From the NCBI GenBank assembly GCA_024434165.1, contig QMIW01000016.1, positions 1 through 56,141 of the forward strand: a stretch of 56,141 bases of DNA, read 5' to 3'. Source of the stretch: Chloroflexota bacterium. Lineage in GTDB: Bacteria; Chloroflexota; Anaerolineae; Anaerolineales; Villigracilaceae. Positions within the stretch are counted from its first letter, which is position 1. Every line of letters begins with the position of its first letter. The translations under genes were made by a program, and so were the position numbers. Below are positions 1-56,141 of this stretch, in pieces. Below the pieces are notes generated by a model, which was not told the origin of the DNA, made no database searches, and saw nothing but the letters and a program-made list of their open reading frames with translations.

Positions 1-1137
1 TTGAGTCCGCAAGCCGCGGGTCAGGAAAAGAAGCGTGGGCGCAAGGAAAAGCGGGTAGAGCGGGAAGCGCAGCCCGATCCGCGAAATGATGTTGGGCCAG
101 GCGGCGACTCCGAAAAGAAAGAGCGCAAAGATGGCAGCGCGCCTGCCGCCGTATTCCTTCCCCAGCATGTACACGAAGGGCAGGGTCAGGATGCCGAGCA
201 GAACCGTGCCGAGTTTCAGGCTGAAGAACGAGAAGCCCGTGCCGAAGATGTTCAGGACGAGCAGCGTCCAATACATCTGGAACGCTTCGCGCCCGGTGTT
301 GCGCTCGAAGAAAATGCGCGGTTCGCCCTGTGTGATTTCGTACACGTCCAAAATCTTTTCGGCGTGGTCGCTGAACGGCTCGATGGGCACTACGTCGAGC
401 TGGTGCAGGCGGAAGAAGGCTGCCAGCCCAAACACTGCCAGCACCAGCCCGCGCCAGAGCCATTTCACGCGGAACAGTTCCATGTTGGAAACCGCGACCA
501 GCACCCCGTTCCAATTCAGTTTGAATGTGAGCGCATCGAGGTCGAGCGTTGTGGATCGAGCGTCGTCCGCCGCCTGCGGCTTGGGAGTTCGCATCCACAA
601 ACTGCCCGCCAGCAAAAGGATGGACAACACCCACAGGCTTGTGTTCCACCACCTGAAATATCCCTCTCCAAAACCGATGAAAGCGGCTGCGCCAAGCACA
701 ACCGCAAAAAGAAGCGGCACCAGCCGCATGGTCAGCGGGTCGGGCATCTGCCACGCGGCAGGCAGGGTCGGAAGGCGCCATTCGTTCATGCGGTACGACC
801 AAAGCGCCACGCCGAACGCCGCCAGGTACAACGCCAGGGCAACCATCCACTGACGGTTGGGCGGCTCCATTAACATCTGTGCGCCCAGGGCAAGGACAAA
901 CGCCGACACTGCGCGCCAGGGGAAGGCGGTCGTGCGTTCGGGCTCGATGACCCGCTCCACAACCGGGTGCGCCGCTTCGAATGCCAGCGCCTGGTTGAGT
1001 TCCTCCCTGCGCCGCGCATCCCATAACGAACGGACGAAATTGAAGAACGAGTCCCAATCCCTGGTGACAGACTTGAAAAGATCGAGAACGGTGGGTTCCT
1101 TTTCGGGTGATTGCATGGATGATGTCTCTTCGGTCAT
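1..1137 (-). CDS. Glycosyltransferase family 39 (PMT-like) membrane protein, 3' end cut by window
   Basis: The reverse strand reads openly from an ATG at 1137 to the window edge (379 codons, no stop). The protein starts with a hydrophilic stretch of about 60 residues, then has several hydrophobic membrane spans. After residue ~220 it carries the lumenal-type block with SDHAEKILDVYEI and NTGREAFQMYW, typical of bacterial family-39 glycosyltransferases, which move sugars from polyprenyl-phosphate carriers to acceptors outside the membrane. The acidic residues in the SDHAEK segment sit where the catalytic Asp of this family is found. The C-terminal part lies outside the window. A second ATG seven codons in (MQSPEK) is an alternative start. 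The acceptor is unknown, but nearby GT4, methyltransferase and epimerase genes fit surface-glycan synthesis. Confidence 0.8.
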   Translation of the reverse strand, partial: MTEETSSMQSPEKEPTVLDLFKSVTRDWDSFFNFVRSLWDARRREELNQALAFEAAHPVVERVIEPERTTAFPWRAVSAFVLALGAQMLMEPPNRQWMVALALYLAAFGVALWSYRMNEWRLPTLPAAWQMPDPLTMRLVPLLFAVVLGAAAFIGFGEGYFRWWNTSLWVLSILLLAGSLWMRTPKPQAADDARSTTLDLDALTFKLNWNGVLVAVSNMELFRVKWLWRGLVLAVFGLAAFFRLHQLDVVPIEPFSDHAEKILDVYEITQGEPRIFFERNTGREAFQMYWTLLVLNIFGTGFSFFSLKLGTVLLGILTLPFVYMLGKEYGGRRAAIFALFLFGVAAWPNIISRIGLRFPLYPLFLAPTLLFLTRGLRTQ

Positions 1138-1237
1138 ATTCGCCCAAGTTTACTTCATCTTTTTTCGGAATCAAGTTTCAGAATGCCGCCGGCAATAAAC
1201 AAAATAACGCCGCCGGATAAACGGCGGCGCGGAAATG

Positions 1238-1621
1238 TCATGCGCGCGCTGAGGTGGTCTTGCGGAATCGAATTGAGGCAGAGTCCCTGACGATGTTTTG
1301 ATACAGTCCCGCCTGAATGTTTGCCAGGTATTGCCAGCGCGCCTCACTGATGACGCGGACATCGAGCTTCACCTCATACTTCAGTGCAATATCGGAAAGG
1401 ATCACGCTAAAAGGCTGGCGATATTTCCACTTATCATCTGTGACAATCAAAGGAATATCCACGTCGGAGTATTTTGAGTAATCCCCCCTCACCTTGGAGC
1501 CGAATAAAGCGGCATATTTGATTTTATCGCCATAAACTGAACGAACCATCCTGATAAATTCCCGGACGGCTTGTTTCTCCTTGTCCGATAATTTTAGAGC
1601 AAGTCGCGTTTTAACAGCCAT
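1238..1621 (-). CDS. MNT-type minimal nucleotidyltransferase (antitoxin of HEPN/MNT pair)
   Basis: A 127-residue protein with the nucleotidyltransferase signature GSKVRGDYSKYSDVDI near residue 41, that is the GSxxxG turn followed by the SDxD metal-binding pair. This is the minimal nucleotidyltransferase (MNT) fold. In HEPN/MNT toxin-antitoxin systems the MNT partner neutralises the HEPN RNase, in known cases by AMPylating it. Its start overlaps the end of the upstream HEPN reading frame by about 28 nt, the usual translational coupling. The second metal ligand pair and the later catalytic Asp region (KLDVRVI) are also present, so it may still be active even though its partner is frameshifted. 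Confidence 0.8.
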   Translation of the reverse strand: MAVKTRLALKLSDKEKQAVREFIRMVRSVYGDKIKYAALFGSKVRGDYSKYSDVDIPLIVTDDKWKYRQPFSVILSDIALKYEVKLDVRVISEARWQYLANIQAGLYQNIVRDSASIRFRKTTSARA

Positions 1622-1991
1622 TCCTTCACTTTCTCGACAAACGCCTTTGCTTTTGCGATTACCTCAGCGGCATCCTCTTTTTCCACGTCATCCTGCAACA
1701 CATAATCGGCGGTATGACGGCTGTTCATAACCAGCCTGTAATCGTCGCTCCACTTTTTATCGAACTCGCCGGTCTTGACGAAATCCTGGCAGAACGCGAC
1801 AAATAGGCGCTGTGTTTACCGTACGATTTCCCTTTCGAAAACAATAGGGCGCTTGCGGCATAAAATACGGCGTAATAGGCGCGGTTGCACGCCGAACTCA
1901 CGTGGTTGTTGTTCAGTTTTTCCCTGGCAACATCCAGCATTTCATCCGCGTTTTGCATGTACAGCCGGTAATTATCTTTCGGGTCTTCCAT
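1594..1991 (-). pseudogene. HEPN domain protein, frameshifted (toxin of HEPN/MNT pair)
   Basis: From an ATG at 1991 the reverse strand encodes MEDPKDNYRLY… and the helix RAYYAVFYAASALLFSKGK, characteristic of small HEPN proteins. At about 1801-1808 the frame breaks: the natural continuation (FVAFCQDFVKTGEFDKKW, then a DYRLVMNSRHTADY helix) is in the neighbouring frame and runs to a TAA at 1594. One missing base in the segment around GCCTATTTGTC explains it. Upstream and downstream parts together make a normal ~130-residue HEPN protein. It is either a genuine inactivating mutation or a single-base sequencing error. The intact MNT gene follows with overlap. Confidence 0.75.
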
Positions 1992-2036
1992 GCTTGAAGT
2001 ATAACGCAATCGAACATTCGCCGATAAAATGGTGCT

Positions 2037-2750
2037 TTATTTTTTCCTTGCAATCACAACGATGCTTTCCCCCCAGCGCATCGGCAAAAACACGAAGCCG
2101 GTCATGGCTTGCAAGCCGCCGAGCGAACCGAAAAACAATTTCTGAATCTGCTTCGGCACCAGCGGGATGTACGGCACATCCCAAAAGCCGTCGGAGAACA
2201 CACGCACGAATTCAAAACCCGCCGCCCGAATCAGCCCCAGCCATTCCTCCGGCGGCTTCAACGAAATGTGCGTCGGGTCCTGGTAGCCGATCCATTTGTC
2301 GCCTTTCCACGGCTTGAGCAGGGAGCCGAGATTCGGCGTGGCAAGGATGAGAATTCCCCCCCGCTCGGTCACGCGCCCGATTTCGTTCAGCGCCTTCGCC
2401 GGGTCGGGCAGATGCTCGACGATATGTTTGATGATCACGACATTAAAGACGGCATCCTCGTATGGGAGTTCCTGCGCGGAGGCTGTTTGCAGGGATGCGC
2501 GCTCCGCCGCCTCTTTGGATTGATTGACCGCCCAGTGATTCACATCCATGCCGTACGCTTCGAACCAACCCGAGAGCTGCCCCACGAGATGCCCCATGCC
2601 TGATCCAACCTCCAGCAGACGCGCTCCGCGCCGCCCGTAGCGCCGCGCCAACATGGCGTAGAAACGATTCGACCACCAATACATGCTGTATTTGGCAAAG
2701 GTGACGTCCGCGTAGGTGTGGGTGGAGAAATATTTTTCGTCGAAAGGCAT
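2037..2750 (-). CDS. Class I SAM-dependent methyltransferase
   Basis: A 237-residue protein from the ATG at 2750. A longer in-frame extension to 3098 overlaps the preceding gene and has no methyltransferase character, so it is not used. Motif I is LLEVGSGMGHLVG near residue 40, the acidic end of strand beta-2 is YGMDVN, and the post-motif region IIKHIVEHLPDP is typical of the Methyltransf_11/Methyltransf_23 group. The substrate cannot be told. It is the second of two methyltransferase genes in the same direction, separated by about 40 nt, so they are probably co-transcribed. Nearby glycosyltransferases suggest a glycan or lipid substrate, but that is inference. Confidence 0.8.
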   Translation of the reverse strand: MPFDEKYFSTHTYADVTFAKYSMYWWSNRFYAMLARRYGRRGARLLEVGSGMGHLVGQLSGWFEAYGMDVNHWAVNQSKEAAERASLQTASAQELPYEDAVFNVVIIKHIVEHLPDPAKALNEIGRVTERGGILILATPNLGSLLKPWKGDKWIGYQDPTHISLKPPEEWLGLIRAAGFEFVRVFSDGFWDVPYIPLVPKQIQKLFFGSLGGLQAMTGFVFLPMRWGESIVVIARKK

Positions 2751-2791
2751 GGGGGCACCTCGGTAAATGGGTAATGGAGCAATCGGGGGAA

Positions 2792-3553
2792 TTACTTTTT
2801 CCTTGCAATATAAAACGTAAATGTGCCGTCTGTCACCGGCTCGGGTGAGGCATAGTTTTCGACAAATCGCTCGGTCAATGCAAGATTCCATTTCGTGGGA
2901 GAGAGGATCCATTTCCCGGTCAGGGCTTTGGCAACCAGCGAGGGCAGTCCAAAATAGTGACCCCATTCCAACACGCGCATCGAGGCGGGCGAAAAATAAT
3001 GCCACCAGCGTTCGAGCGCGAAGCCCGCCTTGTCGAGGCGTTTTTCCCACACGCCGGGTTCGTCCGCATGATGGACGCGCGATATTTTGCGGAACCAATT
3101 CTCATACGGTTTGCCGAAGACCCTGGTCAGCGAGAGCGCGGAAAAGTATCTTGTGTTTGGCACGCAAAAATAGAAGGGCGCGCCCGGCTGAAGCACGCGC
3201 GCGGTCTCCCTCAACACAGCGTCAATGTGCGGGATGTGCTCCAGCACGGAATTGCTCAACCCGCTGGCAAAGTGATTGGATGGGAAGGGCGCGCGCGCGC
3301 CGTCTGCCTCGACCAGCGATTTGTACGCGCCGTATTTTTTCGCCTCGCGCATGGAAAACCGCCAGGGGTCGAGCCCGACATCGAGTTTGAAATCGAAGGT
3401 CAGCGAAGCGAAATGACCGTCGCCGCACCCCACATCGTAAACCGGCGGAGGCAGGGGCAGATCCTGGTAATACGAAGACTCAATCGCCCGCAAAAAGGCG
3501 CGAAAATACGGCAGCGAGCGGATGTGAAGAAAAAGGAAGTCTTTTTGGGACAT
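2792..3553 (-). CDS. Class I SAM-dependent methyltransferase
   Basis: A 253-residue protein from the ATG at 3553 (MSQKDFLFLHI); a longer frame to 3610 runs into the promoter of the divergent antitoxin gene and is rejected. The SAM-binding motif is VYDVGCGDGHFASL at residues ~40-53, with LDVGLDP as the acidic loop and SNSVLEHIPH as the post-II motif, all features of the Methyltransf_11 family. The C-terminal half carries a hydrophobic, aromatic-rich segment (FALERWWHYFSPASM). The leader is extremely short and lacks a Shine-Dalgarno sequence. It shares an intergenic region of 44 nt with the divergent antitoxin gene and precedes a second methyltransferase. Confidence 0.8.
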   Translation of the reverse strand: MSQKDFLFLHIRSLPYFRAFLRAIESSYYQDLPLPPPVYDVGCGDGHFASLTFDFKLDVGLDPWRFSMREAKKYGAYKSLVEADGARAPFPSNHFASGLSNSVLEHIPHIDAVLRETARVLQPGAPFYFCVPNTRYFSALSLTRVFGKPYENWFRKISRVHHADEPGVWEKRLDKAGFALERWWHYFSPASMRVLEWGHYFGLPSLVAKALTGKWILSPTKWNLALTERFVENYASPEPVTDGTFTFYIARKK

Positions 3554-3555
3554 GT

Positions 3556-3561
3556 TATAAT
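3556..3561 (+). promoter_or_regulatory. TATAAT -10 box of the vapBC-like operon
   Basis: A perfect TATAAT hexamer lies 36 nt upstream of the GTG start of the antitoxin gene, inside the 44-nt spacer between the divergent methyltransferase and toxin-antitoxin genes. No convincing -35 hexamer is seen. Confidence 0.5.
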
Positions 3562-3597
3562 GATAGCAGTTTTCCAAAAGTGATAGCAGAGGTTCCC

Positions 3598-3891
3598 GTG
3601 ATACGCACAATGGTTCAACTAACCGAAGAGCAGGTCAAAGCCCTGAAAAAACTGGCGAAGGCGCGCAAGACTTCCATGGCGCAGCTGGTACGCGAGAGCG
3701 TGGATCAGTATATCGTAACTGCGCCCAGGGAACTAACCCGCGAGGAAAAACGGCAGCGCGCGCTGGAGTTCGTTCGGAAAATTAAATCGGGGGAACTGCA
3801 ATTCCACGATATTGAGGGCAAAACCGATGTTGCCATCAACCATGATAAATATCTGGATGAAATATACGGCGCATGGAAAAAATCTTCGTAG
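3598..3891 (+). CDS. Ribbon-helix-helix (CopG-type) antitoxin
   Basis: A small basic and acidic protein of about 97 residues. The N-terminal MVQLTEEQVKALKKLAKARK followed by TSMAQLVRESVDQYI is the strand-helix-helix pattern of CopG/MetJ-type DNA-binding antitoxins. The C-terminal part (after PRELTREEKRQRA) is charged and would wrap the toxin. A GTG at 3598 (VIRTMVQLT) or the ATG at 3610 are the likely starts; the GTG is preferred because this family often has a few residues before the strand. It overlaps the PIN toxin gene by 19 nt, a typical VapBC arrangement, so it should both repress the operon and neutralise VapC. Confidence 0.8.
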   Translation: MIRTMVQLTEEQVKALKKLAKARKTSMAQLVRESVDQYIVTAPRELTREEKRQRALEFVRKIKSGELQFHDIEGKTDVAINHDKYLDEIYGAWKKSS

Positions 3892-4274
3892 ACACTTCGG
3901 CGATATACGCGCTCATCAGCGGGGATGAAACACAAGCCGGTCAGGCTGTTCCCGCATGGGAGGCAATCCTGGAACGGGGAAGCACATTGATCACAAACAA
4001 TTACGTCCTGGTGGAAGCGATCTCGCTGCTTCAAAACAGAACCGGACTTGCATCTGTTCATGCGTTTCGATCAAGCATTATGCCCTTTCTGCAAGTCGTG
4101 TGGATTGACGAAAAAATTCACTCCGCCATCATGAACCATCTGCTCTCCGCCAACCGGCGCCAACTTTCGCTGGTGGATTGCAGCAGTTTTGAAACCATGC
4201 GTCAATTGGGGATCGAGCAGGTTTTCACCTTCGACGAGCACTTCGGCGAGCAGGGGTTCACGGTCATCCCCTAG
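3873..4274 (+). CDS. vapC: VapC-like PIN domain toxin
   Basis: A 133-residue PIN domain protein. FVDTSAIYAL at the N-terminus carries the first catalytic Asp, NYVLVEAISLL the conserved Glu, and LSLVDCSSFETM the third acidic position. A C-terminal FTFDEHFGEQGF matches the last conserved Asp of VapC toxins, which cleave RNA (commonly tRNA or rRNA). The start codon is inside the antitoxin gene. The TAG stop lies within the CTAG end of a short dispersed repeat, so the last codons may have been shaped by insertion of that element. Length and all four acidic motifs are normal. Confidence 0.88.
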   Translation: MEKIFVDTSAIYALISGDETQAGQAVPAWEAILERGSTLITNNYVLVEAISLLQNRTGLASVHAFRSSIMPFLQVVWIDEKIHSAIMNHLLSANRRQLSLVDCSSFETMRQLGIEQVFTFDEHFGEQGFTVIP

Positions 4275-4306
4275 TACCCAAACAACATGAAGATGCAGGG
4301 CACTAG
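4271..4306. repeat. 36-nt CTAG-flanked repeat, copy a
   Basis: The segment begins and ends with CTAG and contains ACCCAAACAACATGAAGATG then AGGGCA. It fills the entire space between two convergent genes: the left CTAG holds the stop of vapC and the right CTAG (read in reverse) the stop of the GT4 gene. Related copies occur at 6378-6414 and, as an inverted pair, at 14227-14314. Confidence 0.7.
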
Positions 4307-5466
4307 CGTTTCTTTTTCTTCAGTTTTTCAAACAGTCTCTCATATTCCTGTGCGATGGAATCCGGGTCGTAGACTTCTTTGATGAATTCCGGGTTGCCGC
4401 GATACTTTTCCTTGTGGTCCAGCACTTCCAAAATGGCGTTCGCAAGGCTTTCGGAGCTGCCGATCTCGGAAACGACGCCCATCTTGTGCATTTTCACCGG
4501 CTGGCGCACGCCCGGCAATGCGGAAGGCACGCTTGGCACGCCGTTCATCATCGCTTCGATCTGAACCAGCCCAAACGCCTCGGTCGAATTGAGCGACGGC
4601 ACGGTGATGACATCGAGGTTGGGATAGTACGCCGCCATTTGAACAGGGTCGAGATTGCCCAGGAACTTCCAATGTCCCTGAATTTCATATTCGCGGATGC
4701 GCGGCATGAGCCGGTCCGAGTAGGCTTGTTCGCCCATCACATTTTGATATGTACCCGCAAACAGCACCTGCGCCTTCGGATATTTTGCCAGGATGGCGGG
4801 CAGCGCATCGAGCAGGACCTCGACGCCCTTCTCGGAGGCGAAGCGCGCCGCCATGCCGATGACGGGTCTTCGTTCGCGTGTGAGATGGTTTTCGGCAAAA
4901 GCGGCAACCGCTCCCGGTTCTGGATTCGGCAGCTCAACGGGAGGCAGGATCGGGGTCAGTTTCGAGGCGAAGCGCGAAAGGTAGCGGGAATGGTCGGCGT
5001 AATCCTGCGTGTATGTCACGATGTGGCTCGCCAACAGTCCCGCCATGTTGTTTTGAAAATCCAAAACAAAATTGACGAAACGATTGAACCACCCCTGCGG
5101 CAGCTGCACGTCGCAGTGATAGGTAAGCACGGCAGGTTTGCCAAACAACCGCGCGCGGAACGCCACACCGGGCGCGTCGAACTGTGGGAGATGCAGCTGC
5201 ACCACATCGTGTTGGAGGACGAGTCGGGTGGCGACAAACCCGAAGGCGGGCGCGAGCACGCCCTTGCTGACGCGCGCAACAACGGGCACACGGACGATCT
5301 TCACGCCGTCCATCATTTCCTTTGTTGGAAGTGAAGGATCATACTGTGTGGTCATCACCGTGACTTGATGTCCGCGTTTTGTAAACGCACGCGCAAGGCG
5401 CTCGGCATAAATGGTCAAGCCGCTGGTGTGGGGGCGGTAATAGGTGAGTACGGTTAGGATTTTCAT
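4303..5466 (-). CDS. Glycosyltransferase family 4 (GT-B fold)
   Basis: A 387-residue protein starting MKILTVLTYYRPHTSGLTIY, the usual N-terminal Rossmann half of GT4 enzymes with the acceptor-binding HTSG loop and RGHQVTVMT. The nucleotide-sugar half has GMAARFASEKGVEVL, LFAGT and the EX7E-type region (PSLNSTEAFGLVQIEAMMNGVP), with the first Glu of the retaining GT4 signature. It probably transfers a sugar (mannose or glucose type) to a lipid or glycan precursor at the inner face of the membrane. It overlaps the MscS gene by four bases (ATGA), so the two are translationally coupled. Its stop codon is formed by the CTAG of repeat copy a. Confidence 0.88.
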   Translation of the reverse strand: MKILTVLTYYRPHTSGLTIYAERLARAFTKRGHQVTVMTTQYDPSLPTKEMMDGVKIVRVPVVARVSKGVLAPAFGFVATRLVLQHDVVQLHLPQFDAPGVAFRARLFGKPAVLTYHCDVQLPQGWFNRFVNFVLDFQNNMAGLLASHIVTYTQDYADHSRYLSRFASKLTPILPPVELPNPEPGAVAAFAENHLTRERRPVIGMAARFASEKGVEVLLDALPAILAKYPKAQVLFAGTYQNVMGEQAYSDRLMPRIREYEIQGHWKFLGNLDPVQMAAYYPNLDVITVPSLNSTEAFGLVQIEAMMNGVPSVPSALPGVRQPVKMHKMGVVSEIGSSESLANAILEVLDHKEKYRGNPEFIKEVYDPDSIAQEYERLFEKLKKKKR

Positions 5467-6293
5467 TTTTTCTTTTTGCCTGATCCTTTTGCGGGCGGCA
5501 GAACGACCTGAACCGGGTACGGGATTTCCACCGCATGTTTTTTGAAGGACTGGCGGATGCGCGTCAGCGCCATGTCTTTGGCGACCGGATGCGGCGTGAC
5601 AGCGGTATCCACCCAGAAGAAAACCGTCAGGTCAATCGAGGATGCGCTGAAGGTATGGAACAAAACCTGCGGGGCGGGCGCATCCAGAAAGCCCGGCAGG
5701 TTCCTGATTTCGTTCAAGATCATACCGCGCACCGCTTCGGGGTCGGCGTCGTACGAGACCGAAACGGGCAGTTCCACGCGGCGGCGGCTGGCGCGGGTGT
5801 AATTGATGATGGGCTGTGAGAGCACATCGGCATTGGGCAGGAAGACGATACGGCCGTCGAGCGTTTTCATTTCGGTGGTCCGCAAGCCGATCTTCAGGAC
5901 GGTGCCGTCGTAGCCCGCCAGCCCCGCATCATCCCCTACTTTGAACGGCTGCTGGACCAGCAGAATGACGCCGGAGGCAAAATTCTGCATGATGTTCTGC
6001 AGGGCAAAGCCAATTGTAAAACCGAGGATGCCCAGCCCCGCCAGAAACGCCGCCACGTTGAAGAATCTCTGCAAGGCGGCAATCACGCCCAGGGAGATGA
6101 TCGTCCACTTCAGGATTTGCGAAAGCAAATGCGAAACGCCCGCCTCGGCGTTGTTGCGCTGCAAGATGCGCCTGAGCAGGCGGCTGAGCCAGACGCCCGC
6201 ATAATAACTCAGCGCAAAGATGAGAAGGGCGGTCAACACGTTTGGCAGGGCGGCGAGAAAACCATCTGCCAGGGATGCGAATGTGTCGGACAT
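5463..6293 (-). CDS. MscS-family small-conductance mechanosensitive channel
   Basis: A 276-residue membrane protein. Two N-terminal hydrophobic spans lead into the pore helix and the diagnostic block LAGLGILGFTIGFALQNIMQNFASGVILL around residues 95-125 (compare the Gly/Ala packed TM3 of MscS). The following beta domain has QQPFKVGDDAGLAG, ITEMKTLDGRIVFLPNADV-like residues and INYTRASRRRVEL. It opens under membrane tension to release solutes during hypo-osmotic shock. The C-terminus ends in a basic KGSGKKKK tail. The start is preceded by TAGAAT six bases upstream and no ribosome-binding site, suggesting leaderless translation. Confidence 0.9.
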   Translation of the reverse strand: MSDTFASLADGFLAALPNVLTALLIFALSYYAGVWLSRLLRRILQRNNAEAGVSHLLSQILKWTIISLGVIAALQRFFNVAAFLAGLGILGFTIGFALQNIMQNFASGVILLVQQPFKVGDDAGLAGYDGTVLKIGLRTTEMKTLDGRIVFLPNADVLSQPIINYTRASRRRVELPVSVSYDADPEAVRGMILNEIRNLPGFLDAPAPQVLFHTFSASSIDLTVFFWVDTAVTPHPVAKDMALTRIRQSFKKHAVEIPYPVQVVLPPAKGSGKKKK

Positions 6294-6299
6294 GGGACG

Positions 6300-6305
6300 A
6301 TTCTA
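6300..6305 (-). promoter_or_regulatory. TAGAAT -10 box next to the mscS-like start
   Basis: On the reverse strand TAGAAT is followed by six bases (CGTCCC) and then the ATG at 6293. A transcript starting 6-7 nt after this box would begin at the start codon, with no leader. Confidence 0.45.
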
Positions 6306-6377
6306 CAACTCAAGTTCGGGGAGGCAAATATTTTACCTGCGACTGGCACTCCGAATTTTCGAGGTCCGGGCTGCGCG

Positions 6378-6414
6378 CTGGTACTCGAACAACTTAAAAG
6401 TGAAGGGACACTAG
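6378..6414. repeat. CTAG-flanked repeat, copy b
   Basis: About 37 nt resembling copy a: it runs from CTGGTACTCGAACAAC through TTAAAAGTGAAGGGA to a terminal CTAG, and that CTAG supplies the TAG stop of the epimerase gene at 6411-6413. The left end has diverged (CTGG). Confidence 0.6.
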
Positions 6415-7436
6415 AACAGGCGTTGATTCGCCTTGACCCAATCGAACAACATCTGCACGCCTTCGTCCACGCCGATCTTCGGCTCCCAGCCGAGTTCGCG
6501 CCTGGCTTTCGAAATATCGGCGTAAAACACGCGCTGGTCGCCCGGGCGCCAGCCGCCGCGCGCCACTCGTATGGGCTTGCCAAGCATCGTTTCCAGTTTG
6601 GGTCCGAACTCCGCCCAAATGGACATGACGTTCGCGGGTCCCCCGCCGAGGTTGTAAACCTGACCGCGCGCCGCGTCAATTTTTTCGACGGCAAGGTCGT
6701 AGGCGTTGATCAAATCATCCACATGCAGAATATCGCGCACCTGTTTGCCGTCGCCGTAGATCGTCAGCGGGCGTCCCATCACGGCGGCGATGATGAACCA
6801 TGCCACCCAGCCCTGATCTTCAATACCAAATTGCCGCGGACCATAGATACAGGACTGCCGGAAGACAACGGTAGGCAGGTTGTAAATCCTTGCATAATCG
6901 CGCACGTACTGGTCGCCTGCGCCTTTCGAACACCCATAGGGCGAGTGGAAATCCAGCGGCTGGGTTTCAGGGCAGCCATTCACCAAATCCTTGTAACGCC
7001 AGCGGGTTGGTTCTTCGACCAGTTTCACGTCCTCCATGCCGCCGTAGACCTTGTTGGTGGAGGCATAGAGGACGATGGGATTCCTGCCGGATAAACGCGC
7101 CGCTTCCAGGACGTTGAACGTACCCAATGCGTTGGATTCGAAATCGTCCCTGGGGTTGACGACGGATGTGGTGACCGCGACCTGCCCCGCCAGATGCGCG
7201 ATCACATCGGACGTTTTGGCTGCTTCTGTGATCCTGCCGGCGTCGCGCACATCCGCAACGACCACGTCGAAGGCGTTTTCCCCAAACTCTTTCTTCAGCC
7301 ATTCCAAATTGCGCGGAGCGCCGCCGCGCGAAAGGTTATCGTAGATGGTCACCTTTTCGCCGCGCTTCAACAGGCGGTGGACGTAATTCGAGCCGATGAA
7401 GCCGGCGCCGCCGGTGACGAGATAATGTTTGGTCAT
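6411..7436 (-). CDS. NAD-dependent nucleotide-sugar epimerase (CDP-paratose 2-epimerase-like)
   Basis: A 341-residue extended short-chain dehydrogenase. The N-terminal GGAGFIGSN is the NAD-binding glycine motif, YASTNKVYGG supplies the catalytic Ser/Thr, and YGCSKGAGDQYVRDYARIY holds the YxxxK pair. The segments TNKVYG, EDQGWVAWFI and DILHVDDLINAY are those seen in CDP-tyvelose/paratose 2-epimerases and related enzymes that make deoxysugars for surface polysaccharide. Exact substrate is inference. The 3' end lies in repeat copy b. It stands in a run of minus-strand genes for surface and membrane functions. Confidence 0.82.
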   Translation of the reverse strand: MTKHYLVTGGAGFIGSNYVHRLLKRGEKVTIYDNLSRGGAPRNLEWLKKEFGENAFDVVVADVRDAGRITEAAKTSDVIAHLAGQVAVTTSVVNPRDDFESNALGTFNVLEAARLSGRNPIVLYASTNKVYGGMEDVKLVEEPTRWRYKDLVNGCPETQPLDFHSPYGCSKGAGDQYVRDYARIYNLPTVVFRQSCIYGPRQFGIEDQGWVAWFIIAAVMGRPLTIYGDGKQVRDILHVDDLINAYDLAVEKIDAARGQVYNLGGGPANVMSIWAEFGPKLETMLGKPIRVARGGWRPGDQRVFYADISKARRELGWEPKIGVDEGVQMLFDWVKANQRLF

Positions 7437-7482
7437 AAAAAGTTTTACCTCATTCCATCAAAGTTATATATTCTGGGATGAC

Positions 7483-7523
7483 TTCCCCCTCTCCCGATGG
7501 GAGAGGGCAGGGTGAGGGCTTTG
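7483..7523. repeat. GC-rich palindromic repeat (CCCTCTCCC family), intergenic
   Basis: CCCTCTCCC at 7487-7495 and GGGAGAGGG at 7499-7507 form a perfect 9-bp stem with a 3-nt loop, followed by CAGGGTGAGGG. The same family occurs at 17119-17170, 28097-28130 and 30888-30928, and related palindromes lie inside three coding sequences. Confidence 0.75.
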
Positions 7524-7565
7524 GGCGGGGAACCTAGAAAATCTATTGGAAGGCGGCAACTTGAG

Positions 7566-8219
7566 TTAATATCTTCTGCGCGCAAAGAAGCGGACGGAGA
7601 ACATTCCAAAGACGAACCCGCCGATGTGCGCCCACCAGGCAATGCCGCCCAGGTCTGCGCCCTGCAGGGCGAGCCAGCCGGAGAACAACTGCGATACAAA
7701 CCAAAAGCCGAGGAAGATCGCCGCCGGTATCTCCACCAGCGTGAAAATGAAAAAGATGGGCACCAGGCTCGCCACCCGCGCATGAGGGAAGAGGATAAGA
7801 TACGCCCCCAGCACTCCCGCAATCGCTCCGCTGGCGCCGACCATTGGGACCTGGCTGGCAGGGGAAAGGTAGGTTTGCAGGAGGGCGGCGGCGGAGCCGC
7901 TGAACAGGTAGAAGACGAGGTAGCCGGCGTGCCCCATGCGGTCTTCGATGTTGTCGCCGAAAACGATCAGGGTCCACATGTTGGCAAGGATGTGCACCCA
8001 GCCGCCATGCAGGAACATACTGGTGACGATGGTCACCCAGCTGCCGGCGTAGTCTGTGGTCAATTTTGCGGGCACCAGCCCCCAGTCGCGGATGAAGCGG
8101 TAGAGTTCCTGATCGCCCAGCGTTATTTCATAATAGAAGACCAAGCCGTTCAGCAGCACCAGAATCCAATTTACCAATGGGAATCTGCGCGGACGCGCCG
8201 TGTCATACAGGGGTAACAT
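7566..8219 (-). CDS. Rhomboid family intramembrane serine protease
   Basis: A 217-residue polytopic membrane protein. The catalytic serine is in VGASGAIAG (~residue 130) and the catalytic histidine in AHIGGFVFG near the C-terminus. HGGWVHILANMW provides the conserved HxxxN motif of the second membrane helix. Rhomboids cut transmembrane segments of other proteins within the bilayer. The short N-terminus (MLPLYDTARPRRFP) before the first span is common in this bacterial branch. The start overlaps the stop of the upstream flippase-like gene by one base (TAATG), so the two are coupled. The substrate is unknown. Confidence 0.92.
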   Translation of the reverse strand: MLPLYDTARPRRFPLVNWILVLLNGLVFYYEITLGDQELYRFIRDWGLVPAKLTTDYAGSWVTIVTSMFLHGGWVHILANMWTLIVFGDNIEDRMGHAGYLVFYLFSGSAAALLQTYLSPASQVPMVGASGAIAGVLGAYLILFPHARVASLVPIFFIFTLVEIPAAIFLGFWFVSQLFSGWLALQGADLGGIAWWAHIGGFVFGMFSVRFFARRRY

Positions 8220-9244
8220 TAAGTCTGTTCTTCCGTTGGTTCCTTGTTCCGAAGGTTCATCAACTGCCGGTACAAGCCCGAAAGGGTTTCCCCTTCGCGC
8301 AGGAGACCGATACCCCCAATTACACCGCTGTTCAGGTAATTGTACAAGCGTGCCGTTAGTGCTACTGCCAGCGAAGTGGACTGGTCGCCGGTGAAGAGGG
8401 TCAAAGCCGCGCTGATCGCGCCTTCAAAGGTGCCCACGCCGCCGGGCAGGGCAGGGATGGCTCCGCCGAACGCCGCCGCGCCAAGCACGAACAGCATCCA
8501 GTGAAATTGAGCCTGCGGGAAGAACGCCAGGGTGATGACGTAATAGGCGACCAGGGCGACGAACCAGTTTATCGTCATCCAAAACAGGAAGCGCAGAAAA
8601 AGCCAGCCGTCGGTGAGAACGGCGAGACCGTCCAGGAACGATTCGAGGAAACTGCCGCCGAAGCGCTGCAGGGCGGTCCAGCGCGTGCTCAATTTGTGGA
8701 ACAGGTCGAGCGCCCATTGACGGTTGCGGGCGAGCACGTACATCATCGCCAGCCCGACGATCATCGCCCCGCCCACAACATAGCCGATGCGCTCCGAGCC
8801 TTGCGCGCCGACTACGAAGGGCAGGGCGGCAAGCAGGATCGCGGCGGAGAACGCCAAATCCACCACACGTTCGATGATGATGGTCGGCAGGATTTCGCTG
8901 AATGTCATGCCCGATTTCCGGCTGAGCAAAAAGACACGCCCAAGTTCGCCGAGCCGGAAGGGAAGAAAAGCGTTCAGCAAATACCCCTCCCCGGCGGAGA
9001 AGACCACATCCATGTACTTGGGTTTATCGCGCAGGAGGATGCGCCAGACTTTGGCGCGGATGAACAGCCAGACAAAGGACAAGACCGCCGAGCCCGCCAA
9101 AATGCCGTAGTTGGCATTTTTTATGGAATTCCACATGGTTTGAAAATCCACAAAATAAAGAAGGGCGGCGATGAGGGCAATGCTGATGATTGCGCCGGGG
9201 ATGATTCGTTTGATATCTTTCATAGTTGTCGCCACAACCCTCAT
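8219..9244 (-). CDS. Flippase-like integral membrane protein (LPG synthase TM region / UPF0104 family)
   Basis: A 341-residue protein with about eight hydrophobic spans. LLNAFLPFRLGELGRVFLLSRKSG near residue 95 and GGAIPALPGGVGTFEGAISAAL near residue 270 are the two signature regions of the AglD2/YbhN (UPF0104) family, related to the membrane half of lysylphosphatidylglycerol synthase. Members are thought to act in lipid or lipid-linked sugar movement; the function here is not known. The cytosolic acyl-transfer domain of MprF is absent. The ATG at 9244 or the in-frame ATG at 9223 (MKDIKRIIPG) may be used; neither has a strong ribosome-binding site. It is coupled to the rhomboid gene by a one-base overlap. 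Confidence 0.82.
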   Translation of the reverse strand: MRVVATTMKDIKRIIPGAIISIALIAALLYFVDFQTMWNSIKNANYGILAGSAVLSFVWLFIRAKVWRILLRDKPKYMDVVFSAGEGYLLNAFLPFRLGELGRVFLLSRKSGMTFSEILPTIIIERVVDLAFSAAILLAALPFVVGAQGSERIGYVVGGAMIVGLAMMYVLARNRQWALDLFHKLSTRWTALQRFGGSFLESFLDGLAVLTDGWLFLRFLFWMTINWFVALVAYYVITLAFFPQAQFHWMLFVLGAAAFGGAIPALPGGVGTFEGAISAALTLFTGDQSTSLAVALTARLYNYLNSGVIGGIGLLREGETLSGLYRQLMNLRNKEPTEEQT

Positions 9245-9281
9245 GCCGAGGGCTTAGAAAGTGTTTTGAAATTCGTTTATA

Positions 9282-9396
9282 ACCACAGATGAACACGGAT
9301 AAATTGGATTTAAAGCCCTTAAATTGGCGTTTCCGTCAAAAATCAACGTTCCTCCGCGTTTACACTGGCACCGAACGCAAGTGCGGTGTCTGTGGT
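9282..9396. repeat. Intergenic element with ACCACAGA/TCTGTGGT inverted ends
   Basis: ACCACAGA at 9282-9289 and its reverse complement TCTGTGGT at 9389-9396 bracket ~115 nt of non-coding, AT-richer sequence between the flippase-like gene and lepA. The layout resembles a decayed miniature inverted-repeat element. No coding potential is seen. Confidence 0.45.
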
Positions 9397-9481
9397 GAAT
9401 TTTGATTTAGAAAACACTCTCTTAGGGTCACGAAGGCGCACAAAGATTTTCCTTTGCGCGCTTTTGCGGTTAAGAAAAACC

Positions 9482-11281
<1,800 letters not shown>

Positions 11282-11449
11282 AGGCGAACGAAGTATACCC
11301 GATTAAAAAGTGACAGTCACCTTGGCGGGGAATGAACAACCGGCTGACATGGGATTTCCTGCCGCTTGCGGAAAACAGTCCTTTCGTATCGTTGCAAATC
11401 ATCCGGGAGAAGATACAATTTTGAGACAACCGACACGGGAAGAGAATAT

Positions 11450-12169
11450 ATGAAAAACCAGGCACAAAAAAAATCCCTGTATTTGACGTTCTACATTGCC
11501 GGCGTGGTCTTCGGGCTGGCGTTGACGCTCGCCGCCACCTGGGCGGACCTGGAAGCCGCTTTCTACGGGTTCGACCATACCGGCGGAGACCGCATGAACA
11601 CGCTTCAATGTCCCATTTTGATGGGGGCGGACGAGACGGGTTCCTTTTCCGTTGAGATTACCAACACAACGGATCGCAGTCTTTCGCCCACCATCAAAAC
11701 GGACGTGAGCACGGCGCGTGCGCCAGTCTCGACGTACAACCCGATCAAACTGGAAGCGGGAGAGACGCGGCGGCTGGAATGGACAATCGGACCGGAAAAC
11801 GTGGACCTCGGACGTTTCATCCTTGTACGGGCATGGATGTATGCGGCGTATCCGATCAAGGACAAGGAAAATACCTGCGGTGTGATGGTCCTGCCCCTGC
11901 CCGGCAGCGGGATGGTCTATACCTGGGGGGTGGTGGCGTTGAGTCTGCTGGGGATGGGCGGCGGCTTGTTTTTGCTGAGAAAAGCCCAAAGTCCAGAAAG
12001 AGGCGGGATGGACCTCTCCCGGATGGGCGCGCTGGCAGTCATCGTCATCGCGGGGCTGGTCATCAGTTTTATGGGGAATTGGCTGGCTGGCGTGCTGGTG
12101 CTGGTGCTTTCCTTGTTGATAAGCGTGATTTCCATCGGGTATGCGTTCAAGCCGTCACGACCGGAATAG
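11450..12169 (+). CDS. Membrane protein with extracytoplasmic domain, unknown function
   Basis: A 239-residue protein not assigned to a known family. The ATG at 11450 follows a GGGAAGAGA purine stretch and is preferred to the upstream ATG at 11366. Residues 10-30 form a first membrane span, residues ~35-160 a soluble region rich in Thr/Asn with beta character (EITNTTDRSLSP, LEAGETRRLEWTIGP) that resembles an immunoglobulin-like fold outside the membrane, followed by three more spans. Two cysteines in the outer domain (LQCPIL and NTCGVM) could form a disulfide. It is followed by the SPFH gene after 90 nt; a functional link is possible but unproven. Confidence 0.7.
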   Translation: MKNQAQKKSLYLTFYIAGVVFGLALTLAATWADLEAAFYGFDHTGGDRMNTLQCPILMGADETGSFSVEITNTTDRSLSPTIKTDVSTARAPVSTYNPIKLEAGETRRLEWTIGPENVDLGRFILVRAWMYAAYPIKDKENTCGVMVLPLPGSGMVYTWGVVALSLLGMGGGLFLLRKAQSPERGGMDLSRMGALAVIVIAGLVISFMGNWLAGVLVLVLSLLISVISIGYAFKPSRPE

Positions 12170-12259
12170 GGGAACCGCCAAGCCGGTGACTTTTGTAGGG
12201 CTGGCTGGAATCGAAACCCGGTTTAGAATTGGGCGTATATCGAAGGCGAAGGAGAAACC

Positions 12260-14230
12260 ATGGAAATCCTCATTACCTTAAGTATAGGGGGAATTGGCGT
12301 TCTCTTCCTGGTATTGCTGACAGGAATCCGCTTTATCCCCAACAACCGCATCGGTATTGTCGAAAAACGTTTTGGCGGGCGCTCGCTTAAGTTCGGGTTG
12401 ATTGCGCTGAACGGCGAGACCGGTTTCCAACCGCAGGTGCTGCGCGGCGGTCTGCATTATCGAATGCCCATCCAATATGCAGTGCACATCGCGCCGCTGG
12501 TGACAATAACGCAGGGCAAGATCGGGTACGTGTTCGCGCGCGACGGTCTGCCGCTCGAACCGGCACAGGTGCTGGCTGCAAATGTGACCGCCAACGACTT
12601 TCAGGATGTGACCGCCTTCCTGAAAAACGGCGGGCAAAAAGGTCCGCAGCGCCTCATCCTGCGCGAAGGGACATACGCCTTCAACCTGATGCAGTTTGTG
12701 GTCATCACTGAGGAGCGCGTGTATTCCCTGCCGCTCAGCCGCGATGAGAATGCAGTCATCGTGCGCATGGCGGAGGTCATCAAGGAGCGCGACGGGTTCC
12801 GCCCGGTCATCATCAAGGACAGCGACGACAAGATCGGCATTGTGACTGTTCACGATGGGCCGTCTCTGCCGCAGGGCGAGATCATTGCGCCGGTGGTGGG
12901 CGACAACCCCGAAAAAGCGGATATGTATCACAACAAATTCCAGGATGCCGACCGCTTCCTGATGGCGGGCGGCATGCGCGGACGCCAGCTGCAGGTATTG
13001 GTGGAAGGCACTTACTACATCAACCGCCTGTTTGCAACGGTGGAGATGATTCCAAAGACGGTCATTGACGTGGGCAATGTGGGCGTGGTGGTCTCCTACA
13101 CCGGCGAGCAGGGCGTGGACCTCTCCGGTTCGGAATATCGCCATGGCGAGTTGGTCCAGCGCGGTCAGCGCGGCGTGTGGAGCGAGGCGCTGCTCCCCGG
13201 CAAATATCCGTTCAACACGTATGCGGGCAAGGTCATCCCGGTACCGACTACGAACTTCATCTTGAAATGGATCAAGAACGAGGTCGGCGCGCATAATTTC
13301 GACGAGAATCTGACCGAGGTCTCGCTCATCACCAAGGATGCGTTCGAGCCGTCCCTGCCGCTTTCGGTTGTCGTTCACATTGACTACAAGAAGGCTCCGC
13401 TGGTCATCCAGCGCTTTGGCGACATCAAACGCCTCGTGGAACAAACCCTCGACCCGATGGTGGCGGCGTACTTCAAGAACATCGCCCAGACGCGCACGCT
13501 CATCCAGCTGTTGCAGGAACGCAGCGCCATCCAACAGCAATCCAGCATGGAGATGAAGGAAAAGTTCGCGCACTATAACCTCGAGCTGGAGGAAGTGCTG
13601 ATCGGCACGCCGTCTTCGCCGACCGGCGACAAGCAAATCGAAACCATCCTGACGCAACTGCGCCAGCGCCAGATCGCCGAAGAGCAGGTGGAAACCTACT
13701 CCCAGCAGGAAAAGGCGGCGGTGAAGGAGCGCGAACTGCGCGAAGCGGAATCCCGCGCTGCGATGCAGAGCAGGATGACGGAAGCCGAATTGAATATCAC
13801 CATTCAATCGAACCAGGGTAAGGCGGAGTACGAACGCTCCATCCAGCAGGCGCAGCAGATTCGCGCGCTGGCGGAAGCGGAAGCCGAGAAGGTTGCGCGT
13901 GTGGGTATCGCGCAGGCGCTCGCCACCGAAGAGCAGGTACGCGCGTATGGCGGTCCGCAGTTCCAGGTGACCCAGCAGGTGCTCAACCGCTTTGCGGAAG
14001 CCATCGAACAATCCAAGGTGGATGTGGTTCCGCGTGTGGTTGTCGGCGGCGGAGAGAAGGGCGGCAGTCAGTCTGCCAGCATCATGGAAGCCCTGCTGAC
14101 CATGCTGCTCTCCGAGCGTTTCGGCGCAATGTCGAATGAAGCCAGCCAGACCCAGCGCTCGCCGGATGTGGAAGCCATGCGAGAGAAGATTTTGAAGGAT
14201 ATGCAGAAGAAGGAAGACAAGAAAGCCTAG
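12260..14230 (+). CDS. SPFH/band 7 (flotillin-like) membrane-associated protein
   Basis: A 656-residue protein with one N-terminal membrane span, then an extended SPFH region. Residues ~400-560 are a long charged coiled coil with many Glu/Ala/Gln repeats (EEQVETYSQQEKAAVKERELREAESRAAMQSRM region), the hallmark of flotillins, which build membrane microdomains. The SPFH domain appears enlarged (two band-7-like blocks around residues 60-250 and 300-420). The start has a good ribosome-binding site (AAGGAG, 7 nt before ATG). The C-terminus (MQKKEDKKA) is charged. The stop codon is formed by CTAG of the long inverted repeat at 14227-14314. Confidence 0.85.
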   Translation: MEILITLSIGGIGVLFLVLLTGIRFIPNNRIGIVEKRFGGRSLKFGLIALNGETGFQPQVLRGGLHYRMPIQYAVHIAPLVTITQGKIGYVFARDGLPLEPAQVLAANVTANDFQDVTAFLKNGGQKGPQRLILREGTYAFNLMQFVVITEERVYSLPLSRDENAVIVRMAEVIKERDGFRPVIIKDSDDKIGIVTVHDGPSLPQGEIIAPVVGDNPEKADMYHNKFQDADRFLMAGGMRGRQLQVLVEGTYYINRLFATVEMIPKTVIDVGNVGVVVSYTGEQGVDLSGSEYRHGELVQRGQRGVWSEALLPGKYPFNTYAGKVIPVPTTNFILKWIKNEVGAHNFDENLTEVSLITKDAFEPSLPLSVVVHIDYKKAPLVIQRFGDIKRLVEQTLDPMVAAYFKNIAQTRTLIQLLQERSAIQQQSSMEMKEKFAHYNLELEEVLIGTPSSPTGDKQIETILTQLRQRQIAEEQVETYSQQEKAAVKERELREAESRAAMQSRMTEAELNITIQSNQGKAEYERSIQQAQQIRALAEAEAEKVARVGIAQALATEEQVRAYGGPQFQVTQQVLNRFAEAIEQSKVDVVPRVVVGGGEKGGSQSASIMEALLTMLLSERFGAMSNEASQTQRSPDVEAMREKILKDMQKKEDKKA

Positions 14231-14314
14231 CACCCAAACAGCTTAAAAGTGTAGGGCAAAAGCGGTTGAAATTCACCGCTTTTGCCCTACATCTTCATGT
14301 CGTTTGGGTACTAG
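14227..14314. repeat. Inverted pair of CTAG repeats forming an ~88-nt hairpin (copies c1/c2)
   Basis: Two copies of the 36-nt repeat lie head to head. The core is a perfect 16-bp stem (GTAGGGCAAAAGCGGT at 14251-14266 and its complement at 14275-14290) with an 8-nt loop; outer arms ACCCAAAC and GTTTGGGT also pair, and the whole is bounded by CTAG at each end. The first CTAG carries the stop codon of the SPFH gene. It could act as a transcription terminator. Beyond it, 14315-14443 holds nothing recognisable. Confidence 0.75.
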
Positions 14315-14443
14315 ACCGAATCGAAAGAGGCTGATGCGTGAAGCGCCAGCCTCTTTTTGTTTATCCTTGCTTATTGAAGGGCGGCAGGGATGCCCGTGTA
14401 TGTGCCATTCCAAGTCTTCTCGCGCTTCCTCTAGTGACCCATG

Positions 14444-14998
14444 CTATTTCCTCACGATTGCGTACATTTCCAGATCGCTGGGCTTGCCCTTCCACACTTG
14501 ATAACTCCGCAGCAGTCCTTCGAACTGCATCCCCGCTTTGAGCAGGACTTGGGATGACGCTTTGTTTTCAGGAAGAACCACCGCCTCGATCCGCACCAGA
14601 GCCAGTTTCTCGAACCCATATTGGATCAACGCCTGAGCCGCTTCGGTGGCAAATCCCTGTCCCCAGTATTTGCGGGCAATGGTGTAACCCATCTCTGCAC
14701 GACGATCTCCCACAGAGATGAATCCGAAGTTGGCGATGCCGATCAATTTTTTATCGGCGCGATGTTCAATGCCCCAGGCGCGGAAATGTCCCTGCTCATA
14801 GCGGGCAATGTAACGACTCAAATCCTCGCGCGCCTCATTCAATGACATGTAACGATCCCATGGGGTGTATCGGTCAATTATGGGGTCGGAGGCGTATTCG
14901 TACAAATCGTCGAGGTCGGTGAGGCGCAGGTCACGCAGAAGCAGGCGCGGGGTGGAAAGAAGCGGGAAATCAGGGAAGCGAGGTGTGGCAGGTTCCAT
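14444..14998 (-). CDS. GNAT N-acetyltransferase (RimJ/RimL type)
   Basis: A 184-residue protein with the RimJ/RimL layout: STPRLLLRDLRLTDLDDLYEYA at the N-terminus, WGIEHRADKKLIGIANFGFI for the central strands, and the acetyl-CoA loop in YTIARKYWGQGFATEAAQALIQYGFEKL. The VVLPENKASSQVLLKAGMQFEG segment matches the ENxxSxxvLeKxGF motif of this family, which acetylates N-termini of ribosomal proteins or small amines. The start lies six bases after a TATAAT box with no ribosome-binding site, suggesting a leaderless message. Confidence 0.87.
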   Translation of the reverse strand: MEPATPRFPDFPLLSTPRLLLRDLRLTDLDDLYEYASDPIIDRYTPWDRYMSLNEAREDLSRYIARYEQGHFRAWGIEHRADKKLIGIANFGFISVGDRRAEMGYTIARKYWGQGFATEAAQALIQYGFEKLALVRIEAVVLPENKASSQVLLKAGMQFEGLLRSYQVWKGKPSDLEMYAIVRK

Positions 14999-15004
14999 CC
15001 CTGC

Positions 15005-15010
15005 ATTATA
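15005..15010 (-). promoter_or_regulatory. TATAAT box six bases from the GNAT start
   Basis: Read on the reverse strand the hexamer TATAAT is followed by GCAGGG and the ATG at 14998, so transcription would begin at or next to the start codon. A -35 hexamer is not evident; that position falls in the terminator at 15023-15056. Confidence 0.5.
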
Positions 15011-15022
15011 GATTCTCCCTCC

Positions 15023-15056
15023 AAAAAAGCCCCCAGGACATAAGTCCCAGGGCTTT
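15023..15056 (-). terminator. Rho-independent terminator of the aconitase relic
   Basis: On the reverse strand AAAGCCCTGGGAC and GTCCTGGGGGCTTTTTT form a GC-rich stem (with an internal mismatch) followed by a T run. It lies 14 nt downstream of the stop codon of the aconitase 3'-end relic, exactly where the terminator of that former gene would be. Confidence 0.7.
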
Positions 15057-15069
15057 GCGTTTCCATTTT

Positions 15070-15213
15070 TTACTTCACCAAATTCCTCAGCGCCGTGTGC
15101 AGGATGCCGCCGTTGCGGTAGTTGTTCACTCCCACATCAGTATTCAGCAGGACGGTGGCTTTGAACTCGACGACCGAGCCATCAAGGATGATACGGAGAC
15201 GAACGTTTACGGG
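15070..15213 (-). pseudogene. Relic of a second aconitase gene (3' end only)
   Basis: The last ~48 codons of an aconitase survive: VVEFKATVLLNTDVGVNNYRN then GGILHTALRNLVK and a stop, versus [21 protein letters not shown] and [13 protein letters not shown] in the intact acnA at 19313. The final 52 bases differ at only one position; similarity fades upstream. A 66-codon open frame (to 15270) exists but its first 15-18 codons are not aconitase and a whole enzyme is impossible. Both copies point the same way, with an ABC transporter and two-component system between them. Confidence 0.85.
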
Positions 15214-15277
15214 ATGAGTTCTTTGGATGGGCGGGGTAATTCTGGTGTTTAACTCGTAACCCTGCAACACGTTTCAA

Positions 15278-15307
15278 CGAGACCGGCCCTAAGCCGGTCT
15301 CGTTTTT
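15278..15307 (+). terminator. Strong plus-strand terminator with no gene in front
   Basis: CGAGACCGGC (15278-15287), loop CCTAA, GCCGGTCTCG (15293-15302), then TTTTT: a perfect 10-bp stem and T run. No plus-strand gene lies between 14230 and here. It may be an attenuator in the leader of the ABC operon (start 15414), or it ends an unseen small RNA or lost gene. Confidence 0.75.
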
Positions 15308-15413
15308 CATATCTGGCAATATGACTTTCGACATAGTCACAATCCTGCTTCCGAGACTGGGGCGATGCCCGGCTTTTTTGTATCATAACGGCATCAACAA
15401 AGGAGTTTTAACC

Positions 15414-16343
15414 ATGTCTCAATCAATAATCAATGTCCAAAACTTGACCGCAACCTATGGAACCGTCACAGCGCTTAACGGTGTGAACCTGACCGTGAAC
15501 AAAGGCGAAATCTTTGGCTTGCTGGGTCCCAATGGCGCGGGCAAGACCACCCTGCTCGCCGTTGTGGAAGGCTTGCATAAACCCCAAGAGGGCATCGTTC
15601 ACATTGGCGGCATTAACGTCCAGGCTGACTCAACCGCGACGAAACGCCAGTTGGGTATCCAACTGCAAAAGACGGCCTTGATGGACGATATGACCGTGGC
15701 TGAGCTCGTGGAAGTCTATGCCGCGCTGTATGAGGTCTACCTCACCTCCGGGCAAATCAACAAACTGTTGGCGCGCTTTGACCTGGTCGAAAAACGCAAC
15801 ACACTGGCGCGCCGCCTCTCCGGTGGACAGCAGCAACGCCTGGCACTGGCGGTTGCGATTGCCAACGACCCGCAAATTGTTCTGCTCGATGAACCCACCT
15901 CCGCGCTTGACCCGCATGCCCGCCGCGCCGTCTGGGACATCGTCCGCGAATGGCATGATGAGGGGCGGACTGTCGTCCTCACCACGCACGCGATGGAGGA
16001 AGCCGAAGCTTTGTGCGGGCGCATCGCCATCATTGACCGTGGTCAGATCGTAGCCTGCGACAGCCCGTCCGCCCTGATCGCCAACCTCAACCTAAATTCG
16101 ATGCTGAAAGCAACCGTTGAATTGCCATTGGATCAAGTGCGGTCGCTGCCCAGCGTGAGCCATGCGCGATACACCGGTCAGCACCTGGAAATGGAAACGG
16201 CCAAACCCGAACTGACTTTGACCGCCCTCCACGCATTAGCCGCCTCTGCCGGGCGCTCTGTCCGTGACGTCATGCTGCGCCAGCCCAACCTGGAAGATGT
16301 CTTCCTGAAATTGACCGGGCGCGCGCTATCCGAATCCAATTAA
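15414..16343 (+). CDS. ABC transporter ATP-binding protein (ABC-2 exporter type)
   Basis: A 309-residue ATPase from the ATG at 15414, which has AGGAG eight bases upstream; an upstream in-frame ATG at 15321 lacks support. Walker A is GPNGAGKTT, the signature LSGGQQQRLALAVAI, Walker B IVLLDEPTSALD, and the switch His is in VVLTTHAMEEAEALC. The C-terminal ~80 residues form the extension usual in drug, lipid or antibiotic-peptide exporters of the CcmA/DrrA type. It is followed by its membrane partner after 26 nt and by a histidine kinase and response regulator, a common arrangement for export of toxic compounds sensed at the membrane. Confidence 0.93.
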   Translation: MSQSIINVQNLTATYGTVTALNGVNLTVNKGEIFGLLGPNGAGKTTLLAVVEGLHKPQEGIVHIGGINVQADSTATKRQLGIQLQKTALMDDMTVAELVEVYAALYEVYLTSGQINKLLARFDLVEKRNTLARRLSGGQQQRLALAVAIANDPQIVLLDEPTSALDPHARRAVWDIVREWHDEGRTVVLTTHAMEEAEALCGRIAIIDRGQIVACDSPSALIANLNLNSMLKATVELPLDQVRSLPSVSHARYTGQHLEMETAKPELTLTALHALAASAGRSVRDVMLRQPNLEDVFLKLTGRALSESN

Positions 16344-16369
16344 TTGAGTACCCTGAAAGGAATTCCCCC

Positions 16370-17098
16370 ATGAAAAGATTTTTGATCCTCACCAAAGCCA
16401 TCTTCCTCATGCACTTGCGAAACGGCTTTGTGTTATTCTGGAACTTTGCCTTCCCGGTGCTGTTGATGCTTATCTACGGAGTCGTTATGAGTCAGTACAT
16501 GGATTATATGACCCCCGGCGTCATCGTGTTGAACGCTTTGAGTTTCGGGCTGGTCGGCAGTTCCAACATGATGCTTGAGATGCGTGAAAAGAGCGTCCTG
16601 CGCCGGTTGCAAGCCTCGCCCCTGCCTGCCGGGCAATTGATCGGCTCGTATCTCCTGGTCAACCTCCTGATCGGCATCTTGCAAAGCACGCTGATCATCA
16701 TTGCCGGTGTTTTGCTCTATAAGGTTCCTGTCAGTGCGTTGAGTCTCGCGCTGGCGTATCCGATGATCCTGGCTGGACTGCTGGCGTTCATGGCACTGGG
16801 CGGCATTATCAGTGGAGTCGCGGCAAAAGCCGGCACCGCGACAGCGGTTGGGATGACCATCTATTCTTCGCTCATGTTTATCAGTGACATGGTCTTTCCC
16901 CTGGATATGCTGCCGGACTGGCTGCGAAATATAGTGCCTTATCTGCCTGCCTATCCTGTAGTTCAATTGGTGCGCTCAGCCCTGCTGGAAGCCACGCTCG
17001 ACCCCAACTGGCTGTCGCACCTGTTCCTGCTCGCAGCCTATGGCATCGGCGCGACCTTTATCGCTGCAAAGTTGTTCCGCTGGGAACCGAAGGCGTAA
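16370..17098 (+). CDS. ABC-2 type transporter permease
   Basis: A 242-residue protein with six predicted membrane spans. The motif MREKSVLRRLQASPLPAGQLIGSYLL is the conserved cytoplasmic loop of ABC-2 permeases, followed by the membrane block and the SDMVFPLDMLPDWLRNIVPYLPAYPVVQLVRSALL region seen near the C-terminus in drug/lipid exporters. It forms the channel for the ATPase encoded immediately upstream. The ribosome-binding site is GAAAGGAA before ATG. The length is at the short end for the family but complete. Confidence 0.9.
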   Translation: MKRFLILTKAIFLMHLRNGFVLFWNFAFPVLLMLIYGVVMSQYMDYMTPGVIVLNALSFGLVGSSNMMLEMREKSVLRRLQASPLPAGQLIGSYLLVNLLIGILQSTLIIIAGVLLYKVPVSALSLALAYPMILAGLLAFMALGGIISGVAAKAGTATAVGMTIYSSLMFISDMVFPLDMLPDWLRNIVPYLPAYPVVQLVRSALLEATLDPNWLSHLFLLAAYGIGATFIAAKLFRWEPKA

Positions 17099-17118
17099 TT
17101 AATTCCCCTCATCCCCAA

Positions 17119-17170
17119 CCCTTCCCCCATTGGGGGAAGGGAGTCAATCCCCTCTCCCAACGGGAGAGGG
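17119..17170. repeat. Two GC-rich palindromes of the CCCTCTCCC family
   Basis: CCCTTCCCCC-ATT-GGGGGAAGGG (17119-17141) and CCCTCTCCC-AAC-GGGAGAGGG (17150-17170) stand in tandem between the permease and histidine kinase genes, flanked by CCCTCATCCCCAACC and GGGTGAGG. They could terminate or attenuate the ABC transcript. Confidence 0.75.
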
Positions 17171-17233
17171 CTAGGGTGAGGAAGAGTTTTGCACTCACTT
17201 TCCACTTTCCTTCTTCCAGAGTACACTTTCTAT

Positions 17234-18454
17234 ATGGCAGAAACTCGCCCATCTCACTTGTCCAACAGTGACCTCCCAATCCCTGACCAACACTTTGAAC
17301 TCTATGGCAGGTTTTGGGATGCAGCCTCCTTATTGATCTTCAGCCTTGCCGCCGTTGCGGTTCTCATTACAAATGCAAATGAACTGACCTGGCGCGAGTG
17401 GACGGTGGCAGGGCTGTCTCTTGCGCAAGGGCTGTTATATTTTTTCTGTATCACACGTGGCGGCTGGCCTGTCTCACCGCGAAATCTTGCCTTGTATTTT
17501 GTGGCTGGAATTTGTATGTGGGGCGTGGCATGTTGGCTCGATCCGTTTACCTGGTGGCTGGGTTTCACCTACTTTGGACAAATGTTTGGCTTGTTGCCGC
17601 TTCAAGCCGTCATTCCCGGGACAGCCATTGTCACGTTTCTGATTGCCCTGATCACTTCGGATTGGAACCTCAGGCAGATTCCGCTTGGCGCTGCAATTGG
17701 ATTTACATTCCAATGGCTGGCGGGGATCGCGCTCTATCTGTTCATCTCCAATATCATCCGCACCAGCGGAGAGCGCGCCAAGCTCATTGCCAGCCTGGAA
17801 GCCGCCCAAAAGGAATTGGAACTAGCCCGCCAACGGGATGCTGAACTGGCAACCTTGCAAGAACGCGAACGCCTCGCCCGCGACTTGCATGATAGTCTCG
17901 GTCATGCGCTGGTCGCCATCTCGGTTCAACTGGAAGCCATCCAGCGCCTCTACAAAGTGGATCCCGAAAAAGCCTCGGCGCAGGTGGATGAACTCAAGAA
18001 ACTTACGCGTACCAGCATGGACGACCTGCGCCGTTCCCTGGCAGGTTTGCGCACGCCCGGTTTGGGCGAACGGCAATTGAGTGATGCTTTGCAAACGTTG
18101 TGTGTGGATGTCGGTCAGCGGGCACATCTTGAAATCACCTGTCACGTTGCCGAAGATGCAAATCAACTTTCACCCGCGCAATCTGAAACACTCTGGCGCG
18201 TCGCGCAGGAGGCGCTGGCAAATATTGAACGACACGCACATGCCCGCAAGGTTGCATTACAACTTAAACTGGAATCGCACACCGTCTCATTGACGATCCA
18301 TGATGATGGACGCGGCTTGCCGCCCGATGCCGAAAATCAATCTGGACACTACGGCTTGCGCGGGATGCGCGAACGTGTGGAAGGACTCGGCGGCATGTTG
18401 ACACTCAAAAACGATAACGGCTCATTCGTGGACGTGAGCCTGCCTCTGGTCTAA
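17234..18454 (+). CDS. NarL-type sensor histidine kinase
   Basis: A 406-residue protein from the ATG at 17234 (MAETRPSHLS). About six hydrophobic spans fill residues 25-170, a short coiled region follows (SLEAAQKELELARQRDAELATLQ), then the HisKA_3 dimerisation domain with RERLARDLHDSLGHAL, placing the phosphorylated histidine at about residue 219. The HATPase domain has SETLWRVAQEALANIERHAHA and GHYGLRGMRERVEGLGG as N- and G-boxes. With the next gene it forms a two-component pair. A TACACT box lies six bases before the ATG, and no ribosome-binding site is seen. It probably controls the ABC exporter just upstream. Confidence 0.9.
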   Translation: MAETRPSHLSNSDLPIPDQHFELYGRFWDAASLLIFSLAAVAVLITNANELTWREWTVAGLSLAQGLLYFFCITRGGWPVSPRNLALYFVAGICMWGVACWLDPFTWWLGFTYFGQMFGLLPLQAVIPGTAIVTFLIALITSDWNLRQIPLGAAIGFTFQWLAGIALYLFISNIIRTSGERAKLIASLEAAQKELELARQRDAELATLQERERLARDLHDSLGHALVAISVQLEAIQRLYKVDPEKASAQVDELKKLTRTSMDDLRRSLAGLRTPGLGERQLSDALQTLCVDVGQRAHLEITCHVAEDANQLSPAQSETLWRVAQEALANIERHAHARKVALQLKLESHTVSLTIHDDGRGLPPDAENQSGHYGLRGMRERVEGLGGMLTLKNDNGSFVDVSLPLV

Positions 18455-18593
18455 AAGGTTTTTCTACACTGACAAAACGGATGTGCCCCTTTCAATAATA
18501 TCTGCTCAATTCCTGCTCATGGACATGAACCATCACCTTCAATCAATTCACCTTTGTGCTCTTCGTGTCCTTTGTGTTTAATTTTCATCTCTC

Positions 18594-19229
18594 ATGCCTA
18601 ATACTATTAACCTCCTCCTTGTCGAAGACCAGACCCTGATGCGGCAGGGCCTCAAAACGATTCTCGATCTTGAACCAGGCTTGCACGTAGTCGCTGAAGC
18701 GGGCGATGGTGAAAGCGGAGTCCGCCTGGCGCTGGAACTCCGCCCCGATGTCATCCTCATGGACGTGCAGATGCCTGTCCTCAACGGCGTCGAGGCGACT
18801 GCGAAACTGTGCCGTGAATGGGCGCAGGCAAAGGTCATCATCCTCACCACCTTCGACCGCGACGATTACGTCTATCAAGGAGTTCGCGCGGGCGCGCTGG
18901 GCTATTTGCTCAAAGACACCCCCGCCGACAAATTGATTCAAACGATTCGCAAGGTTCACGAAGGCGAAGTTTTCATCCAGCCTGAGATCGCCTCGCGCGC
19001 CTTGCGCGAAATGATGCGCCCGACGACCTCTACCATCGAATCGCTCTCCGACCGCGAAAGGGAGGTGCTGGTTCTGTTGGCACAGGGCGCCTCCAATAAA
19101 GATATGGCGGAGAAATTATTTATCACCGAAGGCACGGTGAAAAATCACGTCTCCAACATCCTTGCCAAACTTCAAGCGGAGAACCGCACGCAAGCTGCGG
19201 ATATTGCGAGGAAGCAGGGGTTGGTTTAA
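18594..19229 (+). CDS. NarL/LuxR-family response regulator
   Basis: A 211-residue regulator. The receiver domain has ED near residue 12, the phosphoacceptor Asp57 in ILMDVQMPVLNG, and the conserved Lys in LGYLLKDTP. The C-terminal LuxR-type helix-turn-helix has LSDREREVLVLLAQGASNKDMAEKL then FITEGTVKNHVSNILAKL. It is the partner of the histidine kinase 139 nt upstream; that gap contains only short TTCGTGTCCTTTGTGT-like filler common in the intergenic DNA of this window. The gene ends a few bases before a strong bidirectional hairpin. Confidence 0.94.
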   Translation: MPNTINLLLVEDQTLMRQGLKTILDLEPGLHVVAEAGDGESGVRLALELRPDVILMDVQMPVLNGVEATAKLCREWAQAKVIILTTFDRDDYVYQGVRAGALGYLLKDTPADKLIQTIRKVHEGEVFIQPEIASRALREMMRPTTSTIESLSDREREVLVLLAQGASNKDMAEKLFITEGTVKNHVSNILAKLQAENRTQAADIARKQGLV

Positions 19230-19235
19230 ACAAAA

Positions 19236-19287
19236 AAGTGACGGTCACTTTCGCGAAGCACCCTGTGGGTGAAAGTGACCGTCACTT
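19236..19287. terminator. Bidirectional terminator between response regulator and acnA
   Basis: AAGTGACGGTCACTTTC (19236-19252) and its exact complement (19271-19287) form a 17-bp stem around an 18-nt loop, with A-rich bases before and CGTTTT after. It sits between the ends of two convergent genes. The arm itself contains AAGTGAC/GTCACTT, which also appears near the start of lepA (~11307). Confidence 0.8.
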
Positions 19288-19312
19288 CGTTTTACGCAAC
19301 ACGCACAACGTT

Positions 19313-22069
19313 TTACTTCACCAAATTCCTCAGCACCGTGTGCAGGATGCCGCCGTTGCGGTAGTAGTTGACTTCCACTTCGGTGTTCAGCAGCGCGGTG
19401 ACTTTGAATTCGATCACTTTACCATTGGACTTCTTCGCTTTCACGATCAATTCCGCTTTGGGCTGGATGGCGTCGTTCAAGCCTTCGATGTCGTACACCT
19501 CGCTGCCGTCAAGACCGAGCGACTCGGCATTTTGACCCTCGGCGAATCGCAGCGGGAGGATGCCCATACCCACGAGATTGGAGCGGTGGATGCGCTCGAA
19601 CGATTCGGCGATGACCGCCTTCACGCCCTGCAGCATGGGTCCCTTCGCCGCCCAGTCGCGGCTGGAGCCGGTGCCATATTCCTTGCCTGCCAACACAATT
19701 GTGGGAATACCAGCCTCTTTGTATTTCATCGCGGCATCGAAAATGGACATGATCTGACCGTCGTCCGCGGTCTGTCGTCCATCGTCAAAGAATTTCGTCC
19801 AGTTGCCTTCCTTGGGCGCGACCAGCAGATTCTTCAGGCGGATGTTCGCAAACGTACCGCGCGCCATCACCAGGTCGTTGCCGCGCCGCGTGCCATACTG
19901 GTTGAAGTCCTTGGGCTGGACTCCGCGCTCCTGCAAAAATTTTCCAGCGGGAGAATCCACGGCGATGTTGCCCGCCGGCGAGATGTGGTCGGTGGTGATC
20001 GAGTCGCCGAACAACCCCAGGACGCGCGCGCCCACAATGGGCTGAACAGGCGGCACGTCGAGCGTGAGGCGCTGGAAGTAGGGCGGATGATGAATGTAGG
20101 TCGAGGATTCGTCCCACTCGAACAAATCGCCTTCCTTCACTTGAATCGCTTGCCACATCTCGGAGCCGGTGAACACGTCGGCGTATTTTTCCTTGAACAT
20201 ATCCGCCGAGACGCTTTTCCCAATCGCCTCTTCGATCTCCTGCTGGCTGGGCCACAGATCCCGGAGATAGACTGCCGCCCCATCCGATCCCGTGCCGAGC
20301 GGCTCGTTGACCAGGTCAATGTCCACCGTGCCGGCGAGGGCATAAGCGACAACCAGCGGAGGCGAGGCGAGGTAGTTCGCTTTCACCAGCGGATGCACGC
20401 GCCCCTCGAAGTTGCGGTTGCCGGAGATGACCGCTGCCGCCACCAAATCGGACCCGGTGACTGCTTTGGCAACCTCGCCGGGCAATGGGCCGGAGTTGCC
20501 GATGCAGGTGGTACAGCCATAGGCAATGACATTGAAGCCGAGTTTGGAAAGCGGGTCAATCAGCCCAGCCTTTTTGAGATATTCGGTCACCACGCGCGAG
20601 CCGGGCGCAAGCGAGGTTTTGACGTACGGCTTGACGTTCAACCCTTTTTCAATGGCTTTCTTCGCAACCAGCCCCGCCGCCACCAAAACAGACGGATTGC
20701 TGGTGTTCGTGCAGGAGGTAATCGCCGCAATGACCACCGCGCCGTGCGTCATCTTCATCGAGCCGCCGTTCGTCCCAAAAGCGGCTTCGCGGGTCAACGC
20801 CTCGCCGGAGAGTTCGTAGCCGCGCTCCTTCACCGGGGTGGTCAATGCCTTGCGGAAGGTTTCTTTCATCTCCGTCAGCGCGACGCGATCCTGCGGGCGT
20901 TTGGGTCCCGCCAGCGACGGCACCACCGAGCCAAGGTCCAGTTCCAGCACGTCGGTAAATTCGGGGTCGGGGCTGTTCGCGTCGCGGAAGAGCCCCTGTG
21001 CGCGCATGTATGCCTCGGTGCGTTGAATGACTTCTTCGGGGCGGCCCGTCAGGCGCATGTAACGAAGCGTCTCGTTATCCACTGGGAAGTAACCGATGGT
21101 CGCGCCGTATTCGGGCGCCATGTTGCCGATGGTGGCGCGGTCGGGCAGGGACATGGAATCGAGGCCCGGACCGAAGAACTCGACGAACTTATCCACCACG
21201 CCTTTCTTGCGCAGCATTTGGGTCACGGTCAACACCAAATCAGTGGCAGTAACGCCTTCCTTGAGTTTGCCGTACAGTTTGAAACCAATCACGTCCGGCA
21301 GCAACATATCCATCGGCTGACCGAGCATCACGGCTTCGGCTTCGATGCCGCCCACGCCCCAGCCGACCACACCCAGACCATTGATCATCGTCGTGTGCGA
21401 GTCGGTGCCGACGAGGGTGTCGGGGAAGGCAATGGTCTCGCCGTTCTCTTCTTTGGTCATTACGACGTCGGCGAGATATTCGAGATTAACCTGATGCACA
21501 ATGCCGGTCATGGGCGGGACGACGCGGAAATTGCTGAACGCCTTCTGCCCCCATTTGAGAAATTCATAGCGTTCGCGGTTGCGTTGGAATTCGATCTCCG
21601 TATTTCGCAGCAGCGCGTCGGGCGTGGCGAAAAAGTCCACCTGCACCGAGTGGTCAATGACCAGGTCCACCGGCACGAGCGGATTGATGCGCTTTGGGTC
21701 GCCGCCAAGGCGGGCAACCGCCGCGCGCATCGCCGCCAGGTCAACCACAGCCGGCACGCCGGTGAAGTCCTGCATCACAACGCGGGCGGGCAGGAAGGGA
21801 ATGCCGGGGCGGCTTCCGACCCCCCTCTGTCCCCCCTGCAGGGGGGATGAAAGGGGGGTCGGGGTCCACGCGGCGATGCTTTTTACATCGCCTTGTGTGA
21901 TCTCCATGTCGTTGCACTGACGCAGCGCCGCTTCGAGCAGGATGCGGATGGAATACGGCAGTTTGCTGAGTTTCGTCAGACCAGCCTTCTCCAGCGCATC
22001 GAGGCGAAAATAGACGTATTCTTTCCTCCCCACTTTCAATACGTCGCGGGAATTGAAAAAGTCCTGCAT
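19313..22069 (-). CDS. acnA: Aconitate hydratase (AcnA type)
   Basis: A 918-residue aconitase starting at the ATG at 22069 ([14 protein letters not shown]), which has AAGGAG seven bases upstream; the longer frame to 22174 has no homology. It converts citrate to isocitrate in the TCA cycle. The iron-sulfur ligands are in [10 protein letters not shown] and [19 protein letters not shown]-type residues ([19 protein letters not shown]) and the swivelling domain with [16 protein letters not shown] and [16 protein letters not shown] are all present. Residues ~70-84 are an extra loop encoded by a GC-rich palindrome (21818-21860), absent from other aconitases at this position. A relic of another aconitase 3' end lies at 15070. 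Confidence 0.96.
21818..21860. repeat. GC-rich palindrome inserted in frame in acnA
   Basis: GACCCCCCT … CCCCCC-TGCA-GGGGGG … AGGGGGGTC, a nested palindrome of 43 nt within codons ~70-84 of acnA. On the coding strand it reads [15 protein letters not shown]. It maps to the loop just before [15 protein letters not shown], where other aconitases have a short linker. Confidence 0.8.
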
Positions 22070-22100
22070 AGGATACTCCTTGGGTATGAGAATTTGTACT

Positions 22101-22149
22101 GCGAAATTTATTTCGCGCTGCTTGCGCAAGATAAATCTTGCGGTACCGC
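22101..22149. repeat. Double palindrome (GCGAnATnnATnTCGC family), copy 1
   Basis: GCGAAATTTATTTCGC (22101-22116) is followed after a few bases by CGCAAGATAAATCTTGCG then GTACCGC. The same two-palindrome layout ending in GCGGTAC occurs at 40696-40740, and a looser copy at 51635-51698. It lies in the 223-nt leader/promoter region upstream of acnA. Confidence 0.6.
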
Positions 22150-22292
22150 TCACACCACAGTACGAAGAACACAAAGGAGCGCCTTTGATATCCTTGATTC
22201 TATGTGGTGGGGTAAATCAGACTGGAATTATACTAATTCATGGGCATACAAGGAAGAGGTTGTCCCTGACCATGCCATGCAATGAAACCCTG

Positions 22293-23333
22293 CTAAAGTT
22301 TCAACTCCGCCTTAAGGGCGGTTCTTAATTCCTGTTTCGCCGGCTCGTCCAAAAACGCGGATTCAGCGGCAAGCAATATCGAGCGTTTCAACGCATCCAT
22401 CGGCACGTTGAGCCGTTCACAAACATGCTGGTACTCGTGCGCCAGCGTGATGCGCGACACGCTGGGGTCATCTGTGTTGATCGTCGCCTTCAATCCGCTT
22501 TCGAGCATACGCGGCAGAGGATGGCTCTCGAACGTCTTCACCACGCCCGATTGGAAATTGCTGGTCACGCATACTTCGAAGGCAACACCGCGCTCCCGCG
22601 CCAGCGAAACGACGCTCTCATCCTCCATCACGCGCACGCCGTGACCGATGCGCTCCGCTCCCAGGCTCTCGATCGCCTCGCGGACGTTTTGCGCGGGTCC
22701 CCATTCGCCGGCATGGATCGTGATGCGCAGTCCGGCTTGCCTGGCTTCCTTGAAAAGCCCGTAAAACGGCTCAGACTTGAACTCCGCTTCATTCCCCGCC
22801 AGATCCAAACCGACCAGCCCGTTCTTCACATGCCCCGCTGCCAGCCACGCCACCTGCTCGGCGAGTTCGGGGCTTTCATGCCGGTTGACCGAAGCGATCA
22901 GACCGACCTTGATCTTATGCTTCTTTGCGGCTTCCCGCGCGCTGGCGATCACCCAATCCACCACATCATGCAGGGGAAAACCCTCTGCGCGGCTCAGCGC
23001 CACGGGCGTAAAACGCAGCTCGAGGTAGCGCACGTTATCCTTCGCCGCATCCTCCACCGCTTCCGCTGTGACGCGGTGAATGACATCCGGCGATTTGTAG
23101 AACAGCCGCAGGGTCTTGAACTTTTCGAGAAAATTGGAAAAGGTCAGCGGGTCCTGATCCTGCACCTGCACCAAGCCGCTGAGGTTGAGCATCGAAACCG
23201 GAACCGTCACCCCATGCTGGCGGGCAATATCCAGCATGGTCGCAAGGCGAAGCGAGCCCTCCAAATGCCGGTGCAGATCCACCTTTGGCAGGACGATATA
23301 TCTATTCAGGGGAGCGGTTTCGTCTGAGAACAA
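22293..23333 (-). CDS. add: Adenosine deaminase
   Basis: A 346-residue metal-dependent deaminase. KVDLHRHLEGSLR gives the two zinc histidines, HAGEWG the third zinc ligand and catalytic Glu, and NTDDPSVSR the catalytic aspartates, with ERIGHGVRV supplying the active-site His. It converts (deoxy)adenosine to (deoxy)inosine in purine salvage. The family also contains adenine deaminases and 6-aminodeoxyfutalosine deaminase; the length and SVNRHESPE segment fit the Add group but the exact substrate is inference. It is 12 nt downstream of the secA stop on the same strand. Confidence 0.9.
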   Translation of the reverse strand: MFSDETAPLNRYIVLPKVDLHRHLEGSLRLATMLDIARQHGVTVPVSMLNLSGLVQVQDQDPLTFSNFLEKFKTLRLFYKSPDVIHRVTAEAVEDAAKDNVRYLELRFTPVALSRAEGFPLHDVVDWVIASAREAAKKHKIKVGLIASVNRHESPELAEQVAWLAAGHVKNGLVGLDLAGNEAEFKSEPFYGLFKEARQAGLRITIHAGEWGPAQNVREAIESLGAERIGHGVRVMEDESVVSLARERGVAFEVCVTSNFQSGVVKTFESHPLPRMLESGLKATINTDDPSVSRITLAHEYQHVCERLNVPMDALKRSILLAAESAFLDEPAKQELRTALKAELKL

Positions 23334-23345
23334 ACTTCCTCTGGG

Positions 23346-26300
23346 TTAGCGGCGGCGGCGTTTCTTTTTACCTCCGCCGATTTGCACCGACGTTTCAACC
23401 GGCGCACGAGTCTCCTCGGTGGTCTCGATGGGCGTAATCTCCACCCGCCGCGGACGAGCCGCAAACGCACGGCCGATCACCAGCCCGCGCACATCCTCCA
23501 GCAATTGCGCAAACATTTCGGATGCGCGTCCTTTGTATTGTACCAGCGGGTCACGCTGGGCGTAAGCCTCAAGCCCAATGGACACGCGCAGGGCTTCCAC
23601 TTTGGTGAGGTATTCCACCCACAACTCGGAGAACGCGCTCAACAACAACTGGCGATGGACCTCGTTCAGGACGTAACGACCGAGGGAAGCGGCTAACGCC
23701 GCCGCATCGGACTCGCCCAGGCTTGATACCGGCTCATTGAGCCGTTCCTCCCCGAAAGCGATTCGCGCCGCCGGACCGAAGTCCGCCAGTTTCACGGCGT
23801 TCTGGCTCAAGCGGGCATATTCGCTCTGTCCCCACGTTTCGCGCAGGGCTTCCTCCGCCGCCTCGAGGTGGCGCATCACGTCCTCGATCACCTCTTCCGC
23901 TTCCATGCCTTCCAGCAGCTGCGCGGCATAAAAGGCATAGGCAAAGCGCGTGTAAACCTGCCGGACCTGCTTGTGCGTTTTCTGGTCGAAGGCGGTGCGC
24001 GCGCCCTGGGCGAGCGTAATCAGCAGGCGCAGTTTACCGGAATCGGTGGAAACGTCCTCGCGCTGCAACAGTACGTCAATGTCGCGCGCCACCTGGCTGT
24101 TCAGGCGTTCGCGTTTTTGATTCAACGCCTCACGGGTCGTGTTCAGCAAAATATCCGAGAGGTCGTCCCAATCCGAAGGCAGGGGGCTTTGCCATTGAAT
24201 CGGCTCGCCCACGCGGTTCTGAATCGCGCCGATGACCCGCGCGGCGTTGACGACCGTCAACTGACTGGAGACCAGTTCCTGAATATCCTCCTTTGCTTCC
24301 TCGGGGTCGTCCGCCAGTTTCCTCTGGAGGTCGCCGCCGAGTTTGAGCGGCAGGCGCACCAGCGCCGTGAGTTCCTCCAGCATCTTCTGCGGCTTGGGTG
24401 GTTCTTCCATATCGCGCAGGCTTTGGAAGTAGGCATCCAGCGCCTCTTCACGGTCGGAGATCTGCCCTTCCAGCGTCTCGCCCGTTTTGTCAATCAGGTT
24501 CTCGATGGCGCGCAAGGCATGATTCTGCTCGGCTTCGATGGAGCTGGCGACAAGGTCCAGCGTCGAACGCCGAACGTCGCTGCCATCGAGTTTGCCCAAA
24601 AGCAACTTGAACCCGTACGACGGGAACAAACCGTTCTTCGCTTCAAAAGGAGGCTGCACCTGCTCCAGCCAGGCGATCAGCCGCCAGGGTCCTTCCTCAT
24701 CCGCCAGTCCCGCTTCGACGCGCTTGGTCACTTCGGCTTCGAGCATCTCCGCCACGTCTTCGCTCAAATCCTCCTTGACGAAGATGCGGTCGCGCTGGCT
24801 GTAGATCTGCTGGCGCTGTTTGTTCAACACATCGTCGTACTCCAGCAAGTGCTTGCGGACGTCGAAGTTTGCGCCTTCCACGCGGGTTTGCGAGCCTTCG
24901 ATGATGTTGCTGACGAGGCGCATTTCCAACGGAAGCGAGTCGTCCACTTTGAGGCGTTCCATCAGGCTGCTCACCTGCTCGCCGCCGAACAGGCGCATCA
25001 AGTCGTCCTGAAGCGAGAGGTAGAAACGCGAAGAGCCGGGGTCGCCCTGGCGGGCGGAGCGGCCGCGCAGCTGGTTGTCAATGCGGCGGGCTTCGTGACG
25101 TTCCGAGCCGATGACGTGCAGACCGCCCAATTCCTTGACGCGCTCCATGTCTTCGAAATATTGGAGGAAGAGTTTGACCTCCGCCTCGTAGAAACCGTAA
25201 TGCGACGGGTCAATTTTTTGCAGCGCCTCGCGCCGCTCCTGCAAGGTCATGTCGAACGGGTCTTTGTAGCCCGCCCTGCCCAGCACGCGGTTGACCGCAG
25301 AGATGACCTCCTCTGCCAGTTCGCCGCCCAGTTTGATATCCACGCCGCGCCCCGCCATGTTGGTGGCGATGGTCACCGCACCGAACGCGCCCGCGCCCGC
25401 GATGATCTGCGATTCTTCGGTGTGCTTGCGCGCGTTCAACACTTGATGCGGCACGCCGCCCTGGAAGATCTTTTTGAGGCGGTCTTTCGCCGAATCCGGC
25501 AGGCGCAGAATCGCAAGCAGGTTATCGAGGTTGGACTCATCGTCGAGGCTGATGTTGGTCATGCCGTGCGGCTTGATGAAGGCGCGCAAAGCGTCGGGGG
25601 AGATTTTCTCTATGGGTTCATTGAACGGCACGAGGTCCGTAATGAGGCGCCCGTCTTCCTCCAGATTGTTCGCGCGCATGTAATGATCGCGCACAAGCAG
25701 GTACTGCATCAGACGCCGCACCGAATCGGCTTTGAGGCGGTTCGAGAGCCGCTCCGAGGATTCGACCGAGGTCGTGCCGACAAGCAGGGGACGCCCCAGC
25801 GTGTGATTGCGGACGATCTCCGTCACGATGGCGCGCAGTTTCGCCTCGACCGTGCGAAAGATGACATCGGGATAATCCTTGCGGCGGTAGAAGAGCGGTT
25901 GGGTATCGCCCGCTTTTGCAAAGTAGGAATAAGCGTAGCCTTCTTCGTCCTTCGTTTTGATCTCGACCAGCGGCGCATCCTTGCCGTACGCCAGGTATTC
26001 GAGGTTGGGCGGAATGGGCGCAACTTCGAGCTTATAAATTTTGTTGAACTCTTCGGCTTCGGTGAGCGCGGTACCGGTCATGCCCGCCAGTTTTTGATAC
26101 ATGCGGAAGTAGTTTTGCAGTGTGATGGTGGCGTACGTGACCGACTCCGGTTCGACCTTGACGCCTTCCTTCGCCTCGACGGCTTGATGCAAGCCGTCGC
26201 TCCAACGGCGTCCGGGCATGAGGCGTCCCGTGAATTCGTCCACGATGACAACCTTGCCGCCCTGCACGAGATAATCCTTGTTGCGATGGAAGAGGAACTG

Positions 26301-27359
26301 CGCGCGCAGCGCCTGTTGCAGATACCCCATCAGGCGCGCCTGCTCCGGGCTGAGGTCTTCGGGTCGTTCGGGATCAATAAGCTGCATCCCCAAAATGGAT
26401 TCCACCCGGCTGACGCCCACCTCGGTCAGGTTGATGGAGCGGTTCTTCTCGTCCATTTCGTAATCTTCGGGCTTGAGTTGCTTGACCACCTGCGCCATGC
26501 GCCCGTACCATTCGAGGTCGCCCGAAGCGGGACCGGAGATGATGAGCGGTGTGCGCGCCTCGTCAATCAGGACATTATCTACTTCATCCACGATGGCGAA
26601 ATAATGTCCGCGCTGGACGCGGTTATCGAGGCGCATCGTCATGTTGTCGCGCAGGTAATCGAAGCCGAATTCGGAATTGGTGCCGAAGGTGACATCCGCT
26701 TCGTACGCAAGGCGGCGGTCCACCATGCGCAGGTGACGCTGGTCTTCGTGCGGGGATTCGCGCGTGAAATCCACGAGGAAGGCTTTCTTGCCGTTCTCGG
26801 TCACTGCCGCCATTTGCAGGACGCCCACGCTCAAGCCCAGCGCGTGATAGATGGGAGCCATCCAGCGCGCATCGCGCCGCGCCAGGTAATCGTTGACCGT
26901 GACCAGATGCACGCCGCGTCCGAGCAGGGCGTTGAGATAGACCGGCAGGGTTGCCACGAGGGTTTTGCCTTCGCCGGTGCGCATCTCGGCAATCGAGCCG
27001 CTGTTCAGAACCGCCCCGCCGATGATCTGCACGTCGTAATGCCGCAATCCAATCGTGCGCTTGGATGCCTCGCGCACCGCCGCGAAGGCTTCGGGCATGA
27101 GTTCATCTAATATGGCTTGTTCGGCTTTTTGGCGTTCCTTCTCTTCAACCTCACCCCCGTCCTCTCTCCCGACAAGAGAGGGGGGCAGGGTGGAAGCGAT
27201 CCTCGCCTTGAGTTCATCCGTTTTGGCGCGCAGGGCGTCGTCGCTCAGGGCTTCAAACTCTGCCTCAAGCGCATTGACCTGTGCCACCAGGTCACGGTAT
27301 TGTTCCACTGTCTTTTTGGTGGGGTCGCCACTGAATAGTTTTACGAAGTTTTTAAGCAT
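23346..27359 (-). CDS. secA: Preprotein translocase ATPase SecA, greatly enlarged
   Basis: A 1337-residue SecA, versus 830-900 in most bacteria. NBD1 has MRTGEGKT (Walker A), DEVDNVLIDEARTPL (DEAD box) and the preprotein cross-linking domain; NBD2 has GAGAFGAVTIATNMAGRGVD and IDNQLRGRSARQGDPG. Extra sequence is found in three places: between LSNRLKA and GVPHQVLNA (~residues 555-645), after KLGGE (~690-760) and above all within the helical wing/scaffold region (~880-1235). The scaffold resumes at ELWVEYLTKVEALRVSIGLEAYAQRDPLVQYK. The C-terminal zinc-binding tail is missing and replaced by KKKRRRR. Residues ~56-70 come from an inserted palindrome. Confidence 0.95.
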   Translation of the reverse strand: MLKNFVKLFSGDPTKKTVEQYRDLVAQVNALEAEFEALSDDALRAKTDELKARIASTLPPSLVGREDGGEVEEKERQKAEQAILDELMPEAFAAVREASKRTIGLRHYDVQIIGGAVLNSGSIAEMRTGEGKTLVATLPVYLNALLGRGVHLVTVNDYLARRDARWMAPIYHALGLSVGVLQMAAVTENGKKAFLVDFTRESPHEDQRHLRMVDRRLAYEADVTFGTNSEFGFDYLRDNMTMRLDNRVQRGHYFAIVDEVDNVLIDEARTPLIISGPASGDLEWYGRMAQVVKQLKPEDYEMDEKNRSINLTEVGVSRVESILGMQLIDPERPEDLSPEQARLMGYLQQALRAQFLFHRNKDYLVQGGKVVIVDEFTGRLMPGRRWSDGLHQAVEAKEGVKVEPESVTYATITLQNYFRMYQKLAGMTGTALTEAEEFNKIYKLEVAPIPPNLEYLAYGKDAPLVEIKTKDEEGYAYSYFAKAGDTQPLFYRRKDYPDVIFRTVEAKLRAIVTEIVRNHTLGRPLLVGTTSVESSERLSNRLKADSVRRLMQYLLVRDHYMRANNLEEDGRLITDLVPFNEPIEKISPDALRAFIKPHGMTNISLDDESNLDNLLAILRLPDSAKDRLKKIFQGGVPHQVLNARKHTEESQIIAGAGAFGAVTIATNMAGRGVDIKLGGELAEEVISAVNRVLGRAGYKDPFDMTLQERREALQKIDPSHYGFYEAEVKLFLQYFEDMERVKELGGLHVIGSERHEARRIDNQLRGRSARQGDPGSSRFYLSLQDDLMRLFGGEQVSSLMERLKVDDSLPLEMRLVSNIIEGSQTRVEGANFDVRKHLLEYDDVLNKQRQQIYSQRDRIFVKEDLSEDVAEMLEAEVTKRVEAGLADEEGPWRLIAWLEQVQPPFEAKNGLFPSYGFKLLLGKLDGSDVRRSTLDLVASSIEAEQNHALRAIENLIDKTGETLEGQISDREEALDAYFQSLRDMEEPPKPQKMLEELTALVRLPLKLGGDLQRKLADDPEEAKEDIQELVSSQLTVVNAARVIGAIQNRVGEPIQWQSPLPSDWDDLSDILLNTTREALNQKRERLNSQVARDIDVLLQREDVSTDSGKLRLLITLAQGARTAFDQKTHKQVRQVYTRFAYAFYAAQLLEGMEAEEVIEDVMRHLEAAEEALRETWGQSEYARLSQNAVKLADFGPAARIAFGEERLNEPVSSLGESDAAALAASLGRYVLNEVHRQLLLSAFSELWVEYLTKVEALRVSIGLEAYAQRDPLVQYKGRASEMFAQLLEDVRGLVIGRAFAARPRRVEITPIETTEETRAPVETSVQIGGGKKKRRRR
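27149..27192. repeat. GC-rich palindrome inserted in frame in secA
   Basis: CCTCTCT-CCCGACA-AGAGAGG with flanking CACCCCCGT and GGGCAGGGTGG, 44 nt. It encodes about fifteen residues (STLPPSLVGREDGGE) between the helix LKARIA and the start of the SecA-conserved LMPEAFAAVREASKR segment. Confidence 0.78.
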
Positions 27360-27360
27360 G

Positions 27361-27388
27361 TAATCCCTTTCAACGGAAAGGGATTATA
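27361..27388 (-). promoter_or_regulatory. secA: secA promoter box embedded in an 11-bp palindrome
   Basis: TAATCCCTTTC-AACG-GAAAGGGATTA (27361-27386) lies directly before the ATG of secA. On the reverse strand TATAAT (27383-27388) overlaps its distal arm. The palindrome may be an operator or a leader hairpin that masks the translation start. Confidence 0.6.
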
Positions 27389-27490
27389 GCATGGGGAATA
27401 TTGGAGGAAGGTAAGAGCGCGCCGCCCGCCAACCGTGAGCCTGAATCAATACAACCTCCCGGCGGGAGGTTGTATTTGCGTAAGCGGCTG

Positions 27491-27643
27491 CTACTTTCCG
27501 ATAAACAGGAATACGGCGGCAGCCAGGGCAAAGATGCCCATCAGCCACGGCATGGATGCCGCAGCGGGAATGAATGCCGCCAAGCCCGCGAGCAGGAAGT
27601 AGATAACCATACACCAAGTGGAAAGATTCTTCGGCATGTTCAT
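27491..27643 (-). CDS. Small two-span membrane protein, unknown
   Basis: A 50-residue protein from the ATG at 27643 preceded by AAAGGAGAC with good spacing. It consists of two hydrophobic segments (WCMVIYFLLAGLAAFI and MPWLMGIFALAAAVFLFIG) joined by PAAAS. No family is recognised; similar small hydrophobic proteins are common in Chloroflexi. It lies in the accessory zone upstream of secA. The strong ribosome-binding site supports it being real. A larger frame on the same strand (27384-27866) overlaps it; its first half (TFQGFVDWLKGNSKKAIFEQL, then PSPMGVLTF) could be a relic of another gene but cannot be assigned. Confidence 0.65.
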   Translation of the reverse strand: MNMPKNLSTWCMVIYFLLAGLAAFIPAAASMPWLMGIFALAAAVFLFIGK

Positions 27644-27869
27644 TTTGGTCTCCTTTTGGACATGTGTCAACCGAGCGGTCAACTCTAAAGGTCAAAACAC
27701 CCATCGGGCTTGGGAGTTGCTCGAAGATCGCTTTCTTTGAATTCCCCTTCAACCAATCAACGAAGCCTTGAAAGGTCATTTCCTCCGTCAGGTACAGATT
27801 GGTTTTGTCTTCCCGGTGTAAATGCGGTACATTTTCCCCAGCATGCTCTTCCCCCCATTTTTCCATGAC

Positions 27870-28084
27870 CCCGTGTGATCTTTACGGGGTGACAGTAAAA
27901 GTCAACGATGAAGCCTTCAATGACCTGCTGTCTCCAAAAATGGACTCCCAGCTAATTCGCCCGCAATTCCTCCCACACGCTTCGCAGTTTTCTCGGCGGG
28001 AGTCATCTCACGGCGCAGTTCACGGGCGCGTTGAAGTTTTTCTTTGGTGACTATTTGATTTGTGACGATGTTTTTGATCGGCAT
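27870..28084 (-). pseudogene. DUF559 endonuclease-like gene, decayed N-terminal half
   Basis: From an ATG at 28084 the reverse strand gives MPIKNIVTNQIVTKEKLQRA and RELRREMTPAEKT, the opening of DUF559 proteins (a PD-(D/E)XK-related family). After one frameshift near 27990 the text resumes as VWEELRAN, a TAG stop, LGVHFWRQQVIEGFIVDFYCH. The Vsr/PD-(D/E)XK-like catalytic block and C-terminus are missing. A second broken copy lies at 29415-29768. The rest of 27644-27870 and 28131-28250 shows no convincing gene. Confidence 0.75.
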
Positions 28085-28096
28085 GGCGGGATTCTA

Positions 28097-28130
28097 ACCC
28101 CTCTCCCGTCTCCCCTGAAGGGGAGAGGCT
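28097..28130. repeat. GC-rich palindromic repeat (CTCTCCC/CTCCCCT family)
   Basis: CCCCTCTCCCG followed by TCTCCCCT-GA-AGGGGAGA (28109-28126) then GGCTTAAGACC. Nearly identical to the copy at 30888-30928, including the trailing CTAAGACC-type sequence. Confidence 0.72.
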
Positions 28131-28252
28131 TAAGACCTTCCTCAAACCAAAATTATCCTTGGAAACCCAACATGCCATCACCCCAGAAAAGGATTCACCA
28201 CCATGTCCTCTTCCACATCGTCCCCTTGTGGGATTTGGAAAGGGCGGGGGGA

Positions 28253-28286
28253 TAGGTCTCTCCCCCTTCCCTCCCCAGGTTGGATT
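28253..28286. repeat. 34-nt direct repeat, copy 1
   Basis: Starts TAGGTCTCTCCCCCTTCCCT and ends GTTGGATT; the copy at 31074-31107 differs by one or two bases. The two copies bracket the Fic/DUF559/AbiE-like zone in the same orientation. Confidence 0.65.
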
Positions 28287-28290
28287 TGAC

Positions 28291-28331
28291 TTCAATATAT
28301 TGCAAAAACGATAAAAAACTGATATATTGAA
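28291..28331 (+). promoter_or_regulatory. Operator candidate upstream of fic
   Basis: TTCAATATAT (28291-28300) and ATATATTGAA (28322-28331) are exact inverted repeats 21 nt apart, ending seven bases before the Fic start. Each arm is also centred on a CAATATATTG-like palindrome. Fic proteins of this class carry a C-terminal winged helix and could bind here. Confidence 0.55.
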
Positions 28332-28337
28332 AACAAT

Positions 28338-29420
28338 ATGTCATTCGATCCAACATATCCCCACAAACTGGCTCCCCTCCCGCCTCAAAAAGCGATCGCC
28401 AACACCGATTTTGGCGATCTTTTGATAAAGGCACGCGTGGAATTGGCAGAGCTGAAAGGCGCTTGCGGACAAATCCCGAACCCGCTTTTGCTTATGTCGC
28501 CTGCCATTATCCGCGAGTCGGTTGCCAGTTCCAATATCGAAAACATCAACACAACTCTGGCAGATGTGCTTCAATGGCAATTATTTCCCGAAGCGGAGCA
28601 GCGCCAGCCTGACAAGGAAGTATTGCGTTATCGTGAAGCCATGAATTGGGGCTTTGAAAATGCAGAAAAATATGCCTTGTCTTCACGGCTTATCACAGGG
28701 ATTCAGGCGCGATTAATGCCCGATGGCAATGGTCAATACCGCCGCGAACAAAACCAGATCGCCAACCTTGCCAGCCGTGAGAGTTTATATACCCCACCTA
28801 TTGCAAGCGATATTCCCAGCCTGATTGGCAATTGGGAAAACTACGCTAATGCACTGGATGAATCTCTCGACCCGCTGATTCGCGTCATTATTTCTCACTA
28901 TCAATTTGAAGCCATTCATCCATTCCGCGATGGCAACGGCAGGACGGGGCGTATCTTGATGATTCTACAGCTCATCCAGTACGGCTTGCTTCAATTTCCC
29001 GTGCTTTACATCAGCGGATACATTAATCAACACCGTTCAGATTACTATCGTCATCTATTGGCTGTTACAAAAGAACAAAACTGGCATGGGTTCATTGAAT
29101 ATATGCTCGAAGGTTTCCAAGTGAAAGCCATGGAAACCCGCGAAGACCTGAAAAAAATAACTGTCCTTTTTGAGGAAATAAAAGACCAGATCAGGTCAGA
29201 AAATAAAAAGATTTACGGTCTCAACCTTGTCGAAGCCTTATTCACCTACCCCGTCATTACACCCACAAAACTCGCCAGCGAGTTGAATATGCATTACACC
29301 ACAACCAGCAGATACCTGGCTCAATTAGCCGAAATGGGGGTTTTGAAAGATACGAAGGTTGGGAAGTATCACCTGTTCGTTAACTATAGGCTACTTAAGA
29401 TATTAAGCAAGTCATCATGA
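28338..29420 (+). CDS. Fic family AMP-transferase with C-terminal winged helix
   Basis: A 360-residue Fic protein. The catalytic motif HPFRDGNGRTGR is intact at about residue 195, with the flap residues YTPP upstream. An N-terminal inhibitory helix motif SSNIEN (S/TxxxE(G/N)) at residues ~60-65 marks a self-inhibited class II enzyme. The last ~65 residues (VITPTKLASELNMHYTTTSRYL, LAEMGVLKD) are a winged helix that may bind DNA. Fic enzymes transfer AMP or another nucleotide to proteins and several act as toxins or stress regulators. It is flanked by two decayed DUF559 genes in a repeat-rich zone, with inverted repeats just before its start. Confidence 0.92.
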   Translation: MSFDPTYPHKLAPLPPQKAIANTDFGDLLIKARVELAELKGACGQIPNPLLLMSPAIIRESVASSNIENINTTLADVLQWQLFPEAEQRQPDKEVLRYREAMNWGFENAEKYALSSRLITGIQARLMPDGNGQYRREQNQIANLASRESLYTPPIASDIPSLIGNWENYANALDESLDPLIRVIISHYQFEAIHPFRDGNGRTGRILMILQLIQYGLLQFPVLYISGYINQHRSDYYRHLLAVTKEQNWHGFIEYMLEGFQVKAMETREDLKKITVLFEEIKDQIRSENKKIYGLNLVEALFTYPVITPTKLASELNMHYTTTSRYLAQLAEMGVLKDTKVGKYHLFVNYRLLKILSKSS

Positions 29421-29768
29421 GCAAGAAATTTGTTCTCTGACCTTCTCCACCACCGCAGACAATTCCATCACGACCTCATCATTCCTGAATCGGACAATCC
29501 TCAGCCCCATCTCACTCAGCACCTTCTCCCGCAGAAGAGCAAGGATGAAGGATGAATTTTTGCCGCATTTGCAGGGAAATGCCCATCGCGGAGTCTCCCC
29601 CAAATCCGACGATTCAACTGCTTAATTCGCAACCCAAATTTTCATTGTCGTATTTGGGGGAGATGTCCGAAGGACAGAGGGGGTGAAAATGGACTCCCAG
29701 CTTATTCACCCCCAATTCTTCCTACAAGATTTTCTCGGCAGGAGACATATCACGGTGCATTTCCATGG
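29415..29768 (-). pseudogene. DUF559 endonuclease-like gene, broken by a palindromic element
   Basis: The reverse strand from 29768 reads MEMHRDMSPAEKIL, a TAG, EELGVNKLGVHFHP, then enters the 29570-29684 repeat. On the far side the family C-terminus reappears in a different frame: LREKVLSEMGLRIVRFRNDEVVMELSAVVEKVRE (29415-29603 frame). The middle of the protein, with the catalytic residues, is gone. The two halves match the front and back of DUF559 proteins, and the front resembles the other relic at 27870-28084. Confidence 0.72.
29570..29684. repeat. ~115-nt palindromic element inside the broken DUF559 gene, copy 1
   Basis: Inner arms CTCCCCCAAATCCGACGATT and AATTTTCATTGTCG…ATTTGGGGGAG are imperfect inverted repeats; the element starts TGCAGGGAAATGCCCATCGC and ends CGAAGGACAGAGGGGGT. 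A second copy lies at 30747-30880. Confidence 0.7.
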
Positions 29769-29776
29769 TGTCATGG

Positions 29777-29820
29777 TAAAATGACGTTAATCAAACGTCA
29801 TACAACGTCAATTTGACGTC
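29777..29820 (+). promoter_or_regulatory. Promoter and operator array of the winged-helix/NTase pair
   Basis: TAAAAT (29777-29782) is a likely -10 box. Directly after it come TGACGTT (29782-29788), AACGTCA (29794-29800), AACGTCA (29804-29810) and TGACGT (29814-29819), two inverted pairs of one heptamer. This suits autorepression by the winged-helix protein. A CGTCACATGACG core also precedes the truncated paralogue at 46205. Confidence 0.65.
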
Positions 29821-29832
29821 AGGAGAAATTCC

Positions 29833-30162
29833 ATGATCGAAGTACTTCTGGGCTCAAAGAATGCGGAAAGAGTATTGCTGTATATCTTCACACGCGGAGA
29901 AGGCTACGCGCGTGAGATAGCCAGTTTTTACAATACAGACTTGAAGCCCATCCAGATGCAGTTGGACAAATTTGAAAAGGGAGGCGTCCTTGTCAGCCGC
30001 TCCATCGGGCGGACTCGACCCTACGAATTCAATCCACGTTACCCTTTCTTGACTGAGTTGAAAGCCTTACTCGAAAAGGCATTATCGTTCTATCCTGCCA
30101 AAGAACAGGAAGAACTGACAATGAATCGACGCCGTCCACGAGCGAAGGGGAAGACGCTATGA
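29833..30162 (+). CDS. Winged-helix regulator/antitoxin (AbiEi-like) of an NTase pair
   Basis: A 109-residue protein starting MIEVLLGSKNAERVLLYIF with a helix-turn-helix (GYAREIASFYNTDLKPIQMQL) and a beta wing (EKGGVLVSRSIGRTRPYEFN). The C-terminus MNRRRPRAKGK is very basic. It has good RBS spacing (AGGAG) and overlaps the nucleotidyltransferase gene by four bases (ATGA). The pairing with an AbiEii-like nucleotidyltransferase suggests a type IV toxin-antitoxin or phage-defence module in which this is the repressor/antitoxin. The promoter carries TGACGTT repeats. A shorter, broken relative is at 46205. Confidence 0.75.
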   Translation: MIEVLLGSKNAERVLLYIFTRGEGYAREIASFYNTDLKPIQMQLDKFEKGGVLVSRSIGRTRPYEFNPRYPFLTELKALLEKALSFYPAKEQEELTMNRRRPRAKGKTL

Positions 30163-30686
30163 AAAAGATCAAGAACATGAGTCAGGTGGAACTGGCAGCC
30201 TATGTTCAAGACTCATTGCAAGCAGAAGGGATTCAAGTTGTGCTTTCAGGCGGGAGCGCCGTTTCGTTTTACAGCAGTAACAAGTATGTTTCAAAAGACT
30301 TGGACTTGATCAACACAAGTTTTTCACGGCGTAGCAAGATCAAAACTGTGATGGAAGGGCTTGGTTTTCACGAGCAGGGGCGTTACTTTATCCACCCCGA
30401 AACGACGTTTTTCATTGAATTCCCCGATGGACCGCTCTCTGTGGGCGAAGAGCCCGTGAAAGAGATTAGCGAATTCGAACTCTCTACAGGGACATTGCGA
30501 GTGCTTTCCCCCACAGACTGTGTCAAAGACAGGTTGTGCGCGTTCTATTTTTGGAATGATTTGCAGGGATTGGAGCAGGCAATCTTGGTGACAAAAAGCC
30601 AGCAAGTGGATTTGAAGGAAATCAGACGCTGGTCAAAGGTAGAGGGAAAAGAAAAAGAATTCAAAGTTTTTACAAGTAAGCTTTGA
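30159..30686 (+). CDS. Nucleotidyltransferase-fold protein (AbiEii/DUF6036-like)
   Basis: A 175-residue protein. VVLSGGSAVSFYSSNKYVSKDLDLI at residues ~27-51 has the GG(S/T)…DxD signature of the nucleotidyltransferase superfamily: the GGS turn and the DLD pair. LSPTDCVKDRLCAFYFWND matches the later 'DxxxDRL' block of AbiEii-like proteins. Such enzymes add nucleotides to tRNA or proteins and can act as toxins. The gene starts inside the end of the winged-helix gene. The exact target is unknown; it might also be a non-toxic paralogue. Confidence 0.75.
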   Translation: MKKIKNMSQVELAAYVQDSLQAEGIQVVLSGGSAVSFYSSNKYVSKDLDLINTSFSRRSKIKTVMEGLGFHEQGRYFIHPETTFFIEFPDGPLSVGEEPVKEISEFELSTGTLRVLSPTDCVKDRLCAFYFWNDLQGLEQAILVTKSQQVDLKEIRRWSKVEGKEKEFKVFTSKL

Positions 30687-30746
30687 TTCTCCCTACTGAC
30701 GAGCAATGATGAAGGATGAATGCAGAAGGATGAATAATGCCTCGGT

Positions 30747-30880
30747 TGCAGGGAAATGCCCATCGCCGAGTCTCCCCTCGCGAAGCACCCTGTGGGCAAA
30801 TCCGACGATTCAAACTCTCAATTCTTATCCCAAATTTTCATTGTCGCATTTGGGGGAGATGTCCGAAGGACAGAGGGGGT
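30747..30880. repeat. Palindromic element, copy 2
   Basis: Same ends and core as the copy at 29570-29684 (TGCAGGGAAATGCCCATCGC … GACAGAGGGGGT). Its left arm is interrupted after CTCCCC by TCGCGAAGCACCCTGTGGG, a sequence also found as loop of the terminator at 19236-19287. The stretch 30687-31113 contains only this and neighbouring repeats. Confidence 0.7.
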
Positions 30881-30887
30881 CACGCCA

Positions 30888-30928
30888 AACCCCTCTCCCG
30901 TCTCCCCTAAAGGGGAGAAGCTAAGACC
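30888..30928. repeat. GC-rich palindromic repeat (CTCTCCC/CTCCCCT family)
   Basis: CCCCTCTCCCG then TCTCCCCT-AA-AGGGGAGA followed by AGCTAAGACC, nearly the same as 28097-28130. It directly follows the larger palindromic element. Confidence 0.72.
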
Positions 30929-31073
30929 ATCCAAGCAAATGTGACTTGCTTTGCAGACATCCGCGCCAGCGGACAAGATAAGACTCACCCCCATGCCCTT
31001 CCCTCTCGCCCCCAATCTTTGGGGGTCAGGGAAGGGGCAACTCAACACCGCGAACCATTACGCCAATCGGGGT

Positions 31074-31107
31074 TAGGTCTCTCCCCCTTCCCTCCCCCGT
31101 TTGGATT
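31074..31107. repeat. 34-nt direct repeat, copy 2
   Basis: TAGGTCTCTCCCCCTTCCCT … GTTTGGATT, in the same orientation as the copy at 28253-28286, and just before the end of the AT-rich island's first gene. The preceding bases (30985-31045) contain more GGGAAGGG/CCCTTCCC inverted pieces. Confidence 0.65.
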
Positions 31108-31113
31108 GAACAA

Positions 31114-31860
31114 TTAAGCAGCTTCTTCAAAGGCAACCGCCTCTAGCGCAGCATCAAATATTTTTAACCAATCGCTTTCATCAACCACAAGTAATGAAAA
31201 GCCTAAATTATTCATTACCAATTGAATTGAATCAAGCACGTCTTTACTTATAGCGTTTGGTATTGATATTCCTATAACATCAAAATCAACATCGCCTTTC
31301 AAAACTTGGTAGGCAAGATAAAAAGCTTGAGTGTACAGAGACTTTATCGCATAAACACTTCTCCCTAAGCCTCTAACACGCGAAGCCGTTCTACTCTTTA
31401 AATGCACACCCAACTTAATGGCAATACCGTTAAATGAGTCTTCGTATTTTACATCCGCAATCTCGTGACCATGATGAAAACCGTCAAACTCTTCTTCGAT
31501 TGGTAATCCCATAATTCTTGGCAAACAGACTTCTTTCCTTTTGTAAATCTGCTTTTCGGTAATTTTTGAAGCCATGCATTGATCGCAAGCTTGACGCGTG
31601 GGTGGTCTGTCATTACGAAAGCACTTTTCCTTTGTCATTTTCAACAAAGAAATATATTTTTGATTTGATCTTCTTTTAGCATATCGAGCCTTTTCCTGCC
31701 AAGAGTCAAGCTGGTTCAGTTTAATTATTCCAGGTAGCTCCTTGTCAGGAGTTCTTCTGTGGAAGAGTTTTAGTATCAGCCCATCGACAAGAAATACCCC
31801 GCGCCAATTTACTTCATCCAAATTTTGACTTATGAATTCATCTATTGTTTTTAACAACAT
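31114..31860 (-). CDS. Candidate Mrr-like restriction nuclease effector (AT-rich island)
   Basis: A 248-residue protein not assigned to a named family. The block HEIADVKYEDSFNGIAIKLG followed by VHLKSR (~residues 132-157) resembles the D…(Q/H/E)xK core of Mrr-type PD-(D/E)XK nucleases: acidic residue, a strand, then HxK. The C-terminal part (ISKDVLDSIQLVMNNLGFSL, LVVDESDWLKIF) resembles the last strand-helix unit of that fold, where Mrr proteins have a 'LIDG..L' element. A central four-cysteine stretch (KCFRNDRPPTRQACDQCM … VCLPRIMG) may bind zinc. It lies 15 nt after the zinc-ribbon gene, so the two are probably one operon. Nuclease activity is inference. Codon use is AT-rich, unlike flanking genes. 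Confidence 0.55.
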   Translation of the reverse strand: MLLKTIDEFISQNLDEVNWRGVFLVDGLILKLFHRRTPDKELPGIIKLNQLDSWQEKARYAKRRSNQKYISLLKMTKEKCFRNDRPPTRQACDQCMASKITEKQIYKRKEVCLPRIMGLPIEEEFDGFHHGHEIADVKYEDSFNGIAIKLGVHLKSRTASRVRGLGRSVYAIKSLYTQAFYLAYQVLKGDVDFDVIGISIPNAISKDVLDSIQLVMNNLGFSLLVVDESDWLKIFDAALEAVAFEEAA

Positions 31861-31875
31861 GTGACTGGGGTAGAC

Positions 31876-33225
31876 TTAGATATGACTCTCTAAATCTGCA
31901 ACCTCTACCTCAGTCCCACATTCGCAGAGCAATGTCTGATCCATTGATACTTCACGTTTGCATCTAGGACAAGCAATACTAAGAATACCATCTTCAAATT
32001 TCACATTGTACGGAAGAAGGCAATCTGGGCATCTGCCTAAACCGCCACCGCAATTTGCACATTCAAACTGAAAAGATACTTGCAAATCAAGTTTTGATTG
32101 AAATCCAATCAGCTCGTGGATAAAATCTAAATCAATTACTGCCTCATTCCGATGTCGATGGGCATTTAGGATTTCGCCTAAAAGCTTTTGGAATAATTCT
32201 CTAGCTTTACCGTTGAGAGTTGTATCGCCCACTACTACATCCACGTTTGAGAAATAAGACAAATAATTCAAATAATTATTTCTAAATTCTGTTGATAGCT
32301 CATCATTTGTTTTTCTGATAATGTCTTGACCAGCTGTTACGAGCAGCGATTTGCTATAGTGCCAAGGTGTCCAAATCCTTGCATATCTCCTTGAAATTCC
32401 AAAGCTAGCAAAAAGTTCGCCATCATTATTTCGGAAGAAACCAGCAGTTTGCTCTCTATCAGGATCATCCTCGAGCTTTTGATACAAGTAGGACTGATCA
32501 ACATTTCTCGCGTAAACGGTTACAGTTGGAATCCCTAACGGTAAGCCCGAAAAAGTCGCACTACTTGTCTCACTTTTTTCTATCAGTCTAGAAAATATCT
32601 CAGCTGTCATGTTAGGCACAGCTAGACGGAGTGAAAGCTTTTCTCGCGAGTATTTCATAATAGCTTGCAAGGCAGCTAAATCGGAGCAACACACTATTCC
32701 ATGGGAATAGTCATCCAATAACCAAAGAAAAGCATGTTCAAGGGAATATGTTTGCTCAAATTCCGCATATCGTTCTGATTCGGGCGGATCTCCAATTTGG
32801 TATTCAAGTTTACGTTCATAGGCAACTGGTATTTCCAACAACCCCCAATCACCAACAATATTCCCCTCATCTTCCAAATATACAGCTCGAATTTTGGAGT
32901 TTACAAAAAGAGCATTTTCTCTTTCTTTTTTAGCCAACTTTGACACAACGCCTTCAAGTTCCTCTGTATATTTTCGTGGAGGCAATTTTACAAGGAAAAA
33001 AGTTCTAGGCATGTTCTTTGGAAATCGTTCTACAAGATCTTTAAATAAAGCAGTCCCCTTAGCAGAGGATTTCAAAAACTCTTCCAAAGAATCTTTCCTC
33101 ATGTCTGAAAGACGTTCAATCACATTTGTTGTTGGTAACAAATTAAAGCCTGAACGTATTCTAGATTCAGAAAAAGTATCAATGATGGCTTTTACAAGAC
33201 GTTGTTTTGGAATTCCAGAAGTCAT
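31876..33225 (-). CDS. Zinc-ribbon protein of unknown function (AT-rich island)
   Basis: A 449-residue protein with no recognised family over its first ~360 residues, which look like a globular mixed alpha/beta region. The C-terminal ~75 residues hold two zinc ribbons: CANCGGGLGRCPDC, and CPRC … CECG. The ATG at 33225 follows AAAGGAG with normal spacing. It is transcribed ahead of, and probably with, the Mrr-like gene. A zinc-ribbon partner next to a nuclease often acts as the sensing or targeting subunit; that role is inferred from position only. Internal residues LDLQVSFQFECAN and IDLDFIHELIGFQ give no family. Codon usage is AT-rich. Confidence 0.6.
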   Translation of the reverse strand: MTSGIPKQRLVKAIIDTFSESRIRSGFNLLPTTNVIERLSDMRKDSLEEFLKSSAKGTALFKDLVERFPKNMPRTFFLVKLPPRKYTEELEGVVSKLAKKERENALFVNSKIRAVYLEDEGNIVGDWGLLEIPVAYERKLEYQIGDPPESERYAEFEQTYSLEHAFLWLLDDYSHGIVCCSDLAALQAIMKYSREKLSLRLAVPNMTAEIFSRLIEKSETSSATFSGLPLGIPTVTVYARNVDQSYLYQKLEDDPDREQTAGFFRNNDGELFASFGISRRYARIWTPWHYSKSLLVTAGQDIIRKTNDELSTEFRNNYLNYLSYFSNVDVVVGDTTLNGKARELFQKLLGEILNAHRHRNEAVIDLDFIHELIGFQSKLDLQVSFQFECANCGGGLGRCPDCLLPYNVKFEDGILSIACPRCKREVSMDQTLLCECGTEVEVADLESHI

Positions 33226-33394
33226 ATTCCACTCCTTTGATAGAACATTCGAGTGCGCCTAATCAACTGGTATTGCTATTTTACCCCCACATAACAGCAC
33301 TTTGTAGCATGCAGCATCCGAAAATGGGCTCCTATTTATTCGCCTATAGTTTCTCTTCGCTAAGCATTTGAGTTGCAACACCAGAGTTCACGTG

Positions 33395-34288
33395 CTATTT
33401 TGGGAAACCATAGTTGACGAGCAACCCCGCAATCGCCTTAGCAATTTCCTCCAGATATGGGGTGTCATCTTCCGAAAAACCATCTTTGGTTTGAGATTCA
33501 ATACTAAGAACCCCAATCGACTTGTTATTCCAAATTATGGGTAAAGCAATAAATGAAGCATACGGCGTAATAGGTCTATCTAATCCGAAATTATGAAACG
33601 ACGAATCGTCAGCAAGACCTTTTTCTCGATCCATTATTCGTACGATATGAGGTTTTTGAGTCAAAAATACCTTCCCTGCTGTACCTCTTGGTACCTCATT
33701 CTTTTCAGTTTTCCCTATGTTAAATCGTTTTGGACTTAGAGGTTGATCTGGACTCATGAACCAAAATTTCAATGTCTCTTTGTCTTTATCATCAGGCAAT
33801 ATTATTGCTCCGCCTTGAAAGAATTTGACATCTAAATGACGGAAAATTGCCTTAAATAGTTTTCCAATAACCTCTTCCACATGATTATTGTTTTTGTCGT
33901 CTATGGCTTCCTGGCATATTTTGTTAATTTCTGACAACATGCTCCAATATAACCTGGCTCGCCCTTCTCCAAGAAGGCTAGAAAATTCATTTAGTTCTCT
34001 TATTCCAAAAAGACGTTTTCGCTGATTTCGAACAAGGATGACAATATAAATTGACAGTACAACAATAATCAAAAGTAGGAGGATCAATTCATAATAATTA
34101 AATTTGATATTCATTAATAGGAGCGGGTGTACAGAATCTATATATAAATCGTAAATAAAATTCCCAGCTGCGCCTGTTATTAATTCCCATGCAGCGGTAA
34201 TGAGAAATGCAATCACAATAGCCGTTCTTACAGAAACTTTTTTAGAAGAGTCGAATATGTACCGAAATTTATCCATCAGAGATTCCAT
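33395..34288 (-). CDS. Membrane-anchored GAF domain sensor
   Basis: About 297 residues from the ATG at 34288 (MESLMDKFRYIF), which follows AAAGGAAT. Two hydrophobic spans occur at residues ~20-42 and ~60-85, with YDLYIDSVHPLLL between, then a coiled linker and a GAF domain from about residue 125: FFQGGAIILPDDKDKETL, VPRGTAGKVFLTQKPHIV, and ASFIALPIIWNNKSIGVLSIESQTKDGF are the usual strands and loops. GAF domains bind small molecules or act as redox or ligand sensors. No output domain follows. It is part of the AT-rich island, 170 nt from the zinc-ribbon gene. Function unknown. Confidence 0.72.
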   Translation of the reverse strand: MESLMDKFRYIFDSSKKVSVRTAIVIAFLITAAWELITGAAGNFIYDLYIDSVHPLLLMNIKFNYYELILLLLIIVVLSIYIVILVRNQRKRLFGIRELNEFSSLLGEGRARLYWSMLSEINKICQEAIDDKNNNHVEEVIGKLFKAIFRHLDVKFFQGGAIILPDDKDKETLKFWFMSPDQPLSPKRFNIGKTEKNEVPRGTAGKVFLTQKPHIVRIMDREKGLADDSSFHNFGLDRPITPYASFIALPIIWNNKSIGVLSIESQTKDGFSEDDTPYLEEIAKAIAGLLVNYGFPK

Positions 34289-34342
34289 AATCAATTCCTT
34301 TAGAGGCTTACATCATATTTTGTTGTTAAAATTTTATAGTTC

Positions 34343-35221
34343 TTAAAAGTCGAACGAGAGCTGATTTGAACCTATAATAGCCTTAATTTCTGCAAAGTTA
34401 TCCACAGTGAATCTGGGTTTTGTTATTTCACGCAATTCTAAGTTCCTTTTCCTTTGTTCTGCCGATATAGTTGATATTTTTTTTATTGTCTCAATATCTT
34501 TGGGGTTATGATTGGCTGTGCCGTACCTCGCCCAAATATCAATAATGCCAGCCTGTTGAGCCATGTATATGTCGTTTTCTATACTGTCGCCAATAAGGAA
34601 GGTTTTTGTTGCATCTAAGTGATGTTTTTCAATTAACCGAAGTATTGGTTGCGGGTCAGGTTTTTTTAAATTATCAAATCTTTCAATGCACTTAATTGAA
34701 GATCTGATCTTCCCTGACTCAATCGCATCTTGTACATCATCAGGAACGTCTGTAGGCACTTCATAGTCATAAAAATAAGCTAAACAATCAATGTAGGAAT
34801 CTACTTGGAGTTTTTTTAAACGCCTTTGCGCAATATAACCTGGGGCGTTGGTGTAAGCAATAACAAAAACGTTTTCATTTTTCAGCCATTTAAGAGTATC
34901 TCTTACTTCATCATACAGTGTGAAGTGATGAGATCTGACTCTCCTAACTGCCCCTCTTGCATCTTTAACAGCATCGCTGAGAACTTTCTCCTTAGACCAT
35001 CCTAACTCTTCCCATATATCAAGTTCCTGTATTACAAAACTGTAATCTAAAGTCTTTCTTTTGCTATAAACTTTTCGAAAGGACTCAATAAGTTTATCTT
35101 CGTCAATTTGAGTTTTCTTATTTAGCACATGCACCATTGCTCTAAAGCTGGGAGCAAAAGAGTCTATCCAGCTATACAATGTGTCATCTAAATCAGTGAA
35201 CAAAGCTTTCTTAGTGTTCAT
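34343..35221 (-). CDS. HAD superfamily phosphatase
   Basis: A 292-residue HAD hydrolase. Motif I is FTDLDDTLYS (nucleophile and acid/base Asp), motif II AYTNAPG, motif III includes Lys in NLKKPDPQP, motif IV FLIGDSIENDIYMAQQAG. A helical cap sits between motifs I and II (~residues 20-105) as in type I HAD enzymes of the 5'-nucleotidase/YjjG-like group. The C-terminal ~60 residues are charged and not part of the fold. It follows thymidine kinase with an 8-nt gap, suggesting a shared transcript and perhaps nucleotide metabolism; the substrate is not known. Codon usage is AT-rich. Confidence 0.85.
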   Translation of the reverse strand: MNTKKALFTDLDDTLYSWIDSFAPSFRAMVHVLNKKTQIDEDKLIESFRKVYSKRKTLDYSFVIQELDIWEELGWSKEKVLSDAVKDARGAVRRVRSHHFTLYDEVRDTLKWLKNENVFVIAYTNAPGYIAQRRLKKLQVDSYIDCLAYFYDYEVPTDVPDDVQDAIESGKIRSSIKCIERFDNLKKPDPQPILRLIEKHHLDATKTFLIGDSIENDIYMAQQAGIIDIWARYGTANHNPKDIETIKKISTISAEQRKRNLELREITKPRFTVDNFAEIKAIIGSNQLSFDF

Positions 35222-35229
35222 GATTGCTT

Positions 35230-35868
35230 CTAATCTGGTTGATCTTCCACTTTATATGTTATTGATAAATCATTTGGCACTTGTATATAATGATGTTTAC
35301 GGCATACTGCTTTGTAGATATCATGTCCACCAACAACATAGATAGTCTCGTCCCACTTAGCGGGTCTATCACCAATGAATCTTTGTGTCATTGAGGCGGT
35401 CTCGCCACAGACCGAACAAACCGCATGGAGTTTGTCAATTGAGTCAGCGTAAGCTAATAAAGTAGACATTGGACCTCGGAAGGGCAACCCTCTAAAATCC
35501 AGATCAAGACCAGCGACAATTACTCGCTTGCCCAGATTAGCCAGATGATTACAGATATTTGCCATATTCTCATCAAAAAATTGTATTTCATCAACTGCAA
35601 TTACATTGACAGAATGGTTAATTAACTTTAAGAACTCCTCGGATGATGTAGTTTCCTTGTGAGGATCCTTGGGTACAACTATGGCGTTTACTTTTTCTCC
35701 TGTGTGGCTTGTGACTTCATATTTCGAATATCTTGTATCTCTATGAGACTTGAAAACTTGAACATCTCTTCTTGCAATCAGAACTCGCCTAACTCGTCTA
35801 ATCAATTCCTCTGTCTTGCCGCTATACATACAACCGCAAATGACTTCAAGACGTCCGTTGTATTCCAT
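35230..35868 (-). CDS. tdk: Thymidine kinase (type II)
   Basis: A 212-residue thymidine kinase. The P-loop is CGCMYSGKTEELIRR, the DxD-like/catalytic region VIAVDEIQFFDE has the catalytic Glu, VIVAGLDLDFRGLPF is the lasso-side segment, and CSVCG … CRKHH are the four zinc ligands of type II enzymes. It phosphorylates thymidine (and deoxyuridine) to dTMP for salvage. It is the first gene of a tdk-HAD pair at the right end of the AT-rich island. Its AT-rich codon use contrasts with ettA immediately downstream. Type II tdk is often carried by phages and mobile DNA, which fits but does not prove acquisition. Confidence 0.93.
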   Translation of the reverse strand: MEYNGRLEVICGCMYSGKTEELIRRVRRVLIARRDVQVFKSHRDTRYSKYEVTSHTGEKVNAIVVPKDPHKETTSSEEFLKLINHSVNVIAVDEIQFFDENMANICNHLANLGKRVIVAGLDLDFRGLPFRGPMSTLLAYADSIDKLHAVCSVCGETASMTQRFIGDRPAKWDETIYVVGGHDIYKAVCRKHHYIQVPNDLSITYKVEDQPD

Positions 35869-36138
35869 AGTAGTTTACTCCCTGAGAATTATTATATAGC
35901 AATTTTACAGTAGCTTCATTAGCAGGATTATTGCATTTTGTTCCTGGCTTTCTTATGTCTTTCAATCCATCGGCAGAGCGTGAGAAAAATTATAATAGAA
36001 AATTTATGATAAGGTGCTTTCCATAGCTGAGGGCTAACAGCCTAGCACGAAGCCCATCGAAACAGAACCAACTCCCCCCGTCGAATGAAGCGGGGGTTTC
36101 TCATCCTAAAAACAATCATCGGGTAAAATACCGCCACT
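35869..36138. other. ettA: Intergenic region between the AT-rich island and ettA
   Basis: 270 nt with no coding frame. It contains the tdk promoter region on the left, a small stem GGCT-AACA-GCC within CTGAGGGCTAACAGCCTAGC (~36028-36046), and CCCCCG-TCGAATGAAG-CGGGGG followed by TTT at ~36075-36097 that could be a terminator. TAAAAT at 36124-36129 is a likely -10 box only nine bases before the ettA start. GC content rises sharply across this stretch. Confidence 0.5.
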
Positions 36139-37812
36139 ATGAGTAACGAAACCACACAAGTAATCTATTCAATGAATCGGGTCGGCAGAATCGTCCCTCC
36201 CAATAAACAGATCCTGCGCGACATCTCGCTTGGCTTCTACCTCGGCGCAAAGATCGGCGTGCTCGGTCTCAACGGCGCGGGCAAATCCACCCTGCTGCGC
36301 ATCATGGCAGGCGTCGATAAAGACTACATCGGCGAGATCTCCCAATCCAAAGGCTACACCGTCGGCTTGCTCGAGCAGGAACCCAAACTCGACGAAAGCA
36401 AGACCGTGATGGAAGTCGTCAAAGAAGCGGTGCAGCCCATCGTGGATATGCTCGCGCGCTTCGATGAGGTCAACGCCAAGTTCGCCGAACCCGACGCCGA
36501 CTTCGACGCCCTCGTCGCCGAGCAAGCCAAACTGCAGGAACAGCTCGACAAGCACGACGCCTGGAACCTCGAAAGCCGCCTCGAACTCGCCATGGACGCC
36601 CTGCGCTGCCCGCCGTCGGATACGCCCATCAACGTCTGCTCTGGTGGAGAAAAGCGCCGCGTCGCGCTTACCCGACTCCTGCTCACCGAACCCGACATTC
36701 TCCTGCTCGACGAACCCACCAACCACCTCGACGCCGAATCCGTGGCGTGGCTCGAACATCACCTGCGCGACTACAAAGGCACCGTCATCGCCGTCACCCA
36801 CGACCGCTACTTCCTCGACAACGTGGCAGGCTGGATCCTCGAACTTGACCGCGGCTACGGCATCCCCTACAAAGGCAACTACTCCTCCTGGCTCGAACAA
36901 AAACAGGAGCGCATCCGCCTCGAAGAGAAAGCCGAATCAAAACGTCAGCAGACCCTCCAGCGCGAACTCGAATGGATCCGCATGTCGCCCAAGGCGCGTC
37001 AATCCAAAGGACAAGCCCGCGTCAGCGCCTACGAAAAATTGCTCAATCAAGAAGCCGAAGCGCGCCGCGAAGAACTTGAAATTTACATCCCACCCGGACC
37101 TCGCCTCGGCGACGTCGTTTTTGAATTTGACAAAGTCACCAAGAGTTACGGCGACCGCCTCATTCTTGACGAGTTTTCTGCTTCTGTTCCCCCAGGCTCT
37201 ATCGTCGGGATAGTGGGTCCCAACGGCGCAGGCAAGACCACCCTGCTCAAGATGATCACAGGTCAAGAAAAACCCGACAGCGGCACGGTCAAGATCGGCG
37301 AGACCGTCAAGCTCTCATACGTCGACCAGAACCGCACCCTCGACCCCGAGAAGACCGTCTACGAAGAAATTTCGCAAGGCGCCGACTTCCTTGAACTCGG
37401 CAAGCGCAAGGTCAACTCACGCGCCTACTGCGCCTCGTTCAACTTCCAGGGCTCCGACCAACAAAAGAAAGTCGGCATCCTCTCTGGTGGTGAACGCAAC
37501 CGTGTCCATCTCGCCAAGACCCTCACCGAAGGCGCCAACGTCATCCTGCTCGACGAACCCACCAACGACCTCGACGTCAACACCCTGCGCGCCCTCGAAG
37601 AAGCCATCGAAGAATTTGCAGGCGTCGCCCTCGTTGTCAGCCACGACCGCTGGTTCCTCGACCGCATCTGCACTCACATCATCGTGTTTGAGGGGGATTC
37701 GGTCGCCAAGATGTATCTTGGGAATTGGTCTGACTACGAAGCGATGATGCGGGAGAAGTTTGGGAAAGATTTGACTCCGCATCGAGTAAAGTATCGGACG
37801 TTGAAGAGATAA
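36139..37812 (+). CDS. ettA: Energy-dependent translational throttle protein EttA (ABC-F ATPase)
   Basis: A 557-residue ABC-F protein with two ATPase domains. Domain 1 has GLNGAGKST, signature VCSGGEKRRVALTRLL and DEPTNHLD; domain 2 has GPNGAGKTT, ILSGGERNRVHLAKTL and DEPTNDLD. SKGYTVGLLEQEPKLD and the linker/P-site tRNA interaction motif (MSPKARQSKGQARVSAYEKL) match EttA. It binds the ribosomal E site and gates entry into the elongation cycle according to the ATP/ADP ratio. The stop is immediately followed by a 112-nt inverted-repeat element. Two relics of other ettA 3' ends lie at 40561-40695 and 40750-40830. Confidence 0.95.
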   Translation: MSNETTQVIYSMNRVGRIVPPNKQILRDISLGFYLGAKIGVLGLNGAGKSTLLRIMAGVDKDYIGEISQSKGYTVGLLEQEPKLDESKTVMEVVKEAVQPIVDMLARFDEVNAKFAEPDADFDALVAEQAKLQEQLDKHDAWNLESRLELAMDALRCPPSDTPINVCSGGEKRRVALTRLLLTEPDILLLDEPTNHLDAESVAWLEHHLRDYKGTVIAVTHDRYFLDNVAGWILELDRGYGIPYKGNYSSWLEQKQERIRLEEKAESKRQQTLQRELEWIRMSPKARQSKGQARVSAYEKLLNQEAEARREELEIYIPPGPRLGDVVFEFDKVTKSYGDRLILDEFSASVPPGSIVGIVGPNGAGKTTLLKMITGQEKPDSGTVKIGETVKLSYVDQNRTLDPEKTVYEEISQGADFLELGKRKVNSRAYCASFNFQGSDQQKKVGILSGGERNRVHLAKTLTEGANVILLDEPTNDLDVNTLRALEEAIEEFAGVALVVSHDRWFLDRICTHIIVFEGDSVAKMYLGNWSDYEAMMREKFGKDLTPHRVKYRTLKR

Positions 37813-37818
37813 TGTTTC

Positions 37819-37930
37819 ATGTCGTTGCGAGGGCGATGCTCTTTCGCCCGAAGCAACCTCCCCGTCGAGTCGGAGACATCGTCCTCGCAGGGGATTGCTT
37901 CGTCGCAACGAACGCTCCTCGCAATGACAT
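37819..37930. repeat. 112-nt inverted-repeat element (MITE-like)
   Basis: ATGTCGTTGCGAGG (37819-37832) and CCTCGCAATGACAT (37917-37930) are nearly perfect inverted ends, with GATTGCTTCG/CGAAGCAA pieces inside. This is the widespread 'GTCATTGCGAGG…GAAGCAATC' type of short repeat. It begins six bases after the ettA stop and ends before the sortase gene. Confidence 0.8.
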
Positions 37931-37942
37931 ACAAAAATCGCG

Positions 37943-40429
37943 CTATTTCACTTCCACCAGCACGGCGCGCACCATGCGGCGGAAGGGATATTCACCCGTT
38001 TTGGGGTTGTAGCCTTCGCAAGTCAGTAACGTCACCCAATCCAGTTCTTCGTGCTTGAAAACTTTATCCACGCGGCTGGCGCCCCACAGCCAGGTGTTCT
38101 CGCGCACTTCGTAAACATACTTTTGCCCAAAGGCATGGATGTAGAAGCGGTCGCCATATTGAAGTTTCTTGATTTCGGCAAATATGCCGGGAGTGTTATC
38201 CGCATCCCACACGTGACCGGTCAGCACGGTGTTGCCCGCCCAGGTCGGGTAGGCGCTGCCTTCCAGCCAGCCGACCGAGTTCCCCAGCCAGGTCACATCC
38301 CAGCCGTCGGCTGATTTCGGCACGCCGACAATTGGCGCGTTGACTTTCAATGATGGGATTTCCAACATGAGGTCAGTGGCGGAGTAGGTTTTCTTAAGCG
38401 GTTGAGGCGGCAGAGCGGTGATGCGGTTCGGGGCGAAGCCGGTGTCTGGGAGTTGTGCTGCCCCGCCCGAGGTCCCGCTTGAACCGTCTCCGGTTCCTGT
38501 ACCTGTGCCTCCGCCCCCCGTCCCTCCACCCCCAGTCGTGCTGGAGGTCACGCTGAAGACCAGACCGTAATCCGTCAGCCCGGCGTAGAGTTCATCTCCG
38601 TTTGCGTTGAGGATCGAAGTGGTGCCGCAGACGAAGAGGCGGTAGAGCCCGGTGGGCAGCGGCTGACCACCGTTGACGCCCAGCGTGGCGGTGCGCGTGG
38701 CGGAATTGTAAGCGGCAGAATCAATCGAGATGGAGGTATCGCTACCGCTCACGCCGCCTGCACAGGTGAGGGTTTGAACGCCGTTGCCGCTGGCGCGCAC
38801 CAGGAGGTAGTTGGATGTGTTCTCGGCGGAGGCGGCGGTGACATCCTGATCGAAGGTGACCGTGAACTGGGCTGGACCCGTGGCGAGCGTTTGCCCCTGC
38901 AGGAGCGTGCCCGCGCCGGGCGCGGTGACGCTGCTCACGGTGGGCGGGTTGGCTGGTTGAAGTTCATACGCGCCGATGTCGCATCTGGCGGTGCCATTCT
39001 GATCTCCATCGGCGGGACGCGGAAAACCGCGCTGATCAGTGGAGGGGCATGAGCCGTTCGCGCCCGTATCCACGGCAGGTGAGCCCCAGAGTAAGGCGAA
39101 GGTTTGGGTGGGACCGCCGTTATCCGCCAGCGGACCCAGTTTCGGGTCGCCGCTGAATGAAGCGGGGCAGGAGCCATCCTCCACCAGATTGTTTGTGTTC
39201 GTGCCGATAGTGCCGTTATTATAACAATCCCTGACAATGGAATTGGCAATGATCGTGTTGGCGTAATTCAAAACGCCGCCGTCGTTGAAAATGCCCCCGC
39301 CGTTGATGACCGCGCTGTTGCCGGAGAAGGTGCCGTTGGTGACTGTCAGCGTGCCGAAGTTGGAAATGCCGCCGCCGTAGAGGGCGCTGTTGCCGGAGAA
39401 GGTGCTGTTCGTGACCGTCAGCACACTGGCGGTGATGATGCCGCCGCCGCTGAAGCCGGTGCTGTTGTCGGAGAAGGTGCTGTTGGTGATGGTGTGCGTC
39501 GAAAAGGCTTCGATGTAGATGCCCCCGCCGCCACCGGAGGCGTGGTTGCCGGAGAAGGTACTGCTCGTAACTGTCAACGCGCCTTCGGTGAAGATGCCCC
39601 CGCCGACGCCTGATGAGTCGTTGTCGGAGAAGGTGCTGTCCGTGACCGTCAGCGTACCAGCAAAGTTATTGGCGATGCCGCCGCCCTGGACGCTGTTGTT
39701 GCTGGAGAAGGTACTGTTCGTAACTATCAGCGTGCCTTCGTTGGCGATGCCCCCACCGTTGTAATTCACGTTGCTGTTGCCGGAGAAGGTGCTGTCCGTG
39801 ACCGTCAGTGTGCCGCGGTTGAAGATGCCGCCGCCGTTATCGCCCGCGCTGTTGCCGGAGAAAGTGCCGTTGGTGACTGTCAGCGTGCCGAAGTTGGAAA
39901 TGCCGCCGCCGTTGAGGGCGCTGTTGTTGGAGAAGGTGCTATTGGTAACCGTCAGCGTGCCGCCGTTGTTGAAGACGCCGCCGCCGAAGCCACTGCCCAT
40001 GTTCCCATTGGCAATGGTCAGGTTTTGCAAGGTGAGGGTCGCACTGTTATTCACCGACATTACCCGCACGCTGTTGTTCCCGCTGATAGTGATGCTTTGC
40101 CCCGAGCCGTCAATCGTCAGCGCGCCCTGCCCGGAGACGATGTTGGGAAGCGTCGAGCCGAGGGTAATTATCCCGCTCACGCTGAAGGTGATGGTGTCGT
40201 CGGCGCCGCTGCCTGCGCCGCAGTCGCCGTTGTAGGCGGCATCATTGTTCGCGGCAAGGATCGCTTCGCGCAGGGTGCAGAAGGCGTCGTCGGTGGTGTT
40301 ATCCGCCAGCGAGTTGACGACATAGCCCGCGGCATAGGCTGGCGGCGGCGTTTGCCCCGCCAAAAGAATGGAAACAAGAAGGAGAGCGGACAAGAGGCGG
40401 TAGAATTTCCTGACCATTTGAGCCTCCAT
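37943..40429 (-). CDS. Beta-helix surface protein fused to a sortase domain
   Basis: An 828-residue protein. Residues 5-33 are a signal peptide (LSALLLVSILLAG, then PPPAYA). The CTLREAILAANND segment is the CSLREA-type motif at the head of repetitive surface proteins. Residues ~130-400 are tandem ~25-residue repeats of the form GGGIxNxGTLTVTxSTFSGNSA, a right-handed parallel beta-helix. A CalX/SbsA-like fibre domain and a Gly/Thr-rich linker follow, ending at QLPDTGFAPN (LPxTG-like, ~660-664). From ~680 on is a sortase domain with His in LTGHVWDAD, Cys804 in TLLTCEGY and the catalytic Arg in RRMVRAVL. Adhesin-plus-sortase in one chain is unusual. Confidence 0.9.
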   Translation of the reverse strand: MEAQMVRKFYRLLSALLLVSILLAGQTPPPAYAAGYVVNSLADNTTDDAFCTLREAILAANNDAAYNGDCGAGSGADDTITFSVSGIITLGSTLPNIVSGQGALTIDGSGQSITISGNNSVRVMSVNNSATLTLQNLTIANGNMGSGFGGGVFNNGGTLTVTNSTFSNNSALNGGGISNFGTLTVTNGTFSGNSAGDNGGGIFNRGTLTVTDSTFSGNSNVNYNGGGIANEGTLIVTNSTFSSNNSVQGGGIANNFAGTLTVTDSTFSDNDSSGVGGGIFTEGALTVTSSTFSGNHASGGGGGIYIEAFSTHTITNSTFSDNSTGFSGGGIITASVLTVTNSTFSGNSALYGGGISNFGTLTVTNGTFSGNSAVINGGGIFNDGGVLNYANTIIANSIVRDCYNNGTIGTNTNNLVEDGSCPASFSGDPKLGPLADNGGPTQTFALLWGSPAVDTGANGSCPSTDQRGFPRPADGDQNGTARCDIGAYELQPANPPTVSSVTAPGAGTLLQGQTLATGPAQFTVTFDQDVTAASAENTSNYLLVRASGNGVQTLTCAGGVSGSDTSISIDSAAYNSATRTATLGVNGGQPLPTGLYRLFVCGTTSILNANGDELYAGLTDYGLVFSVTSSTTGGGGTGGGGTGTGTGDGSSGTSGGAAQLPDTGFAPNRITALPPQPLKKTYSATDLMLEIPSLKVNAPIVGVPKSADGWDVTWLGNSVGWLEGSAYPTWAGNTVLTGHVWDADNTPGIFAEIKKLQYGDRFYIHAFGQKYVYEVRENTWLWGASRVDKVFKHEELDWVTLLTCEGYNPKTGEYPFRRMVRAVLVEVK

Positions 40430-40560
40430 GAGGGATATAAAAACACACCAAGCTGGCGGACTTTATCGTCTCTCAATGCCTGCGGGGTATGTTTTGACTT
40501 GTGCAAATTTTATCCAAAATTTGACGCCAGGCAAGAGGGCAGGCGACCCTCCGGGGTTGT

Positions 40561-40695
40561 CTCATCGTCTTCGAAGGCGACTCGGTCGCCAAGATGTACA
40601 TTGGGAATTGGTCCGACTATGAAGCGATGATGCGGGAGAAGTTTGGGAAGGACCTCACCCCGCATCGTGTCAAATATAGAACGTTGAAACGGTAA
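40561..40695 (+). pseudogene. Relic of an ettA 3' end (copy 2)
   Basis: About 44 codons reading LIVFEGDSVAKMYIGNWSDY then EAMMREKFGKDLTPHRVKYR and TLKR-stop, against IIVFEGDSVAKMYLGNWSDY in the intact ettA. Most of the DNA differences are synonymous (for example ATGTAC-ATT versus ATGTAT-CTT), so this came from a functional but diverged gene, not from decay of a recent duplicate. The upstream part of that gene is absent. It begins after the start of the sortase gene (transcribed the other way). Confidence 0.9.
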
Positions 40696-40740
40696 CGCGG
40701 GATTTATCTCGCAAGTGCGACATGAATGTCGCGGTACGCG
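40696..40740. repeat. Double palindrome (GCGAnATnnATnTCGC family), copy 2
   Basis: CGCGGGATTTATCTCGC (40696-40712) then GCGACATGAATGTCGCGG and TACGCG. It begins directly after the stop of ettA copy 2 and shares the two-palindrome layout of 22101-22149. Confidence 0.6.
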
Positions 40741-40749
40741 AATCGGCAA

Positions 40750-40830
40750 CCGGCCTGATTACGAGACGACGATGCGCGAGAAGTTTGGCGTAAAAACCGC
40801 CAGGATCGGAAAGCAAAGGTCGCGTGAGTC
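40750..40830 (+). pseudogene. Second relic of an ettA 3' end (copy 3)
   Basis: A shorter fragment reads DYETTMREKFGVKTARIGKQ, corresponding to DYEAMMREKFGKDLTP of ettA. It is more diverged than copy 2 and has no upstream part. Together with copy 2 it makes three ettA 3' ends within 3 kb, all on the plus strand. The surrounding 40430-40560 and 40831-40962 hold no gene. Confidence 0.65.
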
Positions 40831-40962
40831 CTCTCCAGCCAGGTTGAAGCGATTCCCAGGGGGTCGTTTAAGGTAAAATTGCAGGGTTATTTTCAAACGA
40901 TATAGAAATTTTCCGGGGTGATGGAAAGAAGCGCAATTGCCGCGTCATTTCCGCCTCTGTGA

Positions 40963-41901
40963 TTGACTCAGGACTCAACCTTGTTCGAAATCCTTTTCCT
41001 TGGCACTTCCGCTTCTGCGCCTTCGGCAAACCGCGGGCTGACTGCGCAAATCGTCTCCCACAACGAATATCGTTTTCTGGTGGACTGCGGCGAAGGCACC
41101 CAGCGGCAGATTTTACAATCCGGCATCGGCTTCAAACGGCTGACGCGCGCGCTCATCACGCACGGGCATCTCGATCACATCCTGGGACTGGGCGGTCTGC
41201 TTTCCACGTTTTTGCGCTGGGAGGCAATGGAGGAGTTCGATATCTACGCCAGCCGCTCCACGCTGGAACGCATCCGTACGCTTCTCTTCGACGTGGTCCT
41301 GCGCGGCAAACAACCGCCGATGCCGCTTCGTCTGGTGGAGATCAAGCCCGGCGTCGTGTTCGAGGCGGCGGATTTCACCGTCGCAGCCTTTCCCGTTTCG
41401 CACGGCAGGGCAGAGAGCCTCGGTTATGTCTTCGAGGAAAAAGCGCGGCGTCCATTCCTCTCCGAAAAGGCGGATGCCCTGGGCGTGCCCTTCGGACCGG
41501 AACGCCGTGAACTGGTCGCAGGCAGGTCCATCACCCTGGCAGATGGAAAGCGCATCGAACCGGACGATGTGCTGGGCGGCTGGCAAAAGGGGAGCAAACT
41601 CGTCATTGTGGGGGATACCGGCAGAACGGACAACCTGATCGAAGTCTGCAAGGATGCGGACGCGGTGGTCATCGAATCCACGTACCTGGATGAAGAAGCG
41701 GAGATGGCGGAGCAGTTTTCGCATCTCACCGCGCGCATGGGCGCGGAACTCGCCCTCAAGGCGGGGGTGAAGAAATTGATTCTCACACACATTTCACGCC
41801 GCTACCGCGGAAAAGAAGTGCTTGCCGAGGCGCAAGCCGTCTTTCCGAACACGGTGGTGGCGCGCGATTTCGATACCTTCCAAATCAAGAAAGAACAGTA
41901 A
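40963..41901 (+). CDS. rnz: Ribonuclease Z
   Basis: A 312-residue metallo-beta-lactamase-fold tRNA 3' processing endonuclease. LFLGTSASAPSANRGLTAQ is the N-terminal strand-loop of the family, ITHGHLDHILGLGGLL the zinc motif HxHxDH, FPVSHGR and VGDTGRTDNL further metal ligands, and LTHISRRY holds the final His. AIESTYLDEE-like (VVIESTYLDEEAEMA) matches the Exo-/arm region. It removes the 3' trailer of tRNA precursors. The TTG at 40963 is taken as start because the homologous N-terminus begins there; the TTG at 40981 is possible. pfkA follows two bases after the stop. Confidence 0.93.
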   Translation: MTQDSTLFEILFLGTSASAPSANRGLTAQIVSHNEYRFLVDCGEGTQRQILQSGIGFKRLTRALITHGHLDHILGLGGLLSTFLRWEAMEEFDIYASRSTLERIRTLLFDVVLRGKQPPMPLRLVEIKPGVVFEAADFTVAAFPVSHGRAESLGYVFEEKARRPFLSEKADALGVPFGPERRELVAGRSITLADGKRIEPDDVLGGWQKGSKLVIVGDTGRTDNLIEVCKDADAVVIESTYLDEEAEMAEQFSHLTARMGAELALKAGVKKLILTHISRRYRGKEVLAEAQAVFPNTVVARDFDTFQIKKEQ

Positions 41902-41903
41902 AG

Positions 41904-42878
41904 ATGGCAGAGAAGTTTACGGTAGGCATACTGACCTCCGGGGGCGATGCTCCCGGCATGAATGCGGCGATCCGCGCGGTGGTGCGCACGGCGCTGGCAA
42001 ACAATATGGATGTAATCGGGGTGATGCACGGCTACGAGGGGCTGGTCAACGGGGAATTTCGCCCGATGGGCGCGCGCGATGTGGGCGGGATTTTACAGCG
42101 CGGCGGGACCGTCCTGCAAACCAGCCGCAGCAAGCGCTTCATGGAACCGACCGGTCAGCGCGAGGCGATTCGCAAGATGAACGAAGCCGGGATGGATGCC
42201 CTGATCGTCATCGGCGGCGAAGGTTCGATGAACGGCGCACATGCGCTCTCCCGGCAGGGCATCAAGGTCATTGGCATTCCCGGCAGCATTGACAACGACA
42301 TCTGGGGCACGAACATCGCCATTGGCACAGACACCGCCATGAACACGATCATGGACGCGGTGGATAAACTGCGCGACACGGCATCCTCGCACCAGCGCGC
42401 CTTCCTCGTCGAGACGATGGGACGCAACAGCGGCTACCTCGCGGTGATGGCGGGCATCGTCTGCGGCGCGGAGATGACGTTGATTCCCGAAGTGACGATC
42501 ACAATGGACGAAGTGGCGGCGGCGGTCGAGGACGCCTACAAACGCGGCAAGACCCACGCCATCATCATCAACGCGGAGGGGTCGGGCATCCGCACCACGG
42601 ACCTGGCGCTGCGGCTCGATGAAATGGACATCGGTTTCAAGACTCGCATGACGATCCTCGGTCACATCCAGCGCGGCGGTTCGCCCACGGCGTATGACCG
42701 CCTGCTGGCATCCCGCATGGGGGTCAAGGCTGTGGAGGCGCTCATCGAAGGCACGCACGGCGTGATGACCGGCTTGAAAGGCAAAGGCATTGACTTCATT
42801 CCGCTGGCGGATGTCATCAGCAACAAGCGCAAGGTGAACATGGAGTACTATCACATGGCAAAGGTGCTGGCGAGGTAG
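41904..42878 (+). CDS. pfkA: 6-phosphofructokinase (ATP-type)
   Basis: A 324-residue PFK. LTSGGDAPGMNAAIRAVVR is the nucleotide-binding start, MGRNSGYLAVMAGI and TILGHIQRGGSPTAYDRLL bind the sugar phosphate, and GIPGSIDNDI has the catalytic Asp127 equivalent. The glycines corresponding to E. coli G104 (GGEGS) and G124 (PGSIDND) are kept, which indicates ATP instead of pyrophosphate use. The usual GGDGS is GGEGS, an uncommon Asp-to-Glu change at the Mg-ATP site, and Thr125 is Ser. It is adjacent to rnz and probably co-transcribed. Confidence 0.93.
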   Translation: MAEKFTVGILTSGGDAPGMNAAIRAVVRTALANNMDVIGVMHGYEGLVNGEFRPMGARDVGGILQRGGTVLQTSRSKRFMEPTGQREAIRKMNEAGMDALIVIGGEGSMNGAHALSRQGIKVIGIPGSIDNDIWGTNIAIGTDTAMNTIMDAVDKLRDTASSHQRAFLVETMGRNSGYLAVMAGIVCGAEMTLIPEVTITMDEVAAAVEDAYKRGKTHAIIINAEGSGIRTTDLALRLDEMDIGFKTRMTILGHIQRGGSPTAYDRLLASRMGVKAVEALIEGTHGVMTGLKGKGIDFIPLADVISNKRKVNMEYYHMAKVLAR

Positions 42879-42945
42879 GGGTGGTATTCAGCGGGCAGGG
42901 ATTGGTGATCAGTAATCAGTGATCTGTGCGGCGGTTGATAGTGGG

Positions 42946-43326
42946 TCAATCGCCGTTTTCCTTCAATATGTCAATGTAATTTAAATGCCAGACGGCTGTC
43001 TCGAGTAGAACGCGAATTTCGCAAATTTCACGGGTTATCTTTTCATAATCCGATTTCTCAAGATAATCCAGCCTGGAGGCAAGAAAAAACAGGGCATCCA
43101 GTTTGTGCGCGGAGGCAATCGCGGGCAGCAACAACGACTTAAACACTGCCCTATCCCCCAAAACCGGACCTACGGCAAGGTTGACGGTCATGAATACCGC
43201 AACTTCCTGAATTTTCTCCGCAAGCACATCGGCTTCAGGATTTGAAAATTTCATTACGGCTTTATAAACGTCCACCGCGAGCTGCCGCGCTCTTTCCTTT
43301 GCTCTTTCATAACTAAAATCCCACAT
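42946..43326 (-). CDS. Four-helix bundle protein (23S rRNA intervening-sequence type)
   Basis: A 126-residue, almost entirely helical protein starting MWDFSYERAKERARQLAVDVY after GGAGG (5 nt). Helices with EKIQEVAVFMTVNLAVG, FLASRLDYLEKSDYEKI and REICEIRVLLETAVWHLNYI give the four-helix bundle fold of the TIGR02436 (S23/IVS) family. Proteins of this family are often encoded in 23S rRNA intervening sequences or near mobile DNA; their function is poorly known. The preceding gap (42879-42945) contains GTGATCAGTAATCAGTGATC filler. Family membership is moderately sure; no function can be given. Confidence 0.65.
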   Translation of the reverse strand: MWDFSYERAKERARQLAVDVYKAVMKFSNPEADVLAEKIQEVAVFMTVNLAVGPVLGDRAVFKSLLLPAIASAHKLDALFFLASRLDYLEKSDYEKITREICEIRVLLETAVWHLNYIDILKENGD

Positions 43327-43481
43327 TATGTCCTCCTGGTTGCGTTGTCCCAAATGCGTGCCTGATTGTATCAGAATACCATCCCCTGTGAATGGAATTT
43401 TGTCATCGTTTCATGGCATGGTCAAAGGCGGGATTTTTATGCGAATACCCCGAACGAACAAACGGCGCGGGAACCGAAGGT

Positions 43482-46055
43482 TTACTTTATCGTCACCTGA
43501 ATCACCGCCGTATCCACCGCCTGGTCGCTGCGAACCACGATCAATTGCACGGCATATAAACCGCCCAACCCGGTCGTATCCCATTCCGCCAACAGACCGC
43601 CCTCCACGGGCGTGAAGTTATCGGATCCCAGTTGAATCCACTCCTGCGGGTTCAATCCCCTGCCGACCTGCACGCGATAATACAAAAAGTCCGCGCCCGC
43701 CGCCGTGCCCATGATGAGCACGCTGCCGCTCACATCTGCGAACAACTGCGGCGACGTGATATTGGCATACGGGTTGACCGGCGGCGCCTGGATGGCGTCG
43801 TACGTTGTCGGCGGGATGGGCACACCCGCGCTCGATGCCCACTCGCGCGCCTCTTCGGGGACGAGCATGAACACGCGGTTGTCAATCAGTTCGGGCGGCG
43901 TAAAGACCGTTGCAAGCAAGCCCGTCTCGCGGTTGATCGCAAACTCGCGGAACAGCGTATCGGCATGGGTCGGTTCGCTGCCGTTCAAAAAGACTTCCGT
44001 CACCAAATTCGGGCATTCCTTCGTCGGCAGCATGCCCGAAGGATCGCAGACCGTCATCGGCGTAATGCCCTGCGGCGCAGACCAGCCGTCGGCGGGTTTA
44101 CCCGCAGAAGCGGTCTGCATCAGTGCATTCCACAACACCGCCGGAAAACGTGGAGTTACCCCCCTCGGTCCCCCTTGAAGGGGGGAAGAAAGAGAGGGGT
44201 CGCGCGCGCCCGTCCATACCGCAACCGAAACGTGCGGCGTGTACCCAACCACCCACGCATCCTTTCCATCAAAGGTCTGACCGGGCTTCACGCCGGCGGG
44301 TCTGCCGATTTCGAGCACATTCTGCCTGCCCCACGTATCCCAGCGGGCGGGCTCATCGCTCAATACATGCGTCATCAGATACGCCATTGCAGGCGTCACC
44401 ACCGTCTGCGCCTGCGGCAGGGACCAATCGAGCAGGATGCTGCGGTCTGCGCCTTCCACGCGCAGCGCCGTTGCGGGCGTGAATTCGTCGTTCACATATT
44501 GACCGAAATACACGCCCTGCACGCCGAACACGCCGTACGCGCCCGCCAGTTCGAGCATCGTCGCATCGGCATTCACATCCAGCCCAAACGACGCTGCGAT
44601 CTTCGTCACATTCTCGATTCCCATCTGCGCTCTCAATCTCGCCGCTGGCGCCTGGTAATCGTTCGCCAGCGCGATTCGCAAACGCATCGCGCCGTGATAT
44701 TCGCCGTCGAGGTTGTGGATGGACTGGTCCGAGGGAATATCGCACGTCAGCGAGGCGGGACTCAACCCGCGCGTGAATCCCGTCAAATAGACGAACGCAT
44801 CGAGGCTGGACCCGGGGCTGTGTGCGCTGACCAGGGGCGTTTCCACGCCTTGAATGGTCTCGCCCACCATCGCCAGCACCTGTCCTGTCTTCGGGTCGAG
44901 GATGACTGCGCTGGCGGATGAATCCGGGAAGGTCACACCGGGCGGCAGAGACGGAAGCAGGCGCGCCGCATCGCAATCTTTCCCGGGTTCGGGCAAACCC
45001 GCCAGGCGCGAAGCGTAAACTTCCGTCACGCAGGACGCCTGCTTTTGCAGTTCGTAATCCAGCGTGGAGATGACGATCATCCCGCCGCGTTCGAGCCGTT
45101 CGCGCGGAATCTGCGAGTCAATTTGGGCGAGGAGAAGGTTCAGGAAGGCGGGAGCAACTGTCGGCGGGGCTGGAGGCGCGGCTGCGAAGGCAGGAGTCTC
45201 TGCCAGCGCTCGAGAGGCTTCCTCGCTGGAGACCAGTCCGAGGTCGTTCATCACATACAGCACTTCGCGCCCGCGCTGGATGGCGACCTGCGGGGCGTCG
45301 AGCGGGTTGAGCGCGGGCGTCTCGCTCACCGCCGCAAGGATGGCGGATTCGGCGAGGGTGAGCGCATCGGCAGATTTGCCGAAATACAATTGCGCGGCGG
45401 CTTCGACCCCGTAGGCATGATTGCCAAAGTTCGCGCTGTTGAGATACCACTCCATGATTTGCGTCCGCCCGAACTGCGCGGTGATCTGCGCGGCAAGCAG
45501 CCGCTCGCGGATGGCGCGCGTGAGGGAGTGCGGCTCGTCGTAGAGCAGGAGGTCGTCCACGAGTTTTTGCGCGATGGTGGGGTGAAGGTTCGGGTTGTCC
45601 AAGCCTTCGAGCGAGTAGCCGGAATGACGTTCGAATTGCGGGTCGGCGGCGGCGATGATCGCTTCGACCAGTTCTTCAGGAAGGTGTTGTGCATTCTGTT
45701 CGCTGATGGGAATATAGCGTCGCGGCGCTTCGTCCGGCGCGAAGGTGGCGAGCAGCTGCAAGCCCGTGCGGTCATAGACGCGCGTGGGCTGGAGGAGCAA
45801 TCCATCGGGAGGGTTCAGGAGGATCGGGAGAATCTGTGTGGAGGGCAGGTCGCGGGTCACGCCGGCGTAGGCGAACGCGCCGAGGATGATGACCACACCC
45901 AGCATGAGCGATAAAACCAGTCCGCTGCTGAGAAGCACACCGCGCAGGCGGCTCGCGCCCCTGTTCTGCCGGTCGAGCCTGCGCTCACGTCGCGCTCGAA
46001 GAACACGTGCACCGCGCTGTGGATGCAGCACTGGTGTGGGAAGGGTGGAGGGCAT
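43482..46055 (-). CDS. Class A penicillin-binding protein with all catalytic motifs lost
   Basis: An 857-residue protein from the ATG at 46055 (MPSTLPTPVLHPQRG); an extension to 46283 overlaps the opposite promoter region. A cytoplasmic basic tail and one membrane span (~residues 35-60) precede a GT51 domain: the EDxxFxxHxG motif is ADPQFERHSG (~136), so the catalytic Glu is Ala; STITQQ is PTIAQK. In the transpeptidase domain SxxK is SSLD (~416), SxN is replaced by DYQ (~466) and KTG by KPG (~588). Folding segments are kept (QIMEWYLNSANFG, KDAWVVGYTPHVSVAVW). It is probably a non-catalytic scaffold or regulator. Residues ~618-632 derive from an inserted palindrome. Confidence 0.85.
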   Translation of the reverse strand: MPSTLPTPVLHPQRGARVLRARRERRLDRQNRGASRLRGVLLSSGLVLSLMLGVVIILGAFAYAGVTRDLPSTQILPILLNPPDGLLLQPTRVYDRTGLQLLATFAPDEAPRRYIPISEQNAQHLPEELVEAIIAAADPQFERHSGYSLEGLDNPNLHPTIAQKLVDDLLLYDEPHSLTRAIRERLLAAQITAQFGRTQIMEWYLNSANFGNHAYGVEAAAQLYFGKSADALTLAESAILAAVSETPALNPLDAPQVAIQRGREVLYVMNDLGLVSSEEASRALAETPAFAAAPPAPPTVAPAFLNLLLAQIDSQIPRERLERGGMIVISTLDYELQKQASCVTEVYASRLAGLPEPGKDCDAARLLPSLPPGVTFPDSSASAVILDPKTGQVLAMVGETIQGVETPLVSAHSPGSSLDAFVYLTGFTRGLSPASLTCDIPSDQSIHNLDGEYHGAMRLRIALANDYQAPAARLRAQMGIENVTKIAASFGLDVNADATMLELAGAYGVFGVQGVYFGQYVNDEFTPATALRVEGADRSILLDWSLPQAQTVVTPAMAYLMTHVLSDEPARWDTWGRQNVLEIGRPAGVKPGQTFDGKDAWVVGYTPHVSVAVWTGARDPSLSSPLQGGPRGVTPRFPAVLWNALMQTASAGKPADGWSAPQGITPMTVCDPSGMLPTKECPNLVTEVFLNGSEPTHADTLFREFAINRETGLLATVFTPPELIDNRVFMLVPEEAREWASSAGVPIPPTTYDAIQAPPVNPYANITSPQLFADVSGSVLIMGTAAGADFLYYRVQVGRGLNPQEWIQLGSDNFTPVEGGLLAEWDTTGLGGLYAVQLIVVRSDQAVDTAVIQVTIK
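44158..44200. repeat. GC-rich palindrome inserted in frame in the PBP gene
   Basis: ACCCCCCT … CCCCCTTGAAGGGGG … GAGAGGGGT, 43 nt, coding in reverse for [17 protein letters not shown]. The amino-acid text closely matches the insert of acnA (SSPLQGG-x-RGV), so the same element landed in two genes in the same frame and direction. Confidence 0.82.
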
Positions 46056-46204
46056 GGGGGAAGTATAAGGGAGGAAAGAGGAAAGAGCAAAGAGGAGAAG
46101 CGAGGGAAGTGATCGGCGATTCCTGGAGCGCGCCGCCCTGCCTGCATGACGGAAAATACACGTCACATGACGGGATAATTCCGCATACAGGCAGAAGGAT
46201 GCCC

Positions 46205-46431
46205 ATGATAGAAGTGCTGCTTGGCTCGAAAAACGTTGAACGGGTCTTGATCTACGTGTTCGCCCGCGAAGAGGGCTATCCACGCGAGATCGCGCGATTT
46301 TTCAATTCCGATCTAAAATCCATCCAGCACCAACTGGACAACTGGAAAAAGCGCTTTCGTTTTATCCGGCAAAGGAACGGGAGGAATTGCTGATGAACAG
46401 ACGTCGTCCGCGCGCGGGAAAGCCCCCATGA
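46205..46431 (+). pseudogene. Truncated winged-helix regulator (relative of 29833)
   Basis: Begins MIEVLLGSKNVERVLIYVFA with GYPREIARFFNSDLKSIQHQ, very close to the protein at 29833. After QLDNW the middle is missing: AAAAAGCGC joins to text that, in another frame, reads LEKALSFYPAKEREELLMNR and RRPRAGKPP. A ~30-codon deletion plus frame change has removed the wing, and no nucleotidyltransferase gene follows. Upstream is CGTCACATGACG, the operator core seen at the intact pair. Confidence 0.82.
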
Positions 46432-46506
46432 AACCTAAATAAGCTATCTGCTTAACGTGAACGGATAACTCACCATGTAGTATTTCCCTTTATTACTTTC
46501 CATTCC

Positions 46507-47829
46507 TCACTCCCCCAGCAAATCCGCCAAAAAACCAAACAACCCGCCCTGTTCTTCCTCCTCCTTCTCCGGCAGGTCGCTGGCGACGATGCCGCTCTGA
46601 CCGTTGATGAGGACAAGGTGTTCGCGCCCGCCGAAGGGCAGTTCGGTCATCCACACGGGGAGGAGGACGAGTTTGAAGGACTCGACCATCAGTCCCGCCG
46701 AGGAGGCGCGGACAAGGGTGATACCGTTCAACAGATGCGGCATCCGCCGTTTGATGTCCTTGAAAGCCTGACTGCGCGCGTCGAGCGAGGCATCCGCCAT
46801 GGGAATGTCGTACACTTCCGCGAGCCAGCTGGCGAGGTAGCGCGGGTCGTACGGTTTGAGCGCGGAAAGCTCAAAGGTGGGAATCAACTTCATGAAAACG
46901 CCGGACAGCTTTCGGGAAGCGGGAAGCGGCAGGTCGTTCACCATTACGGGGTACTTGTCGTTGATCCGCACCACTTTGCGCTCGCGTTCGCCGGTCAACA
47001 GATTCTGTTCGTATTGCACCATCTCGCCGGTGTAATCAATTCCGCCGCCGATGTCGAAGGTCCACATGGGCAGGTACAAGCCGCGCGGCAGGTCCACCTT
47101 CTTTTCGGGCGTGATGCCGCTGCTCTCCACCCAGTGGATGAGCAGGCGTGTGGCTTGTTTCTGGTCGAAAGCGTGCGGCAGGATGGAGTCGGGCGCGAGC
47201 AGGTCTTTCGAGTTTTCGAGGTTGACCACGTGCGGCGAATCGCAATAGGCACAGTTGGCGGAGATCTGCCTGGGCGGCAAAATGAATTCCGCGCCGCAGC
47301 CGTTGCAATGAAATGCCTGCTCTTGCAGGGGCTTTCCGTGTCCCTTCATCGTCGCCATTGCAACGATGAAATCCTTTTCGGTTTCATTCGTTGCGCCCAG
47401 CCCAAGCGCGTGCTGGCGCGTGCAGTAATCGCATACCAGTGAAGAGCCATCCGGCGAGAACGCCATGCGCCCGCCGCATTTGGGGCACATGAAGCGGTCT
47501 GCCTGTGCCTGGCGCAATCCTTCCGGCGCGGGGGGGAGTTGATCCGGGTTGATGACGTCGCCGGCTTTGAGTTTGCCATTGAGGATCGCCAGCGCACGGC
47601 GCGCGCGCGCATGATGCAGATCGTGCGCCAGGCAGTTTTCCAATGCCTTGCGTTTTTCATCGGGGTCGTCCAGCACTTCGCCCATCCAGAACCACGCTTC
47701 GGCAAGCACATCGTGCGAACCCGCCATGTAAATCGCGCGGTCGAGGTAGCGGCGGGCGGTATCCTTGCTGCCGGACTTGGCTTCGATAATTCCCGTGCGG
47801 AGGAGTTCTTTTGAATAATCGCTGCTCAT
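46507..47829 (-). CDS. TPR and zinc-ribbon protein, unknown function
   Basis: About 440 residues. The ATG at 47829 (MSSDYSKELLRTG) is taken as start; a GTG four codons upstream is possible. Residues 5-90 are TPR-like helices (LLRTGIIEAKSGSKDTARRY, AEAWFWMGEVLDDPDEKRKAL). Two zinc ribbons follow: MCPKCGGRMAF…CDYCTRQ (~117-143) and FHCNGCGAEF…CAYCDSP (~180-205). The rest is a beta-rich domain (LPRGLYLPMWTFDIGG, LPVWMTELPFGGREHLVLIN) as in the 'DUF…zinc ribbon' proteins with a permease-like companion domain. The C-terminus is acidic (EKEEEEQGG). Role unknown; it is followed upstream by folP on the same strand. Confidence 0.7.
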   Translation of the reverse strand: MSSDYSKELLRTGIIEAKSGSKDTARRYLDRAIYMAGSHDVLAEAWFWMGEVLDDPDEKRKALENCLAHDLHHARARRALAILNGKLKAGDVINPDQLPPAPEGLRQAQADRFMCPKCGGRMAFSPDGSSLVCDYCTRQHALGLGATNETEKDFIVAMATMKGHGKPLQEQAFHCNGCGAEFILPPRQISANCAYCDSPHVVNLENSKDLLAPDSILPHAFDQKQATRLLIHWVESSGITPEKKVDLPRGLYLPMWTFDIGGGIDYTGEMVQYEQNLLTGERERKVVRINDKYPVMVNDLPLPASRKLSGVFMKLIPTFELSALKPYDPRYLASWLAEVYDIPMADASLDARSQAFKDIKRRMPHLLNGITLVRASSAGLMVESFKLVLLPVWMTELPFGGREHLVLINGQSGIVASDLPEKEEEEQGGLFGFLADLLGE

Positions 47830-47918
47830 ATCTTCAATCACGGATGAATGCCGATGAAACGGGTTTGCTCATCGAATCATCCTGTTTACCTCGTACCCGA
47901 ATGGGTATCTCCGGTGAA

Positions 47919-48800
47919 TTAATTCCTCACGATTGCATCCGTCATCTTTGCCACGCGCGCCATCTCCTTCACATCGTGCACGCGGATGATGTCCGCGCCG
48001 CGCGCGATGCCCACCGCCACCGTCGCCGCCGTGCCTTCCACGCGCTGGTCAGGCGGCAGGTCCAACGTAAAACCGATGAACGATTTTCGGGATGTTCCCA
48101 GCAGGACGGGATACCCCAGCGAGCGAATCTCGTCGAGACGGTTGACCAGCTCAAGATTGTGTTCGCGCGTCTTTCCAAAGCCGATGCCTGGATCCAGGAT
48201 AATGAGTTTTTCCTCCACCCCGGCTTTGACCGCGATCTCCACGCTGGCGAGCAATTCGCGTTTCACGTCTTCGATCAGGTTTTGATATTCCGCGCCGATG
48301 TATGAACTGCCCAGCCGTTCGCGCACTTCCACGCTGGCGGGATTGCTGCGGTTGTGCATCAGGATGACCGGCGTCTTGTATTTCGCCGCCAGCGGCGCAA
48401 TCTCCGGGTCCGCGCGGAAGCCCCACACATCGTTGAGGATGTCCGCCCCGGCGCGAATCGCAGCATCGGCAACTTTGGCTTTGTAGGTATCAATGGAAAT
48501 CACCGCCTGGGGGAAGTTTCCACGCAGCGCTTCGATGACAGGAACGACGCGCTCCATCTCCTCCTCGGCATGGACGGGCGCGGAGCCGGGCCGCGTGGAT
48601 TCGCCGCCCACATCCAGAATATCCGCGCCGTTTGCGAGAAATTCGCGCGCCTGGTTCACCGCCTGTTGAACGACATCCCCTTTGGCAATGATGCCGTCCC
48701 CTGAAAACGAATCGGGAGTCACATTCAGGATTCCCATCACATAGGTGCGGGAACCCCATTCGAATGTAAAACTCCCGATTTGAAGAGAACCGCTCTTCAT
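47919..48800 (-). CDS. folP: Dihydropteroate synthase
   Basis: A 293-residue TIM-barrel enzyme that joins p-aminobenzoate to 6-hydroxymethyl-dihydropterin pyrophosphate in folate synthesis. VMGILNVTPDSFSGDG and GADILDVGGESTRPGS are the two signature regions, INDVWG-type (ILNDVWGFRADP) and ILMHNRS line the active site, and ILDPGIGFGKTREHN and LGTSRKSFIG complete the pterin pocket. The segment before the start (48801-48840) has repeated GTAGACA/CAAGT units and no Shine-Dalgarno sequence. It stands alone, without other folate genes nearby. Confidence 0.95.
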   Translation of the reverse strand: MKSGSLQIGSFTFEWGSRTYVMGILNVTPDSFSGDGIIAKGDVVQQAVNQAREFLANGADILDVGGESTRPGSAPVHAEEEMERVVPVIEALRGNFPQAVISIDTYKAKVADAAIRAGADILNDVWGFRADPEIAPLAAKYKTPVILMHNRSNPASVEVRERLGSSYIGAEYQNLIEDVKRELLASVEIAVKAGVEEKLIILDPGIGFGKTREHNLELVNRLDEIRSLGYPVLLGTSRKSFIGFTLDLPPDQRVEGTAATVAVGIARGADIIRVHDVKEMARVAKMTDAIVRN

Positions 48801-48844
48801 GTTTTACTTGTCTACCTGTCTACTTGTGTACTCACCCATATTCT

Positions 48845-49267
48845 TCACGGTATCTGATCCAACGGGCGCGCCAGCCAGGCTTCGGCTTCGTTGATGTCGG
48901 TGAAGATCTTCATCGCCGAGGCGGTCTCGGTCTCCGCTAGCGCCGCCACTTTGCGGATGCCGTCCGCCACAGCTTCGCTTGCCACCACCACCGCCACACG
49001 GATGTTGCGCGCCGAAGGGTCGCTGTTGGCATCCACCGCCATGCGGATGGCTTTTTCGGGAATCTCCTTCACGGCGCGCAGGTCGTACAGGTTGCGTGTG
49101 CGGCGGTCCGCGCCCAGCAGGTGGTCGAGCGCAAACTGGTGCCAGTGCGCCAGCGTGGCGTCGGAAAGGTCGGTAAAGGTCAACGTCATGCCGCCGTCGC
49201 CGCGGCGAATGACGGAATAACCAATGCCCGGCGCAGATGTCCAATTGAGGGGTTTCGGTTCAGTCAT
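48845..49267 (-). CDS. STAS/SpoIIAA-like protein
   Basis: A 140-residue protein. The fold is suggested by GMTLTFTDLSDATLAHWHQF, LYDLRAVKEIPEKAIRMAVD and the C-terminal ETETASAMKIFTDINEAEAWL, which is close to the 'F.d.eeAl.WL' ending of SpoIIAA-like/STAS proteins. Such proteins are usually small regulatory or lipid-binding modules. AGGAG (in CAGGAGACCTTCC) precedes the ATG, and TATAAT lies ~30 nt upstream on the reverse strand. It is divergent from the tRNA-Val gene. The partner is unknown. Confidence 0.7.
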   Translation of the reverse strand: MTEPKPLNWTSAPGIGYSVIRRGDGGMTLTFTDLSDATLAHWHQFALDHLLGADRRTRNLYDLRAVKEIPEKAIRMAVDANSDPSARNIRVAVVVASEAVADGIRKVAALAETETASAMKIFTDINEAEAWLARPLDQIP

Positions 49268-49343
49268 GGAAGGTCTCCTGTTTGGTATGGGCGATTATAA
49301 CGCAGGCAGAAAAATGAAAATTCAAAATTCGACAGTCACATGC

Positions 49344-49349
49344 TATAAT
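49344..49349 (+). promoter_or_regulatory. TATAAT box of tRNA-Val
   Basis: A consensus -10 hexamer ends 11 nt before the first base of the tRNA. TTCAAA at 49321-49326 with a 17-nt spacer is a weak -35 match. Confidence 0.55.
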
Positions 49350-49360
49350 GCAAACTCCCC

Positions 49361-49437
49361 GGGCGCTTAGCTCAGTTGGTTAGAGCGTCTCGCTTACACC
49401 GAGAAGGTCGGGGGTTCGAGTCCCTCAGCGCCCACCA
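49361..49437 (+). tRNA. tRNA-Val(TAC)
   Basis: A complete 77-nt cloverleaf including encoded CCA. Acceptor stem GGGCGCT/AGCGCCC, D arm GCTC-AGTTGGTTA-GAGC, anticodon stem TCTCG with loop CTTACAC (anticodon TAC) and CGAGA, variable AGGTC, T stem GGGGG/CCCTC with TTCGAGT loop. All stems pair. Confidence 0.97.
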
Positions 49438-49440
49438 CAG

Positions 49441-49465
49441 CCTTGCTTCGTGCAAGGTTTTTCTT
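49441..49465 (+). terminator. tRNA-Val terminator
   Basis: CCTTGC-TTCGT-GCAAGG followed by TTTTTC, a 6-bp stem with T run three bases after the CCA of the tRNA. Confidence 0.8.
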
Positions 49466-49495
49466 TTCCACTGCAAACCCCATCGAGAGGCGCGA

Positions 49496-49541
49496 GGTTG
49501 GGGGTTCGAGCGCTTCGCAGTCAGCGCCCACCACAGCCTTA
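49496..49541 (+). repeat. Partial copy of the tRNA-Val 3' half
   Basis: GGTTGGGGGTTCGAG then, after an 11-nt insertion, CAGCGCCCACCACAGCCTT, matching the T arm, acceptor 3' strand, CCA and the following bases of the tRNA-Val 104 nt upstream. The 5' half is missing, so it is not a tRNA. Confidence 0.85.
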
Positions 49542-49592
49542 CCTCTCCATAGCCCCTGTCCGCCACCTGCTGATCACTCTCTTTCCCTCTGC

Positions 49593-49598
49593 TATAAT
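49593..49598 (+). promoter_or_regulatory. TATAAT box seven bases from the reductase start
   Basis: TATAAT then CCTCTCC and the ATG at 49606, with no ribosome-binding site in between. A transcript starting at the usual distance would begin at the start codon. Confidence 0.55.
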
Positions 49599-49605
49599 CC
49601 TCTCC

Positions 49606-50559
49606 ATGATTCTCGTCACCGGCGCAACCGGATTCATCGGACGCGCCCTCGTGCGTCAGTTATCCAATATCGGATACCCCCTGCGCGCGCTCATCCGCCC
49701 TTCGCCGCGCACACCGCGGCTGCCCAAGGGCGTACCCGTCGAAGTCGCTGTGGTCTCGCTCTCCGATACGCGCGGCTTGCGCGCCGCCATGCGCGACGTG
49801 GAGACGGTCTTCCATCTCGCCAGCGCGGAGAATCAAGGCGCGCGCGGCGACCTGCTTGCCACCGACATTCAAGGCACGCAAAACCTGGTCGAAGCCGCCG
49901 CCGATGCCGGCGTGGACCGCTTCATTTACCTCAGTCACCTTGGCGCGGCGCGCGCTTCGGGTTATCCCGCCTTCAAAGCCAAAGGCATCGCCGAGGAACA
50001 CATCCGCAATGGCGGGGTTCCATACACCATCATCCGCACCTCGCTGGTCTATGGAGTCGAAGACCATTTCACCAACAACATCGCCCGGCTGATTCGCTCC
50101 TCGGTCGGGGTCTTCCCCGTCCCGTCGGGCGGACGCGTCGTCGTCCAACCCGTGTGGGTCGAAGACCTGGTCACCTGCATGTTGTGGGCGATGCAAAACG
50201 AAAACACGCTCGATCAGGTCTATGAAGTGGGCGGCAACGAATTCTTCACCCTTCAGCAGATCATCGAGATCATCATGGATGTCACCCGCGCGCGGCGCCT
50301 GCTCGTTCCGCTTTCGCCCATCACCCTGCGCGCCATTACCGTTTTCCTCGAAGGCATCCTGCCGAACTTCCCGCTGTCTTCGCTCTTTCTCGATTACTTC
50401 GCCGTTAACCGCACCACTGCCGTGGATTCAATGCCTCGTTACTTCGGGTTGATGCCCGCGCGATTCTCCTACCGGCTCGATTACCTCGTGCGCAAACCCT
50501 GGTACAGCCGTCTGTGGACTTCGATCACCGAACGCGCGGCATCCCTGCGGACAAGATAA
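49606..50559 (+). CDS. NDUFA9-like NAD(P)-binding oxidoreductase (atypical SDR)
   Basis: A 317-residue protein from the ATG at 49606; the longer frame from 49450 runs through the tRNA copy and is rejected. ILVTGATGFIGRALVRQL is the nucleotide-binding motif, YLSHLGAA and PAFKAKGIAEEHIRNGGVPYTIIR the YxxxK-like and substrate regions of the NDUFA9/atypical SDR5 group, which lacks the classical Tyr. VWVEDLVTCMLWAM and VYEVGGNEFFTLQQIIEII follow. Such proteins may act on quinones or lipids; function unknown. It is 4 nt from the next gene (GNAT), hence an operon. Confidence 0.82.
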   Translation: MILVTGATGFIGRALVRQLSNIGYPLRALIRPSPRTPRLPKGVPVEVAVVSLSDTRGLRAAMRDVETVFHLASAENQGARGDLLATDIQGTQNLVEAAADAGVDRFIYLSHLGAARASGYPAFKAKGIAEEHIRNGGVPYTIIRTSLVYGVEDHFTNNIARLIRSSVGVFPVPSGGRVVVQPVWVEDLVTCMLWAMQNENTLDQVYEVGGNEFFTLQQIIEIIMDVTRARRLLVPLSPITLRAITVFLEGILPNFPLSSLFLDYFAVNRTTAVDSMPRYFGLMPARFSYRLDYLVRKPWYSRLWTSITERAASLRTR

Positions 50560-50562
50560 ACC

Positions 50563-51441
50563 ATGCCAAACTATTCCATTCGCCTGTTGGAAACCCCGGA
50601 AGATATGCACCTTGTGGAGCAGCTCCAGCGCGAGATCTGGCCCGGCTCCGAAACGGACGTCGTCCCTCTGCACCTGCTCATCACAGCCGTGCATAACGGC
50701 GGGCTTTTGCTCGGCGCCTTCAAAGAAGAGAAGATCGTCGGCTTCGTCTTTGGTTTTCCCGGTCTCGAAGAAACGCCGGACGGCCCGCGCGCAAAGCATT
50801 GCTCGCACATGATGGGCATCCATCCCGACCACCGCGACGGCGGCATCGGCTTCTCGCTCAAACGCGCCCAATGGCAGATGGTGCGCCACCAGGGGCTCGA
50901 TCACATTACGTGGACGTACGATCCGCTGCTCAGCCGCAACGCGCATCTCAACATCGCCAAGCTCGGCGCGGTTTGCGATACCTATCGCCGCTCTGAATAC
51001 GGCGAGATGCGCGACGGTCTCAACGCGGGCTTGCCCTCCGACCGTTTTCAAGTGGATTGGTGGCTCAACTCCCAGCGCGTCCAAAGAAGACTTGGCGAAC
51101 GCGCCCGCCCCACCCTCAAACTGGCGCACGTCACCCAAAGCGGACTCCGTCCCTTTTACGCGCTTCGCTACTCGGACCATGACCTGCCTCAGCCGCCCGA
51201 ACATGTGCCGCCCTTCGAGGACCGTCTCCTGCTTGCGGAGATTCCCAGCGACTTCATGGACATCAAATCCAGAGACTTTGCCCTCGCGCGCGACTGGCGC
51301 TTCTTCACCCGCGAGTTGTTCGAGACGGCGTTCGCCAATCAGTTCATCGTCACCGATTTCGTGTACGACAATATCGGGGTCAACCCGCGCAGCATGTACA
51401 TCCTCACGCACGGTGAGAGCACGCTGGATCAATTCGAATGA
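50563..51441 (+). CDS. GNAT superfamily acetyltransferase (COG3375-like)
   Basis: A 292-residue protein. The N-terminal acetyltransferase fold has EDMHLVEQLQREIWPGSE, LLLGAFKEEKIVGFVFGF, and the CoA loop region HMMGIHPDHRDGGIGFSLKR. The second half (DHITWTYDPLLSRNAHLNIA, NAGLPSDRFQVDWWL) is the conserved extension of this subfamily of predicted acetyltransferases. The substrate is unknown; relatives are found near cofactor and lipid genes. It is translated four bases after the SDR gene. Confidence 0.82.
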   Translation: MPNYSIRLLETPEDMHLVEQLQREIWPGSETDVVPLHLLITAVHNGGLLLGAFKEEKIVGFVFGFPGLEETPDGPRAKHCSHMMGIHPDHRDGGIGFSLKRAQWQMVRHQGLDHITWTYDPLLSRNAHLNIAKLGAVCDTYRRSEYGEMRDGLNAGLPSDRFQVDWWLNSQRVQRRLGERARPTLKLAHVTQSGLRPFYALRYSDHDLPQPPEHVPPFEDRLLLAEIPSDFMDIKSRDFALARDWRFFTRELFETAFANQFIVTDFVYDNIGVNPRSMYILTHGESTLDQFE

Positions 51442-51832
51442 TGGGCATGAACTCAGGCGGCTCGCCGCCGTAACAACGGGAGCAAGTGCCGCCACGCGAC
51501 GCCCTCTGACTTCATATAAACTCAAATTGCCCCTTGCGCCGTCCCCGGCGGCGGCGTGAGCGTTGTCATGTACGGTAGAGAAACTGACAATAAAAACGGC
51601 TGGATTTCGCTATACTCTGGCGGCATTCCCTACGCGCGAGATGAATCTTGGGCAGTGGCTTTGAGTAAATGATGTGGCAGCGAGATACTATCTCGCTCAA
51701 CGGTCACCGTCATTTATTTCGACCCAACACCGAATCTTGCAATACGGATTGATTAAACGCATGAGACGCCCTTACGGGCGTCCCAGCGGTTGGATGGGGA
51801 AGAGGATCGAGAAACCTTGTCTGCGGCAAGGA
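51442..51832. other. Gene-free stretch with short palindromes
   Basis: 391 nt without a convincing gene. It contains AGATGAATCT and GCGAGATACTATCTCGCT (51635-51698), a loose copy of the double-palindrome family, and GACGCCC-TTAC-GGGCGTC (51765-51782), a hairpin that may end the minus-strand membrane protein gene. TATACT at ~51610 could be a promoter but no gene follows. Confidence 0.5.
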
Positions 51833-52576
51833 TTATCTCCGAACGGAGGAATTGTCGTTCTTGCTCATGGCTGCCATGCCCACTGGGTGATAGGTCGGTT
51901 CGGGGCGGTTGACAGGGTAATTCACTGGGACAGGACGCGGTTTGGGAACCGGGCGCGGATAGTTCACGGGTGGATTCACTTCCTGGCGGGGAGCAGGCTG
52001 CGAGGTCCGGGGTTGAGGCGCAGGGTAAACCGGTTCGTTGCGATAAGTCGTCTGCCGGTTGTACACATCTGCAAGGGTGAAGAGGCGTTCGCCAGCCACG
52101 GAGAATGTTCCAATCAACAGCACGCGAATCAGCCAGACCATCGAAGCGACAAAGATCGGCACGATTTTGGTCATTGCCGCCTGACCGAGCAATATGCCGC
52201 CCTGGGCGTTGTGGGTTTGGATGGCGATCGAAACGCCCCACCAGGTGAGAATGGCGTTGAACCCGGCGGCGAGCAGCCACGCACCAAAGAGATAGTAGAC
52301 CTCGACCGGTTCGTCGCGCCCCTGCTCGGGAGTGAAGAGGCGGGCGATGCCGGCAAAGTCAATGGTGCAGAAGGCAAAGGCGAGGATGGACGACCAGTAG
52401 ACCCCGCCAAACTTAAGATCGCCGAGCACGTCGCGCAACGCGAAGGACGTGGTGCCGTAATTGAAGACCTCAAAAGCGAGCAGGGCGCAGAGAAGAATGC
52501 CGCCGAAGATCGCGCCGCGCTTGAGCGAGACGTTCTTGAGGAACGGTATCAGTTGGATGCGGAAGGAACGGTTCAT
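51833..52576 (-). CDS. Membrane protein with proline-rich tail, unknown
   Basis: A 247-residue protein with four or five predicted membrane spans in the first ~170 residues (GAIFGGILLCALLAFEVF, GVYWSSILAFAFCTIDFAGI, YYLFGAWLLAAGFNAILTWWG, MVWLIRVLLIG). Residues ~185-235 are a Pro/Val/Arg/Asn-rich tail (NPPVNYPRPVPKPRPVPVNY) likely disordered. The start has AAGGAG at normal distance. No family is recognised. The tail resembles those of Chloroflexi envelope proteins, but nothing can be said about function. Confidence 0.7.
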   Translation of the reverse strand: MNRSFRIQLIPFLKNVSLKRGAIFGGILLCALLAFEVFNYGTTSFALRDVLGDLKFGGVYWSSILAFAFCTIDFAGIARLFTPEQGRDEPVEVYYLFGAWLLAAGFNAILTWWGVSIAIQTHNAQGGILLGQAAMTKIVPIFVASMVWLIRVLLIGTFSVAGERLFTLADVYNRQTTYRNEPVYPAPQPRTSQPAPRQEVNPPVNYPRPVPKPRPVPVNYPVNRPEPTYHPVGMAAMSKNDNSSVRR

Positions 52577-52698
52577 GGGAATACTCCTTTATGGAACCAA
52601 AAGGGGGACAGGGAACTCTTCTTAAATATAGAACTTTTGTTCTAATTTGTCAAGTTAAATTAATTGCAGAAAAGTTGTCGAATTCCCCCGCTAAAGCA

Positions 52699-52729
52699 GA
52701 CCTCCGAAACCTTGCAGGTTTCGGAGGTC
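52699..52729. terminator. 13-bp perfect hairpin between two minus-strand genes
   Basis: GACCTCCGAAACC-TTGCA-GGTTTCGGAGGTC, followed on the plus strand by TTGTT and on the minus strand by TGCTTTAGC. It most likely ends the zinc-peptidase transcript (stop at 52743) and separates it from the membrane protein gene, though its T run is weak. Confidence 0.65.
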
Positions 52730-52742
52730 TTGTTGCTCATAT

Positions 52743-53435
52743 TCAATCGCGGCTTCTGCCGCTGATGAGCGAAACGTAATACAGCAATTGCAGGATGGCG
52801 GTGACGAGACCCGCCACATAGGTCAATGCGGCGGCGTTGAGCACGGCATTGACTCCGCGCTGCTCCTCTTCGGTCTGGATGATGCCGCTTTCAGCGAGCA
52901 GGCGTTTGGCGCGGGCAGAGGCGTCGAATTCCACCGGCAGAGTGGCAAGCGCAAAGACCGCGCCGCCGGAGAAGACCAGCACGCCCAGCCAGGCAACTTG
53001 CATCCATTGCAGGAACAAGCCGATCATGATGAGAATCCAGCCGAGGTTCGAGCCGATGTTGACCAGCGGCACGAGCGCGGCGCGGAAGCGCAGGGGGAAG
53101 TATTCCTCGGCGTCCTGCTGGGCGTGACCCAGTTCGTGCGCGGCAATCGCCAGCGAAGCGACCGAAGCGCCGTTCGCCACGCCGGGCGAGAGGAAGAGCG
53201 TTTTGTTGCGCGGGTCGTAGTGGTCGGTCAGTTCGCCGGGTGTGCCTTGAATTTGCACGCCGTACAACCCGCTGGTGGAGATCAACCGCCGCGCGGCATC
53301 GTAACCGGTCATGCGGCTGCGCGCCGGCATGCGGCTCCATTTGCCGTATGCCGCCTTCACATACCACGATGTAATCGCCATGAGGATGAAGGCGGGAATC
53401 ATGTAAACCAGGTACATGGGGTCAAAGAAAAGCAT
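52743..53435 (-). CDS. YugP-type membrane zinc peptidase
   Basis: A 230-residue protein with one membrane span near the N-terminus and three in the C-terminal half. AIAAHELGHAQQDAEEYFPL holds the HExxH-type motif (HELGH) of the Zn_peptidase_2 (YugP) family. Adjacent QIQGTPGELTDHYDPRNKTL and LSPGVANGASVASLAI are typical of that family. GGAGG with good spacing precedes the ATG. The substrate is unknown. It lies between a membrane protein and an S41 protease, so a role in envelope proteolysis is plausible. Confidence 0.88.
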   Translation of the reverse strand: MLFFDPMYLVYMIPAFILMAITSWYVKAAYGKWSRMPARSRMTGYDAARRLISTSGLYGVQIQGTPGELTDHYDPRNKTLFLSPGVANGASVASLAIAAHELGHAQQDAEEYFPLRFRAALVPLVNIGSNLGWILIMIGLFLQWMQVAWLGVLVFSGGAVFALATLPVEFDASARAKRLLAESGIIQTEEEQRGVNAVLNAAALTYVAGLVTAILQLLYYVSLISGRSRD

Positions 53436-53450
53436 TTCGTCCTCCTTTCC

Positions 53451-54710
53451 TTACTGTCCGATCATTTCCAAAAGGATTTTCACTGCTTCGTCCAATTGCG
53501 GGTCTCTGCCTGCCTGGCGGTCTTCGGGGGTCAGTTCCACCGGGTAATCGGGGGTAAGCCCGATGTCGTGAATGGTCTTCTCGTTGGGCGTAAGCCACTT
53601 GGCGATGGTCACGCGCACCGCGCCGTTGTCGCCGCTGAGCGGAATCCAGTTTTGGACGGAGCCTTTGCCGTAGGAGACCGTGCCAACCAGTTTTGCGCGT
53701 CCCAGGTCTTGAAGCGCGCCCGCCACAATCTCGGACGCGGAAGCGGAGCCTTCGTTAATCAGCACCAGCATCGGGAGGGCCGGGTCGGTCGCCACGCCGC
53801 CGGGGATGACTTCGTAGGTGGTGCGGTCGCCGCTGCCATACTGCTCGTACAACACCACACCTTCGTCCACAAACTGGGAGGTTACTTCCACTGCGGTTTG
53901 CAGGTAGCCGCCGCCGTTGTTGCGCAGGTCGAGAATGATGCCCTTCGGGTTCTGCGCCATCAACTCGGTCAGCGCGGCTTTCAGTTCAGGCATGGTGCGC
54001 GAGCCGAACGTGGTGACCTGGATGTAGGCGATGCCGCCATCGAGCATCTCTCCGGTGGCGGAGGCGATGGTGATCCTGGCGCGCACGATTTCGAACTCGA
54101 GCAGCTCCTCTTCATTCTCGCGCAAAACCGTCAGGCGGACGGTGGTGCCCGCCGGTCCCAGCACTTTGAGGCGGACGAGTTCGGCGTCAACGCCGGTCAT
54201 ATCTTCGCCGTCAATGGCAACAATCTGATCGCCGGGCAGGAGTCCGGCTTTCTCCGCGGGCGAGCCGGGGATGGGGCTGGTAATGGTCAGGTATTCCGTC
54301 GTCGTATCCACATACGCGCCAATGCCTTCGTATTCGCCTTCCAGGCTGGCATTGGCTTGCTTGTAATCTTCGGGGTCCATGTACGAGGAGTGCTGGTCGC
54401 CGAGGGCTTCCATCATGCCGCGGATCGCGCCGCGCATGAGCGCCAGATCGTCCACGGGTTGGTCCACATAATTCTCGTGGACGATGTTCCACGCCTCCCA
54501 AAACGGCGCGAAGAGAGCCTGCATTTCCTCGGGGGTCGCCGCCTGTTGTTCGGGCGCAGCGGTGACCGGCACAGGCGGGGCGGGATCTTCGAACCCAAGC
54601 ACACTGCCAAACGACAGGGTGTGTCCTGTCACAAAACCGCCGGCAAAGGAGCCGAGCGCCACAACCACAACCACCAGGACCAGCAGGATGGTCTTTAAAG
54701 TCTTATCCAC
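53451..54710 (-). CDS. S41 C-terminal processing peptidase with PDZ domain
   Basis: A 419-residue protease. A membrane anchor or signal segment (ILLVLVVVVVALGSFAGGF) precedes a helical region and a PDZ domain (SPIPGSPAEKAGLLPGDQIVAIDG). The catalytic domain has GGGYLQTAVEVTSQF, the serine in INEGSASASEIVAGAL and the Lys in GTVSYGKGSVQ. Such CtpA-type enzymes trim the C-termini of secreted proteins. The start is GTG at 54710 with GGAGG upstream. It is followed by the YugP-type peptidase gene 16 nt downstream, so they may be co-transcribed. Confidence 0.93.
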   Translation of the reverse strand: MDKTLKTILLVLVVVVVALGSFAGGFVTGHTLSFGSVLGFEDPAPPVPVTAAPEQQAATPEEMQALFAPFWEAWNIVHENYVDQPVDDLALMRGAIRGMMEALGDQHSSYMDPEDYKQANASLEGEYEGIGAYVDTTTEYLTITSPIPGSPAEKAGLLPGDQIVAIDGEDMTGVDAELVRLKVLGPAGTTVRLTVLRENEEELLEFEIVRARITIASATGEMLDGGIAYIQVTTFGSRTMPELKAALTELMAQNPKGIILDLRNNGGGYLQTAVEVTSQFVDEGVVLYEQYGSGDRTTYEVIPGGVATDPALPMLVLINEGSASASEIVAGALQDLGRAKLVGTVSYGKGSVQNWIPLSGDNGAVRVTIAKWLTPNEKTIHDIGLTPDYPVELTPEDRQAGRDPQLDEAVKILLEMIGQ

Positions 54711-54809
54711 GGATAGCCTCCAATTCTGGCTTTAAGTACGCAAAAAGATACCATTCGGTTATTAAAGGTTGCTGAATTAATCGTACGATTTCCGTAAGAA
54801 TCGTTTCGT

Positions 54810-55052
54810 TTATTCGGAGTCCTCACTCGAATTATTCTTACCCCCGGTCAACTCCTCCATTGTACGGCGCAGTTCGTCCATGGGGTCTTCCTTTTTCCTT
54901 TGAGGCGCGTTCATGGATTTGATCATCGTCTCCAGGAAGCCCTTGCCGCCGGGGCGGGCTGCGCCGCGTACGACGGCGTACATGACAAGGTTCGAGCCGA
55001 GGACCAACAGGATGAAGATGAGCGCGCCGATGAGGATTTTGTTCTCTTCCAT
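54810..55052 (-). CDS. Small membrane protein
   Basis: An 80-residue protein from the ATG at 55052 (MEENKILIGALIFILLVLGS). One N-terminal span is followed by RGAARPGGKGFLETMIKSMN and a charged tail (QRKKEDPMDELRRTMEELTGG). The last part is a predicted amphipathic helix. It overlaps nothing and begins two bases after the stop of the HAD gene upstream, so it is translated with it. No family is recognised. A short AACGATT/AATCGT hairpin follows (~54781-54806). Confidence 0.65.
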   Translation of the reverse strand: MEENKILIGALIFILLVLGSNLVMYAVVRGAARPGGKGFLETMIKSMNAPQRKKEDPMDELRRTMEELTGGKNNSSEDSE

Positions 55053-55054
55053 TT

Positions 55055-55690
55055 TTACCGCCTTTCCAAAATCCCCTTCAAATCGTTCCAATCCAACAAA
55101 TGCGCGTCGGCGTCGCCGTCGGCAAAGGAGGCGTTGTACAAAATGCTGAACAAGCCCGCCTGCCGCGCGGCGCGCGTGGTGCGGTGGATGTCGTCAATCA
55201 TCACGCACTTCGAGGGGTCGGTCTCCCCGGCGAGCCGCATCGCAATCTGGAACGACTCGGGCATCGGTTTGCAATATGGCGCGATGGCGTTCACGTCCAC
55301 GATGGTATCGAAGAGGTCGTTCAGGTCGAGCGCGGTCAACACTCTTCGGGCGTGGCGGACGTCTGCGTTTGTAAAGATCAGGTTGCGGGTCGGGAGCGAA
55401 GCGATGATCGAGCGCAGGAGCGGGTTCGGGGTCAGGTAATCCTTCAAGGGCAGGTCATGCACAAAGGCGAGGAAATCCTCCATATCAATTTCGTGGTTTG
55501 CCTGCAAGCCGCGCAGGGTGGTGCCGTATTGCAAAAAATATTTTTCGCGGATGCGGGGAATCTGGTCCTCAGGGAAGCCCATGCGTTCGCGCATGTAGAT
55601 GTTCATGCGCTCCTTGATGGCGTGCCATAAGCCGGTGCTGGATGGATAGAGCGTGTCGTCGAGGTCGAAGAAAACGGTGGTAAATCGCAT
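55055..55690 (-). CDS. HAD hydrolase, pyrimidine 5'-nucleotidase-like
   Basis: A 211-residue HAD enzyme. Motif I is [12 protein letters not shown], motif [17 protein letters not shown], motif III Lys in YCKPMPESF, motif [20 protein letters not shown]. The order and FxDxDDTLYP… opening match the SDT1/YjjG pyrimidine 5'-nucleotidases, which dephosphorylate UMP/CMP or damaged nucleotides; this is inference from family. A TATAAT box lies six bases before the ATG, shared in a symmetric layout with mutL. Confidence 0.9.
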
Positions 55691-55696
55691 TTGATG

Positions 55697-55704
55697 ATTA
55701 TAAT
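55697..55704. promoter_or_regulatory. Symmetric divergent promoter shared by the HAD gene and mutL
   Basis: The palindrome ATTATAAT contains TATAAT on both strands. The HAD start codon lies six bases to the left (TTGATG, then CAT of the reverse ATG) and the mutL ATG six bases to the right (CGTGCC). Neither gene has a Shine-Dalgarno sequence. Confidence 0.7.
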
Positions 55705-55710
55705 CGTGCC

Positions 55711-56141
55711 ATGCCCATTCGATTGCTCGCGCCCGAAGTCTCTTCGCAAATCGCCGCCGGTGAGGTGGTGGAACGTCCCGCCTCGGTGGTCAAAGAGTTG
55801 GCTGAAAATTCGCTGGATGCGGGCGCGAAGAACATTTCCATCTCGATTGCGGATGCAGGGCGGACTCTGATCGAAGTGGCGGATGACGGACATGGGATTC
55901 CCGCCGATGAATTGGAACTTGCCGCCTCGCGTCATGCGACCTCGAAACTGGTTCGCTCCGACGATCTTTTTCACATCGTGACGCTGGGTTTCCGCGGCGA
56001 GGCACTTGCCTCGATCGGCTCGGTCTCGCAGATGACGATCACTTCGCGCGCGGCATCCGCAAAGGAAGGCGCGCGTTTGCGGGTGAACGGCGGGATTTCT
56101 GAGAAGGTCGAAAAGGTCGGCGCGCCGGTGGGAACGGTGGT
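55711..56141 (+). CDS. mutL: DNA mismatch repair protein MutL, N-terminal part
   Basis: The first 143 codons of mutL before the window edge. [21 protein letters not shown] is the conserved start, [15 protein letters not shown] the catalytic Glu and Asn region, ADDGHGIP motif II, and [20 protein letters not shown] followed by [13 protein letters not shown] motif III of the GHKL ATPase. It couples mismatch recognition to strand excision. The start codon follows TATAAT by six bases. The C-terminal endonuclease/dimerisation domain lies outside the window. Confidence 0.96.

Follow-up and report, generated by a model that had tools for sequence, protein, structure and literature searches.

The window analyzed here, a stretch of 56,141 nucleotides from a Chloroflexota bacterium, carries on its minus strand an open reading frame (P0001) of 857 codons plus a stop at positions 43482-46055. 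An earlier note on this DNA had read the frame as a class A penicillin-binding protein (PBP) that retains the fold of both domains and has lost every catalytic motif; the frame is real and its strand is minus. An alternative GTG start, located 228 nt upstream of the ATG, would give a protein of 933 amino acids. In a 42-row alignment that includes the M1 of this protein, M1 is conserved almost throughout (at least 90%), which makes the ATG at 46055 the likely start. The product begins with a basic N-terminal stretch and a single membrane helix; these are followed by a GT51 glycosyltransferase (GT) domain, a linker, a transpeptidase (TP) domain, a post-transpeptidase tail and an Ig-like C-terminal domain. 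The features, all on the minus strand, are as follows.

43482..46055, minus: pseudo class A PBP gene, 857 amino acids, P0001 (reading frame, Pfam, alignment)
45852..45947, minus: single N-terminal membrane helix, about residues 37-68 (hydropathy and predicted model)
45246..45788, minus: dead GT51 glycosyltransferase domain, residues 90-270, limits set by us (Pfam Transgly, fold match)
45645..45647, minus: codon 137, Ala replacing the catalytic Glu of EDxxF, in ADPQFERHSG (motif alignment)
45564..45581, minus: PTIAQK replacing STITQQ, residues 159-164 (motif alignment)
44106..44927, minus: dead transpeptidase domain, residues 377-650, limits set by us (Pfam, and fold match to residue 700)
44799..44810, minus: SSLD replacing SxxK, residues 416-419, Ser kept and Lys changed to Asp (motif alignment)
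44652..44660, minus: DYQ replacing SxN, residues 466-468 (motif alignment)
44280..44288, minus: KPG replacing KTG, residues 590-592 (motif alignment)
43770..44105, minus: post-transpeptidase tail, residues 651-762, with Cys670 and Cys681 (omega 0.093, conservation of the Cys pair)
43485..43769, minus: C-terminal Ig-like beta domain, residues 763-857 (strands in the model, Big_7 in relatives, omega 0.104)

The protein is a class A PBP by descent, with a single N-terminal anchor and the GT51 and transpeptidase domains in the expected order, both over their Pfam cut-offs. Pfam Transgly matches residues 122-269 with 102.9 bits (cut-off 27; 1.8e-29) and Pfam Transpeptidase matches residues 382-495 with 28.1 bits (cut-off 22.1; 1.5e-6). 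Hydropathy windows of 19 residues starting at positions 37-50 exceed 1.6, and the corresponding helix of the model spans residues 17-67. An AlphaFold2 model built from the 42-row alignment has a mean pLDDT of 87 and a pTM of 0.74. Its residues 76-700 align with PBP1A of H. influenzae (5u2g) with a Z of 34.9 over 516 residues and an rmsd of 6.8, and the comparison with chlamydial PBP1A (7u4h) gives a Z of 33.6 over 382 residues at 2.8 A; the top ranks of a Foldseek search are class A PBPs too. Preservation of both folds, as the earlier note had it, is therefore borne out by Pfam and by the predicted model. The Ig-like assignment is based on the beta strands of the model and on Pfam Big_7 matches at the same end of the two active orthologs tested. 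Domain order, membrane anchor and predicted fold are like those of PBP1A-type class A PBPs (TIGR02074 of NCBIfam); however, the protein reaches 266.8 bits against the curated 508.75, below the cut-off, and lacks key residues in both sites. A palindromic GC-rich small element with the core CCCCCTTCAAGGGGG lies inside the gene (window 44160-44190) and leaves the frame unbroken. It sits around the low-confidence loop 622-630, where the extra residues are missing in the eight relatives compared.

The motif readings listed above (Ala137, PTIAQK, SSLD, DYQ, KPG) agree with those first reported. In the glycosyltransferase domain of this copy, Ala137 is accompanied by Ala162, Ala181 in place of the Lys of RKxxE, and Asp167 in place of the Lys of QQxxKN. 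The claim that every catalytic motif is lost holds in that each motif is altered, but not for every residue, as E184 (the second GT Glu, in RKxxE), S416, K590 and G592 are still present. The protein lacks the full residue set of a bifunctional class A enzyme (Glu of EDxxF, STITQQ and RKxxE; SxxK, SxN and KTG). Substitute motifs were sought throughout the protein sequence and none is in the right place: no E[DE]xxF occurs anywhere, the sole other SxxK is SAGK at 650, and the sole KTG (389) lies close to where the transpeptidase domain begins. A different placement of the catalytic motifs, which would have overturned the first reading, was thus discarded.

The same positions were compared across orthologs. 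Those resembling the window's copy (dead rows) come from ten families (f1, f2, f5, f6, f7, f8, f9, f12, f13 and f14, with f7 represented by the partial L131 alone), and the active set holds 18 orthologs from f3, f4, f10, f11, f15 and other Anaerolineae. After identical or contained sequences had been taken out, 129 of the 139 dead rows were left; the 18 active rows stayed unthinned (L080 and L089 are 97% alike). A first motif table excludes rows under 740 amino acids (L071, L075, L077, L111, L131-L133 and short distant matches). The active orthologs (among them L119-L121, L123-L126, L078-L081, L083, L087-L089) share the architecture and the Cys pair of the tail, with 36-43% identity, and both of those scanned also have the Ig-like C-terminal domain; they differ in that their catalytic residues are intact in all 18 rows. 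The Lys of SxxK (position 419) is found in 0/129 distinct dead orthologs versus 18/18 active rows, and the GT Glu (position 137) in none of the 128 readable dead rows (the 129th ends before the site) versus 18/18, in sets that were assigned by family after the motif tables were known, for which a tree without motif columns is the independent check. Loss of the two residues across the orthologs is far beyond chance. Lys167 is absent in 128/128 readable dead rows and present in 18/18 active rows, and T162 and K181 are kept in only 4/129 and 1/129 dead rows. A synthase that is still active with unusual residues would draw on E184, Ser416 and Lys590, kept in 90, 91 and 111 of the 129 dead rows, respectively; set against the loss of the SxxK Lys, the first GT Glu and Lys167 wherever they can be read, and against the counts for T162 and K181, such an enzyme is hardly credible.

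A 98-row tree calculated with the motif columns removed joins all 78 dead rows, from nine families, in one clade with an SH-aLRT of 100. This clade is nested among the active orthologs and f5 branches first; the order of the inner branches is uncertain, since the tree was built quickly and contains long branches (L268, L269, L128/L130). L131 (f7), unreadable at the GT sites, was left out, and L180, identical to L064, is counted among the 78. The dead clade had a support of 99 in an earlier 62-row tree with 30 dead rows. The simplest history suggested by these sequences is a single double inactivation that predates the split of the dead families and was then passed down within the order.

Uninterrupted near-full-length matches, one per genome, were found in 29 of the 36 genomes of the same genus. 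Copies are broken or fragmentary in five (G002, G006, G015, G017, G019), and no match was found in the remaining two, G014 (71% complete) and G025 (98% complete). In an order-wide survey of 201 genomes, 176 gave a match at 1e-60, the weakest of which may be other PBPs, and 25 gave none. Given this last number and the absence from the 98%-complete G025, the gene is dispensable in places. Internal stops occur, among the matches listed, in G015, G188, G195 and G208; we read the breaks of G017 as probable sequencing error, because its neighbour genes also give shortened reading frames.

A neutral pseudogene is expected to have an omega near 1. For 50 orthologs in and near the genus, the median pairwise omega is 0.168 (range 0.08-0.32; 641 pairs with dS 0.1-1.5), by Nei-Gojobori counting rather than a codon model. 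Of 210 pairs from 21 matched genomes, 111 could be used; in these, omega is 0.177 for the dead gene versus 0.139 for the active class A paralog (20 of the active paralogs are near full length and one is partial). The broken, stop-containing and missing copies are what a decaying pseudogene would leave, but with uninterrupted frames in most genomes of the genus, breaks in G017 that look technical and omega values well below 1, we reject decay for the genus and consider it very improbable overall. The dN/dS check proposed in the earlier note thus came out far from neutrality, and its view of a pseudoenzyme kept by selection is upheld: motif loss is combined with a retained predicted fold and purifying selection (for orthologs in and near the genus, omega is about 0.17), the dead rows group in a single clade that spans nine families, and the genome also has an active class A paralog.

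By region (95 pairs), omega is 0.153 in the N-terminus, 0.153 in the GT domain, 0.213 in the linker, 0.131 in the TP domain, 0.093 in the tail and 0.104 in the Ig-like domain. Purifying selection therefore acts on both dead domains and is strongest on the C-terminal tail, among orthologs in and near the genus. Family-weighted column conservation, calculated with L131 and gaps excluded, separates the regions in the same comparison of dead and active rows. Mean conservation is 0.53 versus 0.78 in the GT domain and 0.52 versus 0.77 in the TP domain, compared with 0.62 versus 0.66 in the tail and 0.56 versus 0.63 in the Ig-like domain. Columns with a conservation of at least 0.9 number 16 of 176 in the dead rows versus 83 in the active ones (GT), 24 of 265 versus 117 (TP), 30 of 111 versus 32 (tail) and 12 of 95 versus 14 (Ig-like). 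Cys670 and Cys681 are present in 129/129 dead and 18/18 active rows. The old GT and TP domains are thus under weaker constraint in the dead clade, where their conservation falls clearly short of that in the active rows. The pattern points to the C-terminal module and the structural core of the TP domain as the parts that would do the work, rather than the GT cleft.

A sensor, the second role suggested in the earlier note, would use the old GT or TP pocket to bind lipid II, stem peptide or a beta-lactam without turnover and report to partners. Position 416 is Ser or Thr in 121/129 dead rows, Lys590 is widely kept and, among orthologs in and near the genus, the replacement residues hardly vary, all of which agree with a pocket still in use. 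The GT side tells against it: position 137 takes 13 residue types in the dead rows, and GT motifs 1 and 2 lie about 10 residues closer together, with a spacing of 23-24 residues in 110/129 dead rows versus 34-35 in 16/18 active ones (four dead rows have 35). We take Lys167, lost from the dead rows, to be the equivalent, by motif, of Lys140 of S. aureus MGT. In simulations, Lys140 of MGT forms a salt bridge with the phosphate group of moenomycin in the donor site (PMC6053601). Loss of this presumed diphosphate-contacting Lys, together with the shorter GT stretch, makes a lipid II sensor less likely, and we regard a sensor of any of these kinds as unlikely.

New ligand binding or chemistry in the TP pocket, around Ser416, Asp419, His412, Asp466 and Lys590, was the other pocket-based possibility. 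Glu405, Thr406, His412, Asp419, Asp466 and Gln593 are 96-100% fixed, unlike in the active relatives, across the 50 rows in and near the genus. Most of these residues, however, are not common to the other families, where position 419 is Thr, Ala, Leu or others. Asp466 is found in 112/129 dead rows and together with Lys590 in 107/129; the two residues are found again in most families, the exceptions being f2, f5 (for the most part) and f12, which lacks Lys590. A repurposed pocket is accordingly doubtful as the role of the family.

The earlier note had linked the dead PBP to the reduced or absent peptidoglycan of many Chloroflexota. The host genome, 98% complete, contains one class A PBP with intact motifs (on C139), which is the second, active PBP gene that note had proposed to look for, and three class B PBPs with SxxK, SxN and KTG readable in each, as well as three SEDS proteins and five Mur ligase matches. 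Three Mur ligase matches and a class B PBP accompany one SEDS gene on C120, a class B PBP accompanies another on C18, and the third, on C73, encodes a fusion to a dead transpeptidase. As an active class A PBP, class B PBPs, SEDS proteins and Mur ligases are all found, peptidoglycan synthesis looks present in this genome, and the dead copy would therefore be an extra rather than a relic of wall loss. Reduced peptidoglycan was accordingly set aside as its reason in this host.

The third SEDS protein (G000:C73:66131-68323; L009, L189) is fused to a class B PBP module, consisting of the PBP dimerisation domain and the start of the transpeptidase domain, without SxxK. The motif is missing in 47/47 rows readable at the site, own copy included, from 50 loci taken. 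The fusion is predicted to be a second dead transpeptidase in the lineage, with a distribution that appears to follow the pseudo-PBP only in part. A partnership of the two proteins was considered because their distributions at first appeared shared, but this is broken in several lineages of the 201-genome survey. Genomes G093, G115 and G123 of f13 have no pseudo-PBP match and a SEDS match of about 1e-145 to 1e-148, as strong as that of fused proteins, and G067, G075 and G092 of f8 and f12 have a pseudo-PBP match and no SEDS-fusion match at 1e-60, these cases coming from automated matches and a cut-off that also drops weak true matches. Since the two distributions fail to coincide in several f13, f8 and f12 genomes, no partnership is claimed.

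The explanation that we favor, and consider probable, is that the protein is a non-catalytic, membrane-anchored scaffold or allosteric partner in the peptidoglycan-synthesis machinery that arose from one double loss. A class A PBP lost both its GT and TP active sites once, early in this Chloroflexota order, and its product has since been retained as a membrane-anchored, probably non-catalytic PBP; the predicted fold, the double loss, its single origin, the wide retention and the purifying selection are what the sequences show, and the scaffold or partner role is inferred from them. It may hold or regulate other synthases or the wall through the TP body, the C-terminal tail and the Ig-like domain, with binding itself presumably through the tail and the Ig-like domain. 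The old GT site would neither make nor sense lipid II, and in the old TP site a putative Asp466-Lys590 salt bridge may keep the pocket closed or in shape. A scaffold, the first role named in the earlier note, fits best because the strongest constraint falls on the non-catalytic tail.

Retention of a dead peptidoglycan enzyme as a regulator is known from degenerate LytM factors of the EnvC/NlpD type, which have a hydrolase fold, regulate amidases and belong to an unrelated family. Closer to PBPs, catalytically inactive PBP 2B S309A of B. subtilis still supports division (PMC5656894) and PBP3 of C. difficile promotes septum synthesis without its TPase activity (PMC12539705). In these cases it is presence and not catalysis that counts, as proposed for the pseudo-PBP; they differ in being class B proteins with an active-site Ser that were inactivated in the laboratory, whereas the pseudo-PBP is class A and naturally dead. 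Searches of an open-access literature collection, incomplete in its coverage, turned up neither a description of a pseudo or inactive class A PBP nor any work on the PBPs of these Chloroflexota, so that the protein is known by descent and its doubly inactive variant is apparently undescribed.

The pseudo-PBP amounts to a natural double mutant of a class A PBP, kept across nine or ten families and, in the host genome, beside intact PBPs. As its non-catalytic tail is as conserved as in active relatives, it would show which part of the protein does the non-catalytic job, and this job of a class A PBP becomes directly testable. We give about even weight to the broader view that this order-wide, doubly dead family is a dedicated non-catalytic component of the wall machinery, whose job, done by body and tail, is separable from both activities. 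Wall-building with dead PBPs may be a habit of the lineage, since the same bacteria carry the third SEDS protein fused to a dead transpeptidase.

FolP, a 444-residue zinc-ribbon-like protein, a phosphofructokinase and an MBL-fold protein, which are the neighbours of the gene, recur in and near the genus alone; at 20 loci taken from other families, whose flanks reach about 3 kb at most, none of them was found. Housekeeping-like and not recovered at those loci, they were rejected as partners. The 444-residue protein (window 46507-47841, minus) shows a weak zinc-ribbon match under the Pfam cut-off and is encoded upstream of the pseudo-PBP on the same strand; in several relatives (such as L013, L027, L028, L034, L040, L055) no more than about 50 bases separate its end from the pseudo-PBP frame, and in others it lies 1-3 kb away. 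On the other side, a small protein of the 23S rRNA-intervening-sequence type (PF05635; window 42946-43353, minus) adjoins the pseudo-PBP, and a related protein turned up at this position only in L016 and in the one genome of L075/L132. Furthermore, window 37943-40429 (minus) encodes an 828-residue repeat protein with a weak Chlam_PMP repeat match and a C-terminal sortase domain.
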